Part shown: positions 1 through 64,000 of the stretch, in pieces
Layout of the letters: every line of letters begins with the position of its first letter
Numbering within the stretch: position 1 is the stretch's first letter
NCBI GenBank assembly: GCA_015200345.1
Contig: CP054187.1
Span: 2,092,470 to 2,156,469 of the forward strand
Source: Planctomycetia bacterium
Lineage (GTDB): Bacteria > Planctomycetota > Phycisphaerae > UBA1845 > UTPLA1
DNA length: 64,000 nt
Direction: 5' to 3'
Notes under the pieces: model-generated
The model's input: only the letters and a program-made list of their open reading frames with translations
Told to the model about the DNA's origin: nothing
Database searches by the model: none
Translations under genes and position numbers: made by a program

Positions 1-2630
1 TCGCCCACATGTTCGAACACATGATGTTCCGCGGGACCGACCGCCTCAACGAGACGGCGCACTTCGACAACATTCGTCGCGTCGGAGGCGATTGCAACGC
101 CTACACTTCGTTTGACCAAACCGTCTACGTTCAGGAAGTGCCGTCGAACCAGCTTGAACTCGTCCTCTGGCTTGAGTCCGAACGCATGGCGTTTCTCAAG
201 ATCGATCAGAACGGATTCGACACCGAGCGCAAAGTCGTGGAAGAAGAACTGCGCCAGGGTCACAACCGACCCTACGGCCGAGTCCCCGAAAAACTCCTCG
301 CCGAAATCTACGGCGACAAGCCCTACGGCTGGACGCCCGGTGGGCAGATTTCGCACCTGCGCAAGACGCCGCTGGAGGACATCTCCGCGTTCTGGGACAA
401 GTACTACCTTCCGAGCAATGCGACGCTCGTCGTCGTCGGCGCGGTGAAGCACGCCGAGGTGCAGGGGCTAGCGAAAAAGTATTTTGACTGGATCCCCGGC
501 GGGCCGAAGCCCAAGCCGGTGATGGCGCCGCCGATCAAGCAGTCCAAACCGCGCGCCGTGACCATCAAGGAAGACAAAGGACCGTTGCCGATCCTCGGCA
601 CGGTTTATCGCACCGTGCCGATGACCCATCCCGACGCCCTGCCGTTGCAGATGTGCCTGGGCATTCTCGGCGGCGGTGAATCGAGCCGCCTTTACCAGGA
701 CATCGTGAAGGACAAAAAGATCGCGCAGGTGGCGCTGGGCGGCGCGTTCGCGCTGGAAGCCGACGGCTTCGCCGGCGCGGGCGGTGTGCTGCTGCCGCTG
801 GTCGGCAAGAAGAAAGAGCTTATGCAGACCATCCGCGAGCACATCAAAAAGATTCGCAGCGAGCCGGTCACCGAGGAAGAACTCACGAAAATGAAGAACC
901 AGATGCGCCGCGGAGAGATCGCCGGCGCGCTCACCGTCGCCAGCAAGGCCGGCCAACTCGGCAGCTACGCCGTCCTCTACGGCGATGCCGAGCGAATCAA
1001 CAAACGCCTCGCGGAGATCGACGCCGTCACCGTGGCGGACATTCAGCGCGTCGCGAAGAAATACCTGATCGACAAGCATCGCATTGACATCACCGTCGAG
1101 CCGAACGTCGCCGGCGCCCTCGGGTCGCTGTTCGGCGGCAAGGGCAGCGAGGACGAAGGGCCCGAGCCGCCCAAGCTCGAGAACCGCATTGCCAAGCGCA
1201 CCGGTCCCAAGGCCGAGGCGAAGCGGCCAGAAGGTTTCCCCGACCAGCCGCCCGCCGGAAAGATGATGGACGATCTGCCGCCGATTCCGTACACCGAGAA
1301 GAAACTCGACAATGGTCTGCGTGTTGCGGTCGTGGCGAACCACGAAGTGCCGATGGTCACGATGGTCCTCGGCATCAAGAGCGGCGCCTGGACCGAGAAA
1401 CTCCCCGGCACGGCCATGACCGCCATGGCCATGCTGACCCACGGCACCAAGACGCGCACGGCCAAGCAGCTCGCCGAGACGCTTGAGTTCAACGCCATCT
1501 CGCTCGGCGGATCGGCCGATATGGACACGGCGCGGCTCACCTGCTCGGCGATGCTGCCGCAACTGGACCTGGCAGGCGAACTGCTCGCCGACGTGCTGCG
1601 CAACCCGACCTTCCCGAAGGACGAGTTCACCATCATGCAGCAGCAGCAGAAGATGGGCATGCTCATCTCCACGAAAACGCCCGAGTACCTCGCCGAACGC
1701 GAAATGCGCCGGCAGATGTACGGCAGCCATCCCTACTCCCGCACGCCCTCGGGCGAGTTGGAAGACCTCGACGCCGTCACGATCGAAGCCCTGCGCGAAT
1801 GGTGGGCCGAGCATGTGCGACCGGAGAATTGCGTCCTGTACTTCGCCGGGGACATCACGCCGGACGACGCCTTCAAGCTGGCCGCCAAGCACCTGGGCGA
1901 TTGGAAGGTCGAGGGCACGTTCACGCCGCCGACTCTGCCAGAGGCCCCCGGCCCCAAGCAGACCCATATCTACCTCGTCGATCGCCCCGGCAGCGTGCAG
2001 AGCCAGATTCGCATCGGCCATCGCAGCATCACGCGAAGCGACCCGGCCTATTTCACCAGCCGCGTCCTCGGGCAGATCTTCGGCGGCGGATTCAACAGCC
2101 GGCTGAACAAGGCCGTGCGCGTCGAGAAGGGACTGACCTACGGCGCACGCGGCGGGTTCAACGCGCGGCGCTTCGGCGGTGAGTTACAGATCAGCACGTT
2201 CACCAAGACCCCCAGCACGGCCGAGACGGTCAAAGTCGTGATGAATGAAATCGAGAAGATGCGCGCGGCCCCGCCCGAAGCCGGCGAATTAAATGACACA
2301 AAAACCTATATCGTGGGGTCTTTCCCAGGGGATCGCGAAACTCCCGAAGCGACGGTCGGCGATCTCTGGATGATCGAAACGCAGAACCTGCCGAGCGATT
2401 ACCTCCAACGGCTGCTCAAGGGCGTGCGCGACACGACAGCCGACGACGTGCTCAACGCCGCCAAGTCGCTGATCGACCCGAAGAACATGACGGTGATCGT
2501 GGTCGGCGAGGCGAAGCAGATCAAGAACGATCTCGAAAAGATCGCGCCGGTGACCGTGGTCAACGCTCCGGCGGGGGAGGAGGAGGCAAGGGATGGCGAA
2601 GCCGCGCCGGGCGGGGAGGAAAAACCGTAG
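1..2630 (+). CDS. M16 family zinc metallopeptidase, two-domain (5' end outside window)
   Basis: The gene runs in from the left edge: the frame is already open at base 3, so its start and any signal peptide are not visible. The first codons read A-HMFEH, the inverted zinc motif HxxEH of M16 (pitrilysin/insulinase) peptidases, and the third zinc ligand is expected in the Glu run (VVEEE) about 76 residues on. Two M16 halves follow: the active half, a Lys/Pro/Glu-rich linker near residue 390, and a second half that lacks HxxEH but keeps the substrate-binding R..Y element (EKGLTYGARGG). The family closes like a clam around peptides and degrades them; a periplasmic site is usual in this group but is inferred here. 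The tail is acidic. It is convergent with recJ. A second, unrelated-in-operon M16 gene lies at 18.6 kb. Confidence 0.93.
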   Translation, partial: AHMFEHMMFRGTDRLNETAHFDNIRRVGGDCNAYTSFDQTVYVQEVPSNQLELVLWLESERMAFLKIDQNGFDTERKVVEEELRQGHNRPYGRVPEKLLAEIYGDKPYGWTPGGQISHLRKTPLEDISAFWDKYYLPSNATLVVVGAVKHAEVQGLAKKYFDWIPGGPKPKPVMAPPIKQSKPRAVTIKEDKGPLPILGTVYRTVPMTHPDALPLQMCLGILGGGESSRLYQDIVKDKKIAQVALGGAFALEADGFAGAGGVLLPLVGKKKELMQTIREHIKKIRSEPVTEEELTKMKNQMRRGEIAGALTVASKAGQLGSYAVLYGDAERINKRLAEIDAVTVADIQRVAKKYLIDKHRIDITVEPNVAGALGSLFGGKGSEDEGPEPPKLENRIAKRTGPKAEAKRPEGFPDQPPAGKMMDDLPPIPYTEKKLDNGLRVAVVANHEVPMVTMVLGIKSGAWTEKLPGTAMTAMAMLTHGTKTRTAKQLAETLEFNAISLGGSADMDTARLTCSAMLPQLDLAGELLADVLRNPTFPKDEFTIMQQQQKMGMLISTKTPEYLAEREMRRQMYGSHPYSRTPSGELEDLDAVTIEALREWWAEHVRPENCVLYFAGDITPDDAFKLAAKHLGDWKVEGTFTPPTLPEAPGPKQTHIYLVDRPGSVQSQIRIGHRSITRSDPAYFTSRVLGQIFGGGFNSRLNKAVRVEKGLTYGARGGFNARRFGGELQISTFTKTPSTAETVKVVMNEIEKMRAAPPEAGELNDTKTYIVGSFPGDRETPEATVGDLWMIETQNLPSDYLQRLLKGVRDTTADDVLNAAKSLIDPKNMTVIVVGEAKQIKNDLEKIAPVTVVNAPAGEEEARDGEAAPGGEEKP

Positions 2631-2697
2631 CAATCGTCAAAGGAGCGCATGATCGCGCCGGCGAGCCATGCTAACTCGATGGCGGGCAGTGCTAGCC

Positions 2698-4458
2698 CTA
2701 CGCCGGAAACTGAAAATCCACCACCTGCATCTCGACGCTGCGGCGGCCGTTCCATTCGTTCAGCGTCGGCTTGAACGCGATCCGGCAGCGGCGATGATCC
2801 AGCAGCATCGGGCGAAACTCGGCCATCCCGAAGGCGATGGCTTTGCAGGTGCAGCGCCCGTCGCTCACCGTGACCTGCATGTGCCGCTCGCCGTTGCCGA
2901 CGAGGCGAGGCTCGCCGACGACGTCGAGCCAGCCGGTGGCGAGCTTGGGGGCCGGGTTCCCGGCCCCGATCGGCTCCAGCCGGCCCAGATCGGCCACGAG
3001 CGATTCATCAAGCTGGTCGAGCCGCACCTCGTCGTCCAAGTGCAGGCGCGGCGCGAGATCAGAATGCGTGAGCACCTGGGCCGCACGAGCCTGAAACGCC
3101 TCGCGAAACGCGTCGATCTTCTCGGTGGCGATCTTCAACCCCGCCGCCATCGCGTGCCCGCCGAAGCTCAACAGATGCCCGCGGCAATCGGCCAGCGCCT
3201 CGACCAGCGAAAAGTTTCGCACGCTGCGCGCCGAACCCTGACCCGTACCGTTATCGACCGCGATCATCACGGCCGGTCGGCCGAACGCATCGGCGATGCG
3301 CGACGCGACGATGCCGATGACGCCGGCGTGCCAACCCTCTGACGCCAGCACGACGGCGCGTACGTGATCGGCATCCTGCTTCTGGGCGATGACCATCTCC
3401 TTCGCCTGCGCGGCGATCTTGCGCTCCAGCGATTGTCGGGCGCGGTTCTGCTGCTCCAGATTCGCGGCGATCTCGGCCGCCAGCGCGTCGTCCGCACGCG
3501 TGAAGAGGTCCACCGCGAGCCGCGCGTGGCCCATGCGACCGATGGCGTTGAGCCGCGGACCGAGCTTGAACCCGATGTCGTAGCCGCTGATGGCCTGCCC
3601 GCCCAGACCGCTCGACGCGATCAGCGCGCGAACGCCGGGCAGCTTGCACGCGCGCAGACCGAGCAGCCCCTTCGCGGCAATCAGGCGATTCTCCCCGAGC
3701 AACGGCACAACATCGGCGACCGTTCCCAGCGCCGCCAGCGCCATCGCGTCAACGAGAAACTCACGAAACGCCTGCGAAACCTTCGCCTGTCCGCCGCAAA
3801 CCTGGCCGACGGCCCAGGCGACCTTGAGCGCGACGCCCGCGCCGGAGAGATTCGGATTCTCATACGCCGCGCCGCCATCGGCGACGAGCGACGCCAGGCC
3901 GGGGTGAACAATCTGCGCATCGGGCAACCTCACCGCGCCGGTCTCGTCCACCTGCGGCTGGTGATGATCGGTGATGATCAGTTCAACCCCCAGTGCCCGC
4001 GCCCGCGCGGCAGCCTCGACCGCCGTGACGCCGCAATCGACCGAGACGATCAACTCGGCTCCTTCGGCGGCGAGCGTTTCAATCGCCGCAACGTTCAGAC
4101 CGTACCCTTCTTCGAGGCGATGGGGGATGTAAAATTCGGCCGCACCACCGGCGAGGCGAACGGCGTGCCAGAGGATGGCCGTACCGGTGACGCCGTCGAC
4201 GTCGTAGTCGCCGTAAATGACGATTTTCTTTTTTTCGCGGATGGCTCGCACGATCCGCTCGGCGGCGGGCATCGTGCCGGGCAAAAGCTCGGGAGCGAGC
4301 AGATCGGACGCGGCGGGTTTGAGAAACTTTCGCGCGCCGGCCTCGTCGGAGACACCACGGTTGCAGAGCACTTGCGCTACGACCGGCGAGATTCGCAGCG
4401 CTGCGGCGAGCGCGTCCCTGCCGGGCGCCGGTGCTGCGATGACCCAATCCATGGGCAT
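2698..4458 (-). CDS. recJ: Single-stranded-DNA-specific exonuclease RecJ
   Basis: RecJ degrades single-stranded DNA 5' to 3' in recombination and mismatch repair in the cytoplasm. The 586-residue product has the DHH-family phosphoesterase motifs in order: DYDVDG (manganese ligands), then TDHHQP, and the C-terminal DHHA1 motif SFGGHAMAAG, followed by an OB-like tail. The frame is open upstream to 4896, but that extension would run through the divergent trpF gene, so the start is placed at the ATG at 4458 (protein begins MPMDW), with a purine-rich stretch just upstream. The length matches normal RecJ (about 560-590 residues). Neighbouring trpF is divergent. Confidence 0.96.
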   Translation of the reverse strand: MPMDWVIAAPAPGRDALAAALRISPVVAQVLCNRGVSDEAGARKFLKPAASDLLAPELLPGTMPAAERIVRAIREKKKIVIYGDYDVDGVTGTAILWHAVRLAGGAAEFYIPHRLEEGYGLNVAAIETLAAEGAELIVSVDCGVTAVEAAARARALGVELIITDHHQPQVDETGAVRLPDAQIVHPGLASLVADGGAAYENPNLSGAGVALKVAWAVGQVCGGQAKVSQAFREFLVDAMALAALGTVADVVPLLGENRLIAAKGLLGLRACKLPGVRALIASSGLGGQAISGYDIGFKLGPRLNAIGRMGHARLAVDLFTRADDALAAEIAANLEQQNRARQSLERKIAAQAKEMVIAQKQDADHVRAVVLASEGWHAGVIGIVASRIADAFGRPAVMIAVDNGTGQGSARSVRNFSLVEALADCRGHLLSFGGHAMAAGLKIATEKIDAFREAFQARAAQVLTHSDLAPRLHLDDEVRLDQLDESLVADLGRLEPIGAGNPAPKLATGWLDVVGEPRLVGNGERHMQVTVSDGRCTCKAIAFGMAEFRPMLLDHRRCRIAFKPTLNEWNGRRSVEMQVVDFQFPA

Positions 4459-4627
4459 GTTCCGTTCCCTGTTTTCAGCGCCGAGGCCTATCGCCACCGG
4501 TGAACACGCGAGCAACGCCTTGCGGGCGACGCCGCAAATGGTACGCTCGCCGGCGCCCGTGACAAGTTCGATTTGATTTTGAATCGGCCGCGGCGCGAAA
4601 AACGCTGAATCCCGCGGGAAATCGCCC

Positions 4628-5299
4628 ATGGTGCGGATCAAGATTTGCGGAATCACGCAGGCGCAGGACGCCGTCGCCGCCGCCGAGGCCGGCGCGGACG
4701 CGATCGGTCTGGTCTTCGCGCCCTCTCCGCGGCGCGTCACGCTCGTCGCCGCGAAGCAAATCGTCCGCGCGCTGCCCCCGTGGATTTCGGCGGTGGGCGT
4801 CTTTGTTAACGCGGAACCATCCACGATCCGCCGAGCGATCGACACCGTCGGCATCGGTGAAGTGCAGCTGCACGGCGAAGAATCACCCGAGATCATCGCG
4901 AAACTAGCTGGCGTTCGCGTGATTCGCGCACTGCGTGTGCGTGACCGCCGATTCCTTGAAGATTTGCGAATTTGGCATCAGGCCGGCGTATCGGCAATTC
5001 TCCTGGACGCTTTTTCCAAGGACGTGCGCGGCGGCAGCGGAAAACGGTTCGACTGGGATCTCGTGTCTGCGATCCGGCTTGGCGATGCGATCCCCGCCGG
5101 CGTGCGATTGATCCTGGCGGGAGGGCTGACGCCTGATAATGTCGCTTCGGGAATCCGCGCGGTCCGGCCGTGGGGCGTGGATGTGTCCAGCGGCGTCGAA
5201 ACGCGACCCGGCCTGAAGAGTGCCGAGAAGATCGAGCGCTTCGTCGCAGCGGTGCGCAGCGCGGGTGATAATCGGCCCAGTCGGCGTCGAACGCGCTGA
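4628..5299 (+). CDS. trpF: Phosphoribosylanthranilate isomerase
   Basis: TrpF carries out the Amadori rearrangement of phosphoribosylanthranilate to CdRP, third step of tryptophan synthesis from chorismate. The 223-residue product starts with the family signature KICGIT, whose Cys is the general base, and shows TIM-barrel features: GADAIGLVF, GVFVN, VQLHG, ILLDAF and the phosphate-binding ILAGGLTPDNV near the end, followed by GVDVSSGVE. The length is normal. The gene stands alone: trpC is about 30 kb away at 35.3 kb and no other trp gene is in the window, so the pathway is dispersed in this organism. Confidence 0.96.
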   Translation: MVRIKICGITQAQDAVAAAEAGADAIGLVFAPSPRRVTLVAAKQIVRALPPWISAVGVFVNAEPSTIRRAIDTVGIGEVQLHGEESPEIIAKLAGVRVIRALRVRDRRFLEDLRIWHQAGVSAILLDAFSKDVRGGSGKRFDWDLVSAIRLGDAIPAGVRLILAGGLTPDNVASGIRAVRPWGVDVSSGVETRPGLKSAEKIERFVAAVRSAGDNRPSRRRTR

Positions 5300-5349
5300 A
5301 AAACGCAGCCTATTCAGGCTAAAAGCACCCTCGCTCCCGGCCCGATTCG

Positions 5350-5377
5350 TTGACAGTGCCCGTCTGCCCCGTAAAAT
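5350..5377 (+). promoter_or_regulatory. Sigma-70-type promoter for the secreted protein at 5500
   Basis: TTGACA at 5350-5355 and TAAAAT at 5372-5377 are separated by 16 bases. The -35 is a perfect match and the -10 has five of six consensus bases. It sits about 120 bases before the start at 5500 and outside the preceding gene. Confidence 0.6.
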
Positions 5378-5499
5378 AGATGGATTGATCCTGCAAGCAG
5401 CAACGGTTGCGGCCGCGCGAGGGCATTGCGACCCGCGCCCCACCCAATCCGGACAATCCGTCAAGCCGAACCGGAAGCGCCGTGCCGAGGGATGAACTC

Positions 5500-6210
5500 A
5501 TGTGCAATCGTGGAATTTCGAGCTTCGCCTGGTGCGCCGTGATTGCGGCCGGGCTGATTCATGCGGGTGCCGCACAGGCCGAGCCGCAGCCCAGCCCCGT
5601 TCCGACGGCGTGGGAATTGACGCTTCAACCGACCGAGCCGACGCGGATCGTCGTCGATCTGGGCGGCGTTAAAAAGACATTCTGGTATTTCTTGTACACA
5701 GTCACCAACAACACCGGGCAGGACGTGGACTTCCACCCCGAGATCGTCCGCGTCAGCGAGATCGAAACCGAGGCCACCGCGACGCAGGCGCAGAAGAATC
5801 CGGACCAGGCCCCGCGCATCACCACCGACCCGGCGATGATCGGCCTGGACTCGCGTGTCTTCAAAGCCATCGCCGAGCGGCACCAGCGAACCCACCCCTT
5901 CCTGGTCACGCCGGTCAAGGCGATCGAACGGCTGCTTCAGGGGCGGGACAACGCTCGCACCAGCGTCGCCGTCTTTCCGGATCTGGACCCGCGGGCCAGC
6001 AAATTCACGATCTATTTTGGCGGGTTATCGGGCGAACAGATCTCCAAGCCCAATCCCACCCACAACCCCAGGAAGGCCGAAAGCGAAGACAACCCCCGCT
6101 TCTTCGTGATTCGCAAGACCCTGGCGATGCCCTACACGATTCCGGGAGATGAGCGAACCCGAACCACGGCAATCCCCGTCCTGGGCCGCATGACATGGGT
6201 CATGCGATAG
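5500..6210 (+). CDS. Secreted protein of unknown function
   Basis: I do not recognise this 236-residue protein. The frame is open from 5407, but the ATG at 5500 is preceded by an AGGG ribosome site and gives a clean signal peptide ([12 protein letters not shown]..., hydrophobic core, cleavage after AGAAQA), so that start is chosen. The mature part is beta-rich in appearance, contains a [13 protein letters not shown] segment resembling proteins that comment on an 'extended' N-terminal strand, and a Lys/Asn/Pro-rich loop. No catalytic motif and no membrane helix after the signal are seen. It is expected in the periplasm. Its 3' end overlaps the -35 of the rpmA promoter. Confidence 0.75.
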
Positions 6211-6218
6211 GCTATACT
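6190..6218 (+). promoter_or_regulatory. Sigma-70-type promoter for rpmA
   Basis: ATGACA at 6190-6195 and TATACT at 6213-6218 are separated by exactly 17 bases; each hexamer matches consensus at five of six positions. The -35 overlaps the end of the previous gene. Transcription would start near 6225, leaving a leader of about 90 bases with two short GC hairpins before rpmA. Confidence 0.65.
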
Positions 6219-6316
6219 GCCCGGCTCGGCTAATTGGCCGGTCGTTAGGCCGGCATCGGAAGGGCAGCAAATTCAATGGGCGCATCGCGTCGCCCGGGCA
6301 ACGAGGTTATTACGTC

Positions 6317-6568
6317 ATGGCACATAAGAAGGGACAAGGTTCCACTCGCAACGGTCGCGACAGCAATCCGAAGTATCTCGGCGTCAAGCGGTATGATGGC
6401 GAGACGGTCACGGTCGGCACGATTCTCGTTCGCCAGCGTGGAACGCCGATCCGTCCGGGGATGTACGTCGGGCAGGGCCGGGACGATACGTTGTTTGCCC
6501 TGCGCGCCGGCAAGGTAGTCTTCAAGTCGGGCAAGGTATCGATCGAGCCGTCGGCCGAATCGAACTAG
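6317..6568 (+). CDS. rpmA: 50S ribosomal protein L27
   Basis: The 83-residue product has the canonical L27 start [20 protein letters not shown] and the conserved core [11 protein letters not shown], followed by [17 protein letters not shown]27 sits at the peptidyl-transferase centre, where its N-terminal tail reaches the tRNA ends. Here the Met is followed directly by the mature Ala-His-Lys tail, so there is no Firmicutes-type prepeptide. In most bacteria rpmA lies between rplU (L21) and obgE. Here obgE follows, but no rplU is found upstream: the preceding gene is an unrelated secreted protein and rpmA has its own promoter. Confidence 0.98.
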
Positions 6569-6595
6569 CTCGCGCTGCTTTTGAAACCGTTCACA

Positions 6596-6624
6596 ATGCC
6601 CGCGGCTTGCCGTGGGCATTTTTT
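6596..6624 (+). terminator. Intrinsic terminator after rpmA
   Basis: A 10-base-pair stem (ATGCCCGCGG / CCGTGGGCAT, with one G-U pair) with a CTTG loop is followed at once by six T. It lies 28 bases after the rpmA stop and 38 bases before obgE, so it would stop or attenuate read-through between the two genes. Confidence 0.85.
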
Positions 6625-6661
6625 ATTGGCGTTGACGCGGCATCGCGCGGCGGATGGGACC

Positions 6662-7690
6662 ATGATTTTCATCGATCAAGCGGAGATTCACGTCGAGTCG
6701 GGTCGCGGGGGCGACGGCTGCGTGAGCTTTCGGCGCGAGAAGTACGTGCCCAAGGGCGGGCCGGACGGCGGCGACGGCGGCGACGGCGGCAGCGTCTATG
6801 TGCAGGTCAACGAGCAGTTATCGACACTGGTAGAATTGACCGGCAAGCACCACTGGAAGGCCCGGCCCGGCCAGATGGGCATGGGATCCAACTGCACCGG
6901 CAAATGCGGGCGCGACGAGATCATCGAAGTCCCCGCCGGCACCATGGTCTATGACCGCGACACCGGTGTGCTGCTGCGCGACCTGGTCCACCCCGGCGAG
7001 CGCGTCTGCGTCGCGCGCGGCGGACGCGGCGGACGCGGCAACGCCAGGTTCGCCTCGCCGACCCATCAGACCCCGCGCGAATTCGAGCACGGCCAACCGA
7101 GCGAATCGCGCTGGCTGCGCCTCGAACTGAAGCTCATCGCCGAAGCCGGCATCGTCGGCCTACCCAACGCCGGCAAGAGCACGCTGCTGTCGCGCGTGTC
7201 GCGGGCGCGTCCGAAGATCGCCGATTACCCCTTCACGACGCTCGTGCCGAATCTGGGCATCGTCTCGCTGCCGGGATATCGACAATTCGTCATGGCCGAC
7301 CTGCCGGGATTGATCGAGGGCGCGGCCCAAGGGCACGGTCTTGGGCAGACGTTCCTGCGACACGCCGAGCGCACGCGCGTCATCGTTCACCTGATCGATT
7401 TGTTTCCCGTCGAAGGCCAGCCGACGCCGATCGAGGCCTATCGCATCATCCGCGGCGAACTCGAGCAATACAGCGCGGCGCTCGCTGCCAAGCCCGAATT
7501 GATCGTCGCGAACAAGCTCGACCTCGCCGGCAAGACGGACCCGCCCGAACTCGCCGAGCTGTCGCAGGCGCTGGGCCGACCGATTCTCGGCATCTCCGGC
7601 GTGAGCGGCCGCGGCGTCGAAACGCTGATCAATCAAATCTTCGAGATGATCCAGTCCCAGCGCGCGGCCGAACCCACCGGCGCGGTCTGA
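6662..7690 (+). CDS. obgE: GTPase Obg/CgtA
   Basis: Obg is an essential ribosome-associated GTPase linked to 50S maturation and stress control. The 342-residue protein has the glycine-rich Obg fold (about 1-158, with [12 protein letters not shown] and [11 protein letters not shown]), then the G domain: G1 [10 protein letters not shown]2 region [13 protein letters not shown]3 DLPGLIEGA and G4 NKLD. It ends shortly after the G domain with no extra C-terminal domain, a common short form. The frame is open from 6581, but [14 protein letters not shown] at 6662 matches the family N-terminus and the earlier stretch contains the rpmA terminator, so 6662 is chosen. Confidence 0.97.
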
Positions 7691-7793
7691 CGCACCGACC
7701 CGTTGCATTCAGTGCGAACTCATCGCTACGCGCGCCGCCGGAAATGTGCTACAGTTCCGCTTTCGGTGTTCACACAACTTTGGCGCGCACCGC

Positions 7794-9404
7794 ATGGATA
7801 TTCTTCCGACACACGTACGAACAAACGACCCCGCCTTTGTCGAAAACGCCGCGCACCTGCGCGGCCTCGTGGACGATCTCAAATCGAAACTGGCGACGGT
7901 CAAACTCGGCGGCGGCGAGGCGGCGGTGCAGAAGCATCGCGCCCGCGGCAAGCTGTTCGTCCGCGATCGCATCGAACGATTGATCGACCCGGACAGCCCC
8001 TTCCTGGAATTCAGCGCCTTGGCCGCATGGGAGATGTACGACGGCGAGGCGCCCGGCGCGGGGATCGTCACCGGCATCGGGCGTGTCTGCGAGCGCGAAT
8101 GCGTCATCGTGGCCAACGATGCGACGGTGAAGGGCGGCACGTATTACCCCATCACGGTGAAGAAGCACCTGCGAGCGCAGGAGATCGCGCGGGAGAATCA
8201 CCTGCCGTGTATCTACCTGGTTGATTCGGGCGGGGCGTTTCTGCCGCTTCAGGCCGACGTTTTCCCCGACAAGGAGCATTTCGGGCGAATCTTCTTCAAC
8301 CAGGCACAGATGTCGGCGCGGAACATTCCGCAGATCGCCGTCGTGCTCGGCTCCTGCACCGCGGGCGGAGCATACGTCCCCGCGATGAGCGACGAATCGG
8401 TGATCGTGCGCAACCAGGGAACGATCTTTCTCGGCGGTCCGCCGCTGGTGAAAGCGGCGACGGGAGAGGAAGTCACGGCCGAGGAACTGGGCGGCGCCGA
8501 CGTTCACTGCCGCACGAGCGGCGTCACAGACCATTACGCGCAAAACGATGATGACGCCCTCGCCATCACGCGGCACATCGTGGAGCATCTTGGCGCGCCG
8601 CGGCGCACCGAGCTGAAGATGATGCCGCCCGAGGACCCGGCCTACGACCCGGCCGAAATCTACGGCATTCTCCCAAAAGACATTCGCAAGCCGTACGACG
8701 TGCGCGAGATCATCGCGCGGATCGTGGACGGCAGCCGGTTTCACGAATTCAAGGCGCTGTACGGCTCGACGGTCGTCTGTGGCTTGGCGCACCTCTGGGG
8801 CTACCCCGTCGGTATCGTTGGTAACAACGGCGTACTGTTCCGCGAGAGCGCCCAGAAGGCGGCGCATTTCATCGAGATGTGCAGCGTGCGCGGCGTGCCG
8901 CTCATCTTCCTGCAAAACATCACCGGCTTCATGGTCGGCAAGGCGTACGAGTCCGGCGGTATCGCCAAGGACGGCGCGAAGATGGTCGCGGCCGTCAGCA
9001 ACGCGGCCGTGCCGAAGTTCACCGTCATCATCGGCGGGTCGTATGGCGCGGGGAACTACGGCATGTGCGGTCGGGCGTTTGGCCCGCGGATGCTCTGGAT
9101 GTGGCCCAACGCGCGGATCAGCGTCATGGGCGGGGAGCAGGCGGCCAACGTGCTGCTGACCGTGAAGAAGGACCAGCTCGCGCGCGAGAAGAAGAAAGCG
9201 ATGACCGCCGCGGAGGAGGAAGCCTTCAAGCAGCCGACGCTGGAGAAATATGCCCACGAGAGCAGCGCCTATTACAGCACGGCGCGGCTGTGGGACGACG
9301 GCGTGATCGACCCGGTCGACACCCGCCGCGTGCTGGCGCTGGGCATCGCGGCGTCGTTGAACGCGCCGTTCCCGAAGCGCCGCGTGGGCGTGTTCAGAAT
9401 GTAG
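7794..9404 (+). CDS. Methylcrotonoyl-CoA carboxylase, beta (carboxyltransferase) subunit
   Basis: This 536-residue acyl-CoA carboxylase carboxyltransferase transfers CO2 from biotin to 3-methylcrotonyl-CoA in leucine and isovalerate breakdown. It shows the two crotonase-like halves: [17 protein letters not shown] and [16 protein letters not shown] in the first, and [34 protein letters not shown] and [13 protein letters not shown] in the second, which are typical of the MCC beta subunit rather than propionyl-CoA carboxylase. The open frame begins at 7746, but MDILPTHV at 7794 fits the family. It opens a five-gene set with a hydratase, alpha-subunit parts and HMG-CoA lyase, which supports methylcrotonyl-CoA as the substrate. 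Substrate choice is inferred from motif style and context (liuB/mccB equivalent). Confidence 0.93.
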
Positions 9405-9460
9405 AATGTGGCCGGTAGCAGAAGTCCGCGTCCGGTCCGTTTGATTTCATGGATTTAGCC

Positions 9461-9476
9461 GGCGAGCTTGCTCGCC
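9461..9476. repeat. GC-rich palindrome (GGCGAGC-TT-GCTCGCC)
   Basis: A perfect 7-base inverted repeat with a two-base TT centre lies between mccB and the hydratase gene. There is no T tract, so it is not a classic terminator. It resembles the other palindromes centred on CTT at 11.9, 25.1 and 62.56 kb. Confidence 0.55.
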
Positions 9477-9564
9477 GCGTTGGCCACCCCGTCGCCGGGC
9501 CTTTGCGGTTTCGCGAATTCGTTACAATTCGTCACGAATCGCCGCATCGGAGGGAGAGAACTGA

Positions 9565-10341
9565 ATGCCGTCGTTCATCCGAACCCATGCACAAGGCCCG
9601 ATCGCCCGCGTGACGCTGGCGCGGCCGGACCTGCACAACGCCTTCAACGACGAGATGATGGCGGAGCTGACGGCGGCGTTCGCAACGCTCGGCGCGGCCA
9701 CGGCGGTGCGGATGATCGTGCTGGACGCAGAAGGGAAGAGCTTCTGCGCCGGGGCCGACATCAACTGGATGAAACGCATGGTCGGCTACACGATCGACGA
9801 GAACGTGGCCGACGCGAACGTGCTGGCGAAGATGCTGCGAACGATTCGCGAATGCCCGCGGCCGACGATGGCGCGGGTGCATGGGGCGGCGTTCGGCGGC
9901 GGCGTCGGCCTCGTGGCGGCATGCGACATGGCCGTGGCGACGGCCGAGTCGATGTTCTGCTTGAGCGAAGTGAAGCTGGGAATCGTCCCGGCGGTGATCT
10001 CGCCGTTTGTCTTGGAAAAGATCGGCGCGGGCCACGCGCGGCGCTACGCGCTGACGGCCGAGCGGTTCGACGGGCGCGAAGCACACCGCATCGGCCTCGT
10101 GTCGCAGGTAGTGGATCAACCGGCGGAACTCGATCCGTGGATCGAGCAAATCGCGGCAAGCGTGAGCGGAAACGGTCCGGCGGCCGTCGCGGCGTGCAAG
10201 CGGATTCTCGACCGCGTCGGCGGTCAAAGCTGGGACGACGTGCAGGCATTCACGACGCGGCAGATTGCGGAGATTCGCGTCTCGCCGGAAGGACAGGAAG
10301 GACTGAAATCGTTCCTCGAAAAACGCAAGCCGAACTGGTGA
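9565..10341 (+). CDS. Enoyl-CoA hydratase family, probable methylglutaconyl-CoA hydratase
   Basis: The 258-residue crotonase-family protein has the oxyanion-hole segments SFCAGADINWMKRM and VHGAAFGGGVGLVAACD, then the catalytic-region segment SEVKLGIVPAVISPFV and the C-terminal SPEGQEGLKSFLEKR. The GADINWMKRM and SEVKLGIVPA pattern is typical of LiuC-type methylglutaconyl-CoA hydratases, which convert 3-methylglutaconyl-CoA to HMG-CoA between the carboxylase and the lyase. The gene sits between both MCC subunits, which supports that role. A GGAGGGAGAG ribosome site lies just upstream of the ATG. Family membership is certain; the precise substrate is inferred. Confidence 0.9.
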   Translation: MPSFIRTHAQGPIARVTLARPDLHNAFNDEMMAELTAAFATLGAATAVRMIVLDAEGKSFCAGADINWMKRMVGYTIDENVADANVLAKMLRTIRECPRPTMARVHGAAFGGGVGLVAACDMAVATAESMFCLSEVKLGIVPAVISPFVLEKIGAGHARRYALTAERFDGREAHRIGLVSQVVDQPAELDPWIEQIAASVSGNGPAAVAACKRILDRVGGQSWDDVQAFTTRQIAEIRVSPEGQEGLKSFLEKRKPNW

Positions 10342-10370
10342 GGAAACAGGCGCCGGGATGAGCACCGCCC

Positions 10371-10404
10371 ACTACTGATTCAACCACTGACGGCTGACCA
10401 CTGA
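10371..10404. repeat. Short degenerate direct repeats (ACCACTGA)
   Basis: Immediately before the carboxylase alpha gene the octamer ACCACTGA occurs twice, at 10383 and 10397, 14 bases apart, preceded by ACTACTGA at 10371. No function is visible; the array ends six bases before the ATG at 10411 and so takes up the usual ribosome-binding position. Confidence 0.5.
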
Positions 10405-10410
10405 TCACCC

Positions 10411-11994
10411 ATGAAACACTTCCGCAAAATTCTGATCGCCAACCGCGGCGAGATCGCCGTGCGAATCGCGGCGACGTTGCGCGAGATGGGCATCGCCGTC
10501 GTGGCGGTCTATTCCAATCCCGATGCCGGTGCGTTGCATGTCCGCGCGGCCGACGAGGCTTATCCGCTGGAGGGCGCCAAGTCCTCGGAAACCTATCTGC
10601 GCGGCGACAAAATCATCGACATCGCCCGCCGCTGCGGCGCCGACGCGATTCACCCCGGCTTCGGGTTTTTGTCGGAGAATGAGGATTTCGCGCGGGCCTG
10701 CGCCGACGCGATGATCACCTTCATCGGCCCGACGCCCGAGGTCATCCGCGACATGGGTGACAAGATCGTGGCCAAGGCGAAATTTCAGGCCGCCGGTGTG
10801 CCGATCGTGCCGGGCTGGTCCGGCGACGCGCACGACGATTTCAATACCATCGCAGGACACGCCGATCGCATCGGTTACCCCGTGCTGATCAAGGCGGCGG
10901 CCGGCGGCGGCGGCAAAGGCATGCGCGTCGTGAAGAAGCCCGAAGATCTGGCCGCCGGGCTGGAATCGGCACAGCGCGAGGCGACGGCGGCCTTCGGCGA
11001 CGGCCGCGTGTTCCTGGAGAAGTATCTCGTCAACCCGCGTCACATCGAGGTGCAGATCTTCGGCGATCACCACGGCAACGTCGTGCACCTCTTCGAGCGT
11101 GAATGCTCCATCCAACGGCGGCACCAGAAGATCCTCGAGGAATCGCCCTCCCCCGCGCTGTCACCCGCCCTGCGCGAGCAGATCTGCGGCGCGGCCGTGC
11201 GCGCGGCCAAGGCCATCGGCTACACCAACGCCGGCACGGTGGAATTCATCCTCTCCGAATCGGGCGAGTTCTATTTCCTGGAAGTCAACACGCGCTTGCA
11301 GGTTGAGCACCCGGTGACCGAGGCCGTGACGCAGTGCGATCTCGTCCGGACGCAGGTGCTCGTCGCCGCGGGCCAGCCGCTGCCGTTTCGACAGGAGGAC
11401 ATTCGCCAGATCGGCCACGCGATCGAGGCGCGCATTTACGCCGAAGACGCATCGCGCAACTTCATGCCGTCGGTCGGGATCATCGCCTGCTACGAGCCGC
11501 CGACCGGGCCGGGCGTGCGCGTGGACAGCGGCGTGGAGTGCGGCAGTGAGGTCTCGGTGCATTACGATCCGATGCTCGCCAAGCTGATCGTCCACGCCGG
11601 CTCGCGCGACGAAGCCATCGAACGAATGCGGCGGGCGCTGCAAAACTACGCCGTGCTCGGCGTGACGACGAACATCACCTTTCTGCACGACGTCGTCTCC
11701 CACCCCGAGTTTCGAGCCGGCCGGCTGCACACGCACTTTTTGGAGCAGCACGCCGTCCGCGCGCCCGGCTCCGCGCCGCCGGAGGAAGCGCTCATCGCCG
11801 CCGCGCTCGTCGCCACCTCGATAAACTCCCACGCGGCGACCGGCCCGGGCGCCTCGCGCACGCAACGAGCCGCGGGCCAACGAGCCGCGGGCCAACGAGC
11901 CGCGGGCTTCAGCCCGCGCGGCTTTTCGACGACGAGTGACCCAGCCGCCGTGGACAGCCCCTGGCACGGCATCGGCCAATGGAGCAACGTCTGA
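10411..11994 (+). CDS. Methylcrotonoyl-CoA carboxylase alpha subunit, biotin carboxylase part
   Basis: This 527-residue protein is the ATP-dependent biotin carboxylase. It starts FRKILIANRGEIAVRI, then shows HPGFGFLSENEDFA, the ATP-grasp glycine loop AAGGGGKGMRVV, HIEVQIFGD, ERECSIQRRHQKI and the metal-binding EVNTRLQVEHPVTE, and reaches PTGPGVRVDSGV and MLAKLIVHA. In most bacteria the same chain continues into the BT and biotin-carrier domains (about 660 residues). Here it ends soon after an SPWHGIGQW motif that normally begins the BT domain. The last 50 residues include an Arg-Ala-Ala-Gly-Gln repeat encoded by a palindromic DNA element. The stop TGA overlaps the ATG of the next gene, so translation is probably coupled and the two proteins rejoin functionally. 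Confidence 0.92.
   Translation: MKHFRKILIANRGEIAVRIAATLREMGIAVVAVYSNPDAGALHVRAADEAYPLEGAKSSETYLRGDKIIDIARRCGADAIHPGFGFLSENEDFARACADAMITFIGPTPEVIRDMGDKIVAKAKFQAAGVPIVPGWSGDAHDDFNTIAGHADRIGYPVLIKAAAGGGGKGMRVVKKPEDLAAGLESAQREATAAFGDGRVFLEKYLVNPRHIEVQIFGDHHGNVVHLFERECSIQRRHQKILEESPSPALSPALREQICGAAVRAAKAIGYTNAGTVEFILSESGEFYFLEVNTRLQVEHPVTEAVTQCDLVRTQVLVAAGQPLPFRQEDIRQIGHAIEARIYAEDASRNFMPSVGIIACYEPPTGPGVRVDSGVECGSEVSVHYDPMLAKLIVHAGSRDEAIERMRRALQNYAVLGVTTNITFLHDVVSHPEFRAGRLHTHFLEQHAVRAPGSAPPEEALIAAALVATSINSHAATGPGASRTQRAAGQRAAGQRAAGFSPRGFSTTSDPAAVDSPWHGIGQWSNV
11863..11922. repeat. Three 15-bp tandem repeats running into a palindromic element, inside a coding linker
   Basis: Three perfect copies of CAACGAGCCGCGGGC occupy 11863-11907. 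The third is followed by TTCAGCCCGCGCGGC, so GCGGGCT-TC-AGCCCGC forms an inverted repeat. The unit length is a multiple of three, so the array is translated as repeated RAAGQ in the poorly conserved linker of the biotin carboxylase protein. It looks like a dispersed intergenic palindrome that inserted into, and then expanded within, a coding sequence. Confidence 0.85.
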
Positions 11995-12557
11995 TGCGAC
12001 GCGTGCAGCTCATTCCGCTTGCCGAATCCTCCACGGAGGAGATCAAACCGCTCGAGATCGCCATCGAACGCGCCAACGGCGACGCGGGGCGCGATTTCAC
12101 AGCCGGCCTCGGCGATCGGCGCATCAATGTGCGCGTCGACTGGCACGACGCCGCCGGAACGGGCGCGGCGGCGTCCCGCGGAACCCTGCACCTGCACGGA
12201 CGCGTCGTTCCGTTTCACGCGATCCGGCGCGACGACACGATTGAACTCTGGATGCAGGGCCGACTCTGGCGGTTCGAGGTGCCCCAACGAACCGCGCGCC
12301 GCGCGACCGGACTCGGTGCTTCAACCGCATCAACCGGCCGGCTCACCGCACCCATGCCGGGGACCGTGCTGAAGGTCACCGTCGCCGACGGCGACAAGTT
12401 CGAGGCACACCAGCCGCTGATCGTGATGGAATCCATGAAGATGGAAATGACGCTCTCCGCGCCGCACGCCGGCCGCGTGGCCGAGGTCTGCTGCCTCCCG
12501 GGACAACTTGTGGAGATGGGGGCCGTGCTGCTCCGCTTCGCGGACAATGCAGAATGA
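11994..12557 (+). CDS. Methylcrotonoyl-CoA carboxylase alpha subunit, BT and biotin-carrier part
   Basis: This 187-residue protein supplies the missing C-terminal part of the alpha subunit. Its first 100 residues correspond to the BT domain that docks the beta subunit; after a Thr/Ala/Ser linker comes a biotinyl domain with APMPGTV and the motif MESMKMEM, where Lys149 is the expected biotin site. The ATG at 11994 overlaps the stop of the preceding gene (TGATG); a start five codons earlier at 11979 is possible but less likely. Alone it has no catalytic activity. Either this is a true two-gene alpha subunit or a single frameshift separates the halves; the tidy TGATG junction favours the former. 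Confidence 0.9.
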   Translation: MRRVQLIPLAESSTEEIKPLEIAIERANGDAGRDFTAGLGDRRINVRVDWHDAAGTGAAASRGTLHLHGRVVPFHAIRRDDTIELWMQGRLWRFEVPQRTARRATGLGASTASTGRLTAPMPGTVLKVTVADGDKFEAHQPLIVMESMKMEMTLSAPHAGRVAEVCCLPGQLVEMGAVLLRFADNAE

Positions 12558-12574
12558 AGAATTGAGAGTGCAGA

Positions 12575-13573
12575 ATGGCCCAGGCCATGACGATCCCACG
12601 CCGCGTCCGCATCGTCGAAGTCGGCCCGCGCGACGGCCTGCAAAACGAAGCCACCCCGATTCCGACTGACGTCAAGCTGCGCTTCATCGAGAAACTTGCC
12701 GCCGCCGGACTCCGCGACATCGAAGTGACGTCGTTCGTCCATCCCAAGGCCGTACCGCAAATGGCCGATGCGATGGATCTGGCGCGTCAGCTCCCACACC
12801 GCGAACGCGTCACCTACTCGGCACTCGTGCCCAATGCCGTCGGCTGGGATCGCTGCCTGCAATCGGGCATCGAACGCATCGCCGTCTTCACCGCCGCTTC
12901 GGAGACGTTCACGGCGAAGAACATCCGCATGACCATTGACGAGTCGCTCGCGGTCTTCGCGCCCATTCTTCACGATGCAGCCCGGCGTGCATTCACTTCC
13001 CGCGCGTACATCTCGACCTGCTTCGAATGCCCCTACGAAGGCCGCGTCGCGCGAGGCAAGGTCCGCGAACTGGCCCAGCGATTGATCGAAATGGGAGCGG
13101 GAGAAATCGCCATCAGCGACACCCTCGGCGCTGCGGCGCCCTCCGATGTGGCGGAAACGGTCGGCCATGTTCTGGAGCGCGTGCCGGCCGATCGAATCGC
13201 GCTGCACTTTCACGACACCTACGGCACAGCGCTGGCCAACGTCTGCGCAGGACTGCAACTTGGAATCGAGACGTTCGATTCGTCAGCGGGCGGGCTGGGG
13301 GGTTGTCCCTATGCACCGGGCGCGGCGGGAAACCTCGCCACCGAGGACCTCGTCTACTTGCTGGACAGGATGGGGATCGAATCCGGCGTGAACCTCGCGG
13401 CTGTGGCCGAGGCCTCGTCGGTGATCGCTTCCGCCCTGGGCCGCAGCGCTCTGCCCAGCCGCAACTGGTTGCGGCTGATGCAAGCAAACTGTGCGAAAGC
13501 GAACGGAGAAGGGCATTCGGTCGCCCCCGGACCTGCAAGCCCACTCGACAGTCCAAATGGGCCGCCCCGCTGA
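12575..13573 (+). CDS. Hydroxymethylglutaryl-CoA lyase
   Basis: HMG-CoA lyase cleaves HMG-CoA into acetyl-CoA and acetoacetate, the last step of leucine breakdown. The 332-residue protein has the family start VRIVEVGPRDGLQNE (metal and catalytic Arg-Asp), then EVTSFVHPKAVPQMAD, the HFHDTYGTALAN metal-binding His motif, and the signature GLGGCPYAPGAAGN with its catalytic Cys. Length is normal (about 300) with a low-complexity tail. A GAGAG site precedes the ATG, 17 bases after the biotin-carrier gene, so the cluster is probably co-transcribed. An isovaleryl-CoA dehydrogenase, which would complete the pathway, is not in the window. Confidence 0.95.
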   Translation: MAQAMTIPRRVRIVEVGPRDGLQNEATPIPTDVKLRFIEKLAAAGLRDIEVTSFVHPKAVPQMADAMDLARQLPHRERVTYSALVPNAVGWDRCLQSGIERIAVFTAASETFTAKNIRMTIDESLAVFAPILHDAARRAFTSRAYISTCFECPYEGRVARGKVRELAQRLIEMGAGEIAISDTLGAAAPSDVAETVGHVLERVPADRIALHFHDTYGTALANVCAGLQLGIETFDSSAGGLGGCPYAPGAAGNLATEDLVYLLDRMGIESGVNLAAVAEASSVIASALGRSALPSRNWLRLMQANCAKANGEGHSVAPGPASPLDSPNGPPR

Positions 13574-13659
13574 CGCGTAAACGCACCACTTGGCTTATCG
13601 GGCGGATATTTCCGATTCGGCCTTGTCCGACGGTGCCTTCGAGCGTTTAATTGGGGTGG

Positions 13660-13688
13660 TTGGGATCGCATTGGATTTGTCGTACAAT
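13660..13688 (+). promoter_or_regulatory. Sigma-70-type promoter for the lipoprotein at 13741
   Basis: TTGGGA at 13660-13665 and TACAAT at 13683-13688 are 17 bases apart. The -10 matches five of six consensus bases and the -35 four of six. The predicted start near 13695 gives a leader of about 45 bases. Confidence 0.55.
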
Positions 13689-13740
13689 GGCGGCGAGATC
13701 GAGCCGCCTTGGGGCGATTCGCCCGCTTTGTGAGCTGCGT

Positions 13741-15462
13741 ATGAAATCCTCGCTCCGGTCATTCTTGGCGCTGGTGCTTTGCGCGCTGCCGCTTGCCACG
13801 GGCCTCGCCGGATGCGATCTGTTTTCACAGTTCTTCGGCCAGACGGCTGACGTCCCCATCATCGACCAAGGCTCCATTCGACTTGTGGCGCAGAACGAGT
13901 CCGGTCTCAACGTCGACGTGGATGCGACGTTCACCGTCGGCGGCGTGCAGGTGCGCGAAACCCGACTGGCCCTTTCGCCGATCGGCCCCGAATCCATCAA
14001 GAGCATTCTGCGTACGACCGCCGAGCGGATCGATGTCGTCGCACGGGTCGGCGCACCGATGAGCGGCAACGCCTCGCTGGCCATCGGCACGATCTTGCTG
14101 AAAGCGAGTTATGTCCTGAATGTCGACTACGTCGCGGGTGGAACGATTTATTTCATTGTGCCCGCGGTCAATCCTACCGAGAATCCGAATCCGATCTGCG
14201 CGGACCTCGGTCCGCCGACGATTACCTGCCCGCCGAATGTGACGCTTCCGTGCGGCTCATCGGTTATCCCCGGTTTGAATCCGGCCTTGACCGTTGCGAT
14301 GGGCGTGGACGATTGCGACGTGCAGGTGAACGTCTCGTTCTCCGACGAAATCCAGGGCGACTCGTGCTCGAAACTGATCGTCCGCACGTGGCGCGCGACG
14401 GATGATCTCGGCAAGAGCGAGTTCTGCCAGCAGGGAATCGTTCTCGCGGATGAGACCGGGCCGGTCCTGACCGTTCCGGCTGATGCGATCGTGGAGTGTG
14501 GTGACGACCTGGCCCCGGCGGCCACGGGCGAGTTGATCGCCTCCGACGCCTGCAACGATCTGTTGCAATCGCCAACGTACGTTGATCACGACCCCGTCGG
14601 CAGTTGTCCGAAGACGATTCTGCGCACGTGGACCGCGATGGACGTCTGCGGAAATGCCACTCATGCCAACCAATTGATCACCGTCGTCGATACGCTGGCT
14701 CCCTCCATCAACGACTGCCCGACCGACGACGTGCTGCCGGCCGAAACGGGCTGCTCGACCGCCGCGCCGGATTACACCGGGCTGGTCAGCGCGTCGGATG
14801 CCTGCACGTCGCAGCCGGTGGTGACGCAATCCCCCGCCCCGGGCGAGCCGCTCCCGCTGGGCCAGACCGAGATCGTCTTCACCGTGACGGATGACTGCCT
14901 GAACTTGACCACGTGCTCGATGTACGTCACCGTGGAAACGGGCGATGCCGACGAAGACGGCGTTCCGGATTGCGCCGACCAATGCCCCGGCTACGACGAC
15001 ACGATCGACTGCAACAACAACGGCATGCCCGATGCCTGCGAAATTTTCGCTTGCGACGGCGATCCGGCGTGTTCCGACTGCAACGATAACGGCATCCCGG
15101 ACGGCTGCGACATCGCCAATTGCCTGTACGACCCGGCGTGCGGCGACTGCGATCAGAACGGCGTGCCCGATGGTTGCGAATACTACCTCGCCGACTGCAA
15201 CGGGAACTTCATCGCCGACGAATGCGAGTTGGCCCAGGGCCTGGCGCACGATCTCAACGACAACGATTCACCGGACGAGTGCGACTTGAGCGGTGACTTG
15301 GACGGCGACGGCGTATTGAACGCCCAGGACATCGCGGCGTTCATCACCTGCCTCCTGGAGGGCGACGCCCAGGGTCCGTGCTCGCTGGCCGACCTCGACG
15401 GCGACAACGACGTCGACTTCGACGACCTTTACCTCTTCATTCTCCTGTTCCTCGATCTGTGA
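13741..15462 (+). CDS. Secreted lipoprotein with HYR-like modules, calcium-loop repeats and dockerin-like tail
   Basis: The 573-residue protein starts with a lipoprotein signal (hydrophobic core, lipobox LAGC, lipidated Cys near residue 24). After a beta-rich N-domain come three Cys-rich immunoglobulin-like/HYR modules (for example PPTITCPPNVTLPCG, and LPLGQTEIVFTVTDDC), then a run of acidic loops (DADEDGVPDCADQCPG; several D-C-N-x-N-G-x-P-D-x-C units) and a pair of dockerin-like EF loops (GDLDGDGVLNAQDI, ADLDGDNDVDFDDL). Such calcium loops stabilise extracellular proteins; the acidic CN.NG.PD.C repeat is typical of Phycisphaerae-like exoproteins. No catalytic domain is recognised, so a structural or binding role on the cell surface is likely. 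The frame is open from 13651 but only the ATG at 13741 yields the signal. It has its own promoter. Confidence 0.85.
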   Translation: MKSSLRSFLALVLCALPLATGLAGCDLFSQFFGQTADVPIIDQGSIRLVAQNESGLNVDVDATFTVGGVQVRETRLALSPIGPESIKSILRTTAERIDVVARVGAPMSGNASLAIGTILLKASYVLNVDYVAGGTIYFIVPAVNPTENPNPICADLGPPTITCPPNVTLPCGSSVIPGLNPALTVAMGVDDCDVQVNVSFSDEIQGDSCSKLIVRTWRATDDLGKSEFCQQGIVLADETGPVLTVPADAIVECGDDLAPAATGELIASDACNDLLQSPTYVDHDPVGSCPKTILRTWTAMDVCGNATHANQLITVVDTLAPSINDCPTDDVLPAETGCSTAAPDYTGLVSASDACTSQPVVTQSPAPGEPLPLGQTEIVFTVTDDCLNLTTCSMYVTVETGDADEDGVPDCADQCPGYDDTIDCNNNGMPDACEIFACDGDPACSDCNDNGIPDGCDIANCLYDPACGDCDQNGVPDGCEYYLADCNGNFIADECELAQGLAHDLNDNDSPDECDLSGDLDGDGVLNAQDIAAFITCLLEGDAQGPCSLADLDGDNDVDFDDLYLFILLFLDL

Positions 15463-15631
15463 TCGCGCGGCGCGGGGAGGCGGGCAGTCTTGCGCGGCAT
15501 CGCTCCCACGCGCCGTGGTCCAATGCTGGGCGCGCCATACCCTTGCATCGCTCGCGTTTCCGACTTGGCTCGTTTCTAATGCCCGTCCGTGACGCGGACC
15601 GCTCCGCCGCGACCGGCCATTGAGCACCCCC

Positions 15632-16921
15632 ATGATTCGACCGTATCTTGAACTGCCCCGCACGGTCTACGTCCTCGCGCTGGGTTCGTTCATCAATCGC
15701 GCCGGCGCCTTCTTTATTGTCTTTCTCACAATCTACCTGCAGGACCACCTGCACCTCGGAGAACGCTTCGCCACCCGAACCATGGGCATCTTCGGCTTGG
15801 GCGCGATCGTCGCGGCGCTGGTCGGCGGGCACCTCGCCGACTGGCTCGGCCGCAAACGCATCATGATGGTGAGCCTCTTCGGCGGCGCGGCGGTGCTCTG
15901 CGCCTTCACCACCTTGACACTTTCGTGGCAATTGCAGGCGGCCGTCTTCGTATTCGGATTTCTCGGCGAGATGTACCGCCCGGCCTCCAGTGCCATGGTC
16001 AGCGACGTGACCACGACCGCGCAGCGCCCGACCGCATTCGCCCTCCTCTACTTTTCCGTCAACCTCGGCTTCGCGGTCGGCCCGGTCATCGGCGGGGAAG
16101 TCGTCGAGCGCTTCTCCTTCCGCGCCATCTTCTTCGCCGACGCCGCGACCTCCGCCGCCTACGCCGTCATCATCCTGCTGGCCATTCGTGAAACGATTCA
16201 TCTCGCGCGGGCGCAGGCAGTCCAGGCACCCGGCAGCGCGGCGTCAAGTGACGCTCAATCCGGCACCGCCGCGGCCGCTCGCAATCCTGCACCGCGCGTC
16301 GATATCGGTTGGCGCCAGGCGCTCGCTCGTCTCGGCCGCGATCGGGTTTTCCTTGTCTTCTGCCTCGCCACGCTGTGCATCAGCATGTGCTACATGCAGC
16401 ACCTCTCCACGCTGCCGCTTTTCGCACGCGAGCACGGCATCGGCGTCAAGACCTACGGGCGGCTGATCGCGCTCAACGGCACGTTGATTGTCCTGCTGCA
16501 ACTGCCGCTCACGACGATGCTGCGCCGCTTTGATCGTGGAAGGATGATCGCGCTGTCGGCGGTGGTGGTCGGCGCGGGCTTCGGGCTGACCGCCTTCGCG
16601 CAAAAGCCGACGGAGTTCGCGGGAACGATTGTGATCTGGACAATCGGCGAACTTATGCAATTGCCGTTCCTGTCGTCGGTCGCCTCGGACCTGGCGCCGG
16701 CCGATATGCGCGGGCGGTACATGGGAGTGTTCGGCCTCTGCTTTTCCAGCGCCAACATGATCGGTGCGCCCATCGGCGGAGAAATACTCGCCCGGTTCGG
16801 CGGCGGCTACATCTGGGGCGGCTGCTTCGTACTTGGGCTGATGTCCGGCGCGCTCTTCCTGTTGATCCGGCGCCATCTTTCCATTCGGGAAGCAACGCGG
16901 CCCATCGTTGCATCACCGTGA
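15632..16921 (+). CDS. Major facilitator superfamily transporter
   Basis: About 12 hydrophobic segments in 429 residues and the classic loop-2/3 motif GGHLADWLGRKRIM identify an MFS carrier in the inner membrane. A charged, Ala/Ser-rich central loop (about residues 195-230) separates the two six-helix halves, and a second motif-A-like sequence (RRFDRGRMIAL) follows helix 8. The closest style is the drug/proton antiporter type, but the substrate cannot be read from sequence. A TTG at 15620 would add four residues; the ATG at 15632 (MIRPYLELPR) is chosen. No functional link with its neighbours is evident. Confidence 0.88.
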   Translation: MIRPYLELPRTVYVLALGSFINRAGAFFIVFLTIYLQDHLHLGERFATRTMGIFGLGAIVAALVGGHLADWLGRKRIMMVSLFGGAAVLCAFTTLTLSWQLQAAVFVFGFLGEMYRPASSAMVSDVTTTAQRPTAFALLYFSVNLGFAVGPVIGGEVVERFSFRAIFFADAATSAAYAVIILLAIRETIHLARAQAVQAPGSAASSDAQSGTAAAARNPAPRVDIGWRQALARLGRDRVFLVFCLATLCISMCYMQHLSTLPLFAREHGIGVKTYGRLIALNGTLIVLLQLPLTTMLRRFDRGRMIALSAVVVGAGFGLTAFAQKPTEFAGTIVIWTIGELMQLPFLSSVASDLAPADMRGRYMGVFGLCFSSANMIGAPIGGEILARFGGGYIWGGCFVLGLMSGALFLLIRRHLSIREATRPIVASP

Positions 16922-17092
16922 ATGGCCGATCCAGGTAAGATGCGGACGGATTCAGTTCACGCAAACTGACTGAAACCGACGGATGGCCGTTCGTCGGATT
17001 CCGGCGGAGACTCGCGGAATCTGTGAATTCTGCTACAATCGTGCCTGTTTCGTTGTAACGGATCGCCTGTTTTTCGTCCGCGGGAGTCTTGA

Positions 17093-18577
17093 TTGTCAGC
17101 GCCGTCCGTCTCATTCGTATCCCTGGGATGCCCGAAAAACCTCGTCGACTCCGAGAAGATGCTCGGGCTGCTCGCGGAGGCGGGCTGCCCGATCGTCAGT
17201 CCGGATGACCGCGCCGACGTGGTGGTGGTCAACACCTGCGGTTTCCTGTCGGCCTCGCGCGAGGAGGCGGTCGGCATCCTCCGCGAACTGGCCGATCAGA
17301 AGCGCGCGGGGGAGTTGAAGCGCATCGTCGTGGCGGGCTGCCTCGTTCAACGCGATGGACAGGGCCTGGTCGAAGCCGTTCCCGAGATCGACGCACTGGT
17401 CGGCGTAAACAATCGGCAGGACGTGGTGCGAGCCGTGCTGGGCGGCAAACCAAAGCACGGCGCCGGCAGCAAGGCGAAAGCCAAAGCTGGCGCGAAATCC
17501 AAGTCGACCGCGAAATCATCGTCCCGCAGCTTGCCGGTCGTGCAGCCGGACACCATGCCCGATCTGTATCTGGGAGACTATCACGCGGCAAGTTGGACCG
17601 AACAGAATCGCTCCGACCGTGCGCGGCTGCGCCTGACGCCGACGCACTACGCCTACCTTCGCATGAGCGAGGGGTGCAACCAGAAGTGCACCTTCTGCAC
17701 GATTCCGTCGATCCGCGGGCCGATGCACTGCAAGACGCCCGACGAGATCATGGCCGAAGCGCGCGAGCTGATCGACGACGGCGCGCTGGAGTTGAACCTC
17801 ATCGGGCAGGACACGACCAGCTACGGGCAGGACATCGGCTACGAGCCGGGCCTGTCGGGGCTGCTGCGGACGCTGAACACGCTCGACGGCGTGCGCTGGA
17901 TTCGCCTGATGTACGCCTATCCCAGCGATTTCACCGACGAGATGATCGACGCCATCGCGCAAAGCGAGAAGATTGCCCCGTACATCGACATCCCGCTGCA
18001 ACACATCAACGATCGCGTGCTGAAAGCCATGCATCGTCGCGTGACGCGCGCACAAACCGAGACGCTTCTGGCGAAACTGCGCGAGCGCATCCCCGGCGTC
18101 GCCATTCGCACAACCTTCATCGCCGGCTTCCCCGGCGAAACCCACGCGGAGTTTCAGGAACTGCAACGGTTCATCGCAGAGTTCGGCTTCGAGGCGGTCG
18201 GCGTGTTCCCGTATTCCAGCGAGCCGGGCACCCCGGCGCACAAGATGAAAGGGTCCATCGATCCCGACATCATCGAGGAACGCGTCGGCGCGCTGATGCA
18301 GACGCAGCAGGAGGTCGCCTTCCGCCGCAACGCCGCCATGAAGGGCCGCGAGATGCTCGTGATGATCGACGACTTCGGACGCATGGAGGGCCCCGGCTGC
18401 ATCAGCGTCTACCCCGCGCGGCACGCCGGCCAGGCGCCGGAAGTCGACAGCGTCACGCTCGTCCAGGGCGGCGAATACGATCCCGGCGAGGTCGTCCGCG
18501 TCCGCATCACGGGTCACAGGGACTACGACCTGCTCGCGGCCCCGGTCACGATCGGCCTGCCGGTCCTCCACGGATAA
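17093..18577 (+). CDS. rimO: Ribosomal protein S12 methylthiotransferase RimO
   Basis: RimO adds a methylthio group to an Asp of ribosomal protein S12 using two iron-sulfur clusters. The 494-residue protein has the MTTase domain with Cys13 (SLGCPKN), Cys49 (NTCGF) and Cys83 (AGCLVQ), the radical-SAM motif CNQKCTFC at 195-202, and a C-terminal TRAM domain. The SLGCPKN/CTFCTIPSIRG pattern is RimO-like. The start is TTG at 17093: an in-frame TGA immediately precedes it, a GGGAG ribosome site is six bases upstream, and the next ATG would remove the cluster ligand Cys13. A Lys/Ala/Ser-rich insert at residues 119-148 joins the MTTase and radical-SAM domains and is not normal for the family. Confidence 0.95.
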   Translation: MSAPSVSFVSLGCPKNLVDSEKMLGLLAEAGCPIVSPDDRADVVVVNTCGFLSASREEAVGILRELADQKRAGELKRIVVAGCLVQRDGQGLVEAVPEIDALVGVNNRQDVVRAVLGGKPKHGAGSKAKAKAGAKSKSTAKSSSRSLPVVQPDTMPDLYLGDYHAASWTEQNRSDRARLRLTPTHYAYLRMSEGCNQKCTFCTIPSIRGPMHCKTPDEIMAEARELIDDGALELNLIGQDTTSYGQDIGYEPGLSGLLRTLNTLDGVRWIRLMYAYPSDFTDEMIDAIAQSEKIAPYIDIPLQHINDRVLKAMHRRVTRAQTETLLAKLRERIPGVAIRTTFIAGFPGETHAEFQELQRFIAEFGFEAVGVFPYSSEPGTPAHKMKGSIDPDIIEERVGALMQTQQEVAFRRNAAMKGREMLVMIDDFGRMEGPGCISVYPARHAGQAPEVDSVTLVQGGEYDPGEVVRVRITGHRDYDLLAAPVTIGLPVLHG

Positions 18578-18592
18578 TCGTCGCGCGGCGAA

Positions 18593-21481
18593 TCACCCCG
18601 CGGTGGCTGCGGGTTTCTTCTTCGCCGGAGCAACCTTGTCCGCCGGGGCATCCTTCAGCGATTCGGGCGTGACGACGATACGAATCATCCGCTCGTCGGT
18701 CATGTATTTCGCGGCGGCCGCCTGGAGGTCCTTCGCGGTGAACGTCTCGAAGACACCGGGCAGTTCACGCAGCTCGTCCAGGCCGTGCTTGCGATAGACC
18801 ATTTCGCCGAGCTGGTTGTGCCACCATGACGGCTCTTTCATCGTCGTTTCCAGCCGGGTCGCCGTCTGCTTCTTCGCGGTCGCCAGCTCCTCGGCCGTCG
18901 GGCCATCCTTCGCAAAGGCGCGCATCATCTCAATGATCGTGTCGGCGAGCTTCGCACCGTTCTGCGGATCGGTCGGGGCCATGGCGATGATCAGGCCCGT
19001 GCCGGGAATGACCTGCGCCGCCTGGCTGCTGCATCCGATGCTGTAGACGAGCTGCTCCTCCTCGCGGATGCGCTTCACCATGCGATCGGAGAGAATCCGC
19101 GACACCAGTTGCAGCTTGCGCCGGTCGGCCACGTTCGCATCGTCGCATCCGAGAAAGCCGCCCAGCGCCGTCGCCTTGGGCGTCACGCTCTCGAACACCG
19201 CGTCGGCCTTGTACGGACCGCGGCCGCGTTCAATCTTTCGCAATTTGTCGAGACAATCGAAGCCCGCCGACCGCTGCGGCAGCGCGCCGAGGTATTTCGC
19301 GCACAGCGCCAGCGCCGCATCCGCCTGTATCTCGCCCACCACCGCCACCTCCATCGGCCGCGTCGCCACGATTCGCTGGAACCATTTCAAACCCGTTTCG
19401 GGCTTCATCTTCTCCACCTGCTCCACGCTCAACGGCGTGAATCGCACATCGCCCCCGTACACCGTCCGGGCCATCAGTTTCATCATGTGACCCTGGGGCG
19501 TTTTCTCCATCTGCTCGATCTGCCGCAGGCGCGACATGTACCAGTTGTCGTACGCCGCCTGCTCCAGCTTCGCGTCGGTCAGCAGCGCATACGCCAGTTG
19601 AAAACCGGTCTCCAGGTCCGCCGGCGAGCCGGTGATCGACAGCGTCAAGGTGTCCGAGCCGACCCCGCCGCGCACACTGACGTTCTTGCCCGTCAGGAGG
19701 TCGATGATTTGCGTCGACGACAGTCGGCTTGTCGCGGGCCGATTCAGGATGATGCTCGCCACTTCGCTCGCGCCGCGGTTCTCGTCGGTCTCTTCAATCG
19801 AGCCGCCGGGCATCGTCAGGCTCACCAGCACCGAGTCCTTCTTGTAGTCCATGAACCGGTGATGAACGATCACCCCGTTGGAGAGCGTGGCGGTCGTAAT
19901 CTCCAGTTCGGCGTCGACGCGCTTCTCCGCCACGTCCCCGCCAGCCGGCAGCTTCGCCAGCAATTGCTCGTTGTCCGCCGACTTCGTGGGCGGCTCGACC
20001 TTGCGCGACCACGCCGCCGCCGCAGCCGCCAGCACGTCCTTCTCGCTCGGAAGCGCCTCGCCGCCCTTCGGCTCCGGCATCATGAGGCTGTACGTGTAGT
20101 TCTTTGTCTTGTAGTTCTCCGAGAAGACGGCGTGCACCTCGTCGGCCGACACGTCCTTGAGAATCCGCTCCAGCAACTCAAGATTCTGCGCCGCCGAGAG
20201 GATCGGCTCGTCCATGCCCACCGCGCTGCTGAATCGGTTCACCAGCGCCGAAGCGCTCAACGTCTTCTCCGTCTGCACGGCACGCCGGGCGTTGGCGAGC
20301 AATTCCTTCTGCGCCAGCTCCAGCTCGCCCTTGGTGAAACCGTGCTCACAGGCCCGGTTAATCTCAACAATGACCTGATCCAGCATGGCGTTCCAATCAG
20401 CCGGCTCGCCCATGGCCAGGGCACGCGGCGTGATCGCCTCATGAAGAACGCTTCCCACGCTGACCCCGGCGCCGCGGAACTTCGCTGTGCCCGCATTGAT
20501 CATCTCGCGCAGGCGGCGGCTGACGATCCACGTGCCCATGTTCTCTATCTCGTTGAAGCGATAATCGGCGAACGTCGTCATCGGTTTGCGGCCGGGAAGA
20601 ACACACACCAACTGCACCTGGGCCATCACCTGTTCGGGGTCGCTTAAGACAAACGCGCGCGGCTTGTCGGGCGGATTCTTCCCCGGCTCGATGCCCGTTG
20701 TGCCAGGCTTGCGCGCCGGCCCGCGCGGGGCCAGCTCGCCCAGATGCTTCTTCGCCGCCTTCTCGATGTCGGCCGGCTCGATGTCGCCGACGACGATGAG
20801 CGTCAGGTTTTCAGGGCGATACCAGGTATTCCAATAGTCTTCGAATTCAGCTTTTGGAAAGGCGGCGATCTGCGCCTCGTCGCCGATCACGTCATGCCGC
20901 GAGACCTTCATATCGGGGAACATCAGACGACGCCATTGCTTCTGGAGCCGCTCCTGGGCGCTCTTGCGAGCGCGCGATTCCTCCAGAATGACCTTGCGCT
21001 CCTTCTCGATCTCCTCGGCGTTGAGGAGCAACCCGCCGGCGTAATCAGCAAAGATGGTGAGCGCGTCGGCGATCGTCTCTGGCTTGTTGTCCGGCATGTT
21101 GAGCTTGTAAACCGTCTCGTGCTGATTCGTGTGGGCGTTGGTGTCCGCGCCGAACTGCATGCCCAGCTTGTTCAGATGCGGCACGAGCGTCCCCGGTGGG
21201 TAATGCTTCGAGCCGTTGAAGGCCATGTGTTCGAGGAAGTGCGCCAGGCCGTTCTGTTGGTCGCGCTCGTTCAGTGCGCCGGTGCGGACGTGCAGATAAA
21301 GCGTGACCCGCCCGGGCGGATTCTGGTTCCTGCGAACAATGTAACGCACGCCGTTGTCGAGCTGGCCGTAGGTGTTGTTCGGATCGCGCGGCAGCGGTTC
21401 GGCCGATGCGACCACCGGCAGCCGGCAACCCATCGCCAGGAACACAACGAAACATCGCCGAATCAAGAGGGTACGCTCCAT
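18593..21481 (-). CDS. Secreted M16 family zinc metallopeptidase
   Basis: The 962-residue protein begins with a signal peptide (about 27 residues, ending VASAEP) and has the M16 motif HFLEH at residues 81-85 with the third ligand in the EKERKVILEE segment about 76 residues later. The two-half pitrilysin layout is complete, with the substrate R..Y element (REEEQLVYSIGCSS) in the second half. The closest style is the PqqL/ZnMP periplasmic type. The C-terminus is a Lys/Ala/Pro tail. It lies on the same strand as, and 144 bases downstream from, the ABC efflux operon, so read-through is possible, but it may have its own promoter. It is convergent with rimO, 15 bases away. Confidence 0.94.
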   Translation of the reverse strand: MERTLLIRRCFVVFLAMGCRLPVVASAEPLPRDPNNTYGQLDNGVRYIVRRNQNPPGRVTLYLHVRTGALNERDQQNGLAHFLEHMAFNGSKHYPPGTLVPHLNKLGMQFGADTNAHTNQHETVYKLNMPDNKPETIADALTIFADYAGGLLLNAEEIEKERKVILEESRARKSAQERLQKQWRRLMFPDMKVSRHDVIGDEAQIAAFPKAEFEDYWNTWYRPENLTLIVVGDIEPADIEKAAKKHLGELAPRGPARKPGTTGIEPGKNPPDKPRAFVLSDPEQVMAQVQLVCVLPGRKPMTTFADYRFNEIENMGTWIVSRRLREMINAGTAKFRGAGVSVGSVLHEAITPRALAMGEPADWNAMLDQVIVEINRACEHGFTKGELELAQKELLANARRAVQTEKTLSASALVNRFSSAVGMDEPILSAAQNLELLERILKDVSADEVHAVFSENYKTKNYTYSLMMPEPKGGEALPSEKDVLAAAAAAWSRKVEPPTKSADNEQLLAKLPAGGDVAEKRVDAELEITTATLSNGVIVHHRFMDYKKDSVLVSLTMPGGSIEETDENRGASEVASIILNRPATSRLSSTQIIDLLTGKNVSVRGGVGSDTLTLSITGSPADLETGFQLAYALLTDAKLEQAAYDNWYMSRLRQIEQMEKTPQGHMMKLMARTVYGGDVRFTPLSVEQVEKMKPETGLKWFQRIVATRPMEVAVVGEIQADAALALCAKYLGALPQRSAGFDCLDKLRKIERGRGPYKADAVFESVTPKATALGGFLGCDDANVADRRKLQLVSRILSDRMVKRIREEEQLVYSIGCSSQAAQVIPGTGLIIAMAPTDPQNGAKLADTIIEMMRAFAKDGPTAEELATAKKQTATRLETTMKEPSWWHNQLGEMVYRKHGLDELRELPGVFETFTAKDLQAAAAKYMTDERMIRIVVTPESLKDAPADKVAPAKKKPAATAG

Positions 21482-21625
21482 GGAATGCTCCCTTGAAGAG
21501 GTTCAATGCACGCTTCGCCGCCCGCCATGCCGCGATGAGGCATTGTATCACGAAGGCACGAAGCAGGAGAATGATGCATCGAGTCGCAGATCCGCCCTGG
21601 CGGAGACGCGCCCTCCGGCTGACTC

Positions 21626-22771
21626 TCAATCCAACTGCTTGCGGAACCGGGCGATGCTTGCCGCGAAAATGACGATGCAGCAGGCCGACAGCCCCACGAT
21701 GGCCGGAAGCAGGTCCGACGCAAGGGCCGCGCGAAGGATGACGCCGCGCAAGATCTCGATGAAGTACGTCACCGGCAGCACGAACCCGGCAAGGTAAAGC
21801 GGCAGCGGCATCTCCTGCCGCGGGAACATGAACCCCGAAAGCAGAACCGACGGCAGCATGACGAGAAACGACAATTGCATCGCCTGCAACTGCGTCCGCG
21901 CGATCGTCGAGATCATCAGCCCCAGGGCCAGCGCCGTCACAATGAACAGGCTCGACAGCGCCAGCAGTAGCCACAGGCTCCCGTGGATCGGAACGCCGAA
22001 CAGCGTCGTCATCAACAGCAGCACGATCAGCAATTCTCCGAACGCCATCACTGCGTAGGGCACGAGCTTGCCGAAGAGCAGCCCCAGCCGGCCGACCGGC
22101 GTCACGAACAACTGCTCCAGCGTGCCGTGCTCGCGCTCCTTGACGATGGAGAAACTTGTCAAAAATACGAGCACGAGTTGCAGGATGATGGCGACCAGCC
22201 CCGGCACAAAAAAATGCGAACTTTCCAGATCGGGGTTGAACAGCATCCGCGGGCGGGCCTCGATCGGCAGCGCGACGCGGCCCTTCTCGTCGCGCGCCGG
22301 GCCAACTTGCAGCGACTCGCCGACCAGCCGCGCCCGGCCCAACGCGAGCTGCCCGACGATCAGGTTCGCGGCGTTCATCGCGGTCGTCGCGACCTGCGAA
22401 TCGCTGCCGTCGATCAGGAACTGCACGTGCGCCTGCTCGGCTCGCAGCAGCCGGGCCGAATAATCCGCCGGGATGATGACCACCGCCTTCGCCCACCCGC
22501 CGGCCAGCGCGTGCCGCCACGCTTCACTGCTGGTCACGCGCTGGGTGACTTGAAAGCTGCGCGAGGCCTCCAGCGCCTCGACCAGGCGGCGGCTGTCCTG
22601 CGAACCGTCGAGGTCGTGTACGACGAGCGGAATGTTCTCGATGGTCGTCTCGATGGCGTATCCGAAGATGGTCAACTGCAACGCGGGCACGATGAAGGTG
22701 AAGAAAATCGTCGAGCGATCACGCCGGATGTGCGCGAACTCCTTGGACAGGATGGCGCGAAAGCCTCTCAT
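21626..22771 (-). CDS. ABC-2 type permease subunit of an efflux transporter
   Basis: The 381-residue membrane protein has the ABC-2 layout: an N-terminal amphipathic start (RAILSKEFAHIRRDR) and one helix, a large outside domain (about residues 45-185), then five helices, with the conserved turn VKEREHGTLEQLFVTP between the second and third. It is the membrane half of the transporter whose ATPase is encoded immediately upstream; the ATG overlaps that gene's stop (ATGA, 22768-22771). Only one permease gene is present, so it probably works as a homodimer, unlike YbhFSR, which has two. Confidence 0.92.
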   Translation of the reverse strand: MRGFRAILSKEFAHIRRDRSTIFFTFIVPALQLTIFGYAIETTIENIPLVVHDLDGSQDSRRLVEALEASRSFQVTQRVTSSEAWRHALAGGWAKAVVIIPADYSARLLRAEQAHVQFLIDGSDSQVATTAMNAANLIVGQLALGRARLVGESLQVGPARDEKGRVALPIEARPRMLFNPDLESSHFFVPGLVAIILQLVLVFLTSFSIVKEREHGTLEQLFVTPVGRLGLLFGKLVPYAVMAFGELLIVLLLMTTLFGVPIHGSLWLLLALSSLFIVTALALGLMISTIARTQLQAMQLSFLVMLPSVLLSGFMFPRQEMPLPLYLAGFVLPVTYFIEILRGVILRAALASDLLPAIVGLSACCIVIFAASIARFRKQLD

Positions 22772-23718
22772 GCCTCCCCTTTCGTCTCTCGCGCACGGCT
22801 CAAGGTGACGAAAACATCCTCCAGCGTGGCGCCGGTCGGCACGATCGTCGCGTCGGACTCATCGGGCGCGAGCCGCTTCAGCAAATCGCCCGGCGCAACC
22901 GCCCCGTCAGCCAGCAAATGCAGCAGGTCTCCGAACATCGTCGCGTCGCGCACGTCCGCCAGACCGCGCGCCGCCGCAAGGGCCTCGGTCGGACGCCGGC
23001 ATTGCACGAGGTATCGCGCCGTGCCCGGCGGCGTCACGTCAGGCATCGCTTTCAATTCCACCGGTCGCCCCAGCGCGATCAATTGCGACGCGAGGACATA
23101 CCCGACACGCGTGCACCGCTCCGCCTCGTCCATGTAATGGGTTGTCACGAACATCGTCACGCCGCGATGCGACAGGTCAAACAACAAGTCCCACAACTCA
23201 CGCCGAGCCACCGGGTCGATCCCCGCGGTCGGCTCGTCGAGGAACAGCAGCTCCGGCTCGTGGATCATCGCGCACGCCAGCCCCAGCCGCTGCTTCCACC
23301 CGCCCGACAACTGCCCCGCGAGACGCCGCGCATACGGCCCCAGGCCCGTCAGGTCGATCACGGCCTCCTCGCGCGCACGCTTCCGCTCGCCGGTCAACCC
23401 ATATATACCCCCGTAAAAATCAAGATTCTCCGCCACGGTCAAATCGGCATAGAGACTGAACTTCTGCGACATGTAGCCGATGCGCGGCTTGACGTCCTCG
23501 GGATTTCTGCAAATGTCAATTCCCAGCACCGAGCCGCTGCCCGCGCTGGGACGCAACACGCCGCACAACATGCGGATCAGCGTGGACTTGCCCGCGCCGT
23601 TCGGCCCCAGCAGCCCGAACACGTCCGCCCGGTCCACCGTCAGACTCAAATCACGCACGGCGTAGAACGCGCCGAAACAGCGCGACAGGCCCTCGGTGCG
23701 AATCACCGGATCGCTCAT
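22768..23718 (-). CDS. ABC transporter ATP-binding protein
   Basis: The 316-residue ATPase has Walker A GPNGAGKST at 38-46, Q-loop YMSQKFSLY, signature LSGGWKQR, Walker B LLFLDEPTAGIDP and switch His in TTHYMDEAE. This set is typical of ABC-2 exporters for drugs or lipids (YbhF-like single domain). A C-terminal extension of about 80 residues follows the nucleotide-binding domain. The frame is open to 23988, but the ATG at 23718 begins MSDPVIRTEGLSR, which is the family start, and it overlaps the stop of the HlyD gene (ATGA). It energises the permease encoded next. Confidence 0.95.
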   Translation of the reverse strand: MSDPVIRTEGLSRCFGAFYAVRDLSLTVDRADVFGLLGPNGAGKSTLIRMLCGVLRPSAGSGSVLGIDICRNPEDVKPRIGYMSQKFSLYADLTVAENLDFYGGIYGLTGERKRAREEAVIDLTGLGPYARRLAGQLSGGWKQRLGLACAMIHEPELLFLDEPTAGIDPVARRELWDLLFDLSHRGVTMFVTTHYMDEAERCTRVGYVLASQLIALGRPVELKAMPDVTPPGTARYLVQCRRPTEALAAARGLADVRDATMFGDLLHLLADGAVAPGDLLKRLAPDESDATIVPTGATLEDVFVTLSRARETKGEA

Positions 23719-24854
23719 GGCAGCTCCTTCTCCGCGAGCAGCACGTCGGCCGACATGCCGACGCGCAGCCGTTCGCCGCCCTGCTCGATCGCCACTTTGA
23801 TGCGAAAGACCTGCTTGCTCCGTTCCTCGGGCGTCTGCACGTTCCGCGGCGTGAACTCGCCCTCGCGCGAGATGAACACAATGCGCCCCGTCACGTCGCC
23901 CCCGCCCGACGACGCCACGCGCACCGGCACGCGGTCGCCCAGCGCGATCTCCCCCAAGCGCCCCTCCGGCACATATGCTCGCACCCAAAGCTTCGACACG
24001 TCCAGCAGTGAAATGCTCGGCTGGTTCGGCGACACCAGCTCGCCCGGCTGCAAATCAAACGCCTCCACCACGCACTGACATGGTGACGACACCGTCATCT
24101 CCGCCAGTTGCTTTTCAATCGCCTGAACACGCGCCGCCGCAGCCTCCACCTGCGCCGCAGACCGCGCGACATCCTCCGCACGGCTACCCGATTCGAGCAA
24201 CTTCAACTGCTCCGCCGCCTCCGACAACGCCGACCTCGCCCGAGCGATGTCTTCCTTTCGCGATCCCTCCTCCAACAGCGACAACTTCTGCTGCGCCGCT
24301 GCCAGTTCACCCTGCGCCGACTTCAGCATCCGCACCGCCTCGTCGTATTCACGCGGTGCCGCCACCTGCTGCTGTTCGACCAACCGCGTCAGCCGCGCAT
24401 GCTCCTTCTCGGCAAACTCATACGACGCACGGGCGATGTTGACCTGCTCGCGCGCCGCTTCGATGTCCTGCTTCCGAGGACCGGCTTCCAGCTTCGCCAG
24501 TTCCGCCGCCCACTGATCACGCTTGGCCCGCGCCTGCTCAATCTCCTCCGGGCGAAATCCCTTCTTCAGACGCTCGTGTTCCGCCTGCGCTGCCGCGTGC
24601 GCCGCCTGCGCTTCGGCCAGCCGTTCTCGAAGATCGAACGGGTCAATTGTATAGAGCGCCTCCCCGGGCGCCACAAATTGACCCTCGGCCGCTTTCACCT
24701 CCGCCACGCGCCCTCCCACGCGCGAGCCGACGCGGATCTCGTCGGCCTCGACAAAGCCCGACACGACGAGCGGCGGCACCCGGCTCTGTTGCCAGATGAG
24801 AAAGCCAATCATGCCGGCAGCGACGACGACGAATACGATCAGGATGGGGCGCAT
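23715..24854 (-). CDS. HlyD-family membrane fusion (periplasmic adaptor) protein
   Basis: The 379-residue adaptor has one N-terminal membrane helix (residues 2-19), a biotinyl-lipoyl hairpin half (SGFVEADEIRVGSRVGGRV), a long Ala/Glu/Gln/Arg-rich helical hairpin of roughly 160 residues that will form a coiled coil, the second lipoyl half (VSSPCQCVVEAFDLQPGELV) and a beta barrel (VRAYVPEGRLGEIALGDRVPV). It bridges the inner-membrane ABC pump to an outer-membrane channel, like YbhG. The ATG at 24854 is preceded by GGGAGGG; the longer open frame to 25061 has no support. It is the first gene of the HlyD-ATPase-permease operon. Confidence 0.93.
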   Translation of the reverse strand: MRPILIVFVVVAAGMIGFLIWQQSRVPPLVVSGFVEADEIRVGSRVGGRVAEVKAAEGQFVAPGEALYTIDPFDLRERLAEAQAAHAAAQAEHERLKKGFRPEEIEQARAKRDQWAAELAKLEAGPRKQDIEAAREQVNIARASYEFAEKEHARLTRLVEQQQVAAPREYDEAVRMLKSAQGELAAAQQKLSLLEEGSRKEDIARARSALSEAAEQLKLLESGSRAEDVARSAAQVEAAAARVQAIEKQLAEMTVSSPCQCVVEAFDLQPGELVSPNQPSISLLDVSKLWVRAYVPEGRLGEIALGDRVPVRVASSGGGDVTGRIVFISREGEFTPRNVQTPEERSKQVFRIKVAIEQGGERLRVGMSADVLLAEKELP

Positions 24855-25104
24855 AAGACCCTCCCATTTGGCAGGCTGCGGCAGACGCGCCTGCGACAGG
24901 CGTATGGTCGTTCCGGAGGCGTCGTGAATCAACACAACGCAATCGGGCCTGCTCCATCTCCCGCGACTGGCCGAACGGTCGCTTCGTGAGACAATTGCGC
25001 CCAACCCCGGAATCGTGCCAAACACGGAGAGTCCCCGAACCCGCAAAGTCCCTCGCCCCATGACGTTGAAATATCCGGCATCACGGGTGCAATACGCTTT
25101 GTGC

Positions 25105-25124
25105 CCGCCGCGCTTCCGCGGCGG
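25105..25124. repeat. Perfect GC hairpin (8-bp stem, CTTC loop) in an upstream region
   Basis: CCGCCGCG and CGCGGCGG form a perfect 8-base-pair stem around a CTTC loop, between the divergent efflux operon and the HNG lipoprotein gene. Six T follow nine bases later, which is too far for a standard terminator. In the leader of the lipoprotein gene it ends 29 bases before the ATG. Confidence 0.6.
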
Positions 25125-25153
25125 ATCTCCAACTTTTTTACAAGGATCGCTCC

Positions 25154-26029
25154 ATGACCTCGAGACCTGCTACGATTCGCAACATCTTCGTCCGGAGCAA
25201 GCCGGCATCTTTCGTCGCCTTGAGCCTTGCCCTGCTGCTTCCGCTCGGTTGCAGCATGGGCTCCGTCGTCTGGGTCGAACAGACCGAGGACATGCAGATT
25301 GACGCGGCCCGCCTCAAGAAGCTCGCCGTGAAGACCCACAACGGCACGGTCAATTACAACGGTAGCGCCGGCAGCGCGAGCACCATTCAGGTCAAGATCA
25401 CCAAGAAAACCGGCGGCCTGACCCAGGCCGACGCCGAAGAGGCCATGGCCAACCTCGACGTCTTCAACGAGGCTGACGGCACCGAAGGCCGCGTGATCAA
25501 TCACCGCTGGAAGGGGGTCTGCAAGTCAAACTGGAACGCGCAGGTCAGCTACGAAATCAGCGGACCGGACAGCTTGGCGCTCGACATCGAATCGCACAAC
25601 GGCGCGACGACGGTGCGCGGGCTGAAGTCCTCTCTTCGCGTCACCTCTCACAACGGACGAATCGATACCGAGTCCACAGGCCCGTCGGCCCACGTCGAGT
25701 CGCACAATGGCGCGATCAACGTTTCCTACGAAGGCCCCAGCATTCACGCGACGACCCACAACGGACCAGTGACGGCCGACCTCTCGCGCTGCGCGGCGAT
25801 CGGCGGTGAAATCGGCGCCCACAACGGCCAAGTCGTCGTCCGCGTCGGCGATCAAACCAGCGCCAACCTCGCCTGCCAGACCCACAATGGCAGCGTCGAT
25901 GTAGACATCGCCGCAGGATGGAAGGTATCTCACGCGTCGCGCACCCGCCTGGCCGGCGTGCTGGGCGACGGCGGCCAGCCGCTCAACGTCACGACGCACA
26001 ACGGGAAGGTGAAAATTCAGGCGAATTAA
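25154..26029 (+). CDS. Lipoprotein with eight HNG beta-ladder repeats (DUF4097-like)
   Basis: The 291-residue protein starts with a lipoprotein signal ending LLLPLGC (Cys33). From about residue 62 the tripeptide HNG recurs eight times (THNGTVNY, SHNGATTV, SHNGRIDT, SHNGAINV, THNGPVTA, AHNGQVVV, THNGSVDV, THNGKVKI), first after a 90-residue domain and then every 17-25 residues. The xHNGxVxV rhythm suits a right-handed beta-solenoid in which each Asn-Gly forms the turn and each Val-x-Val an inward strand, as in DUF4097 putative adhesins. Cys pairs (118; about 205 and 232) may form bonds. It is probably on the outer membrane or in the periplasm. AAGGA precedes the ATG. Confidence 0.8.
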   Translation: MTSRPATIRNIFVRSKPASFVALSLALLLPLGCSMGSVVWVEQTEDMQIDAARLKKLAVKTHNGTVNYNGSAGSASTIQVKITKKTGGLTQADAEEAMANLDVFNEADGTEGRVINHRWKGVCKSNWNAQVSYEISGPDSLALDIESHNGATTVRGLKSSLRVTSHNGRIDTESTGPSAHVESHNGAINVSYEGPSIHATTHNGPVTADLSRCAAIGGEIGAHNGQVVVRVGDQTSANLACQTHNGSVDVDIAAGWKVSHASRTRLAGVLGDGGQPLNVTTHNGKVKIQAN

Positions 26030-26138
26030 GACGAACCATGAGCCGAGAATTGTTTGTGCGTCGTGGCAACCGGCCGGGGGCGGCCCGAACGCCCCACGCG
26101 GTGAGCAGATCACGGGATCGCGCGATAGAATCCCCTTC

Positions 26139-26525
26139 ATGTACAAGCTCGGCTTGATCTTCCTCGGTTCCGGACTGGGCGGCGTCGCGCGGTTCACCGT
26201 CGCCGGTGCGGCACAGCGATTGAACCCGCAGGCAGGCTTTCCGATCGGTACGCTGCTCGTCAACCTCACCGGGTGCCTGGCAATCGGATTCCTCTCCGCC
26301 GCGCTGGCAAGCCGCTCGCTGATGCGTGAAGAATTTCGCATAGCACTGCTGGTGGGTGTGCTTGGCGGATACACGACTTTTTCGACATTTGGCTGGGAAA
26401 CGTTTGCGATGCTCAACGGCGGGCAGTTTGTCCGCGCGGCGATGAACGCACTGTTCAGCGTCATCGGTTGTCTAACTGCCGTATGGGCCGGCTATCGCAC
26501 GGCACAATACTGGCTGGGAGCCTGA
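26139..26525 (+). CDS. crcB: Fluoride ion channel CrcB (Fluc)
   Basis: CrcB exports fluoride. The 128-residue protein has four membrane helices with the family motifs GSGLGGVARF, GTLLVNLTGC, GVLGGYTTFSTFGWE (the TTFST polar track lining the pore) and a final WAGYRTA segment. The length is that of a normal single Fluc subunit, which would dimerise in antiparallel fashion. A DUF190 gene follows four bases later, a common pairing. No fluoride riboswitch was recognised in the 109 bases upstream. Confidence 0.96.
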   Translation: MYKLGLIFLGSGLGGVARFTVAGAAQRLNPQAGFPIGTLLVNLTGCLAIGFLSAALASRSLMREEFRIALLVGVLGGYTTFSTFGWETFAMLNGGQFVRAAMNALFSVIGCLTAVWAGYRTAQYWLGA

Positions 26526-26528
26526 TCC

Positions 26529-26867
26529 ATGAAGATTCCCGAACAAGGCTGGTTGCTGCGCGTGTTCATCGGCGAGTCGGATACATGGCAGGGCCGACCG
26601 CTGTACGAAGCGATCGTACTCAAAGCGCGCGAGCTTCACTTGGCCGGCGCAACCGTGCTGCGCGGCTTGATGGGCTTCGGCGCAAACAGCCGCCTGCACA
26701 CGGCCAAGATTCTGCGGCTGTCGGAAGACCTGCCGATGGTGATCGAAATCGTCGACGCGCGCGAGAAGATCGATCCGTTGTTGCCGTTTATTGACCAGGT
26801 GGTGGGCGAGGGACTGGTGACGCTGGAACCGGTAGAAGTCATTCGCTACCGCGGCAAAACGCCTTGA
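26529..26867 (+). CDS. DUF190 family protein
   Basis: The 112-residue protein matches the DUF190 pattern: LRVFIGESDTWQGRPLYEAIV near the start, GATVLRGLMGFG, then LPMVIEIVDAREKI. The fold is a PII-like ferredoxin alpha/beta trimer. In other genomes DUF190 genes travel with crcB, as here (three bases between them), so a soluble regulator or accessory of fluoride export is plausible; ligand and mechanism are not known to me. No membrane segment or signal is present. Confidence 0.9.
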   Translation: MKIPEQGWLLRVFIGESDTWQGRPLYEAIVLKARELHLAGATVLRGLMGFGANSRLHTAKILRLSEDLPMVIEIVDAREKIDPLLPFIDQVVGEGLVTLEPVEVIRYRGKTP

Positions 26868-26931
26868 AGATACCTCATCAGAATCGAGCCGCGGCGGGAT
26901 AGGGATTCATCACGCTCGCACCGATTACCGA

Positions 26932-27705
26932 TCAATCGGGCTGGAAACTCCACCGCCACCAGGGCTCGGTGAGCGGCGAGCGGCTGGAAAGAACATGCCC
27001 GCCGATGAAGGCCACGTTGATCTGACCGCGGTGACGAAACGACGGGAACCAGCTTAATCCGTTCGAGTAGATGTCAGGCGGACCGTCGTTGGGCAGCGGC
27101 GGCGCAGTAAAGTAAGGACCAACGCCATTGGCGACGGCCTTCTTGCCGTCCACGTCAAGCACCAGTGGCACGTCGGGGTACATCAGGACCTTTTCATTGA
27201 GATAGACTTTTTGCGGGAACGGGCTTCCGTTGACGTACCGCGTCTTGGAGTCCAGCCGCTTATTGAGACCGGAACTGACGTTGGGCGCCGGTCCGACCGC
27301 GCCGGCGGTGCAGGGCATCTCGGCGCGGCGATCGAGCAGATCCGGCCCGGCGGGGCACATCAGCGGCTGCTTGCCGGGCTGGTAGGCGACGCGTTCGAGC
27401 GTTGCGGGGCCATCCCAAAACTCGTGAACGCGGTAAACGGACTCCTGGAAATCTTCGATCTTGACGATCGAATCCCCCCACTGCTCACCATCGCCGTGAT
27501 GCGACGAGCGGCTGACGAAATCGACAAATGAAAACGCGACCTCGCGGTACTGGGCGCGGCACTTCAGGCTGCGCGCAGCGTCGCGTCCGGAGTTCAACGC
27601 TGGAACTAGAATGGCGAGCAGGATGGAAAGGATGCTGATCGCCACCAGCACTTCAACCAGCGTGAAGGCACCCAAGCGGATGATATGGCGGTTACGCGGA
27701 ATCAT
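26932..27705 (-). CDS. Prepilin-like protein with type IV pseudopilin N-terminus
   Basis: The 257-residue protein starts with a short basic leader and the class III signal GAFTLVEVLVAISILS, in which prepilin peptidase would cut just before Phe (Ala, not Gly, is at -1 with Gly at -2). A hydrophobic helix of about 20 residues follows. The globular part has Cys pairs and ends with SFRHRGQINVAFIGGHV, the H-x-G-x-x-N-v-x-F-x-D/G-G-H motif shared by the large planctomycete prepilin-like (DUF1559-type/H-X9-DG) family. The longer open frame to 27789 is not supported. It may serve a type II or type IV pilus-like assembly; its partners are not in the window. Confidence 0.85.
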   Translation of the reverse strand: MIPRNRHIIRLGAFTLVEVLVAISILSILLAILVPALNSGRDAARSLKCRAQYREVAFSFVDFVSRSSHHGDGEQWGDSIVKIEDFQESVYRVHEFWDGPATLERVAYQPGKQPLMCPAGPDLLDRRAEMPCTAGAVGPAPNVSSGLNKRLDSKTRYVNGSPFPQKVYLNEKVLMYPDVPLVLDVDGKKAVANGVGPYFTAPPLPNDGPPDIYSNGLSWFPSFRHRGQINVAFIGGHVLSSRSPLTEPWWRWSFQPD

Positions 27706-27918
27706 GCCAGGTACACCCGGCAGACCGCAGTCGCCGTGGGTGCGAGCCAACGGTGACGTTCCGGTCGTGCAAGGGGCGATGCGCCCCACGATTTCTGCGG
27801 ACGTGTGTAATGTAACACAACGACCGTGCGAAGGGAAGACGTACCGATAGGCGGCACCGGATACCGTCAGGGGACTTTTGGCCCTGTCCCTTCCTGGGGT
27901 CGAATCGAGCCGCCAGAC

Positions 27919-29514
27919 TTATTGAGAACTGTATTTCGAGGGCGGAGAGATCAGATAGTGAATGAACCCCTGAATGTCGGCCCCGTCGACGCGCCCATCG
28001 CAATTCAGGTCCAGTTTAGCGATAACAATGAGTTCCTCCTCGGTGTTGCCGGGGGGCCCGCCGGATCCGAGCAGCCGGTTGACGAACTCCTGAACGTCCT
28101 CGATGTCAAAGACGCTGTCGCCATTGAGATCGCCCGGGTGCACGTAGTCCATCCAGTTCACAAGTCCGTCGTAATTCAGATCGTGAACATCAAACCCGCG
28201 GCTGAAATCGGGAATCTGGAGCGAGTTGTTGGCGCTGTTTCCGTCCTCGTCGAATCCGAACTGCCCGTCGTGCGTGGCGATGTACTGTAGCTGCCAGGCG
28301 GCATCGCTTGGATCGGTGCATCCGTCCCCGTTGAAATCCCCGGGATGGGGATTGGGATAGACATCTGTCCAGGCATAGCGCGCCCCGGGAATTTGATTGA
28401 CGTAACATGCGCCGACCAGCGCGCACGTGCGCCACTGAAGCGGGTTGAGCGCAGCCCCGACGTCAGTCGACGCCCAACCGGCCAGCAGCACAAAGCGCGG
28501 ATCCTGCTGGGTCCACGGGTCGGCGAACTGGGCGCTGAATTGCAGATCAATCAACGCCTCCTGAATGGAGTTCTGATTGCCGGCGCACCCGTCCGTCGGC
28601 TCGGCGACGACGCCCGGGCCCAGGAGCGCAGCGCTGGCGGCGTTCGTCAGCGGATAGACAAGCGTCACCAGGGTGCGATCCGCCGAGACCGAATGGGTGA
28701 ATCGCAACTGGACGATCGGCAGGTAGCCGCCCGGATTCGTGGCGCACTGAAACGCGAAGGCTTCAAAACTGTGGGCACGGTGGAAAAAGTCCCCGGTGAG
28801 AATCCACGACTCGCCGGCCTCGAAGATCTGCGGATTCCCGCCCGTCGCCTCGGTTTCGATCGCGATGGACTGGATGGATTCCCCGCGAAATGCGATGTGA
28901 AACTCCTCTCCGCTGCGCTCGACATATGGCGGCGAGGGAACCCACCCGTCGAAGGCGAGCCCGTTTAACGCGGCCCGTCCCGCGAAACGCGGCTCCTGGG
29001 GCACGCCGCCAAACCGGGCGACGTTTCCAAGATACCGATAGCGCGGCACGGAGGTCTCGCCGCCGGTGTTCTCATTGCCGTCCAGATCAAACTCGATCCA
29101 GCCGCAGACGGGATTCGGCCCGTAGCGGAACGGGTCGTACTCGGGGTTCACATCGTCAAACCAAAGCGGACCCGGCGGATTCATCAGCCCGACAAACTCC
29201 AGATCGATGCGAACGAAATCCCCCGCCGTGTTCCACGCGCCGGCAAAGCGATTCTGCCATGGAACGTTCGGCATGAAGCGGCCCCAGCGGATCATCGTGA
29301 GATCGGGCATCCGATGCGAAGACTCGTTCAACACACCGATGTTCCCCGGATCGGTTCGGCGAATCCTCGCGTCGACCGGGTCCTGCACAGTCTTGAACTG
29401 GGCGCGCACCGGATTGGCCGAGCAGAGACCCAACACCCATGCCGCCGACACCATCGATCGCGCGACCCCGCGCCGCAGCCCGGTCCACCCCAATCCCGGT
29501 CGGCTCCTACGCAT
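27919..29514 (-). CDS. Secreted protein with dockerin-like calcium loops
   Basis: The 531-residue protein has an Arg-rich n-region and signal peptide ending PVRAQ. A long beta-rich domain (to about residue 395) has no recognised catalytic motif. The C-terminal 130 residues contain repeated EF-type loops: HPGDFNGDGCTDPSDA, DEDGNSANNS, DLNYDGLVNWMDY, HPGDLNGDSVFDIEDV and KLDLNCDGRVDGADI, a dockerin-like arrangement common in Phycisphaerae-type exoproteins. The start at 29514 overlaps the end of the response-regulator gene by eight bases, so the secreted protein may be co-expressed with the two-component genes, perhaps as a reporter of or target for the sensed condition. Confidence 0.8.
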   Translation of the reverse strand: MRRSRPGLGWTGLRRGVARSMVSAAWVLGLCSANPVRAQFKTVQDPVDARIRRTDPGNIGVLNESSHRMPDLTMIRWGRFMPNVPWQNRFAGAWNTAGDFVRIDLEFVGLMNPPGPLWFDDVNPEYDPFRYGPNPVCGWIEFDLDGNENTGGETSVPRYRYLGNVARFGGVPQEPRFAGRAALNGLAFDGWVPSPPYVERSGEEFHIAFRGESIQSIAIETEATGGNPQIFEAGESWILTGDFFHRAHSFEAFAFQCATNPGGYLPIVQLRFTHSVSADRTLVTLVYPLTNAASAALLGPGVVAEPTDGCAGNQNSIQEALIDLQFSAQFADPWTQQDPRFVLLAGWASTDVGAALNPLQWRTCALVGACYVNQIPGARYAWTDVYPNPHPGDFNGDGCTDPSDAAWQLQYIATHDGQFGFDEDGNSANNSLQIPDFSRGFDVHDLNYDGLVNWMDYVHPGDLNGDSVFDIEDVQEFVNRLLGSGGPPGNTEEELIVIAKLDLNCDGRVDGADIQGFIHYLISPPSKYSSQ

Positions 29515-30931
29515 GCTGGGACTCACTCTTTCCCGTTTCGGCGAAACGATTCAATCGATAGCGCAAGGCTTCGCGCGTAATGCCCAGGATGCGCGCCGCG
29601 CGACTAAGATTTCTACCCGTGTATTCAAACGCCGCGGTCAGGATCGCCTGCTCGATCTCTTCGAGCTTCGGTTCGCCCTTGGCAAAATCCAGCGCGATGG
29701 TACGCCCCCCCGTCATCTCGATCTGCACGTCCACCGCCATGGCACTTCCGCCCGCGAGGTTGAGGTCGCCCGGTTCGATCTGCTGGCCGTCAACCTGAAG
29801 GACCGTGCTCTCGATGAGATGGCTCAATTCGCGCACGTTGCCAGGCCAATTATACCGTTTCAGCACGGCCATTGCTTCGCGCGACAGGGTTTTGGACTTC
29901 AAGCCGAACCTCCGGCAGTGCGATGCGAGAAAATGCGCGGCGAGCGGTTCGATGTCGTCCAGCCGGTTCCGAAGCGGCTCCACGTGGATTTCAACGACCC
30001 GCAGGCGGTGGTACAGATCGCTGCGAAACTCTCCGGAATCAACGGCGGCCCGCAACGGCCGGTTGGTGGCGGCGATGACGTGGACGTTGATGGACCGGGG
30101 ATCCGTGCCGCCGACGGGTCGGATTTCACGTCGCTCCAGGGCGAGGAGGAGCTTGGCTTGCACATCGGCTTCGAGGTGCCCGATCTCGTCGAGGAAGATC
30201 GTCCCCCCGTGGGCGACTTCGAACAGCCCGCGCTTGGCCTGGGCCGCGTTGGTGAATGCGCCGCGGACATGGCCGAACAGCTCGGATTCAAAAAGCGTCG
30301 CGGGCAGGGCCGTGCAGTTGACGTGAATGAAGGGGCGACCTTTACGCGGCCCATGGTAGTGAATGGCCCGCGCGACGAGATCCTTCCCGGTGCCGGTTTC
30401 ACCGGTGATGAGCACGGTCGGGGGATCGGGCAGATTCAGCACGTCGGTTCGCGTCAGGCGCTGAATGGTCTCTTTCAGGTTTCGCGTTGCCTCGGATGCG
30501 CCGAGAATGCTGTCCAGCCCGCTGGCCTGCTCCTCGCGATGCCGGAGGAAGTGCAGATTGTCTCGTACCTGTTGATGCTCGGCGGACCGCGCAACGACCA
30601 GCATCAGCTCGTCCAGATCGACCGGTTTGGTCAGGTATTCCTCCGCGCCGCTCTTGATCGCGTCCACTGCGATGCGCTCGTTCCCGTGCGCGGTGACCAC
30701 AATCACCGCGCACGACGGCGACTCGGCCTTGATTTTCTGTAGCACCGCCTGGCCGTCCATGTCAGGCAGGCGCAGATCCAGCAAAACGACATCCGGCGAG
30801 AAGCGCCCCAGGGCCGTCAAGGCATCGCGCCCGCTGTGTACGGCGGCCGCTTCGAAATCATGCGACGCCAGCTTCTCGCAGAAATTCTTAGCAAGGACGC
30901 GCTCGTCCTCGACGACCAATACTCGCGGCAT
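29507..30931 (-). CDS. NtrC-type sigma-54-dependent response regulator
   Basis: The 474-residue regulator has a receiver domain (phospho-acceptor Asp52 in LLDLRLPDMDG, TAHGNE, conserved Lys in TKPVDL), an AAA+ domain (Walker A GETGTGKD at about 177-184, Walker B IFLDEIG, arginine-containing FRSDLYHRL) and a Fis-type HTH (NLSRAARILGITREALRYRL). It would activate sigma-54 promoters after phosphorylation. The loop that contacts sigma-54 reads GAFTNA (224-229) rather than the canonical GAFTGA. The frame is open to 31447, but the ATG at 30931 begins MPRVLVVEDE. The kinase gene ends 74 bases upstream. Confidence 0.95.
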   Translation of the reverse strand: MPRVLVVEDERVLAKNFCEKLASHDFEAAAVHSGRDALTALGRFSPDVVLLDLRLPDMDGQAVLQKIKAESPSCAVIVVTAHGNERIAVDAIKSGAEEYLTKPVDLDELMLVVARSAEHQQVRDNLHFLRHREEQASGLDSILGASEATRNLKETIQRLTRTDVLNLPDPPTVLITGETGTGKDLVARAIHYHGPRKGRPFIHVNCTALPATLFESELFGHVRGAFTNAAQAKRGLFEVAHGGTIFLDEIGHLEADVQAKLLLALERREIRPVGGTDPRSINVHVIAATNRPLRAAVDSGEFRSDLYHRLRVVEIHVEPLRNRLDDIEPLAAHFLASHCRRFGLKSKTLSREAMAVLKRYNWPGNVRELSHLIESTVLQVDGQQIEPGDLNLAGGSAMAVDVQIEMTGGRTIALDFAKGEPKLEEIEQAILTAAFEYTGRNLSRAARILGITREALRYRLNRFAETGKSESQHA

Positions 30932-31005
30932 GATCCTGCTCCTTCGATTGGCTCGCTCTCGCCGATGTGCCGGCTTCGTGAATCCGCCGGCGTGATTCGC
31001 CTCGC

Positions 31006-32367
31006 TCACGTCCTCGTGGTCGGCAACGTCACCTCGAATCGCGCCCCGCCCCGCGCCGAACGCGCCAGCGTGACGTCGCCCTCGTGCAGCCGGGCAATGC
31101 CCTTGACCGTGGCCAAACCGATGCCCGTGCCGTGTTCCTTCGTCGTGAAGAACAACTGAAACACGCTCGATCGAACCGCGTCGGGTACGCCGGGACCGGC
31201 ATCGTCCACGGCCAGCACGGCCCGGCCGTTCGCGCCCGGACGTTGACAGGCAACGATGATCGACTCGCCGCGGGGCGAATGCTCCATCGCGTTCGACACC
31301 AGCTCCACGACCAGTTGCTCCAACTGATGCCGATCCCCCCGCACGACGATCGGATCGGCGGCCAGTTCGCGCTTCAACGTCAGCCCCAGGCGCTCCAGTT
31401 CCGGCCCCAGACCCGATACAGCCCCCGCGACGACGTCTTGAAGACATACGTCTTCAAATGACTCGCTGCCGGCGCGGGCCATCTTCAGCAGGCCGCTGAC
31501 CCGGTCGCCCAATCGCGTCCCCTCGATCAGCACATCCTGCAACCGCGCCCTCGATGCATCGTCCAGCTTGCCCAGGTCCAGCGTCAACTGCGTCGAACTG
31601 CGAATCGCGGCCAGCGGATTGCGAATCCCGTGCGCCACGCTGGAACACAACTCGCCAATCGCCGCCAGCCGCTCGCGCTGCGCCGCCTCCGTCGCGCGGC
31701 GCTGCGCGGCCAGCGCGCGATCGGTCTGACGCAACCGCCAGCCGAACCATGCCATGCCCAGCGCCAGCAGCACGAGCAGCGTGACGACGTAGCGCTCCAT
31801 CGTCAGACGCGCTTGCAGGCTCACTTCGTGCTCCTCTAGGATGTTGCGCTGCTCGGCTCGAACGCGCTCGGTCAGAAGACCCAGCTCGCGAACCGCGCTC
31901 ATCTGCTTCTCGTCCGCTCGCGCCATCGCGCGCGAGGCCGCCGTCAACGCCTCGGCCTGCGCGCCGCTGTCCGCGCCGGCCTCGCGCATGCGCATCACGT
32001 TTTCAAACACTTCGTCCGCCCCTGCCGCCATCTCTTCCGTCAGACGCGTCAGTCGTGTCACGTTCAAGCCGTACGATCGCCCCTGGGCGATCGCCTCGTC
32101 CAACTTCAGACGAGCACGATGCAATCGACCTCGATGCGACGCCACATCCCAATCCGCGAAGACCGCGTTGGCCGGCGCGATCAGTTCCAGCACGCATTGC
32201 TCCGCGCGCTGAAACCATCGCTGCGTCTCCTCCAGCCGACCGGCCGTCTCCATCAGCCGCGTCACGCTGGAGAACGTCCGCTGGTGCATAACCAGCGACA
32301 GGGCCACAACCGCCGCCGCCAGCCCGACGGGCAGCAGAATCGACTGAAACAATTGCAATCGCCGCAT
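31006..32367 (-). CDS. Membrane sensor histidine kinase, NtrB-like core
   Basis: The 453-residue kinase has two membrane helices (about 9-27 and 193-211) that flank a periplasmic helical sensor domain of about 165 residues, then the H box SSVAHGIRNPLAAI with His246, N box VELVSNAMEHS, G1 DDAGPGVP and G2 GTGIGLATVKGI. It phosphorylates the response regulator encoded next. There is no obvious HAMP; a short coiled segment (RQTDRALAAQRRATEAAQRER) joins the helix to the catalytic core. The sensor domain resembles four-helix-bundle chemoreceptor-like domains; the ligand is unknown. It is the first gene of a three-gene set. Confidence 0.94.
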   Translation of the reverse strand: MRRLQLFQSILLPVGLAAAVVALSLVMHQRTFSSVTRLMETAGRLEETQRWFQRAEQCVLELIAPANAVFADWDVASHRGRLHRARLKLDEAIAQGRSYGLNVTRLTRLTEEMAAGADEVFENVMRMREAGADSGAQAEALTAASRAMARADEKQMSAVRELGLLTERVRAEQRNILEEHEVSLQARLTMERYVVTLLVLLALGMAWFGWRLRQTDRALAAQRRATEAAQRERLAAIGELCSSVAHGIRNPLAAIRSSTQLTLDLGKLDDASRARLQDVLIEGTRLGDRVSGLLKMARAGSESFEDVCLQDVVAGAVSGLGPELERLGLTLKRELAADPIVVRGDRHQLEQLVVELVSNAMEHSPRGESIIVACQRPGANGRAVLAVDDAGPGVPDAVRSSVFQLFFTTKEHGTGIGLATVKGIARLHEGDVTLARSARGGARFEVTLPTTRT

Positions 32368-32622
32368 GCTCGAAATCCCGATTCGGGGCCGTCAACCCCC
32401 GGACCGACAGCCGCCCTCGCCGTAATCGTGCTCATAGTCACGGCGAATTGTGTATGGACGCACAGATACCGCCCATTGTAACCGATGTGCGCCACAGAAT
32501 TTCGAGCGGACAATTGCTGTAAGTCTTTGTAAAAAAACCAGTAACGCAATTATCACCGCTTTCGTGACTCCCAGACTCACGCAAGCGGTGTGCCAATCGA
32601 TCACCCCGTAGTGCAAATGTTC

Positions 32623-34284
32623 TCAATGAGCAGCTCGGGTTGTTGCGGAACGGAAGACGCGATAGATGCGAATTGCCGCGCCCTGGGCGAGCGGCGTGTC
32701 GCCGCGCGGGGGATAGACGCAGGTGAAGAGATCGGGGCGCTCATCGAGCTTCGCGCGTAGAGCCGGGTGGTCGCGACAGACGAGCACATAGGAGGCGGCG
32801 AACTCGCTCTCGACGTCGTCGAGCGTGACGTCCTCGTGGCCGAAGCCGGCGGCACCGATCACGTCAGCCGGCAAAGAGGTCGGGGTCTGACCGCGGGTGA
32901 TGGCGCGGTAGCGCGCCCAGAGGGCCGGGTACGGCCTGCTGGTGAAGACGGGGTCAAGGCCGACAGCGAAGACATTATGCTGATTGTAGTAAAAGCAGTA
33001 GGGGAAGATGTCCCAGTCGTCGGTGAGAACGAGGCTGTCGGCGGGTGAGTTTTCCTTGAGGAAGTTCATGGCGCGCCGAATCGCGCCGACGTTGGCGCCG
33101 GGCTGGGCTTCGCGCGTTGTATGAAGGAGGTTTGCATAACCGTATCGCAGCGCACCCGCTGTCAGAAGGATGGCCAGACCAAATCTTGGCGCGGGCCCGA
33201 GTCGCACAAGCGGCGCGGTGAGCGGTGTCCGCCCGCGCGTTGCGCGATCAAGCAGATAGGCGGCGTGAAGGGCGCAGAACACGGGCCAGTATTCAATGAA
33301 GCGACGCGATTTGCAAGTGAGCGCGAAGAACGCCAGGTTCGTAAGCAGCAGGATCATCTCGCTGCGCGTGATGGGCGTGCGCCGCGCGAGTCGTGCTACC
33401 GCGCAGACGACCCACGCGACGATCAGCGGCCACGCCATTTGAATAAAGAACATCGCGTTGAACGGTTTCCACTCGATGCCGGACTCGCTCGGCGCGCCCA
33501 GGCCGGTTTCGAACAATTGCGTGTACAGGAAGCGAAAGTTCGCGGGGAAATACGGGTGGATCACAAGCCCCATCAGCAGGCCGATCGAGGAGGCGAAGGG
33601 GGCAGCCAGCACGATGCGCCACGGCCGACCCGTTGCAAACTCGGCCCCCGCCGCGGCGAGCGGAACGAGCAGGAACACGACCGCGCCGCCGTAGATGTGG
33701 ACGAACACAAATCCCAGCACGGCGAGCAATTTATATCGTCGTCGCAATACGAGCGGCAAGGCCGCCATCATCAGCGGCAGGCCGATCAGCGGCGCGCGGA
33801 TGAACGAATGCCGCAGCCAGAAGTGCCACGGGAGGCACGCCAGCGCGAGCACCCAGAACCAGCGGTGCCGCACGTGCCATCGACGCAGGATGTGTACGAA
33901 CAACGCGGCGCTCGTCCCCATCGCGAGCATCGCCGCGATCTTGCCGCCGAGGAACGCCTCGCCGGTGATGCGGTCGGACCATCGCACCAGCGGCGCGAGC
34001 AGCACATGAAATCCGTGATGGTGGCTCACGAACGCGTCGCGAAAGAGGGTCCAGTGCAGCCACGGAAACGTCTTGATGAATCCCTCGTCGGGCAGCATGC
34101 GCGCCATGGCGAGGTGGTAATACGAGTCGTTTCCCGCGACGTAGGGCGTGGCCGACTGGATGACCAGCATGGCCGCCGCGCCGAAGAGGGCTGCGGCGAG
34201 CATTTCGAGCCAGCCTGGAATGCGGCAATGGTGGATCGCGGGTTGCGTTTCGTGGACCTGCTTCACAGCCATGACGTGCATCAT
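32623..34284 (-). CDS. Polytopic membrane protein, GT-C glycosyltransferase-like
   Basis: This 553-residue protein has about ten hydrophobic segments and a soluble C-terminal domain of about 150 residues. The first outside loop contains YVAGNDSYYHLAMAR, which resembles the acidic D-x-Y-Y-H site of GT-C enzymes, including the STT3/AglB oligosaccharyltransferases, and a histidine-rich HHHGFHVL follows. The C-terminal part has LTDDWDIFPYCFYYNQHN, loosely like the WWDYG region of STT3. I infer a lipid-linked sugar transferase in the inner membrane, but assignment below fold level is unsafe. No other glycosylation gene lies adjacent; a CPBP protease gene is upstream on the same strand, 29 bases away. 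Confidence 0.75.
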   Translation of the reverse strand: MMHVMAVKQVHETQPAIHHCRIPGWLEMLAAALFGAAAMLVIQSATPYVAGNDSYYHLAMARMLPDEGFIKTFPWLHWTLFRDAFVSHHHGFHVLLAPLVRWSDRITGEAFLGGKIAAMLAMGTSAALFVHILRRWHVRHRWFWVLALACLPWHFWLRHSFIRAPLIGLPLMMAALPLVLRRRYKLLAVLGFVFVHIYGGAVVFLLVPLAAAGAEFATGRPWRIVLAAPFASSIGLLMGLVIHPYFPANFRFLYTQLFETGLGAPSESGIEWKPFNAMFFIQMAWPLIVAWVVCAVARLARRTPITRSEMILLLTNLAFFALTCKSRRFIEYWPVFCALHAAYLLDRATRGRTPLTAPLVRLGPAPRFGLAILLTAGALRYGYANLLHTTREAQPGANVGAIRRAMNFLKENSPADSLVLTDDWDIFPYCFYYNQHNVFAVGLDPVFTSRPYPALWARYRAITRGQTPTSLPADVIGAAGFGHEDVTLDDVESEFAASYVLVCRDHPALRAKLDERPDLFTCVYPPRGDTPLAQGAAIRIYRVFRSATTRAAH

Positions 34285-34313
34285 CGTAGTAAAGAGTCAA
34301 AGCCCGCGTCGCG

Positions 34314-35228
34314 TCAGGATGCGGGCGCGTTTCCCGCGCCGAGCGCCAGCCAGATCAGCGTCTTGGCATTGAAGATCATGTGCAGGCAAATGGCCAGCAG
34401 GAGCGAGCCGGTCTTGGCGCGGGCATAGCCCATCGCGACGCCAAGCAGCGCGAGCGGCGCTACGGTCTGATAGAGCGGCACATGAAAGGCGCCAAAGACC
34501 ACCGCAGCCAGCACGATGCCCGCCCAGGTGCTCCCCGTGGCCTGTGCAATCAATGGCTGGAACATGCCGCGAAAAAGGCACTCCTCCACGGCGGACGCGA
34601 GGATCAGCGCGTTGAAGAAAACGATCGTTCGCAGCAACGATGACGTGCCCGGTTGCATCAACAGCGCGATCGTCGTGTGTTCCTCGAGGACGTGGTCCGG
34701 CCAGAATCGTGTGATGAGATAGACGCTTGCATAGAACAATCCGAAGCACCAGGGCCAGATACCGAGAAAGCCGATCAGACCACGGCGCAGATCGCGCGGC
34801 AGACGCCGCAGGTCGATGCCCCAGCCGATCAGGCCGTTTGCGATTCGGCGCGCCGCGATGGCGATGAAAACGATGATGGTCGCCGTCTGCCCCAACAGAG
34901 CGGCGAGCGCCTCGCGCAAGGTGGGCAGCGCGGGCACGCTCGCGGGGCGGCTTATCCCTGCGGCGGCCGACTCCTCGCCGACCATCATCAGCCCCAGTAG
35001 TGAATCCGCCAACGACGGCAGCACGAGCATCGCGATGAACGCCGCGATCACGTCGAAGGCGTCGAGCGTTCCGGCGGTGCCGATCGGCCCGGGCGGCAGC
35101 GGCAGTCGCAGCGCGTCGCGAATCCGTCGCGCCGCAACAAGCCGCGCGATCGTGCCGAAGCTGAAGAGTGAGCATCCGATGAGCAGCGCGACGTCGGCGT
35201 ATTCGAGCAGTCGCGGCAGCGGCGGCAT
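34314..35228 (-). CDS. CPBP family intramembrane metalloprotease
   Basis: The 304-residue protein has about eight hydrophobic segments and the three motifs of the CAAX-processing (Abi/CPBP) family: EECLFRG (EExxxR), FGAFH (FxxxH) and HMIFN (HxxxN), which bind the catalytic metal in the membrane. Members cleave prenylated or other membrane peptides and sometimes give self-immunity to bacteriocins; the substrate here is unknown. The frame begins at 35261; the ATG at 35228 is chosen because it has a GGGA-like site upstream and leaves room for the divergent trpC. Confidence 0.9.
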   Translation of the reverse strand: MPPLPRLLEYADVALLIGCSLFSFGTIARLVAARRIRDALRLPLPPGPIGTAGTLDAFDVIAAFIAMLVLPSLADSLLGLMMVGEESAAAGISRPASVPALPTLREALAALLGQTATIIVFIAIAARRIANGLIGWGIDLRRLPRDLRRGLIGFLGIWPWCFGLFYASVYLITRFWPDHVLEEHTTIALLMQPGTSSLLRTIVFFNALILASAVEECLFRGMFQPLIAQATGSTWAGIVLAAVVFGAFHVPLYQTVAPLALLGVAMGYARAKTGSLLLAICLHMIFNAKTLIWLALGAGNAPAS

Positions 35229-35300
35229 GACTGGTATGATTCCCGCGACGCAGAAGGTCAATCGTCGTCGCCCGGCGCGACGCGTTCACGAGCAGGCAAC

Positions 35301-36098
35301 ATGAGCGGCACTATATTGCAAGCCATCGTCGAGACCAAGCGGGGCGAAGTCGACGCCGCCCGCCGCGCCGAGCCGCTCGCCGCGCTGGCGGCACGCTGCG
35401 CGGCCGCGCAGCCGCCGAGAGATTTTTACTCGGCTATCACGTCCGGGCCGACGATTCGACTCATTGCGGAGATCAAGAAGGCGTCGCCGTCGGCGGGCTT
35501 GCTGCGGGCGGATTTTCGACCGGCGGACCTCGCGCATGATTACGAATCGGCCGGTGCGGCGGCGTTGAGTGTCCTGACGGATCAGACGTACTTTCAGGGG
35601 AGCCTCGCCGATCTGGCGACGGTACGCTCCGCCTGCGCGCTGCCGGCGCTGCGAAAGGACTTCACGATCGACGCTTATCAGGTGTACGAAGCCCGCGCGG
35701 CCGGAGCCGATGCGATCCTACTGATCGCGGAGATTCTGACGGTGGCGCAGATCGACGAGTTCAGCGCGCTGGCGGCGTCGCTCGGCATGGCGTCGCTGAT
35801 CGAGACGCACACCGAGGAACAGGCCGCGGCCGTGTTGTCGTTCATCTCACCCGCGCGACGGACCGTGCTGGGAATCAACAATCGCGATTTGCACGCACAG
35901 CGGACGGACGTGCAGATCGCGCGGCGTATCGCCGCGACGTTGCCACCGGGCACGTTTTTTGTTGCCGAGAGCGGATTGAAATCTCGCGAAGACGTAGTGG
36001 CGATGGCGTCGGCCGGCGCGTGCGCGGTGCTGATCGGCGAGACGTTCCTCCGCGCGAGCGACCCGTCGGAAAAGGTGCGCGAGCTGATGGGGCAATAG
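35301..36098 (+). CDS. trpC: Indole-3-glycerol phosphate synthase
   Basis: TrpC closes the indole ring of CdRP to give indole-3-glycerol phosphate. The 265-residue TIM barrel shows IAEIKKASPSAGLLR (catalytic Lys and phosphate contacts), VLTDQTYFQGS, LRKDFTID (catalytic Lys), ILLIAEIL, LIETHTEEQ, LGINNRDL and FVAESGLKSREDV. Length is normal. It stands alone between a CPBP protease and an SGNH hydrolase. The trpF product supplies its substrate, but that gene lies 30 kb away. Confidence 0.97.
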   Translation: MSGTILQAIVETKRGEVDAARRAEPLAALAARCAAAQPPRDFYSAITSGPTIRLIAEIKKASPSAGLLRADFRPADLAHDYESAGAAALSVLTDQTYFQGSLADLATVRSACALPALRKDFTIDAYQVYEARAAGADAILLIAEILTVAQIDEFSALAASLGMASLIETHTEEQAAAVLSFISPARRTVLGINNRDLHAQRTDVQIARRIAATLPPGTFFVAESGLKSREDVVAMASAGACAVLIGETFLRASDPSEKVRELMGQ

Positions 36099-36154
36099 AA
36101 GCCTGATGCTCGGGCAATCGTACGTTCGCCGTCCGAACGAGGCCACGCGCTTCT

Positions 36155-37318
36155 TCACTTGGGTGGCGCCAGCGCGGCTGCGATCCGCTCCGCCGCGAGG
36201 CGGCAGGCGATCTCGTTGGGATGCTGGTCAGTCGGATGGACCCAGTACGCTTCCGCGGTGCGGCCCTTCGCGGCGGCGTCAGACCGGAAGATCGGCAGCA
36301 GGTCAACGCACTCGCAGCCGGCGGTTTGGCAGGCGCCGGCGATGCGCGTGTGCAGATCGGCGAAGGGGTACTGATCATCAAGCGACCAGAAGATCGGGAA
36401 GATCGCGACGACAAATCGAAAAGCGTCCTCTTTTGATACTCGCGCCATGCCGGTCAGCACGTCGCGGCAGGTCTGCCATTTGGGCGAATCAAACCCGCGG
36501 CGCGTCGTGTCGAAGAATTCGCGTTGCAGGCGATCGGTGGCCCGGCGGCGCTCAACGATCTCCGCGATGCGCGAGACGCGCGCCAGCGGCGACCTTTCAA
36601 ACCCCTTTTTGGTCGCCTCGTTCTGGCGGATGGTCTCGGCCGCATCGGTCGCGTCATTCAGACAGAAACCAAGAATCACCGCGTCGGGTTTGTAGGCCGC
36701 GAGTTTGAGCAGGTACAGCGCCGCCGCGTCCTTCGTGTCATACGCCTGGATGCCCGCGTTGATGACCTCCACGCGACGACCCGGCATGCGCGACGCCAGC
36801 AACCGCTCCAACTGCCGCGGCCACGTGTCGCCTTCCTTCACGCCCTCGCCAAAGGTGAACGAGTCGCCAAGACAAATGACGCGATAGACGTCCGCGCCCT
36901 TCTCCACCGGCGGCAGCGGGCCGCGCAGGCCGAGCGAGTTGATTTCGTACTCGATGCGGCCGGCGGATCCGAAGTATCCACGAGCGTCACCGGCGAGGTC
37001 GTACACGCTCGCAAACCGCGCGCTGGGTTGATAAAGATGCGGACCGTTTTCGATGCGTGTGAAAGGCACACCATTCGGCTCGAAACGCGGCGGGTCGTAG
37101 CCGTGCGGGCCGAGTGGAAGAAACCGCAGCGCCACGTCGGCGATGACGAAGGACGCGACGAGGCAAGCGGCTGCCATCGCAAGCTTGCGATCGAACGATT
37201 GCGGTGCACGGGCAGGCCGAGCGTGTGTGACGCACTGCGTGTTCGAGCTGCCCGAACTATCCACAGGCGAGACGTTCGTGTCGCCCTGGACGGAATCATC
37301 CTGTGTGCCACCGGTCAT
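36155..37318 (-). CDS. SGNH/GDSL-type hydrolase, membrane anchored
   Basis: The 387-residue protein has a disordered start, one membrane helix (about 45-65, MAAACLVASFVIADVALRFL) and an SGNH hydrolase domain with the nucleophile block CLGDSFTFGEG (Ser), NAGIQAYD (Gly), LGFCLNDATD (Asn) and a final HPTDQHPNEIA (Asp-x-x-His). Such enzymes are esterases, often acting on acetylated polysaccharides or lipids at the cell surface. The start at 37318 is chosen over 37366, which would overlap the divergent hmgA start. Confidence 0.85.
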   Translation of the reverse strand: MTGGTQDDSVQGDTNVSPVDSSGSSNTQCVTHARPARAPQSFDRKLAMAAACLVASFVIADVALRFLPLGPHGYDPPRFEPNGVPFTRIENGPHLYQPSARFASVYDLAGDARGYFGSAGRIEYEINSLGLRGPLPPVEKGADVYRVICLGDSFTFGEGVKEGDTWPRQLERLLASRMPGRRVEVINAGIQAYDTKDAAALYLLKLAAYKPDAVILGFCLNDATDAAETIRQNEATKKGFERSPLARVSRIAEIVERRRATDRLQREFFDTTRRGFDSPKWQTCRDVLTGMARVSKEDAFRFVVAIFPIFWSLDDQYPFADLHTRIAGACQTAGCECVDLLPIFRSDAAAKGRTAEAYWVHPTDQHPNEIACRLAAERIAAALAPPK

Positions 37319-37324
37319 GACGGT

Positions 37325-37330
37325 TATAAT
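37325..37330 (+). promoter_or_regulatory. Consensus -10 element for homogentisate dioxygenase
   Basis: A perfect TATAAT lies 35 bases before the ATG at 37366 in the 47-base space between two divergent genes. No good -35 is present at the usual distance (TGTGTG is the best), so an activator may be needed. Confidence 0.45.
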
Positions 37331-37365
37331 ATCGGTGTCGCGCCGTCGTTTCAGGAGACGCATCA

Positions 37366-38586
37366 ATGATCAATTACATGCGAATGGGCAAGGTGCCCGC
37401 CAAGCCGCATACGACCTTCTACGAAGACGGCAAATTGCTGATGGAGCATTGCCACACGCGCGAGGGGTTCGAGGGGCCGTTTTCGATCCTTTATTACCGC
37501 ACGCCGCCGACCGACGAAAACGCCGTGGAGAAGCTGGCCATCCCCGGCTTCTGCCCGTTTGAGCCCCTGGCCGAGCAGCCGCTGCATCGACGGCATATTC
37601 GCACGCAGGACCTGAAGCTCTCCGGTGATTTTCTGGACGCCCGGCGCGTGCTGCTGTTCAACAGCGACGTGCACATGAGCATGGTGAAGCCGACGGCGAC
37701 CAGCGCGCGGCTGTTTTCCAACGGCGACGGCGACGAGATGTATTTTGTCTACAAAGGGACGGGGCGGTTTGAGACTCTTTTCGGTATGCTGTCGTTTCGC
37801 GAAGGGGACTACGTCCACATTCCGCGCTCGACGCCGTATCGCATTCAGTGGGACGGCGCGAACCCCGAGTTTTTCGTGTTCGAAGGCCGCGGGCACATTG
37901 ACATCCCCAAGGAGTATCGCAACCGCGCCGGGCAGATCACGATGTACGCCCCGTACTCGGCGCGCGACTTCCGCGCGCCCGAATCGCTGCTCACCTACGA
38001 CGCGAAGCGCCACGGGTCCGCGCCGTTCAAACTGGTCGTGAAACGCGACGACGTGTTGACGGTGCACCTGTTCAAGCATTTTCCGATCGACGTGGTCGGC
38101 TGGGATGGCGCGGTGTATCCCTTCGCGTTCAACATTCACGACTACCAGCCGAAGACCTCGACGATCCACCTCCCGCCGACGATTCACATCACCTTCGCCG
38201 GCAACGAGTTTGTCATCTGCTCGTTCGTGCCGCGCAAGGTGGACTACTTCGACCGCGACGGATTGAAAGCCATCCCCTGCCCGTACGGGCATGCCAGCGT
38301 TCACATGGACGAGATTCTGTTTTACGTCGCAGGGAACTTCACCAGCCGCCGAGGCATCGACAGCGGATCGATCAGTCTGCACCCGGCGGGGATTCCGCAC
38401 GGTCCGCATCCGGGGACGTATGAAAAATCCGTCGGGCACGATCGCACGAGCGAGCTGGCGGTAATGTGCGACACGTACAAGCAGCTTAAGTTGACAAAAG
38501 TCGCCAACGAGATTGAGGACAAGGACTACCATCTGACGTGGGTCAGCAAGGAGAGCGGCGAAGCCGACGCGCCAGGGGCGCGGTAG
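37366..38586 (+). CDS. hmgA: Homogentisate 1,2-dioxygenase
   Basis: This iron enzyme opens the ring of homogentisate in tyrosine and phenylalanine breakdown. The 406-residue protein has family segments VHIPRSTPYRIQW, FVICSFVPRKVDYF, HASVHMDEILFYVAGNF (iron-ligand region), the loop GSISLHPAGIPHGPHPG and a Glu/His set expected for the iron site. It is a short bacterial form. An AGGAG ribosome site is eight bases before the ATG. No other tyrosine-degradation gene (fumarylacetoacetase, 4-HPP dioxygenase, maleylacetoacetate isomerase) is in the window, so the pathway is split or incomplete here. Confidence 0.93.
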   Translation: MINYMRMGKVPAKPHTTFYEDGKLLMEHCHTREGFEGPFSILYYRTPPTDENAVEKLAIPGFCPFEPLAEQPLHRRHIRTQDLKLSGDFLDARRVLLFNSDVHMSMVKPTATSARLFSNGDGDEMYFVYKGTGRFETLFGMLSFREGDYVHIPRSTPYRIQWDGANPEFFVFEGRGHIDIPKEYRNRAGQITMYAPYSARDFRAPESLLTYDAKRHGSAPFKLVVKRDDVLTVHLFKHFPIDVVGWDGAVYPFAFNIHDYQPKTSTIHLPPTIHITFAGNEFVICSFVPRKVDYFDRDGLKAIPCPYGHASVHMDEILFYVAGNFTSRRGIDSGSISLHPAGIPHGPHPGTYEKSVGHDRTSELAVMCDTYKQLKLTKVANEIEDKDYHLTWVSKESGEADAPGAR

Positions 38587-38643
38587 ATCGCCCGATTCAT
38601 CCGCCGCCCGGGATGCGCTGCCGCTTTCAACAGTGGTCCTTTG

Positions 38644-39408
38644 TCAGGGAATGATGCCCAGGTCCGTCTCGATGACGTCTTCCGAGACCAGTTCCGTCGC
38701 GTCGGCCGAGCGACCGGGAGCGAGGAGCCGTTTTAGACCGGGCAGCGAGAAATAGCGACCGGGGCAGGCGGTTTTGTTGGTCACGCCGCCGTGGGTGAAG
38801 ACCTTCGAGGTCGGCACACCTGTCTTGTCACATAGAAAGCTGACCAGCCTCCCCAGCGCTTCCATCTGCCTGGGCGTCGGCGGGTGCGCATCGAGATTGC
38901 CGATTAGACAAATGCCGATTCCGTGGTCGTTGTAGAAGTTGTTGGGCGTCTTGCAGTGCGCGCCGTGCTTCTGCTGCGCCCACCGCGCGCCGACGTACAC
39001 CGCGCCGTCTCCATAGCCGATGCCGTTGCCGATCACGAAGTGATAGCCCAGCTCATCCCAGCCGCGGCCGTTCATGTGCCAGTTGCGCATCCCCTCCGGG
39101 GTTGATTTGTCGTTGGCCGAATGATGCACCACTACGCATTTCCAGCGATTGGAGATTCCGCCCGGCGGCATCCAGCCGAGGTTCGGCCCGCCGCGCGCGA
39201 CGGGCGGCGCGATGCGCGGCGTCTCCCGCGGCGGCAACGGTCGAGACTCCGGCGGCCGCTGACCCAGATACGGATCCATCTGTGCGATGGTCGCCTTCTG
39301 CGATGAGCAGCCGCTTGATGCGGCGACCACCAGGGCCAACCCCGTCAGCGACAAAATGCCCACGCGTCGGCCGCGAACCCGGGCGGCATTCTTATACAAT
39401 CGTCGCAC
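38644..39408 (-). CDS. Lipoprotein N-acetylmuramoyl-L-alanine amidase, PGRP type
   Basis: The 254-residue protein has a lipoprotein signal (ending VVAASSGC) and an amidase_2/peptidoglycan-recognition domain: WKCVVVHHSAN (first zinc His), HMNGRGWDELGYHFVIGNG, VYVGARWAQQKHGAHC, NNFYNDHGIGICLIGN and the closing THGGVTNKTACPG, which supplies the second His and the Cys ligands. It would cut the muramoyl-alanine bond during wall remodelling and is anchored in a membrane facing the periplasm. A Pro/Arg-rich linker separates lipid anchor and enzyme. Confidence 0.9.
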   Translation of the reverse strand: MRRLYKNAARVRGRRVGILSLTGLALVVAASSGCSSQKATIAQMDPYLGQRPPESRPLPPRETPRIAPPVARGGPNLGWMPPGGISNRWKCVVVHHSANDKSTPEGMRNWHMNGRGWDELGYHFVIGNGIGYGDGAVYVGARWAQQKHGAHCKTPNNFYNDHGIGICLIGNLDAHPPTPRQMEALGRLVSFLCDKTGVPTSKVFTHGGVTNKTACPGRYFSLPGLKRLLAPGRSADATELVSEDVIETDLGIIP

Positions 39409-39600
39409 GTTGAACCCTCTCCCGATTCATGCTTCGGCGCCCGCCGGCCCGATCGACCGCGATTTCCGCCGCGCAACAGCCTATCATCGACCGGCAGCCC
39501 GGCTCAAGTAAGAAATGGGCCGCGCGACCAATCGGCTTCGCCGATAAAACCCGCCTGAATCGACGTACGCGAGCCGGGGAGCGCCGGTTCGTTCCACGGT

Positions 39601-40257
39601 TCATTCCACACGCGCCTGCCATGCGGCGGTTGGGAGCGACGCCAGCTTCTCGCACATCCGCCGAAGCGCCACGCCCCGATGGCTGATCGCATTCTTTTCA
39701 TCGGCCGATAGCTGGGCGACGGTTTGGCCGTATGCCGGCAGATAGAAATAAGGATCGTAGCCAAAACCACCCGCCCCCCTCGGCTCGGTCACGATCATCC
39801 CCTCGAGCGATCCGTCCGCCGTCGCCAGCACACGTTCCCCATCCGCCAGCACCAGCACACACCGGTACCGCGCCGTTCGACGGTCCGGCGGGATGGCTGA
39901 AATCCGCGAAATCAACCTGGCGTTGTTAGCCGCGTCGCGCTCCGCTCGCGGACGATCGGCGAATCGTTCGTCATAATAGGCCGACGCAACGCCCGGCGCG
40001 CCCCCCAGCGCGTCCACTTCCAGTCCGCTGTCATCCGCCAGCGCAGGCATCGCCGTCGCGCGCGAGTAATAAATCGCCTTGAGCGTCGCGTTTTCAAGAA
40101 ACGTGCTGCCAGTCTCCTCCGGCTCCGGCGGCGCCGAGGCAAGCGATTCCAGGCCGACCCATTCAAGGTGCGGCCTTAGCGAGCCAACGGCCTTGCTCAA
40201 CACCTCGCGCATTTCCCGAAGTTTCGAGGGATTGCCCGTTGCGATGAGAAGCTTCAT
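39601..40257 (-). CDS. rdgB: XTP/dITP diphosphatase (RdgB/HAM1)
   Basis: The 218-residue enzyme removes deaminated purine triphosphates such as dITP and XTP, so they are not built into nucleic acids. Motifs: ATGNPSKLREM at the start, GSTFLENATLKA, ALADDSGLEVDALGG, FGYDPYFYLP and the closing AISHRGVALRRM. The ATG overlaps the stop of the preceding lipoprotein gene (ATGA, 40254-40257), so it is the last gene of an operon with thiL, tsaE, rph and that lipoprotein. Confidence 0.96.
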   Translation of the reverse strand: MKLLIATGNPSKLREMREVLSKAVGSLRPHLEWVGLESLASAPPEPEETGSTFLENATLKAIYYSRATAMPALADDSGLEVDALGGAPGVASAYYDERFADRPRAERDAANNARLISRISAIPPDRRTARYRCVLVLADGERVLATADGSLEGMIVTEPRGAGGFGYDPYFYLPAYGQTVAQLSADEKNAISHRGVALRRMCEKLASLPTAAWQARVE

Positions 40258-41180
40258 TCAAACTCCGGAATGACCGAGGTCGGTTTGCGATCGCGCAGGG
40301 CCTTGGCTTTGCCCGGCTGCGGAATCTCCACGAGGAACGACCAATTCGGAATCCGCTCGCGCTTGCCGGTGGCCGGGTCGGCCGTGATCCGATGGGTGAT
40401 GTGCCCGTTTTCGAGATTGTAGCGGAACTCTTCCTGCAACTGGAGATCCTTGACCGCCTTGCTGTAGGCCATTCGACCGTCCGGCTCGGTCACGAACGCA
40501 TCGTCACCGAAGGAGCCCACGCATATTGACGTCTGTGGCTTTTCCGGATCGTGATAGTAATAGGCCTCGTAGCCCCGGCTTCGGAGATCCTTGACCCATT
40601 CAATCGCGGCTTCCTGATAATCGCGCAGCGTCGGCGTGGCGTAGGTCACCCCCACATGCAGGGTGTACGTCCCCCGCGCGCGTTCCAGGCTCCACTCCGG
40701 CGGACCAATCTTCTCACCCGGCTTGGCAATCGGCCTCGCCTGAAAAAAAATGTACTGCCCGTCCAGCGACAACTGTCGAATAAACTCGAGGTCGCGCTTG
40801 ATGGCATCGTTCAACACAACGCGCAACTCGTCGCTCGCTTTGTCGTGCTTCAGCGCGTACTCCCCGTAGTACACTCGGCTGCCGGACGCTCCGTGCTCCA
40901 CCCGCACCTGGTCCCCACGCAGGTTCGGCGCGCGACGCAACGCATTCGCCGCCGTCTCGGCCGTCTCACGATGTCGCTCGCCGAGGTATTCGTTGCACTC
41001 GATCGTCCACGTTTCGGTGTCGCCCGACCGTTCGCCGAACAACGACCGGCCCGACGGCCTGAACAGCTCGTCCCATCTTGCCTTGTCTTGCTCGCTGCAC
41101 GCGCCGGCTGCGTTCATCAACACGAACAATGCTCCGCCGACCCAAGCACGCCGCCACGCCCAACCGCTCATTCTTGTCAT
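40254..41180 (-). CDS. Predicted exported lipoprotein of unknown function
   Basis: I do not recognise this 308-residue protein. It starts with a signal peptide ending NAAGAC, an acceptable but imperfect lipobox. The rest is a mixed alpha/beta region containing [26 protein letters not shown], which looks like an SPOR-type or peptidoglycan-associated unit (RGYEAYYYH...VCVGSF), preceded by a beta-rich part with many charged residues. It overlaps rph at 41177-41180 and rdgB at 40254-40257 by four bases, so it is locked in a housekeeping operon. A cell-envelope role is inferred only. Confidence 0.75.
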
Positions 41181-41902
41181 CGCTTCGCCTTCGACAGGGC
41201 CTTCTGCTGAATCGCCAGCAGCGCTCGCACGCCGCGCTCACCCATCGACACCATCTTGTTCATCTGCAATCGGGTAAACGTTCCCGCCTCGGCCGCCCCC
41301 TGAATCTCCACAAACCGCCCGCGATTCGTCATCACGACATTGAAATCCACCTCGGCGTCCTTGTCCTCGGCGTAGCACAGATCAAGCAGCACCTCGCCGC
41401 CGACCAGCCCCACGCTCACGGCCGCCACGCGATCCGTCAACGGACTGACTTTCAGCTTGCCCGACCGGCGCAGCTTCGATACCGCATCGGCCAGCGCCAC
41501 GTACGCTCCCGTGATCGCCGCCGTCCGCGTCCCGCCGTCGGCCTGCAACACGTCGCAGTCCAGCCAAATCGTCCGCTCGCCCAGCTTCTCCACGTCCACC
41601 ACCGCGCGCATCGCCCGGCCGATCAGACGCTGAATCTCCTGCGTGCGGCCGTCGATCTTGCCCGAACGACTCCGCGCCTTGCGATCCGGCGTGCTGCCGG
41701 GAAGCATTTCGTATTCCGCCGTCACCCAGCCGACGCCGCGACCCTTGCGCCATTCCGGCACCGCCTCGTCCACCGACGCGGTGCACAACACCTGCGTCTC
41801 GCCAAAAGCGATCCACACCGAGCCGGCCGCCGCGCGCGTGAAGTTCCGCCGGATCTTCACCGGTCGAAGCTCGCTCGCTTTGCGCCCATCGATTCGTTTC
41901 AT
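41177..41902 (-). CDS. rph: Ribonuclease PH
   Basis: RNase PH is a phosphorolytic 3' to 5' exonuclease that trims tRNA precursors and structured RNA. The 241-residue protein has [56 protein letters not shown] and [23 protein letters not shown], all typical. The frame is open to 42001, but the ATG at 41902 starts MKRIDGRK as in the family. It lies 28 bases after tsaE and overlaps the next lipoprotein gene by four. Confidence 0.97.
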
Positions 41903-41930
41903 CTGGCGTTCCCGGATCGCGTCCTTCGCG

Positions 41931-42437
41931 TCAGGTCTTATCCCCCGCCCTGCGCCATTGGTCAAGACCGGCCGCCGCGAGACGCGCCGCCTGCGCCGCA
42001 TCGCTCGCCTCCAGCCGCATCCGCCGCGTCATTTCGCCGGTCGCCTCGATCGACAACCACGCGCAGTCGGCCGGCAGCACGTCGCGCACCCGGTCGGCCC
42101 ACTCCACCAGCACGACCGCACCGCCCTCGCACAACTCCTCGAATCCCAGCGCCGCCAGCTCGGCCCCGCTCCGCAACCGATACGCGTCTATGTGATGCAC
42201 GACGCACCGGCCTCGGTACTCGTTTATTAATACAAACGTAGGACTCGTCACCGCGCGGTCGTCCGCCACGCCAAGCCCCCGCGCCAGCCCCTTCGCCAGA
42301 TGCGTCTTGCCTGCACCCAGCTCCCCCACCAGCGCCAACACATCGCCGCTGCCCAGCGCGCCGCCGAGCGCCCGGCCGATCGCCAGCGTATCCGCCACGC
42401 TGCGCGACTCGAGTTCCACGCACCACGCCGCGCTCAT
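41931..42437 (-). CDS. tsaE: tRNA threonylcarbamoyladenosine biosynthesis protein TsaE
   Basis: TsaE is the small ATPase that helps TsaB-TsaD place threonylcarbamoyl on A37 of tRNAs reading ANN codons. The 168-residue protein has the P-loop [30 protein letters not shown] and LVEWADR. A frame extension to 42518 has no support; the ATG at 42437 overlaps the thiL stop (ATGA, 42434-42437). Neither tsaB nor tsaD is nearby. Confidence 0.95.
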
Positions 42438-43396
42438 GCCGATCCGCCCGCCTCGCGAAAGTGCCGCCAGCCACGCGGCTCGACCCGCTCCCGGCCGCCG
42501 TACATCCGCTTCAACCACACGCCCGATTCGGCGATCGCCGAACCGATCCGTCTTAGATCACATGTGATGCCTTCTTTCCGGCACGCCATCACGCGATCCG
42601 ACGCATGCTCCGGCACCGCAAAGAACAACTCAAAGTCCTCACCATCATCCAACACATGAGATGTCAGCGAACGGTCGTCCCTCTTTTCCCTCAACACCTC
42701 CCGATGCAGCGCTCGAACCGCACCTTCGTCCAACTCCACCCCGCAGCCGCTCGCCGCCGCCATCCGCGCCGCGTCCACCGACAGCCCATCGCTCAAATCC
42801 ATCATCGCGTGAAGGTCCGGCCCCAGCGCCGCCGACAGCACCCGCGCCTCGCGCACGCGCGGCGTGAACGTCAAATGATGCTCCCAGATCGACCCGCCCA
42901 GCCGACCGGTCACATGCAACGCATCGCCCGGCCGCATCCCGCTTCGCGTCACCGGCCCGTTCAAACCGTCCCACGGTTCCGCCAGAATCGTCACATCCAC
43001 CACGAGCGGCTTGTCCCAACTGTTCGTGTCGCCCCCGATGATGCGGCAGTCAAACTCCCCCGCGATCGATTCCGCACCGGCGAACAATTCCTGCGCCTGC
43101 TCCATCGTCCAACGCGCCGGCAGCGCCACGCTCATCAGTGCCCAGCGCGGTCGCACCGCCATGGCGGCGCAGTCCGAAAGATTCACCGCCATCGCCTTGC
43201 GCCCCATCTGCCGCGGCGTGTGCACGGCGCTGTCAAAATCCACGCCGTCCATCACCAGGTCGCAGGCCACGAGCAATCCGCCCGCCCCTGCGCGCACCTG
43301 CGCCATGTCATCGCCCGGACCGAGCACCAGCCCCGACGGCGCGGACGTCGACCGCGAACGGATCCACGCGATCAACTCATCTTCGCCTTTCGCCAT
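42434..43396 (-). CDS. thiL: Thiamine-monophosphate kinase
   Basis: ThiL phosphorylates thiamine monophosphate to the active diphosphate. The 320-residue protein has LGPGDDMAQV, LVMDGVDF, GRKAMAVNLSDCAAM, IGGDTNSWD, HVTGRLGG, AMMDLSDGLSVD and HVLDDGEDFELFF, the AIR-synthase-like set of metal and ATP motifs. The start is ATG 43396; the frame upstream to 44413 would run into the divergent ispD gene. It is the first gene of a five-gene operon. Confidence 0.96.
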   Translation of the reverse strand: MAKGEDELIAWIRSRSTSAPSGLVLGPGDDMAQVRAGAGGLLVACDLVMDGVDFDSAVHTPRQMGRKAMAVNLSDCAAMAVRPRWALMSVALPARWTMEQAQELFAGAESIAGEFDCRIIGGDTNSWDKPLVVDVTILAEPWDGLNGPVTRSGMRPGDALHVTGRLGGSIWEHHLTFTPRVREARVLSAALGPDLHAMMDLSDGLSVDAARMAAASGCGVELDEGAVRALHREVLREKRDDRSLTSHVLDDGEDFELFFAVPEHASDRVMACRKEGITCDLRRIGSAIAESGVWLKRMYGGRERVEPRGWRHFREAGGSA

Positions 43397-43513
43397 GCCG
43401 TTTATTGTATCCCCGCCCGCCGGACGCAGCGCTTGGCGCCTGAAACCCCTTCGAAGCCGGCCTCTCGAAAGTCGGCTACGATTCAGTATGATGCGCCGAC
43501 GGGAGCCTTGCCC

Positions 43514-44257
43514 ATGGTCAAAATGAGCGTCCTCGTTCTCGCCGCGGGCAGCGGCAAGCGATTCGGCGGCATCGAAAGCAAAATCTTTGCCCGACTCGAC
43601 AATCAGCCGCTCTTCCTCCGCGCGCTTCAGCTTTTCGTCAATCGCGAGGACGTCGCCCAGACAATCCTCGTCGTCTCGCCGCGCGATCTGGACCAGATGA
43701 AATCCAAGTACGGCGCGAACCTCGGCTTCATGGGCGTCCAACTGGTCGCCGGAGGCGACGAGCGCTTTCACTCCGTCGCCAACGGTCTGGCCGCCATCAA
43801 CGACGACGCCGAGTACGTCGCCGTCCACGATGCCGCGCGCGTCTGCGTCGCCGCCGAATGGATTGATGCCATCTTCGCCGCGGCACAGAAATCCGGCGCG
43901 GCCGCGCCGGTCATCCCCGTGACCTCCACGCTCAAGCGCGTCGGCCCCGATCACCTCATCGGGGAGACCGTCCCGCGCGACGGCCTGTACATGAGCCAGA
44001 CGCCGCAGATTTTTCGGCGCAGCATCCTGGTGAAAGCATACGAATGGCTTAAAAATCGCCCGGCCGATCGGCCGCCCGTCACCGATGATGCACAGCTCGT
44101 CACCGAATCCGGCGGCGCCGTCACGGCCGTCGAGGGCGACGCGCGAAACATCAAGATCACGACGCGCGGCGATCTGGTGCTCGCCGGCGCGGTGCTCAAG
44201 GCCCTGCCGCAACGGCCTGTGTCCCGCCGCGGCGCGTTCGAAGAGGCACAGTGGTAG
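43514..44257 (+). CDS. ispD: 2-C-methyl-D-erythritol 4-phosphate cytidylyltransferase
   Basis: IspD makes CDP-methylerythritol in the non-mevalonate isoprenoid pathway. The 247-residue protein has LAAGSGKRFGGIESK (CTP-binding loop), VAGGDERFHSVANGL, VAVHDAARVC, and the region AAPVIPVTSTLKRV, followed by SQTPQIFRR and TDDAQLVTESGG, all standard. A long upstream open frame to 42605 is an overlap with thiL on the other strand. Start at 43514 gives MVKMSVLVLA, the family N-terminus. Confidence 0.96.
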   Translation: MVKMSVLVLAAGSGKRFGGIESKIFARLDNQPLFLRALQLFVNREDVAQTILVVSPRDLDQMKSKYGANLGFMGVQLVAGGDERFHSVANGLAAINDDAEYVAVHDAARVCVAAEWIDAIFAAAQKSGAAAPVIPVTSTLKRVGPDHLIGETVPRDGLYMSQTPQIFRRSILVKAYEWLKNRPADRPPVTDDAQLVTESGGAVTAVEGDARNIKITTRGDLVLAGAVLKALPQRPVSRRGAFEEAQW

Positions 44258-44289
44258 TCGCAAAAGACCCGAACAGGGAGGTTGCTTCA

Positions 44290-44835
44290 ATGGCCCGTTT
44301 GCTTCCATTCGTCCGGAGTGTTTGTTCAACGCTCGCGCCCAGCCTCGCGCTGGCCGCCCTGATGGCGCTCGCGACGCCAATCGCCTGCAATCAGCCAGCC
44401 GGTTCCGCCGCACGACTGGACAGCGAAGACGAAGGCCACGGCCTGCACACCGTGCAGAACCAGCGGCTTGCCGACATCATGAATGAATTGAAGGCGTTGG
44501 ACTTCGAGGGAATGGCCCGCCGCGCTTCATCCGGCGGAGCGGACGCACGGCTCGTCGCCGCCGCGCGGCACGCGGCCGATCTCGCGACCGATGCCCGACT
44601 CATGCCGCATTTGTTCAAATCCGAAACGTTCACCGACGAGCATCGACGCGTCTTCGATCACCTCGCCGGCCGATTGCAGATTCAATGCCTCGAGCTGCGC
44701 GACGCCGCATCGGCCAGCAACGTCCCGGCCACCCGCGCCAAGCTCGAGCAGGTCATCCGCACCTGCAACGAGTGCCACGCGTCGTTCCGCGGACCGAGCA
44801 TGGCCTGGGTCCGCGACGACGACGTGCCATATTAA
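44290..44835 (+). CDS. Exported protein with CxxCH haem motif (cytochrome c'-like fold)
   Basis: The 181-residue protein has a signal peptide, possibly with lipidated Cys33, and a helical domain rich in Ala, Leu and His ending with a haem-binding CNECH motif at 159-163, just 18 residues before the C-terminus. A helical body with the haem near the C-terminus is the plan of cytochrome c'/c556 proteins, which act in electron transfer or in binding nitric oxide or carbon monoxide. No partner oxidoreductase is near. A GGGAGG ribosome site precedes the ATG 9 bases away; it lies 32 bases after ispD. Confidence 0.75.
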   Translation: MARLLPFVRSVCSTLAPSLALAALMALATPIACNQPAGSAARLDSEDEGHGLHTVQNQRLADIMNELKALDFEGMARRASSGGADARLVAAARHAADLATDARLMPHLFKSETFTDEHRRVFDHLAGRLQIQCLELRDAASASNVPATRAKLEQVIRTCNECHASFRGPSMAWVRDDDVPY

Positions 44836-44846
44836 TGTCAATTCGT

Positions 44847-45485
44847 TCAGCTCCCGGCCGCCGATGAACGCGATGACGCGATCCCGATCAATCCGTCGAG
44901 CAGGCGCTCCCAGTCGCCCAGCGTCTGATCCATCTCGTACCGGAGAATATCCCCCAGCAGCACCGTGTCGCGCGACTCGATCGCCGACTTGATCCCCAGC
45001 AGCCTCTTCGCCAGGTCGCGCAACCATTGCGACACCGCACGGCCCTCGACCGCCACGCCGCTCACGTCCAGCGCCAGCAGACCGCAGGCGCGTACCACCG
45101 CCTCGTGCACCCTCGCCCACACGGCGCAGCAATCCGCCAGCGCGCGCATCGCCGACGACGTATCGCCGCTCGACAAATGCGAAGCCGCCGTCGCCACCGT
45201 CGCGTACGTCTCCGTCAACGCGCCACGCGTCACACCCAACGCATCGGCCACCAGCGCGCCGGGGCACCCGGTCACCACGTCAAGCCGTCCCACCGCCGCA
45301 AAGGGCATCCCCAGCACCTGCTCCAGACGATCCATCGACACGTCCTGCTCGTCGCAGCGCAGACCCAGCACCATCCGACCCGTGCCCGCGAGCCGCGCGC
45401 GAACCTGATCCACCACGGCCGACACCGTCGCATCCTGCGCGAACGCGCCGCCCGCCAGCGGTTCGTTGTCTACAAAAATAGCCAT
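44847..45485 (-). CDS. Unknown cytoplasmic protein, helical
   Basis: The 212-residue protein is not recognised. It begins with a short beta-like part (MAIFVDNEPLAGGAF; VLGLRCDEQDVSMD), then a long helical section (residues about 90-212) rich in Ala, Leu and Arg, with no signal peptide, membrane segment or catalytic motif. The last part (LGDILRYEMDQTLGDWERLLDGL) is like a helical bundle partner. The adjacent minus-strand gene, 26 bases before its start, encodes an acidic membrane-anchored protein, so the two may be transcribed together. Confidence 0.7.
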   Translation of the reverse strand: MAIFVDNEPLAGGAFAQDATVSAVVDQVRARLAGTGRMVLGLRCDEQDVSMDRLEQVLGMPFAAVGRLDVVTGCPGALVADALGVTRGALTETYATVATAASHLSSGDTSSAMRALADCCAVWARVHEAVVRACGLLALDVSGVAVEGRAVSQWLRDLAKRLLGIKSAIESRDTVLLGDILRYEMDQTLGDWERLLDGLIGIASSRSSAAGS

Positions 45486-45511
45486 TCGAATTCATCCACC
45501 GGCCTGCGCCG

Positions 45512-46303
45512 CTACGCCAGCACCGACCGCAGCAGCCAGATCCCCACCATCCCGCACGCCGCCGTCACGCAGGCCGTCGTCAGCATCACTTCCCACTTGA
45601 ACGGATCAGCCCGTCGCGCCGCCGCGCCGCCGAACAGCTCCCGCGGCTTCCAGGTCAGCCGCGAGGGAATCAACTTCCCCTCGCCGATTCGCCCCGGCGC
45701 GGTGCTCACCTTCGATGCCGCGCTGACCCCCCCCGTAGCAACCGCCGGTTCCGTCGCCGTCGTCCAGGCAGCCGATCGTGATGGCTCGTTCGCGATGGAA
45801 ATATCAATCCCCGCGCTGTGCCCGTCGCAATGCGAACTCACCAACTCCAGCAAACCGGCAGATTCCTCATGCCCAGTTGACGCGCCGGGTTCCACCATCG
45901 CTGACATGTCTTCATCCTGCGACGCTTCCACTGATTCGGGATCGGCTTCAACACCCATCATCTCGGCAGGCTCCAATCCCTCTTCTTCTCCCTCGACCAT
46001 GCCGTGCTCGTCGTCTTCCGCTTCCGGCATCTCGCCCATGAAGGTCGTTTCATCATCAGGCATCTCCCGCTTGACGGCTTCAGCCTGCGCTTCGATCGGC
46101 GACTCGGTGGTTGAGTCGCATTCGTCTTCATCGCCGTGAACCAGCGTCAGACGCGGACCGGCCTGCGACTCGGACGTCACAGCCGATCCGGTCGGTGAAA
46201 GATCCTCCTCCAGCAGCACATCCAGATCTGCGAAGAGCGGCCGTTGCGCATCGCCGGAGAGGTCGTTCTTCGTCGGCACCGTCGGGGTCTTCGCCTCGTT
46301 CAT
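45512..46303 (-). CDS. Acidic protein with C-terminal membrane anchor
   Basis: The 263-residue protein is unrecognised. Residues about 25-140 are very acidic (many Glu and Asp) and low in complexity, and a single hydrophobic segment at the C-terminus (MLTTACVTAACGMVGIWLLR) makes it a likely tail-anchored protein with a soluble N-terminal part in the cytoplasm. There is a basic stretch (AAARRADPFKW) just before the anchor. The frame is open to 46510, but the ATG at 46303 is preferred; the upstream region is shared with the divergent hom gene. Confidence 0.7.
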   Translation of the reverse strand: MNEAKTPTVPTKNDLSGDAQRPLFADLDVLLEEDLSPTGSAVTSESQAGPRLTLVHGDEDECDSTTESPIEAQAEAVKREMPDDETTFMGEMPEAEDDEHGMVEGEEEGLEPAEMMGVEADPESVEASQDEDMSAMVEPGASTGHEESAGLLELVSSHCDGHSAGIDISIANEPSRSAAWTTATEPAVATGGVSAASKVSTAPGRIGEGKLIPSRLTWKPRELFGGAAARRADPFKWEVMLTTACVTAACGMVGIWLLRSVLA

Positions 46304-46526
46304 ATCGCACACCTCCGCGTCGGCGGATTCCGCCGCTTCCACATCAAGTCGATACGGTGTTATCGGCCTGATTCGGTCGCCAGCTTGATCGGCCTGCCGT
46401 CCTAACCCTCGTCGTGATTGAGCCTTATTGGAAATCCGCCAAGTACCAACGGCCGCCTGCTGTCCAGTTGACCGCGACCGGCCCGACCTTGAACGCCTGC
46501 CAACCGCCATTTACAGTCGGCCGTCC

Positions 46527-47843
46527 ATGATTCCCACGGTCGGCATCGGCATTCTGGGTTGCGGCGCGGTCGGCACCCAGGTCGCGCGAATTCTTCTAAC
46601 CGAGGGCGACGAACTGGCCCGGCGGTGTGGGATTCAATTCCAGCTTCGTCATGTCGTGGTTCGCAATCTCGCGGCCCCGCGCGACGTCGCCTTGTCCCCC
46701 GGGGTGCTTTCAAACGACCCGCGCCGCATTCTCGCCGACCCGCAGACTCATGTCGTGATCGAACTGGCCGGCGGGGCGACGCTAGCGCGCGAGTTCATCC
46801 TCGCCGCCCTGGCGGCGGGCAAACACGTGGTGACGGCCAACAAGGCCCTGCTGGCTCTGCATGGGCGCGAGATTTTCGCCGCGGCCCGCGCTGCGCGGAC
46901 CTGCGTCGCGTTTGAGGCAGCGGTCGCAGGAGGAATTCCGCTGATCGAATCGGTCCGCCGCGGCCTCGTCGCCAATCGCATCGATACAATCGTAGGAATA
47001 CTGAACGGCACGAGCAACTTCATCCTCACGCGCATGCTGGAGAACAACGCCAGCTACGCCCACGCCCTGGCCGAGGCCCAGCGCCTGGGCTACGCCGAGG
47101 CCGACCCGACCCTCGACGTCGAGGGCATCGACGCCGCGCACAAGCTCACGATCCTCGCCAGCCTCGGCATGCGCTGCGCGGTCGAATTCGGACGCGTCGC
47201 CACGCGCGGCATCTCCGGAATTCAACTCGGCGACCTCACCGCCGCCGACGAACTCGGCTACGCCTGCAAGCTGCTCGCCATCGCGCGAAACGACGCGGCC
47301 GGGATGGACCTCTCCGTGCAACCGGCGTTTGTCCCCAAGACCCACCCGCTCGCCGCTGTTCACGGCCCGTTCAACGCCGTCAGCGTCTACGGCCATCACG
47401 TCGGCCATACGTTCTACTTCGGGCGCGGCGCCGGCGGCGAACCCACGGCCAGCGCCGTCATCGCCGATCTCATCGACGTCGCCCTCGGCAACGCCGCGCG
47501 CATAGCCGAGCGCCTGGCCGTGCTGCCCGACGTCTGCCCGCCGCCGGCCTATCGCCCGCCAGGTGAAAGCGTGTCGCCATTCTACATTCGTCTGGGACTG
47601 TCGGATCAACCCGGCGGCATCGGCCGAATCGCCACCGCCCTCGGCGAAGAATCCATCAGCATCGCCACGATCGTGCAGCACGAGCCGCCGCAGACACGCT
47701 CCGCCGCGGCCGTCCCGGTGATCGTCACGACGCATCCGGCCCAAGAACGCGCCGTACGAGATGCCCTCGAAAAAATCGCGCGGCTGGACGTCGTCCTGGA
47801 ACGCCCGATCTCGATCCGCATCCTAGATGACCTGACGGCGTGA
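46527..47843 (+). CDS. hom: Homoserine dehydrogenase with ACT domain
   Basis: The enzyme reduces aspartate semialdehyde to homoserine on the way to threonine and methionine. The 438-residue protein has the NAD(P) loop GIGILGCGAVGTQVA, VTANKALLALHG, AVAGGIPLIESVR (catalytic), GTSNFILTRM, EADPTLDVEGIDAAHKL and, after residue about 350, an ACT regulatory domain (FYIRLGLSDQPGGIGRI) that usually binds the end product threonine. The frame is open from 46428; MIPTVGIGILG at 46527 fits the family. Confidence 0.96.
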   Translation: MIPTVGIGILGCGAVGTQVARILLTEGDELARRCGIQFQLRHVVVRNLAAPRDVALSPGVLSNDPRRILADPQTHVVIELAGGATLAREFILAALAAGKHVVTANKALLALHGREIFAAARAARTCVAFEAAVAGGIPLIESVRRGLVANRIDTIVGILNGTSNFILTRMLENNASYAHALAEAQRLGYAEADPTLDVEGIDAAHKLTILASLGMRCAVEFGRVATRGISGIQLGDLTAADELGYACKLLAIARNDAAGMDLSVQPAFVPKTHPLAAVHGPFNAVSVYGHHVGHTFYFGRGAGGEPTASAVIADLIDVALGNAARIAERLAVLPDVCPPPAYRPPGESVSPFYIRLGLSDQPGGIGRIATALGEESISIATIVQHEPPQTRSAAAVPVIVTTHPAQERAVRDALEKIARLDVVLERPISIRILDDLTA

Positions 47844-47931
47844 GAGGCCTTTGGGATCCCTCCGCGACTGGGCGATAACGGTTCTACGTTCTCAATTCTT
47901 CCTGCTTCATCATGCCGCGGAGCGCACTTCG

Positions 47932-48657
47932 CTAGGTGCTTTTCATCGCGCTCCACACCGCCGCCGCCGCGACCGCCGCCGTCTCCACGCGAAGAATCGT
48001 GCCACCCAGCGACACCCCTTGCCCACCCGATTGTTCCAGTCGAGCGATCTCGCCCGGTGAGAAGCCGCCTTCCGGTCCGATCCAGATCGACGCGCCGCGA
48101 GAAGCCGCAGCGCCGGTCATGGTTTCGCCAATCACCTCTGCCAGCGTTCTCGCCGCGCCCGGCGCGCCATACCACACCAACCCATCGCGCGCGCAATCCG
48201 CCAGCGCATCCGCCAGCCCCGTCGGCTCGCGGATCGTCATGCTCCGCGATTGCCCGCTCTGCCTGGCCGCTTCGTCCGCCTTGCGCCGCCACCGCGCCAG
48301 CTTCCCCGCGCCGGGCAACACCTGCCCGCGCTCGCATTGCAGCGGAATCAACTCCGCGACCCCCAGTTCGGCGCACTTCTCCACCAGCCAATCCGCCCGC
48401 TCGCCCTTGGGAATCGCGGTCGCGATTATTAAGGCGATTGTCAATTCATCGACCGTGCGATCCAGAACCTCCGTCACAACTTCGTCTGCCGAAGCCCCGA
48501 CGATCCGCGCCGTCGCGCGCTGCCCCCGACCATCGAACAGCGCGATCTCCTCGCCGACCGACAACCGCAGCACGTGCAGCGCGTGATGCGCCGCGTCGCC
48601 CCGCAGCATCACGCGATCACCGCCCAGATCGTCCACCTTGAAGGCTCGACGCCGCAT
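47932..48657 (-). CDS. rsmE: 16S rRNA m3U1498 methyltransferase
   Basis: RsmE methylates U1498 of 16S rRNA with SAM. The 241-residue SPOUT-family protein has the N-terminal PUA-like part (HALHVLRLSVGEEIALFDG), KGERADWLVEKCAELGV, ARQSGQSRS, and the trefoil-knot motifs WIGPEGGFSPGEIA and LGGTILRVETAAVAA. It is convergent with hom. Confidence 0.95.
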   Translation of the reverse strand: MRRRAFKVDDLGGDRVMLRGDAAHHALHVLRLSVGEEIALFDGRGQRATARIVGASADEVVTEVLDRTVDELTIALIIATAIPKGERADWLVEKCAELGVAELIPLQCERGQVLPGAGKLARWRRKADEAARQSGQSRSMTIREPTGLADALADCARDGLVWYGAPGAARTLAEVIGETMTGAAASRGASIWIGPEGGFSPGEIARLEQSGGQGVSLGGTILRVETAAVAAAAVWSAMKST

Positions 48658-48788
48658 GAGGACATGTTCCTATCGCGCCGCCCCCTTCACAAGCAGAACC
48701 TCGGCGATGTACCCGCTTGAGTCACCCTCCGCGCACGGCCGATAAATCAGCACGCGACGTGGTCGTTCCGCGCGCCGAGAATCGCCTC

Positions 48789-49610
48789 ATGCCCCAGCCA
48801 GAACCGACTCCACCGCCCGATGACCTGCCGATCATGGCCGGCCCCAGCGACGTGGACCAACTTCTGAAAACCGCCGAGGCGCTTGCGAGCGAAATCGCCG
48901 CCGCCGTCGGACTGGCCGAACCACGCACGCAGCAGCCGGAAACTGTCGACCTGCACGCACCAGCGCCCGCGCCCATGGAGCCGGTCACAGGTCACACCGT
49001 CATTGAGGAAGCCCCGCCGTCGCCCGCCGCAAGAGAAAGCACGAAGCCACCACCGGAATCGACGCCCGGCGCGGCTGTCGTTCCGCACGATGCCGTGCCC
49101 GCGGAGATCGCTCCCTCCGCCACCGCCACCCTTTCCGCGCCGCCGGCTCTCGACGTGGAACCATCGACGGCCCAGTCGCCGGTCGCGGCCGAACCTGCTC
49201 CGCAAGCGGAGAAGGAGACGATTGAGCCGGAACCGCAACCCGAACCAGCCGTTGCCGAGGATGCCCCGGCCGCTCCGATAGTGCGGTCCGAAGCCCAGCC
49301 GCCCACGAAAGTCGCCAGTCACGAGATTTCCGGCGTTGCGACGCCGCAGGTGTCTTTCTTCCGCCGGGTATTGCATTGCTTCATGCGTTTGGCGCGCGGA
49401 GTCGCCCTGGCGCCGATTCTCCTGCTGGCCTGGCTGGCCTGGCTGATTGACCGCCCCTTCGCAAAGACGCCTGCACGCGTGAAGAACTACATCGGCGCAA
49501 TCGCCCTGGCCACCGCGATCACCGCCGCGCTGTCCTTCATTCTGCCTGACTTGCTGAAAGAGGATCCCTTTGCAGGGGATCCCTCCGCGAGCGAATCAGC
49601 GCCCGAGTAG
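48789..49610 (+). CDS. Pro/Ala/Glu-rich membrane protein of unknown function
   Basis: The 273-residue protein is unrecognised. Its first 190 residues are low in complexity and dominated by Pro, Ala, Glu and Thr, which suggests an unstructured region; after FFRRVLHCFMRLARG come two hydrophobic segments (VALAPILLLAWLAWLI and IGAIALATAITAALSFIL). The C-terminus is short and acidic. A TTG at 48717 would extend it but the ATG at 48789 is preferred. It resembles the tail-anchored acidic protein at 45.5 kb only in plan. Role unknown. Confidence 0.65.
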   Translation: MPQPEPTPPPDDLPIMAGPSDVDQLLKTAEALASEIAAAVGLAEPRTQQPETVDLHAPAPAPMEPVTGHTVIEEAPPSPAARESTKPPPESTPGAAVVPHDAVPAEIAPSATATLSAPPALDVEPSTAQSPVAAEPAPQAEKETIEPEPQPEPAVAEDAPAAPIVRSEAQPPTKVASHEISGVATPQVSFFRRVLHCFMRLARGVALAPILLLAWLAWLIDRPFAKTPARVKNYIGAIALATAITAALSFILPDLLKEDPFAGDPSASESAPE

Positions 49611-49782
49611 ATCCAATCGTCCCTGGAATGGGATTGGCGCAACGATGCGGAACACCGTGTTCCAACACCATGTTCCGACATCGACAGGCGGTGCGCGACC
49701 CGCACAGAATTCAGACAATAAGACGAAACCAGCCTGCCGTTTGGCGAGGAGGAACCCCCGGTGCGAAGGTGAACCGTGACGA

Positions 49783-50673
49783 TTACATCCCGTACGTCGT
49801 CGGCTCAAAATCGCGATCGGACAGGCCCGTGTGCAGGCGGATATTGCGATATTCGTACTTGCCCAGCAGGTTTTCAGGCCGACGATCGGTGTGGGAATAG
49901 CAATACACCGCCACCGGCACGCGCAGCTCCTTGTCGATCAGAATTTCCGCCACGCGATCTGGGTACAGGCCGTTCTCACCGTTGTACGGCAGGGTGCGGC
50001 GCACGACCCAGACCGGACGGCCGTCGAAATGGCTCTCGCCGAGGAATTCCAGCTTCAACTCGCCGCGGTCCCGTGCGATCTCGCAGTAGCGGATCAACAA
50101 GTCCATCGCTCGCTTGAAGCCGAACTCATCAAGAAACCGCCGCGAGGACTTCTTCGCCATGCGCCCGCGGATCGGTTGCTTCACGCTTTTGACGAACAAC
50201 TGCGCGATCTTGCCGGGCTGGGCCACGGCCTGTTCGCGTTCTTCGACGTTGTCGGCGTCCTCGTCGATCCAGCGGCCCTTCACGTAAATCACGCGCTCGG
50301 CGAGACCCGGATTGCGTAACCAATGCATCATCACGCTGTACGGCTCGGCGCGGAACTTGACGTCGATCTCCTGCTCCTCGCTCATGCCCGAGGGCAGCAG
50401 CTCCTGCTTGACCATCACGCATTGGTAATCGCGCACTTCACGCTCGTGCCGAGACCGCGCGGCTTTCAGCGCCTCCAGCGGATCGTTGCGAATCAATTTC
50501 TCAAAGGGGTCCACTTCCGTCCGCTCGGCGGCCAGAACAACCGGCGAGTGCGGTCGAACGATGACTTCGTTCACGTCGCTCCGCTGAAACTCCGCGTACA
50601 ACATGCCGGCCAGCGCCAGTCCAAACACAAAGGTCAGCTTCAGATTCGGCGACGGCCGAGATTCAGCGGGCAT
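49783..50673 (-). CDS. DUF1571 family exported protein
   Basis: The 296-residue protein has an N-terminal membrane segment or uncleaved signal (residues 10-28) and the DUF1571 pattern: RDYQCVMVKQE, a central FLDEFGFKRAMDLLIRYCEIARDRG, VWVVRRTLPYNG and LYPDRVAEILIDKELRVPVAVYCY. DUF1571 is mainly found in planctomycetes and has a LolA-like fold in other descriptions; function is not established. It is transcribed toward the left from a good promoter and long leader (50674-50983). Confidence 0.85.
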   Translation of the reverse strand: MPAESRPSPNLKLTFVFGLALAGMLYAEFQRSDVNEVIVRPHSPVVLAAERTEVDPFEKLIRNDPLEALKAARSRHEREVRDYQCVMVKQELLPSGMSEEQEIDVKFRAEPYSVMMHWLRNPGLAERVIYVKGRWIDEDADNVEEREQAVAQPGKIAQLFVKSVKQPIRGRMAKKSSRRFLDEFGFKRAMDLLIRYCEIARDRGELKLEFLGESHFDGRPVWVVRRTLPYNGENGLYPDRVAEILIDKELRVPVAVYCYSHTDRRPENLLGKYEYRNIRLHTGLSDRDFEPTTYGM

Positions 50674-50948
50674 AGACGATTCCTTGGCTAGCAGGCCGTA
50701 CCCGTCCTAAACGGCGGAGGCACGACCACCGATGCAGCCGCGGGCGCAAACTCACCCGCACGAGCTGCACTAACTATTCATCGGTGCGGACGTTGCGTAG
50801 CCTTAGTCCTCTTAACTTGTCAGACGCGCAGTGGCCGTCGCATCGTTATGCAAGAGCGACAGTTACGCGACCTGTCGAAACAGACCCCGCGCCATGGCAG
50901 GAGAGTCGCCGCCCGGAGGACGAGCGCCGACTCTGCCGTTTCGACACC
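50674..50948 (-). ncRNA. Long structured 5' leader or small RNA upstream of the DUF1571 gene
   Basis: Between the promoter at 50955-50983 and the DUF1571 start at 50673 lie about 275 bases without a plausible gene. Read on the minus strand they contain strong inverted repeats: a nested stem CACCGATG/CATCGGTG (50727-50734 with 50779-50786) that encloses GCAGC/GCTGC and GCGGG/CCCGC, a second CGACAG/CTGTCG hairpin, and near the 5' end GGCA..GAGTCG/CGACTC..TGCC (50896-50937). No known riboswitch or tmRNA core was recognised, and no terminator T tract. It may be a cis-acting leader or an independent RNA. The rest of the 50674-51076 gap holds the promoter and AT-rich sequence. Confidence 0.5.
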
Positions 50949-50954
50949 ATTCGA

Positions 50955-50983
50955 ATCTTAACTCCCGAAAACACAATGGTCAA
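50955..50983 (-). promoter_or_regulatory. Sigma-70-type promoter for the DUF1571 transcript
   Basis: On the minus strand TTGACC (50983-50978) and TAAGAT (50960-50955) are separated by exactly 17 bases; both match consensus at five of six positions. Transcription would start near 50948 and run left toward the DUF1571 gene. Confidence 0.65.
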
Positions 50984-51076
50984 ACGCCTCACACAAACAA
51001 TCAGGCCGTACGACAAGCTTTATAACCTGCTACTCCCTATAAGGTTGCGGCGTTTCTTATCGGCTTCTTGCTGTAG

Positions 51077-51691
51077 TCAACGGTACAGCCCTGTTGCGTC
51101 GATATAGGACCGCACCGACTCCGGCACGAGATACCGAATCGACTTTCCTGCACGGACACGCTCGCGGATCGCCGTCGCGCTGATCTCGATCGCCGGCGTC
51201 ATCACGCAATTCTGCAACAGCGCATCTGCCGCTTCGTCGCCCGCCCATTTTGCCAGTTCGCCGCGCGCCGGCGGAGACCAGCCCGGGCGAACAACCGTCA
51301 CCATGCGCACCCGGCATACCAGCTCCGCCGCGCGGTGCCACGTATGCAGCTCCGGCAGCGTGTCCGCGCCGATCAGCCAGCACAGCTCACCTGCGCCGCC
51401 AATCCCCTGCCGCCGAATCTCGTCAACCGTATCAATCGTGTAGCTCGGACCGCTGCGCTGAAACTCTACGTCACACACTTCAAAAAGTTCATCGCCTTCC
51501 ACGGCGCGACGGGCCATCTCCAGTCGATGCGCGCCGTCCGTCATCGTCACACCGCGTTTGTGCGGGGGAACCGCAGACGGAATCAATACGATGCGATCAA
51601 GACCCAACTGTTCCGCGCACGACCGCGCGGAAATGAGATGCCCGAAATGAATCGGATCGAAACTGCCGCCCAGCAATCCCACGCCGGCCAT
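51077..51691 (-). CDS. nadD: Nicotinate-nucleotide adenylyltransferase
   Basis: NadD makes deamido-NAD from nicotinate mononucleotide and ATP. The 204-residue protein has GLLGGSFDPIHFGHL (nucleotide-binding HxGH), PSAVPPHKRG, LIGADTLPELHTWH and the ISATAIRERVRAGKSIRYLVP signature. The frame is open to 51790, but the ATG at 51691 begins MAGVGLLGGSFDP. Length is typical. Confidence 0.96.
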   Translation of the reverse strand: MAGVGLLGGSFDPIHFGHLISARSCAEQLGLDRIVLIPSAVPPHKRGVTMTDGAHRLEMARRAVEGDELFEVCDVEFQRSGPSYTIDTVDEIRRQGIGGAGELCWLIGADTLPELHTWHRAAELVCRVRMVTVVRPGWSPPARGELAKWAGDEAADALLQNCVMTPAIEISATAIRERVRAGKSIRYLVPESVRSYIDATGLYR

Positions 51692-51753
51692 GCCCGATCC
51701 CCTGACACGACGCCCAGGGCAAAGCAGCCCCTCCCAACAAACCAGTCGGGCCC

Positions 51754-52533
51754 CTACTCTTTCGGCTTGGTCGCGCCGGCCCCGGAGCAATCCACCTCGA
51801 TTGACATGCCCGAGACTTCGATCGACGCCGACGCCGACTGACCCTTGCCGCCGGTCACTTCGCTGCGGCCGACCAGGACAAGGTAATACCCGCGGTCCGG
51901 TTCGAATGAAAGATCAAACGCCAGCTCGTGCGTGCGCGACGATTGGCTCCCGCCCTTGGTCGCCGCATCGGAAAGAAGGTTCTCGTCACGCAGCACGGCG
52001 CCGTACGAATCCTTCACCACGAATCGCAGTTGATTCATGGCGGATGCCGGAGAAGCGTCCGCGGTCGAATCGCCGGTGCCGGATTTCCCGTTTGATCCAG
52101 ATGGTGATGCCGTCTCACCGGATACCCGCCCCGACTCGGTTGCTTTCAGCCGCAGCTTTACCAGCGCCGCAACGCGCCGATTCGTCGCGTTGTCGAACGT
52201 GTAGCCCAACTGAAACTCGCCCCACGCGCTGCCGTCGGCTTGTACGCTGGCGCGACACATCGCGCCGTCCGTGCCGACTTGTCCGGAGGCGCCTTGCCCA
52301 TCACCGACCTGGCCGGAAGGGAACGATCGAAAGTTGAATCCCTCCCTGGCCGGGATCGTGATTGACCCGCCGGAAAGCAGGGGTTCGTTCAAGTCCGGTC
52401 GCTCGCTCGCCGGACGGCGGAAATCCGTGTTCATCTGACCGCCGCCGCCACAACCGGTCCCGAGGGACATGAAACCTGCCGTCCAAAGGACGGCGGCGAG
52501 GCCGATCTTCAACGTGTTTTTTCGTATCGCCAT
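51754..52533 (-). CDS. Lipoprotein of unknown function
   Basis: The 259-residue protein has a lipoprotein signal ending SLGTGC, a low-complexity Gly/Ser part, and a beta-rich region with GEFQLGYTFDNATNRRVAALV and YYLVLVGRSEVTG. A Ser/Gly/Thr-rich insert (about residues 140-165) splits the domain. The start could be GTG two codons earlier; the ATG at 52533 is chosen. It lies 62 bases upstream of nadD on the same strand. No enzyme motif is seen. Confidence 0.7.
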   Translation of the reverse strand: MAIRKNTLKIGLAAVLWTAGFMSLGTGCGGGGQMNTDFRRPASERPDLNEPLLSGGSITIPAREGFNFRSFPSGQVGDGQGASGQVGTDGAMCRASVQADGSAWGEFQLGYTFDNATNRRVAALVKLRLKATESGRVSGETASPSGSNGKSGTGDSTADASPASAMNQLRFVVKDSYGAVLRDENLLSDAATKGGSQSSRTHELAFDLSFEPDRGYYLVLVGRSEVTGGKGQSASASIEVSGMSIEVDCSGAGATKPKE

Positions 52534-52707
52534 GGACACAACTTACGACCCGACCGTCGGCGTGTAAAGTCCGGGCGGAATGACGCAATAAGTCCGAAGG
52601 ACACTCGTTGTATTGCTATGATGAGATCATCGGGGGCGTTCAGACACGAGTCTCGAATCACGATCCTCCCCCGGGCGACGACCCGCTGCCAGCCGGAGGC
52701 TGTTCCC

Positions 52708-53910
52708 ATGACCGCCCCGCGAAGCACCCCCACGCGCATTCATGCGACTTGCGCTCTCCTCTGTCTGCTTGTTCCCACTGCCTGGTTCCAATCGTCGACG
52801 AGTCGCGCGGCCGATTGTTCGGTCACCACCGTGAACCGAACGCCGCTCAACGATCTGGGGGCCGGACTCTACCTGGGTCAGTTTCAGGGCGGCCTCTATC
52901 CCAGCGGCGCGAATACCTTGCCCACGGCGCACGGTGATCTTGGGGCGTCACGCGCTGCCGCCATCCGGCCCCTCGATCTCGCGGGCCAGCCCAGCCCTGC
53001 CGGGCGCATCGTATTCATCTCCATCGGGATGTCCAACACGTCACAGGAATTCACGCGGTTTATTCCCCTGGCGAACGGCAGCATGGATGTCAACCATACG
53101 ACACTCGCGATTGTCAACGGCGCCCAGGGCGGGCAGGACGCGGTCGATTGGGAATTCCCGACGATGCCCACGTACGACGCCGTTCAGGCACGCCTTCAAC
53201 AAGCCGGGCTTAGCGAGGCGCAGGTACAGGCCGTCTGGCTCAAGCAGGCCAACGCCGGTCCGAACAGCGCCTTGCCCGCGGCCAGCTCCGACGCCTACAC
53301 GCTCCTGACAAAGCTGGGAAACATCGTGCGGGCCGTTCGCGTGCGCTATCCGAATATTCGAATCGTGTTTCTATCGAGCCGGATCTACGCGGGCTATGCC
53401 TCCTCATCCCTCAACCCCGAACCGTACTCGTATGAGTACGGCTTCTCCGTGAAATGGTTGATCGAGGCGCAGATCAATCAAATGGCGGGCGGGGGCATCG
53501 ATCCGCGTGCCGGCGACTTGGACGCGAACTCCGTCGCACCCTGGCTGGCCTGGGGGCCTTACGTCTGGGCCGACGGGCTGAACCCCCGGAGCGATGGACT
53601 CGTTTGGCAATGCAGCGATTATAATGCGGATGGAACCCATCCCAGCACCGCAGGAGCCGATAAAGTTGCCGGTATGCTCTTGAACCACCTGCTTCAATCC
53701 CCGTTCTCGCGCGGCTGGCTTGGGGTAATCGATCTGGCTGACATCGACCGCGACGGTGACGCCGACAGCATCGATGACAGCCAGTTTGTTTCCATCCTTC
53801 TCACCGGAAACCCGGCGTCCGACCAACTCGCCGCCTGTGATCTGAACGGCGACGGCCGGGCGGACGGTGCCGACCTGCGGCATTACCTCCGGGCACGCGT
53901 TAACCCCTGA
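52708..53910 (+). CDS. Secreted SGNH-like hydrolase with dockerin-like tail
   Basis: The 400-residue protein has a signal peptide (cleaved near STSRAA) and a hydrolase-like region: block I SIGMSNTSQEF (Ser nucleophile in a GMS rather than GDS setting), IVNGAQGGQDA, LKQANAG and a C-terminal DYNADGTHPSTAGADKVAGM with the Asp-x-x-His pair. It resembles carbohydrate esterases. It ends with calcium loops of the dockerin type (DIDRDGDADSIDDSQF, DLNGDGRADGADL). A GGAGG ribosome site precedes the ATG at 52708, and a strong terminator follows. Substrate unknown. Confidence 0.82.
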   Translation: MTAPRSTPTRIHATCALLCLLVPTAWFQSSTSRAADCSVTTVNRTPLNDLGAGLYLGQFQGGLYPSGANTLPTAHGDLGASRAAAIRPLDLAGQPSPAGRIVFISIGMSNTSQEFTRFIPLANGSMDVNHTTLAIVNGAQGGQDAVDWEFPTMPTYDAVQARLQQAGLSEAQVQAVWLKQANAGPNSALPAASSDAYTLLTKLGNIVRAVRVRYPNIRIVFLSSRIYAGYASSSLNPEPYSYEYGFSVKWLIEAQINQMAGGGIDPRAGDLDANSVAPWLAWGPYVWADGLNPRSDGLVWQCSDYNADGTHPSTAGADKVAGMLLNHLLQSPFSRGWLGVIDLADIDRDGDADSIDDSQFVSILLTGNPASDQLAACDLNGDGRADGADLRHYLRARVNP

Positions 53911-53982
53911 CTAGACCAGGCGCTACCTCACTCCGACGGGCCATCTTGCCCCGGCGGGCGGTTCCTCGGACAATACGCAAAT

Positions 53983-54025
53983 CCCCTTGGCATGCTGTCG
54001 CCCGACTCGATGCCGTGGGGTTTTT
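53983..54025 (+). terminator. Intrinsic terminator after the secreted hydrolase gene
   Basis: CCCCTTGGCAT pairs with ATGCCGTGGGG (one mismatch, one G-U pair) around a 16-base loop and is followed directly by five T. It lies 72 bases after the stop at 53910 and before pckA. Confidence 0.8.
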
Positions 54026-54083
54026 GCTTTTGAGCCTCCCGGCAAACCGGCGGGCCGCTTCGGGCGTATCAGGACGACGAAAC

Positions 54084-55670
54084 ATGAACCCAGGCAAACA
54101 AGGCATCGATCAACATGGCCTCTCTCCCACACGGGCCGTCTATTGGAATCTCTCGGTCCCCGAGCTGGTTGAGCGGGCCTTGATCCGCGGCGAGGGGCGG
54201 CTCAACGGTACGGGCGCGTTGTGCTGTCTCACTGGCAAACGCACTGGTCGCTCGCCCAACGACAAGTTTATCGTCCAAGACGACCACGCCGCCAAGACCG
54301 TGGCCTGGGGCAAAATCAATCGACCGATCACCCCGGACGTTTTCGAGAAGCTGCTCAAGAAAACGATCGCCTATTTGAACGATCAGGAGCTGTTCGTCAC
54401 CGACGCCTGGGCCGGCGCCGACGAACAATACGGCATGCCGATTCGGCTCGTCGGCACGAAGGCGTGGCATTCCCTCTTCGCACGCCAGCTCTTCCGTCGC
54501 CCGACGCGAAACCAGATGGAAAGCGCCAAGCCGGAGTATGTGATTCTCTCCGCGCCGGACCTGCACGCCGATCCGAGCAAGGACGGCACGAACAGCGAAG
54601 CCTTCATCTGCGCCGACTTCAGCCGCAAGATCATCCTCGTCGCCGGAACGCATTACGCCGGCGAGATCAAGAAATCCATCTTCACCGTATTGAACCATAT
54701 GTTGCCTGACCGCGGCGTCTTCCCGATGCACTGCTCGGCCAACGTCGGCCCCGACGGCGATGTCGCCCTGTTCTTCGGCCTCTCCGGCACCGGCAAGACC
54801 ACCCTTAGCGCCGATCCGCAGCGACGGCTCATCGGCGACGACGAGCACGGCTGGTCGGACCGGGGCGTGTTCAACTTCGAAGGCGGCTGCTACGCCAAGT
54901 GCATCCGACTTTCGCCCGAGCGCGAGCCGCAGATCTACAACGCCCTGCGATTCGGCGCCGTGCTGGAAAACGTCGTGATGGACCCCGCCACGCGCACTGT
55001 CGATTTCGACAGCGACCACTACACCGAAAACACCCGCGCCGCCTACCCCATCGATTTCATCGACAACGCCATCCCCGAAGGCCGCGCCGACGCCCACCCG
55101 CGCGCGATCGTCTTCCTCACCTGCGACGCGTTCGGGGTCATGCCGCCGATCAGCCGGCTGACGCCCGAGCAGGCGATGTATCACTTTCTGTCGGGCTATA
55201 CCGCCAAGCTGGCCGGCACCGAGGCGGGCGTTGGCTCCGAGCCGCAGGCGGCGTTCTCCACCTGTTTCGGCGCGCCGTTCATGACGCGCAACCCGATGGT
55301 GTACGCCAATCTGCTGGCCGACCGGATGAAAAAACACAACGCCCAGTGCTTTCTCATCAACACGGGCTGGGGCGGCGGGCCGTTCGGCGTCGGCAAGCGG
55401 ATCGACCTCGCGTCGACGCGCGCGATGGTGCACGCGGCCCTCGGCGGTAAATTGACGGAAGTAGAAACCGTGACCGATCCGGTCTTCGGCCTGCACATCC
55501 CCACGCGCGTGCCCGGCGTCGAGTCGGACATTCTCCTGCCGCGCAAGACCTGGAAAGACACCGCCGCCTACGACGCGAAATCAAAACACCTCGCGGGATT
55601 GTTCAAGGACAATTTCGCCCAATTCACCGCCGCCACGGCCGAAGTGAAAGCCGCGGGCCCGAAGGGGTGA
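54084..55670 (+). CDS. pckA: Phosphoenolpyruvate carboxykinase (ATP)
   Basis: PckA interconverts oxaloacetate and phosphoenolpyruvate, first committed step of gluconeogenesis. The 528-residue protein has GRSPNDKF, the kinase-1 loop FFGLSGTGKTTLS, DDEHGWSD (metal), the block NFEGGCYAKC and TGWGGGPFGVGKRI, all of the ATP-dependent type. The frame is open from 53946, but the ATG at 54084 starts MNPGKQGIDQHGL, the family N-terminus, preceded by AGGACG. It is followed by an intrinsic terminator at 55739. Confidence 0.96.
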   Translation: MNPGKQGIDQHGLSPTRAVYWNLSVPELVERALIRGEGRLNGTGALCCLTGKRTGRSPNDKFIVQDDHAAKTVAWGKINRPITPDVFEKLLKKTIAYLNDQELFVTDAWAGADEQYGMPIRLVGTKAWHSLFARQLFRRPTRNQMESAKPEYVILSAPDLHADPSKDGTNSEAFICADFSRKIILVAGTHYAGEIKKSIFTVLNHMLPDRGVFPMHCSANVGPDGDVALFFGLSGTGKTTLSADPQRRLIGDDEHGWSDRGVFNFEGGCYAKCIRLSPEREPQIYNALRFGAVLENVVMDPATRTVDFDSDHYTENTRAAYPIDFIDNAIPEGRADAHPRAIVFLTCDAFGVMPPISRLTPEQAMYHFLSGYTAKLAGTEAGVGSEPQAAFSTCFGAPFMTRNPMVYANLLADRMKKHNAQCFLINTGWGGGPFGVGKRIDLASTRAMVHAALGGKLTEVETVTDPVFGLHIPTRVPGVESDILLPRKTWKDTAAYDAKSKHLAGLFKDNFAQFTAATAEVKAAGPKG

Positions 55671-55738
55671 TCCGCTCGCGCCGAGGCCGCCGGTGGACGT
55701 TGCATCCTGGCGAGGGCGATTCAAGAGCTGACTTTCAC

Positions 55739-55767
55739 AGCCCCGGTCAAGTTTGACCTGGGCTTTT
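55739..55767. terminator. Hairpin terminator between convergent pckA and the M50 protease gene
   Basis: AGCCCCGGTCAA and TTGACCTGGGCT form a near-perfect 12-base inverted repeat (one mismatch) around GT, followed by a run of four T on the plus strand. It lies 68 bases after pckA. The symmetrical stem could serve both convergent genes. Confidence 0.75.
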
Positions 55768-55845
55768 GGGCCGCACTCGCAACCATCCGTCGGCACATGG
55801 CGGCCCGACCGGGCATTTCGGCGCGCTGGCGCACTTCATCGTCGC

Positions 55846-56799
55846 CTACTCAAGTAGCCGACTCGCGGGTTGGCCGGGCGCCACGCCCGCCGCCACCACC
55901 CACGCACCCATCGGGTGCATCGCGCCGCACAGCGGGCACGTCGTCCGCGCGTGCAGCACGCCGCAGTGCGGGCACCAGCCGCGATGGCCGAACGTGTCAA
56001 ACAAGCCGCCGCAATCGCATCGCCAGAACGAGCCGGCCGGCGGGTGCTGTCGACAGCTCGGGCAGGCGAACACCGCATGGCGCGGGGAGGTCGCGAGTGC
56101 CTTCAGCGCCCGCGCGTAGCGCAGCCCCTGCATCGAACGCGACGCGCCCATGAACGCCAGCAGGATCAGCCACACGTTTCCGAAGTACAGCGCCGCACCG
56201 ATGATCGCCGCCGCGCCGATAAGGCCGAGGCTCGACGCGATTGCGAGGCTGCGATACTCCCCGACGAAGAACCACAAGAGCGCCTGAAGAATCTGCCCGC
56301 CGTCGAGCGGGTAGATCGGCATCAGGTTGAACACCAGCAGAACGATGTTCATGAAGACGATGCTGTGCAACCATTGCTCGGCGTCGCCGCCAGGAGCGAT
56401 CAACCAACCGGGCAGCGTGTACAGCGCCGCCACCGAAATCGGCATCAGAAACACATTCACCAGCGGCCCCGCGACGATGCTCCACAAAATCGCCCCCGGT
56501 CGACGCGGCGGCGTTACATACGCCACACCGCCGAACGGCCACAGCAGAATCCGCTCCGCCCGACCACCGACGGATCGACAGGCCAGCGAATGGCCGAACT
56601 CATGCATCAGCACAATCGCGAAGAGCGAGAGGTATTCAACAACGCCCCAGATCGGAGCTTGATACTGGCTGATGGGCCGCTGCACGAGAATGACGGCGAT
56701 CAGCAGCCAGGTCCAATGAAGAAAAACGTCTATTCCAGCGAAGCGAAAAAGCCGAACCGCCCCTGGAAACCCGCCGCGCGCCGAGGAAGAAGATGACAT
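55846..56799 (-). CDS. Site-2-type M50 membrane protease with C-terminal zinc ribbons
   Basis: The 317-residue protein has about six membrane segments and the M50 catalytic motifs HEFGH (66-70) and NLMPIYPLDGGQ; it would cut substrate proteins inside the membrane, like SpoIVFB. The last 80 residues form a separate cytoplasmic or periplasmic domain with four Cys pairs: CPSC, CDC, CPHC and CPLC, which look like two zinc ribbons. That tail is not part of standard M50 proteases. The frame extends to 56922, but the ATG at 56799 is chosen. It lies beside a PEGA protein that also has a zinc ribbon. Confidence 0.88.
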   Translation of the reverse strand: MSSSSSARGGFPGAVRLFRFAGIDVFLHWTWLLIAVILVQRPISQYQAPIWGVVEYLSLFAIVLMHEFGHSLACRSVGGRAERILLWPFGGVAYVTPPRRPGAILWSIVAGPLVNVFLMPISVAALYTLPGWLIAPGGDAEQWLHSIVFMNIVLLVFNLMPIYPLDGGQILQALLWFFVGEYRSLAIASSLGLIGAAAIIGAALYFGNVWLILLAFMGASRSMQGLRYARALKALATSPRHAVFACPSCRQHPPAGSFWRCDCGGLFDTFGHRGWCPHCGVLHARTTCPLCGAMHPMGAWVVAAGVAPGQPASRLLE

Positions 56800-56870
56800 G
56801 ATCGCATGATAGCGGCGATCCGATGCGGCGGCTCGATTCTGATCGGACTGGAGAGTGTAAAAGAAGCCTC

Positions 56871-56921
56871 TGTGGCACCGCCGTCTCGACGGTGAATCAC
56901 GGGCGAGACGCCCATGCCACA
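56871..56921. repeat. 51-base imperfect palindromic element
   Basis: TGTGGCA at 56871-56877 pairs with TGCCACA at 56915-56921, and inside these CGTCTCG at 56882-56888 pairs with CGAGACG at 56904-56910, with four-base spacers (CCGC, CCCA) between the two stems on each side. The arrangement is symmetrical, so the whole element can fold as a long hairpin or as a three-way junction. It lies between the M50 and PEGA genes. Similar GTGGCAC..GTGCCAC repeats are known to me from planctomycete genomes. Confidence 0.65.
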
Positions 56922-56939
56922 AAGTACGTTGAGGCGCTC

Positions 56940-58826
56940 TTAATCATCCCCGCGCTCGCCGGAGGCAATGGCCGGCAGGGCGTCGCGCCCGAGAACCGTG
57001 TACGTCCCGCGCTGGCGCGAGGCCCACGATGCGAGCCACTGGCCGTCGCCTGATTCCGTCGTCGTGACGAGGTGCACGGCCACGTTCTTTCCCGCGATCG
57101 ATTCGGCAAACGCCGTCAGGGCCGCGCGATTCACCGCGCCGCCGACAAACAGCCACACCGACCCCGGTTCGACCGCCATCGCAGCGTTGAGCGCGTCGGT
57201 CAGCCGCGCCGTCTTCACCGGGCGCACCGCGCGCACCATGTCGTACGCGCGAATTTTCTGACCGCTCGTCGCGCTGGTCGCCGAGCCATCGGCCGGCCAG
57301 CGGTCCACGCCTTCGTCCGTCGCAGCGAACACGGCAAACTGCTGATCGGCCCCCAGCCGGTGAATCTGCTCGGATAGCTGATCAAGGAGTGTCACATATT
57401 CGGCACTCGTCCCGGTCCGCGGCGACAGGACAAACGCCACCCGCTCCCCGCGAAACGCCATCGGCACCACCAGCGCCGCGCCGGGCGATCGCGCCGGAAC
57501 GGTGAAATCCATCCCGCCGAGATGGGCCGTGCCCCGCATCGCCTCGACCCGCACCAGCTTGCCCGCCTGCGACGATTCAAACTTCACCAGCGCCGGCGAC
57601 GGACCGATCTCGCGACCATCCACGCGCACCACGCCGCCGGGTGGCTGCGTCTCGATCCGCACCTCGATCATCGCCGGTTTCAGTGAAAAGCGCGACGCCA
57701 CCTGCCGGTCCGGACCCATCGACGCCAGCGACACCTTTCGCTCCTGCGGCTCGTAGCCGTCCAGCGCCGCCGAAACGATCACGGCGCCGTCGGTCATCGC
57801 CATGGGAATCGACACCGGCGCAACGCCGACGACCTTGCCTCCCACGCGAATCATCGCCCCGGGCGGATCGCTTTCGACCAGCAGCGTCGGAGAGGCGGGC
57901 TGCAATTCCAGGTTCAAATCGATCCGCCCGCCCGTCTGCGGCGCGGCGATCTCGCGCACCAGATCGGCATAGCCCGCGCGACGAACCAGCAACGTCACCT
58001 TGTCATCCGGCAGGCTCGTAAGCGTCACCGGCGTGACACCTCGCAACGTCCCGTTGATCCACACTTCGGCCTGCGGCGGATCGGTGCGAATCGCCAGCTC
58101 AAACGGCATCGGCACCAGTTCAATCGTCGCGTCCTCGATCCCGCTCAACACCGACACCGGCCGCCGAATCGGATAAAACCCGTCGGCCGACACCTCCAGC
58201 CACTTCTCCGATGCGTCGCGGCCGTCCACGGCGATGCGGAATCGACCCTGATCATCGATCGGTTGCAGCGGCTGACCGTCCACCGTGACGGTCGCCGTCG
58301 CCGGCTTCACCGAGAGCGTCAGCGCCAGATCGCGCGCCGGCTCGACCAGCACCGCCGTGCCCGTCTGCCGGCTGTTCGCCAGCCAATATGTGATAAATAC
58401 AAAAGTAATAATAAGGCCGGTGCCGACGCCGATGGCCAGATCGCGGCGCCGCCGCGCCGGTCGAACGCCTGCTCCGCGACCCGGTTCAGACGATTCGACA
58501 AATGTCACTCCGCCACGCCGCCGGATCGACGGCACGTCCACCGCGCCCGAGAGCAACTCCGCCGCCGAGCGCTCGCGCCGCGGCGCCGCGCCTCCGACGT
58601 GCTGCGCTGTCGGCGTATTCGGTTGTGCGGCCGAGGCGCCGCGAAACCCGCTCGCCGGCGCATACAATCGCGGCGCGCTCTGCTTCGGCGTCGGCGGAGC
58701 GGTCGGCCCTTTGAACGCCGCCGCCTCCACCCGCCGGCATCCCGCGCACACGCCCTCGATGATCGAGATCGCGTCATCCGTTTCCAGATCCCGGCCGCAT
58801 CGTTCACAGATCAGTGGATTGACCAT
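56940..58826 (-). CDS. PEGA-domain membrane protein with zinc ribbon and vWA-like domain
   Basis: The 628-residue protein has an N-terminal zinc ribbon (Cys7, Cys10, Cys27, Cys30), a disordered Pro/Ala section, one membrane helix at about 130-150, then a series of PEGA repeats (for example VSVKPATATVTVDGQ, IRTDPPQAEVWINGTLRGVTP, VESDPPGAMIRVGGKVVG, IETQPPGGVVRVDGREIG) and a C-terminal alpha/beta domain (about 480-628) that looks like a von Willebrand A fold but lacks the DxSxS metal site. PEGA repeats are found on surface proteins of planctomycetes. It faces the M50 gene and shares the zinc-ribbon theme with it. Role unknown. Confidence 0.82.
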   Translation of the reverse strand: MVNPLICERCGRDLETDDAISIIEGVCAGCRRVEAAAFKGPTAPPTPKQSAPRLYAPASGFRGASAAQPNTPTAQHVGGAAPRRERSAAELLSGAVDVPSIRRRGGVTFVESSEPGRGAGVRPARRRRDLAIGVGTGLIITFVFITYWLANSRQTGTAVLVEPARDLALTLSVKPATATVTVDGQPLQPIDDQGRFRIAVDGRDASEKWLEVSADGFYPIRRPVSVLSGIEDATIELVPMPFELAIRTDPPQAEVWINGTLRGVTPVTLTSLPDDKVTLLVRRAGYADLVREIAAPQTGGRIDLNLELQPASPTLLVESDPPGAMIRVGGKVVGVAPVSIPMAMTDGAVIVSAALDGYEPQERKVSLASMGPDRQVASRFSLKPAMIEVRIETQPPGGVVRVDGREIGPSPALVKFESSQAGKLVRVEAMRGTAHLGGMDFTVPARSPGAALVVPMAFRGERVAFVLSPRTGTSAEYVTLLDQLSEQIHRLGADQQFAVFAATDEGVDRWPADGSATSATSGQKIRAYDMVRAVRPVKTARLTDALNAAMAVEPGSVWLFVGGAVNRAALTAFAESIAGKNVAVHLVTTTESGDGQWLASWASRQRGTYTVLGRDALPAIASGERGDD

Positions 58827-59098
58827 GGCTTATTCGTCATGCCCTTCCGCTCAATCGCGGCGCGCGGATTCACTCCGCACTGCCGACGGTGTCTCCAAAC
58901 TGAATCGGCCAATCGCGTCCCATAACTACAGCACCGCCCATACATTACAACTTATGGGACCACGCTGCAATCCCTGCCCAGTTGAACATGGCTTTGACGC
59001 TGCGAGTCAATCGACCGCCCCGCGTGCTGAATCGAACGTTTAGAATATGCCGCGCCGCAGGAACAAGGGCACCCGGCCCCGCTACTCCAACCGAGACC

Positions 59099-60724
59099 AT
59101 GAGCCCAACCGTACAGATCACCTACCGCGATGGCAAACGACAAGCGATTCCCATCGCCGGAACCGAGGCCATCATCGGTCGCGATGCCTCCTGCGACGTG
59201 ACGCTCGATGACTCGATTACGTCGCGGCGACACGCACGCCTCTATCGCGACCCGGCCGGGGCCTACTGGATTCAGGACCTCCGCAGCAAGAACGGAACGA
59301 TCGTCAACAAGCGGGTCATCACCGCGCCGGTACGGCTGCACGAAGGGGATCAAATCGAGATCGGTGATTGCATCCTGTCCCTTTCGCCCATGTCGCGCGC
59401 GGCGGCCGAGCCGGTGCTGGTCAACGATCCCAATCTTGAGGCCACGGTGGGAGCGGCCAGCGCGTGGGGCGCACAACAGAAGCTCGAACTTTCGCAGAAG
59501 CGCCTGCAAACCCTCTACGACCTAAACACGCGCCTGACGGGGCGGTTCGACCGAAATGATCTGCTCGGCGAAGTACTCGATATTTGTATTGAAGCCTTTC
59601 GATTTGAGCGGGCCGGGGTCGCCGTGTGGCGCGGCGCGCCGCATCCGCCGGAGTGGATCATCCTGCGGGACGCACGCGGCGGACCGCCCGGAGAGTTGCG
59701 CATCAGCCGTTCCCTCGTCGATGACGCGCTGCACAACGCCCGACGCGGCATTCGCGACGCGGCCGACGCCGCCGTCGACCCCACGGCCAGCATGGTCTCC
59801 TACAACATCCGATCGGCCATGTGCGTGCCAATGGAGTATCACCAGACGGTGCACGGCGTCCTATACGGAGATCGGGTGACTTCCACCGGCGGCTACACGC
59901 GCGAAGACATCGATTACTTCGCCGCGCTGGGCCGGCTCGGCGCGATGGGCCTGGCCAACGCCCAACTCGTCGAGGAAATCAAAGCCCGCCAGCAGGTCGA
60001 ACTTCAGCTTCAATGGGCGCGGCAGATTCAGACAAATCTCTTTCCAGCGGAGCCACTTGCCGAAGGCGCCCTGGCGGTTGATGCGCTCAACGATCCGGGG
60101 CAGAAAGTCTCTGGCGATTACTACGATTACTTCCCCCGGCCCGATGGACTCATCGCGGTCGTCATCGCCGATGTCTGCGGCAAAGGTGCGCCGGCCGCCC
60201 TGCTCATGGCCAACTTCCAGGCCGCCGTCCAGGTGACGCTCGCGCAGGAGGCCGACCTGCTTCGCGCGGCGGAGCTGCTCAATCGACTCGTCTGTCGAAA
60301 CGTCAAAGACTCCCGATTCATCACCGGCATCGTCGGCCTGTTGAATCCGGTCCAGCGCACGTTCACCTACGTCAACGCAGGCCACCCGCCGCCCGTTGTG
60401 TGGAACGGCGGCGGTTCGGCCGCGCCGAATCCCGAGGCCGATTCGGCCCTGCCCTTCGGCATCGAGCCGGATTTCCCCTATGCGCTGAACGTCGTGCGGC
60501 TCGGCCAGCCCGGCTCGCTGTTCATGTATACAGATGGCGCGCCGGACGCCGAAGATCCGCGCGGCGATAAATTTGGCGACGCGCGGCTGTTTGAGGCGAT
60601 CGCCGCGGCCGCGTCGCTTCCGCCCGGCGAGATGCTCGTGCGAACCCGCCGCGCGATCAGCCAGTTCACGCGCAATCACCCGCTTGTGGATGACATCACG
60701 CTGCTGGCGGTGAGATTGGATTGA
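59099..60724 (+). CDS. FHA-GAF-PP2C (SpoIIE-type) serine phosphatase
   Basis: The 541-residue protein has an FHA domain (27-72, GRDASCDVTLDDS with S/RRH and SKNGT) that binds phospho-threonine peptides, a GAF-like domain (about 145-290), and a SpoIIE/RsbU-type PP2C phosphatase with metal Asp sites GD (339-340), IADVCGKGAPAALLM, YTDGAPDAE (478-480 Asp) and DDITLL (531-532). It would dephosphorylate a regulator such as an anti-sigma antagonist in a signalling chain. The frame starts at 58982; ATG 59099 begins MSPTVQITYRDGK. It is next to a sigma factor gene, a suggestive but unproven partner. Confidence 0.93.
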   Translation: MSPTVQITYRDGKRQAIPIAGTEAIIGRDASCDVTLDDSITSRRHARLYRDPAGAYWIQDLRSKNGTIVNKRVITAPVRLHEGDQIEIGDCILSLSPMSRAAAEPVLVNDPNLEATVGAASAWGAQQKLELSQKRLQTLYDLNTRLTGRFDRNDLLGEVLDICIEAFRFERAGVAVWRGAPHPPEWIILRDARGGPPGELRISRSLVDDALHNARRGIRDAADAAVDPTASMVSYNIRSAMCVPMEYHQTVHGVLYGDRVTSTGGYTREDIDYFAALGRLGAMGLANAQLVEEIKARQQVELQLQWARQIQTNLFPAEPLAEGALAVDALNDPGQKVSGDYYDYFPRPDGLIAVVIADVCGKGAPAALLMANFQAAVQVTLAQEADLLRAAELLNRLVCRNVKDSRFITGIVGLLNPVQRTFTYVNAGHPPPVVWNGGGSAAPNPEADSALPFGIEPDFPYALNVVRLGQPGSLFMYTDGAPDAEDPRGDKFGDARLFEAIAAAASLPPGEMLVRTRRAISQFTRNHPLVDDITLLAVRLD

Positions 60725-60787
60725 GGGGGAAGGTTGAGGGGTAATCCGGCGGCAGCGCGGTTCGCACGCGTTGATTCGCTTTGGGGA

Positions 60788-62488
60788 TCAGCCTGCCAGC
60801 AGTTCGGCCCCGCGCTCGCCCAGCGCGCCGCGCAGCTTTGCGAAGGCCTTCAGCTCGATCTGCCGCACGCGCTCCTTGCTCAAGCCCATTTCGCGGCCGA
60901 TTTCCTCGAGGGTGCGCCCGCCCGCCGCGTCGCCCAGGCCGAAGTGATTCACCACGATCTCGCGCTCGCGTTCATCCAACGAGCGCAGACACCGCGACAC
61001 GGCCTCGCGAACGCCGGCATCGCCCGGTTCGATCTCGCTCACCTCGTCCGCGCGGTCGTCCCGCGTGACGGAGAGCATCTCGTCGTGACCCGTCTGGAAG
61101 CGACCGCCGTGGGCCAGTTCTTCGGGGATCGACCGGGCATAACCCCGCATGATTGCCCAGGAGCCGTAAGTGCTGAATCGGAACCCGCGCGCGTAGTCAA
61201 ACTTTTCCACGGCGCGCAGCAATGCCAGATTTCCGTCGCTGATCAGTTCAAAGAGCGTCGCGCCGGGGTGTGAGTACACGTGCTTCTTGGCGATGCTGAC
61301 CACCAATCGCAGGTTCGCGCGGATGATGCGGTTCTTCAATTCACCCGCCGCCCGCCGCTCGGCATCCAGCTTCGCGAGCATGGCCGTGACTTGGCGATGG
61401 TTCGCCGCCGTCACCGACGCCACGGCGGCCAGCGCCTGCCGCTCGCGCTCCGCGCGATGCAGATGATAATTCATCCGGCGGAACAACAACCGCTCCTCGT
61501 CGCGACCGAGCAGCGGCGTGCGATACAGTTCCTTCAGGTACGCCGGCAGTTCGCCGGGAATGCGAACTTCGGCCGCTTCCGGTGCATCCGACGCGATCGC
61601 TTCGCCCAGAATCTCGCGCTCGGCGGTCGGCGCGTCAAAACTCTCGTTGTACACGTAATCAATCGGCGACTCGCGCAGCGCCTCGACGCGCGCCTGGGCG
61701 ACCAGCCGGCGAATCTCCGCCTCGCTGCGATCAAACCGCACCGCCAGGGCGCGAACATCCTCGCCGGCCTCCAGCGCCTCCAAGACCACCGCCGCCTCGC
61801 TGATCGGCTGCGCTTGTTCGCGCCCGTCGAACAACGATTCGTCCGGATTCTGCTTGTCCCACCTGCGGAGCGTGTAGCGGATCGTCTCGACCGCGCGACC
61901 GGTCTCCTCGGCCAGCATCTGCGTCACAACATGAAGCGAGCATTTCTGTGTGGCGACCAGCTCCCGCGCCCGGGCGATAATGTGCTCGCGCTCGTCGGCC
62001 CTCATCAACTGAAACGTCGCGCCGCGGCGAACCAGATCGCCGTGACGCGCCACAAACCGCTGTACCGATCGACCGTCAAACGCCAGCCGGGCGCGATCGC
62101 CCATCTGATACCAGAATCCGCACAGGCCGCGCTTGCGCCAGCGGCTGATCGTCTTGGTTGACACGCGCAGCCGCTGCGCGAGGGCCTCGCTGTCATACAA
62201 CGGGCCGACCGCCGCCTCGCAGGGCAGCGGATTGTTTTCGGTGAGAAGATCCATCAACTCAACGAGATCGCCCACCAGCTCGCGTCCACCCAGAACGCCG
62301 TCCAGGCCTCGACGCGGGCGATAGCCGGTGATGTGGAAGCAGATAAATGCGTACGGATAGTCCGTTTCGGGATCGATCAAGTCGACGAGGTGCGCAATGC
62401 CCTCGAGCTGTCGCGGGCGCAGCCGCGCCGGCGAGAGCAGCAGCTCTCGGCCCAGTTGTCCTATTTCAGGATGGGAGAATCGCGCCAT
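60788..62488 (-). CDS. Sigma-70 family factor with an HTH-rich N-terminal extension
   Basis: The 566-residue protein has regions 1.2-like (about 312-345), 2 (384-455, with LRLVVSIAKKHVYSHPGATLFELISDGNLALLRAVEKFD and the -10 helix RGFRFSTYGSWAIMRG) and 4 (503-553, SLDEREREIV..LEEIGREMGLSKERVRQIE), so it is a full sigma-70-like factor without a clear region 3. Before them are about 300 extra residues with three HTH-like segments: ALAQRLRVSTKTISRWRKRG (102-121), VVTQMLAEETGRAVETIRYT (187-206) and DVRALAVRFDRSEAEIRRLV (244-263). The role of the extension is not known. The -10 helix has WAIMRG where housekeeping factors have WWIRQ. The gene has a near-consensus promoter and leader upstream. Confidence 0.9.
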   Translation of the reverse strand: MARFSHPEIGQLGRELLLSPARLRPRQLEGIAHLVDLIDPETDYPYAFICFHITGYRPRRGLDGVLGGRELVGDLVELMDLLTENNPLPCEAAVGPLYDSEALAQRLRVSTKTISRWRKRGLCGFWYQMGDRARLAFDGRSVQRFVARHGDLVRRGATFQLMRADEREHIIARARELVATQKCSLHVVTQMLAEETGRAVETIRYTLRRWDKQNPDESLFDGREQAQPISEAAVVLEALEAGEDVRALAVRFDRSEAEIRRLVAQARVEALRESPIDYVYNESFDAPTAEREILGEAIASDAPEAAEVRIPGELPAYLKELYRTPLLGRDEERLLFRRMNYHLHRAERERQALAAVASVTAANHRQVTAMLAKLDAERRAAGELKNRIIRANLRLVVSIAKKHVYSHPGATLFELISDGNLALLRAVEKFDYARGFRFSTYGSWAIMRGYARSIPEELAHGGRFQTGHDEMLSVTRDDRADEVSEIEPGDAGVREAVSRCLRSLDEREREIVVNHFGLGDAAGGRTLEEIGREMGLSKERVRQIELKAFAKLRGALGERGAELLAG

Positions 62489-62554
62489 GGCGTCTTACTT
62501 CCTGAATGCGAGGCTGGCTCACAACACCGCGAGGCTAACGGCAGGCTACGAATC

Positions 62555-62573
62555 GCGCGGCTTCGAGCCGCGC
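62555..62573. repeat. Perfect GC palindrome in the sigma-factor leader
   Basis: GCGCGGCT and AGCCGCGC form a perfect 8-base-pair stem with a TCG loop. It lies in the transcript leader of the sigma factor gene, 67 bases before its start, without a following T tract. It has the same CTT-centred style as the palindromes at 9461, 11901 and 25105. Confidence 0.6.
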
Positions 62574-62619
62574 CGTGGAGGGTTTGCGCGCGGCCTAGCG
62601 GCGGGTACTTTCTCACCTA

Positions 62620-62648
62620 ATTATCGCCCGTCCAGCTCGCAAAGTCAA
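62620..62648 (-). promoter_or_regulatory. Sigma-70-type promoter for the sigma factor gene
   Basis: On the minus strand TTGACT (62648-62643) and GATAAT (62625-62620) are 17 bases apart and each match consensus at five of six positions. The start near 62613 gives a leader of about 125 bases that includes the GC palindrome at 62555. The rest of the 62489-62828 gap, beyond this, shows nothing I can identify. Confidence 0.65.
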
Positions 62649-62828
62649 TTCGGTCAGGCCGGAAATATCGACCCTGCCGTAACGCAAAGCCCTTACTGAA
62701 AACGGGTTACGTCATCCGCACACTGTTCAACAGCCGCCTGACCTGTTCATCGTACAGGAGAAACGCTTGTTCGAATCTGGTCTCAAGGGAAACGGCCAGG
62801 CCCACGGATGGCGACTCCTCCGCATCAT

Positions 62829-63506
62829 CTACTTGGCGAAGATGCAAAGATTCTTGTCGTCGCATGCGACGAGCCGCAAGGCGAAGTGGTCGGCGATCCA
62901 CTCCATCGTGCGCCTGGAATAAAAACAGACATGCGTCGGATCGCGCGCGTACCACCAATCCGCCGCAGCCGACGGGCCGGAGTGGAATAACGTCGATGCA
63001 ACCAAATGCCCGCCGGGTCGAACGCACTTCACGGCTTCGGCGACGTCGGCGACGCCGCCGCAGAAGTGCTCGAACGTCTCGACGGCGAACACCGCATCGA
63101 ATGGCCGCGATCGATCGGCCTGCGGCGCGAAAAACGGATCGTACCCCAGCGCATCACAGCCTCGCCGGCGAAGCAACTCCACCAGCACCGGCGGATCGCC
63201 CGGTCCGCAGCCGAAGTCCAGCACGCGGCGGGGCGGCGAGGCGTGTTTCGCGCCGACGCCCGGCAGCGCTTCCCAGGCCGCGATCAGGATCTCGAATCGC
63301 CGCACGTACTCGCTGTTGGTCAGGCTGTTTTGATGATTGCGGTACCGGGCCTGCTGCCCGGCGGACGAAAGGTGACACGATCGAGGCACCCACAACAATT
63401 CACAGGCCGGGCAGGCGTGCAGCGGCCGCCGAAAGACCGGCACGGGCGGTCCGCCGGCCGCGCCGCACAGCGGGCAGAATTCGAACTCGACGCCTGTCTT
63501 TTTCAT
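62829..63506 (-). CDS. Class I SAM methyltransferase with N-terminal zinc finger
   Basis: The 225-residue protein has an N-terminal zinc-binding knuckle (CPLC near residue 11 and CPAC near 32) followed by a Rossmann methyltransferase core: RVLDFGCGPGDPP (SAM loop), LGYDPFF, FDAVFAVETFEHF and GGHLVASTLFH. The layout matches methyltransferase type 11/12 proteins that act on sugars or small compounds, with the knuckle typical of a subgroup. Substrate unknown. No neighbouring biosynthesis genes are in view. Confidence 0.87.
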   Translation of the reverse strand: MKKTGVEFEFCPLCGAAGGPPVPVFRRPLHACPACELLWVPRSCHLSSAGQQARYRNHQNSLTNSEYVRRFEILIAAWEALPGVGAKHASPPRRVLDFGCGPGDPPVLVELLRRRGCDALGYDPFFAPQADRSRPFDAVFAVETFEHFCGGVADVAEAVKCVRPGGHLVASTLFHSGPSAAADWWYARDPTHVCFYSRRTMEWIADHFALRLVACDDKNLCIFAK

Positions 63507-63701
63507 GCCGAAACCCGGCTGCGACGCCGGCGATCCATGCCGGGCAAACGCATGGGATCGAGAGCGCCGGAATTCTTGTGAGTTGTGTTGCGGTCTCCCG
63601 CCAACATTCTGGGGGCAACGGTATTACAACGGAAATTGACGATTCCGGGCAACAAATCAGCGGTTCAAATGTAAGCGTCCGTCTTACCGGACTTTACAGT
63701 C

Positions 63702-63717
63702 TGACAATATTTTGATG
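63702..63717 (+). promoter_or_regulatory. NrdR-type operator, box 1
   Basis: The core CAATATTTTG at 63705-63714 matches the conserved CwAtATaTwG heart of the NrdR box. Its centre is 32 bases upstream of the box 2 centre, the three-turn spacing seen for tandem NrdR boxes. Confidence 0.6.
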
Positions 63718-63726
63718 AAGAAATGA

Positions 63727-63755
63727 TTGACCCCCACAACATGTTGTGGTATTTT
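63727..63755 (+). promoter_or_regulatory. Sigma-70-type promoter overlapped by an NrdR-type operator
   Basis: TTGACC at 63727-63732 and TATTTT at 63750-63755 are 17 bases apart. The spacer is filled almost completely by a 16-base palindrome (see box 2). Transcription would begin near 63762 and run off the right edge. Confidence 0.7.
63734..63749 (+). promoter_or_regulatory. NrdR-type operator, box 2 (perfect 16-base palindrome)
   Basis: CCACAACATGTTGTGG is its own reverse complement. Its core CAACATGTTG fits the NrdR box consensus (CwAtATaTwG). NrdR is the zinc-finger/ATP-cone repressor of ribonucleotide reductase genes. The box lies between the -35 and -10 of the promoter, so bound NrdR would block RNA polymerase. 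Confidence 0.65.
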
Positions 63756-64000
63756 CCCGTCCCGCCCTCAAGTGGGCATCATGGACCTTCCGAAATAGTC
63801 CGAGTGCCCCCGAGCGGGCAGCTCCCGGAGTTGAGGCCTCAAATGCCCTCATGCTTCGCTGGCGTTGTGTTGTGCCTGGCCGGTCGATCTGATCGGCCGG
63901 GGTTCCCGCGGTCCCGGGCGGGTGGGTGTCGTATCCCCGGGCGAATCGTCGTTTTCCTTTGAGTCATTGTTTTTCAACGGCCCTTTTTTCTGCACTGGTG
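63756..64000 (+). other. Leader of a gene that starts beyond the right edge
   Basis: No credible start codon with ribosome site or coding pattern appears here; the last 245 bases look like an untranslated leader with GC hairpins (for example GGCCGGTC/GATCGGCC around 63880-63900). Bases 63507-63701 are also non-coding. The downstream gene is inferred to be a ribonucleotide reductase or another NrdR target. Confidence 0.45.

Follow-up and report, generated by a model that had tools for sequence, protein, structure and literature searches.

Toastrack (DUF4097) domains are described as pan-bacterial, with the structures 4QRK and 4OPW given as examples; they are reported to turn up repeatedly alongside PspA, PspC and Lia partners and are seen there as intracellular (PMC11237479). 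Most of them are without known function. Among beta-helices, a designed protein bearing lysine ladders reportedly binds membranes (PMC12081914).

The window analysed here, meaning the whole stretch of 64,000 nucleotides, contains an open reading frame with exact boundaries whose 291-residue product belongs with these proteins. An earlier note on this DNA had described a lipoprotein built from eight turns bearing His-Asn-Gly (HNG) at near-regular spacing. The features are as follows, the corners being placed by motif count, alignment of relatives and the AlphaFold2 (AF2) model.

25154..26029, + strand: gene for a Toastrack (DUF4097) His-ladder protein, a candidate lipoprotein of 291 residues (Pfam PF13349, AF2, Toastrack-type PDB matches)
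25154..25252, + strand: signal-peptide-like N-terminus ending at 25252 with Gly32-Cys33, Cys33 being likely lipidated (24-sequence alignment)
25337..25345, + strand: HNG corner 1 (H62)
25346..25594, + strand: N-terminal Toastrack part between corners 1 and 2; contains a helix as well as conserved W119, W127 and P138 (alignment, model)
25595..25603, + strand: HNG corner 2 (H148)
25649..25657, + strand: HNG corner 3 (H166)
25703..25711, + strand: HNG corner 4 (H184)
25757..25765, + strand: HNG corner 5 (H202)
25820..25828, + strand: HNG corner 6 (H223)
25883..25891, + strand: HNG corner 7 (H244), the least conserved His (16/30 sequences)
25997..26005, + strand: HNG corner 8 (H282)

HNG occurs exactly eight times, as the earlier note had counted, at residues 62, 148, 166, 184, 202, 223, 244 and 282, with spacings of 86, 18, 18, 18, 21, 21 and 38; the near-regular ladder thus holds for the six from 148 to 244, but the first and last lie farther off. 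In 200,000 shuffles of the sequence beyond the signal region the count reached four HNG at most, and a DNA pattern of three HNG at 18-codon steps, matched twice in the window and both times inside this gene, had no match in 100 shuffles, so that chance is ruled out for the eight. The signal region and the Gly-Cys are consistent with a lipoprotein. The N-terminus reads as hydrophobic and signal-peptide-like, Gly32 and Cys33 are invariant in 24 aligned sequences (alignment A1; in another alignment, A4, the row for L034 begins just past its Cys), and under a loose pattern 44 of 45 His-row proteins have [GAS]C ahead of corner 1; against this, Pro at -3 is atypical for a lipobox and the strict lipobox pattern missed Cys33.

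The fold is assigned by profile, predicted model and structure matches. PF13349 (DUF4097 'Toastrack') scores 30.0 bits (E 4.4e-7) against a curated cut-off of 22.9, which the relatives L003, L016, L029 and L030 likewise exceed. AF2, run with nine sequences, predicts a beta-helix (mean pLDDT 89.5, pTM 0.86) in which, numbering the mature protein from Cys33 as residue 1, the His lie at 30, 116, 134, 152, 170, 191, 212 and 250 and strands end at 29, 115, 133, 151, 169, 190, 211 and 249; since these ends sit one residue before each His, each HNG opens a corner directly behind a strand. In this model corners 1 and 2 are separated by 86 residues that include a helix at 59-68, a coil lacking HNG lies between 212 and 250, and confidence falls to 70-82 in the last 60 residues, the site of corners 7 and 8. 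Foldseek and VIA-align match the model to 3PET, 3LJY, 4OPW, 3LYC and 4QRK, with VIA Z scores of 15.4 for 3PET, 14.8 for 4OPW and 12.3 for 4QRK; for the two Toastrack examples, with VIA Z of 12.3 and 14.8, Foldseek gives E 8.8e-6 and 2.4e-4. Searching the PDB by sequence returned nothing usable, the one match being at chance level.

Across 242 [TS]xNG corners in 30 sequences, a count conditioned on T/S, N and G, charged residues never occur at offsets -5, -3, +4 and +6, where 86-98% are hydrophobic, and offsets -4, -2, +3 and +5 are 31-50% charged; the alternating hydrophobic strand that had been read after each HNG is borne out, and the His falls in the outward phase. The beta-solenoid that the earlier note envisaged is supported by the predicted beta-helix and its Toastrack-type matches, with HNG at equivalent corners. 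The outcome that the note named as refuting, His at scattered sites, is not what the model gives: all eight directly follow a strand. Stacking is suggested because the corners are equivalent in the model and the in/out residue pattern agrees; as modelled, the His row along the HNG corners is real. By such a row the protein might bind metal or carbohydrate, as the earlier note conjectured.

Searching 101 genomes, the window's own among them, with the protein gave hits at E 1e-3 or better in 72, and the named relatives are Planctomycetota and Phycisphaerae assemblies. Among the 30 best loci, again including the window's own, Asn and Gly occupy all eight corners in every one and His is found at corners 1-8 in 27, 30, 29, 28, 26, 29, 16 and 25. 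Two relatives have extra corners, nine HNG in L021 and eleven in L030 (1402-2481, + strand), where two near-identical extra coils provide a natural case of solenoid growth. Across the phylum, 10 of 392 genomes contain three HNG at 18-codon steps, with a single match in one genome for the reversed control. Family counts by PF13349 are lower bounds, because the six-frame search missed the window's own gene (no match in its genome, G000); they include 25 loci lacking HNG, counted after leaving out as repeats L055, L061, L073, L074 and L078, three of which are His-row genes. A pattern with any residue before Asn-Gly, which also matches low-complexity and RTX-like repeats and the reversed control and was used solely to fetch loci, led to 30 loci that were read: six with His rows, 17 with Ser rows and seven unrelated repeats. 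The window's genome also has a Toastrack-like paralogue lacking the NG row (L157, G000:C1:2293414-2294154, - strand), and in L166 (G265:C43:29265-30122) profile alignment alone gives the corner as H-H-G, the turn Asn being replaced by His. Farther afield, an archaeal DUF4097 protein (Haloarcula) has mixed corners, and Streptomyces plasmids, of which 17 records match, encode proteins with five or six HNG in the C-terminal half (L228, L229, L230), in which no signal peptide was seen by eye and which score 17.4-19.3 bits against DUF4097, below the cut-off of 22.9; having been found through similarity to the His protein, they say nothing on how frequent His rows are.

The residue before Asn-Gly, here called x, was read by profile alignment in 136 Toastrack proteins, of which 132 showed no more than two gaps at x and 124 remained below 70% identity. 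Row types among the 136 comprise His, Ser, Thr (L207, L208), Arg (L142), Asp/Gly (L140, L141) and some mixtures, and rows that are all Ser, all Arg, mostly Gly or mostly Thr exist among related proteins. The close homologue L142 (G046, 4127-4912, + strand) has Arg at all eight corners (TRNG/SRNG; row RRRRRRRR), L140 reads DDGGGGGG, and L145 (G090, ORF 8086-9099, - strand) has the profile row HHHHRRRR with six HNG and three RNG in the gene; L138 (EDDAESSA), L193, L213 and L217 are also mixed. In the 124 proteins x is identical between corners of the same protein at 0.560, as against 0.219 between proteins and a mean of 0.222 (largest 0.245) in 2000 column shuffles; most of these proteins were gathered through queries from the His family, they share ancestry, and the shuffles ignore kinship. 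Because related rows inflate the comparison with shuffles, more weight is put on how one position differs from another within this protein set: the within-protein excess is 0.164 at +1 and 0.106 at +3, and no more than 0.02 in the strands, from -6 to -3 and from +5 to +7, so that the rungs were not recently copied. The effect persists in the 29 proteins where a residue other than His or Ser is commonest at x, with identities within and between proteins of 0.269 versus 0.102 at x and 0.557 versus 0.246 at +1. Position +3 is more alike within proteins inside both the His and Ser sets, at 0.211 in 46 His-row proteins against 0.123 after column shuffles, a value reached in none of 1000.

Codons and phylogeny bear on how such rows arise. 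Both TCN and AGY codons are present in 43 of 44 Ser rows, and the Arg codons of L142 are all CGY, using both CGC and CGT, each one transition from CAY; the mixed codons of the Ser rows and of this Arg row indicate that separate point changes with selection at the amino-acid level, and not DNA copying, keep the rows uniform. In a tree of 99 proteins with x masked (25 of the 124 were left out, having five Asn corners at most or no more than six residues at x), 47 rows form the clade holding the His rows (support 100/98), and Ser rows are the sister group to the His-row homologues. Inside the His clade the all-Arg L142 groups with the His rows L024 and L026 (97/92), and L138 and L140 adjoin the His row L023 (99/87). 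The His/Ser split has support of 100/97 unmasked and 100/98 in the 99-protein tree, but weak support with x masked and fewer rows (83/40, 79% of bootstraps). One all-His protein of another family, L044, fell among the Ser rows, with a long-branch warning; a second, separate origin of His rows is possible on this placement. As relatives swap the whole row to Ser, Arg or Gly, these comparisons suggest that the requirement is for agreement along the row and not for His as such, and self-matching is a stronger regularity than the His geometry recorded earlier.

On balance we consider it slightly more probable than not that a matched edge serves both packing and multivalent docking. The gene would yield an exported lipoprotein, presumably tethered by Cys33, whose Toastrack beta-helix, probably right-handed, is predicted and matched to solved structures. 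Asn-Gly would make a tight corner, with the residue before it pointing outward at the strand end, as the residue pattern indicates, and the His, at corners equivalent in the model, would stack as a one-per-coil row along one edge. Sequences and tree show that selection keeps a self-matching row of His, Ser, Thr, Arg or Gly according to lineage, and that in the His clade the row has been exchanged nearly whole. Like-with-like stacking would stabilise the edge and give it a uniform chemistry, titratable and cationic when the row is His or Arg and neutral polar when it is Ser, Thr or Gly, and an extended partner in the envelope may dock on the row as on a multivalent strip. More tentatively, the one-per-coil outward row, bound to be uniform, could be an interchangeable Toastrack 'edge code', exchanged nearly whole and determining the extended polymer or membrane surface to which the solenoid docks; its changes, His to Arg, His to Gly and separately Ser and Thr, would then have come about through many point mutations under selection for self-match.

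Against the matched-edge reading, neighbour genes differ between lineages, some rows are mixed, and the model is less confident where corners 7 and 8 lie. The uniform rows could also be purely structural, a turn element in which identical residues stack for best packing and no ligand is involved. We rate this a substantial possibility, if short of probable. It would account for Asn and Gly being invariant and x lineage-dependent, with +1 and +3 also alike within proteins, and it accords with the Asn ladders and stacked like residues described in beta-helices (PMC12081914); yet the all-Arg row of L142 would be electrostatically costly, an all-Gly row would hardly stack, and among outward positions x is by far the best conserved.

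Rather unlikely, in our judgement, is a third account, in which the His row binds metal, haem or corrinoid and hands it to an ABC importer; these three readings overlap, and the probabilities we attach to them need not sum to one. Its main support lies in the 47 relative regions fetched (20 + 18 + 9; four with non-His homologues, several cut by contig ends), of which 10, all of family f8, show co-oriented genes for a BtuF/FecB-like periplasmic binding protein and a FecCD permease immediately upstream, five with an ATPase between the two. The named models that fit these genes best describe importers of vitamin B12, haem and iron chelates, with scores short of the equivalog cut-offs, and calcium-binding RTX beta-rolls are among the fold-search matches. 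The link to FecCD importers is real but local to this one family, where general synteny may explain it: neither the window nor its genus relative L079 has the pair, and the FecCD genes of the window's genome sit elsewhere. The window gene is instead divergent from an export cluster of HlyD-type adaptor, ABC ATPase and candidate permease, and lies upstream of crcB and a DUF190 gene, which adjoin at 26139-26867 (+ strand); Rfam found no match in the window and no riboswitch at crcB/DUF190. Among relatives it likewise gave no cobalamin riboswitch and nothing else but a group II intron in six regions. Rows of Arg, Gly or Ser cannot bind metal in the manner proposed, and His as a required ligand is disfavoured because close homologues have Arg (8/8) or Asp/Gly and the sister group Ser. 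Adjacent-layer His may, moreover, be too far apart for one Zn, since cryo-EM of His-bearing fibrils is reported to place same-column His of adjacent layers 4.7-5.7 A apart, too far for one catalytic Zn site (PMC10008563).

Two observations from these regions stand apart. In L082 the group II intron (1377-1666, - strand; two Rfam matches) lies just downstream of the HNG gene, and two FecCD permeases have an acidic, EF-hand-like N-terminal stretch (L088, 8607-9752, + strand; L080, 8092-9222, + strand), EF-hand models being below cut-off in the former and giving no score in the latter.

A part in an envelope-stress system of the phage-shock (PSP/Lia) type, as proposed for Toastrack domains generally, would fit their recurrence with PspA, PspC and Lia partners, but we think it quite improbable: PspA and PspC have no match in the window's genome (one contig, 96% complete; controls gave matches), the LiaG model NF049997 scores 24.7 bits against a cut-off of 285, and the HNG protein has a putative export signal and Gly-Cys where the cited account has the domain inside the cell. 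That the repeats are relics of recent duplication or gene conversion is very improbable as a general cause, for although coils do duplicate, as in L030, the flanking strands show no homogenisation and codons of both Ser blocks occur together within rows.

A position uniform within proteins and variable between lineages points to the working edge of a fold whose function is mostly obscure. The rows also offer a natural example in which many residues change in concert and copying at the DNA level plays no part, which is useful for thinking about repeat-protein evolution and beta-solenoid design.

Among known systems, the protein is nearest to Toastrack/DUF4097, which includes B. subtilis LiaG, by its PF13349 score, predicted beta-helix and matches to 4QRK, 4OPW and 3PET; it differs in its signal-peptide-like N-terminus with Gly-Cys, in its uniform His row, in a genome lacking PspA and PspC, and in falling far below the LiaG cut-off. 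The Bacteroidales 'putative adhesin' structures (3PET, 3LJY, 4OPW, 3LYC) share its architecture, with VIA Z of 14.2-15.4 across about 205 residues, but are 11-14% identical in the alignment. Calcium-binding RTX beta-rolls are also solenoids with a repeated turn motif, their hallmark being GGxGxDxUx nonapeptide repeats; the translated HNG protein has none of these, and the fold match to its model is weaker (7RAH Z 10.1, serralysins about 7.5). The literature search found no paper joining a beta-helix with a histidine ladder or stacked histidine, and among the matches listed for DUF4097 or toastrack with metal or haem neither name appeared in the papers. His-bearing catalytic amyloids likewise present outward His on stacked strands, but are described as synthetic fibrils whose Zn site probably depends on another layer of peptide (PMC10008563). 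Asn ladders and the designed Lys-ladder beta-helix also stack like residues one per coil (PMC12081914); what sets the HNG type apart from the ladders described there is an outward row before Asn-Gly that switches identity as a unit between lineages.
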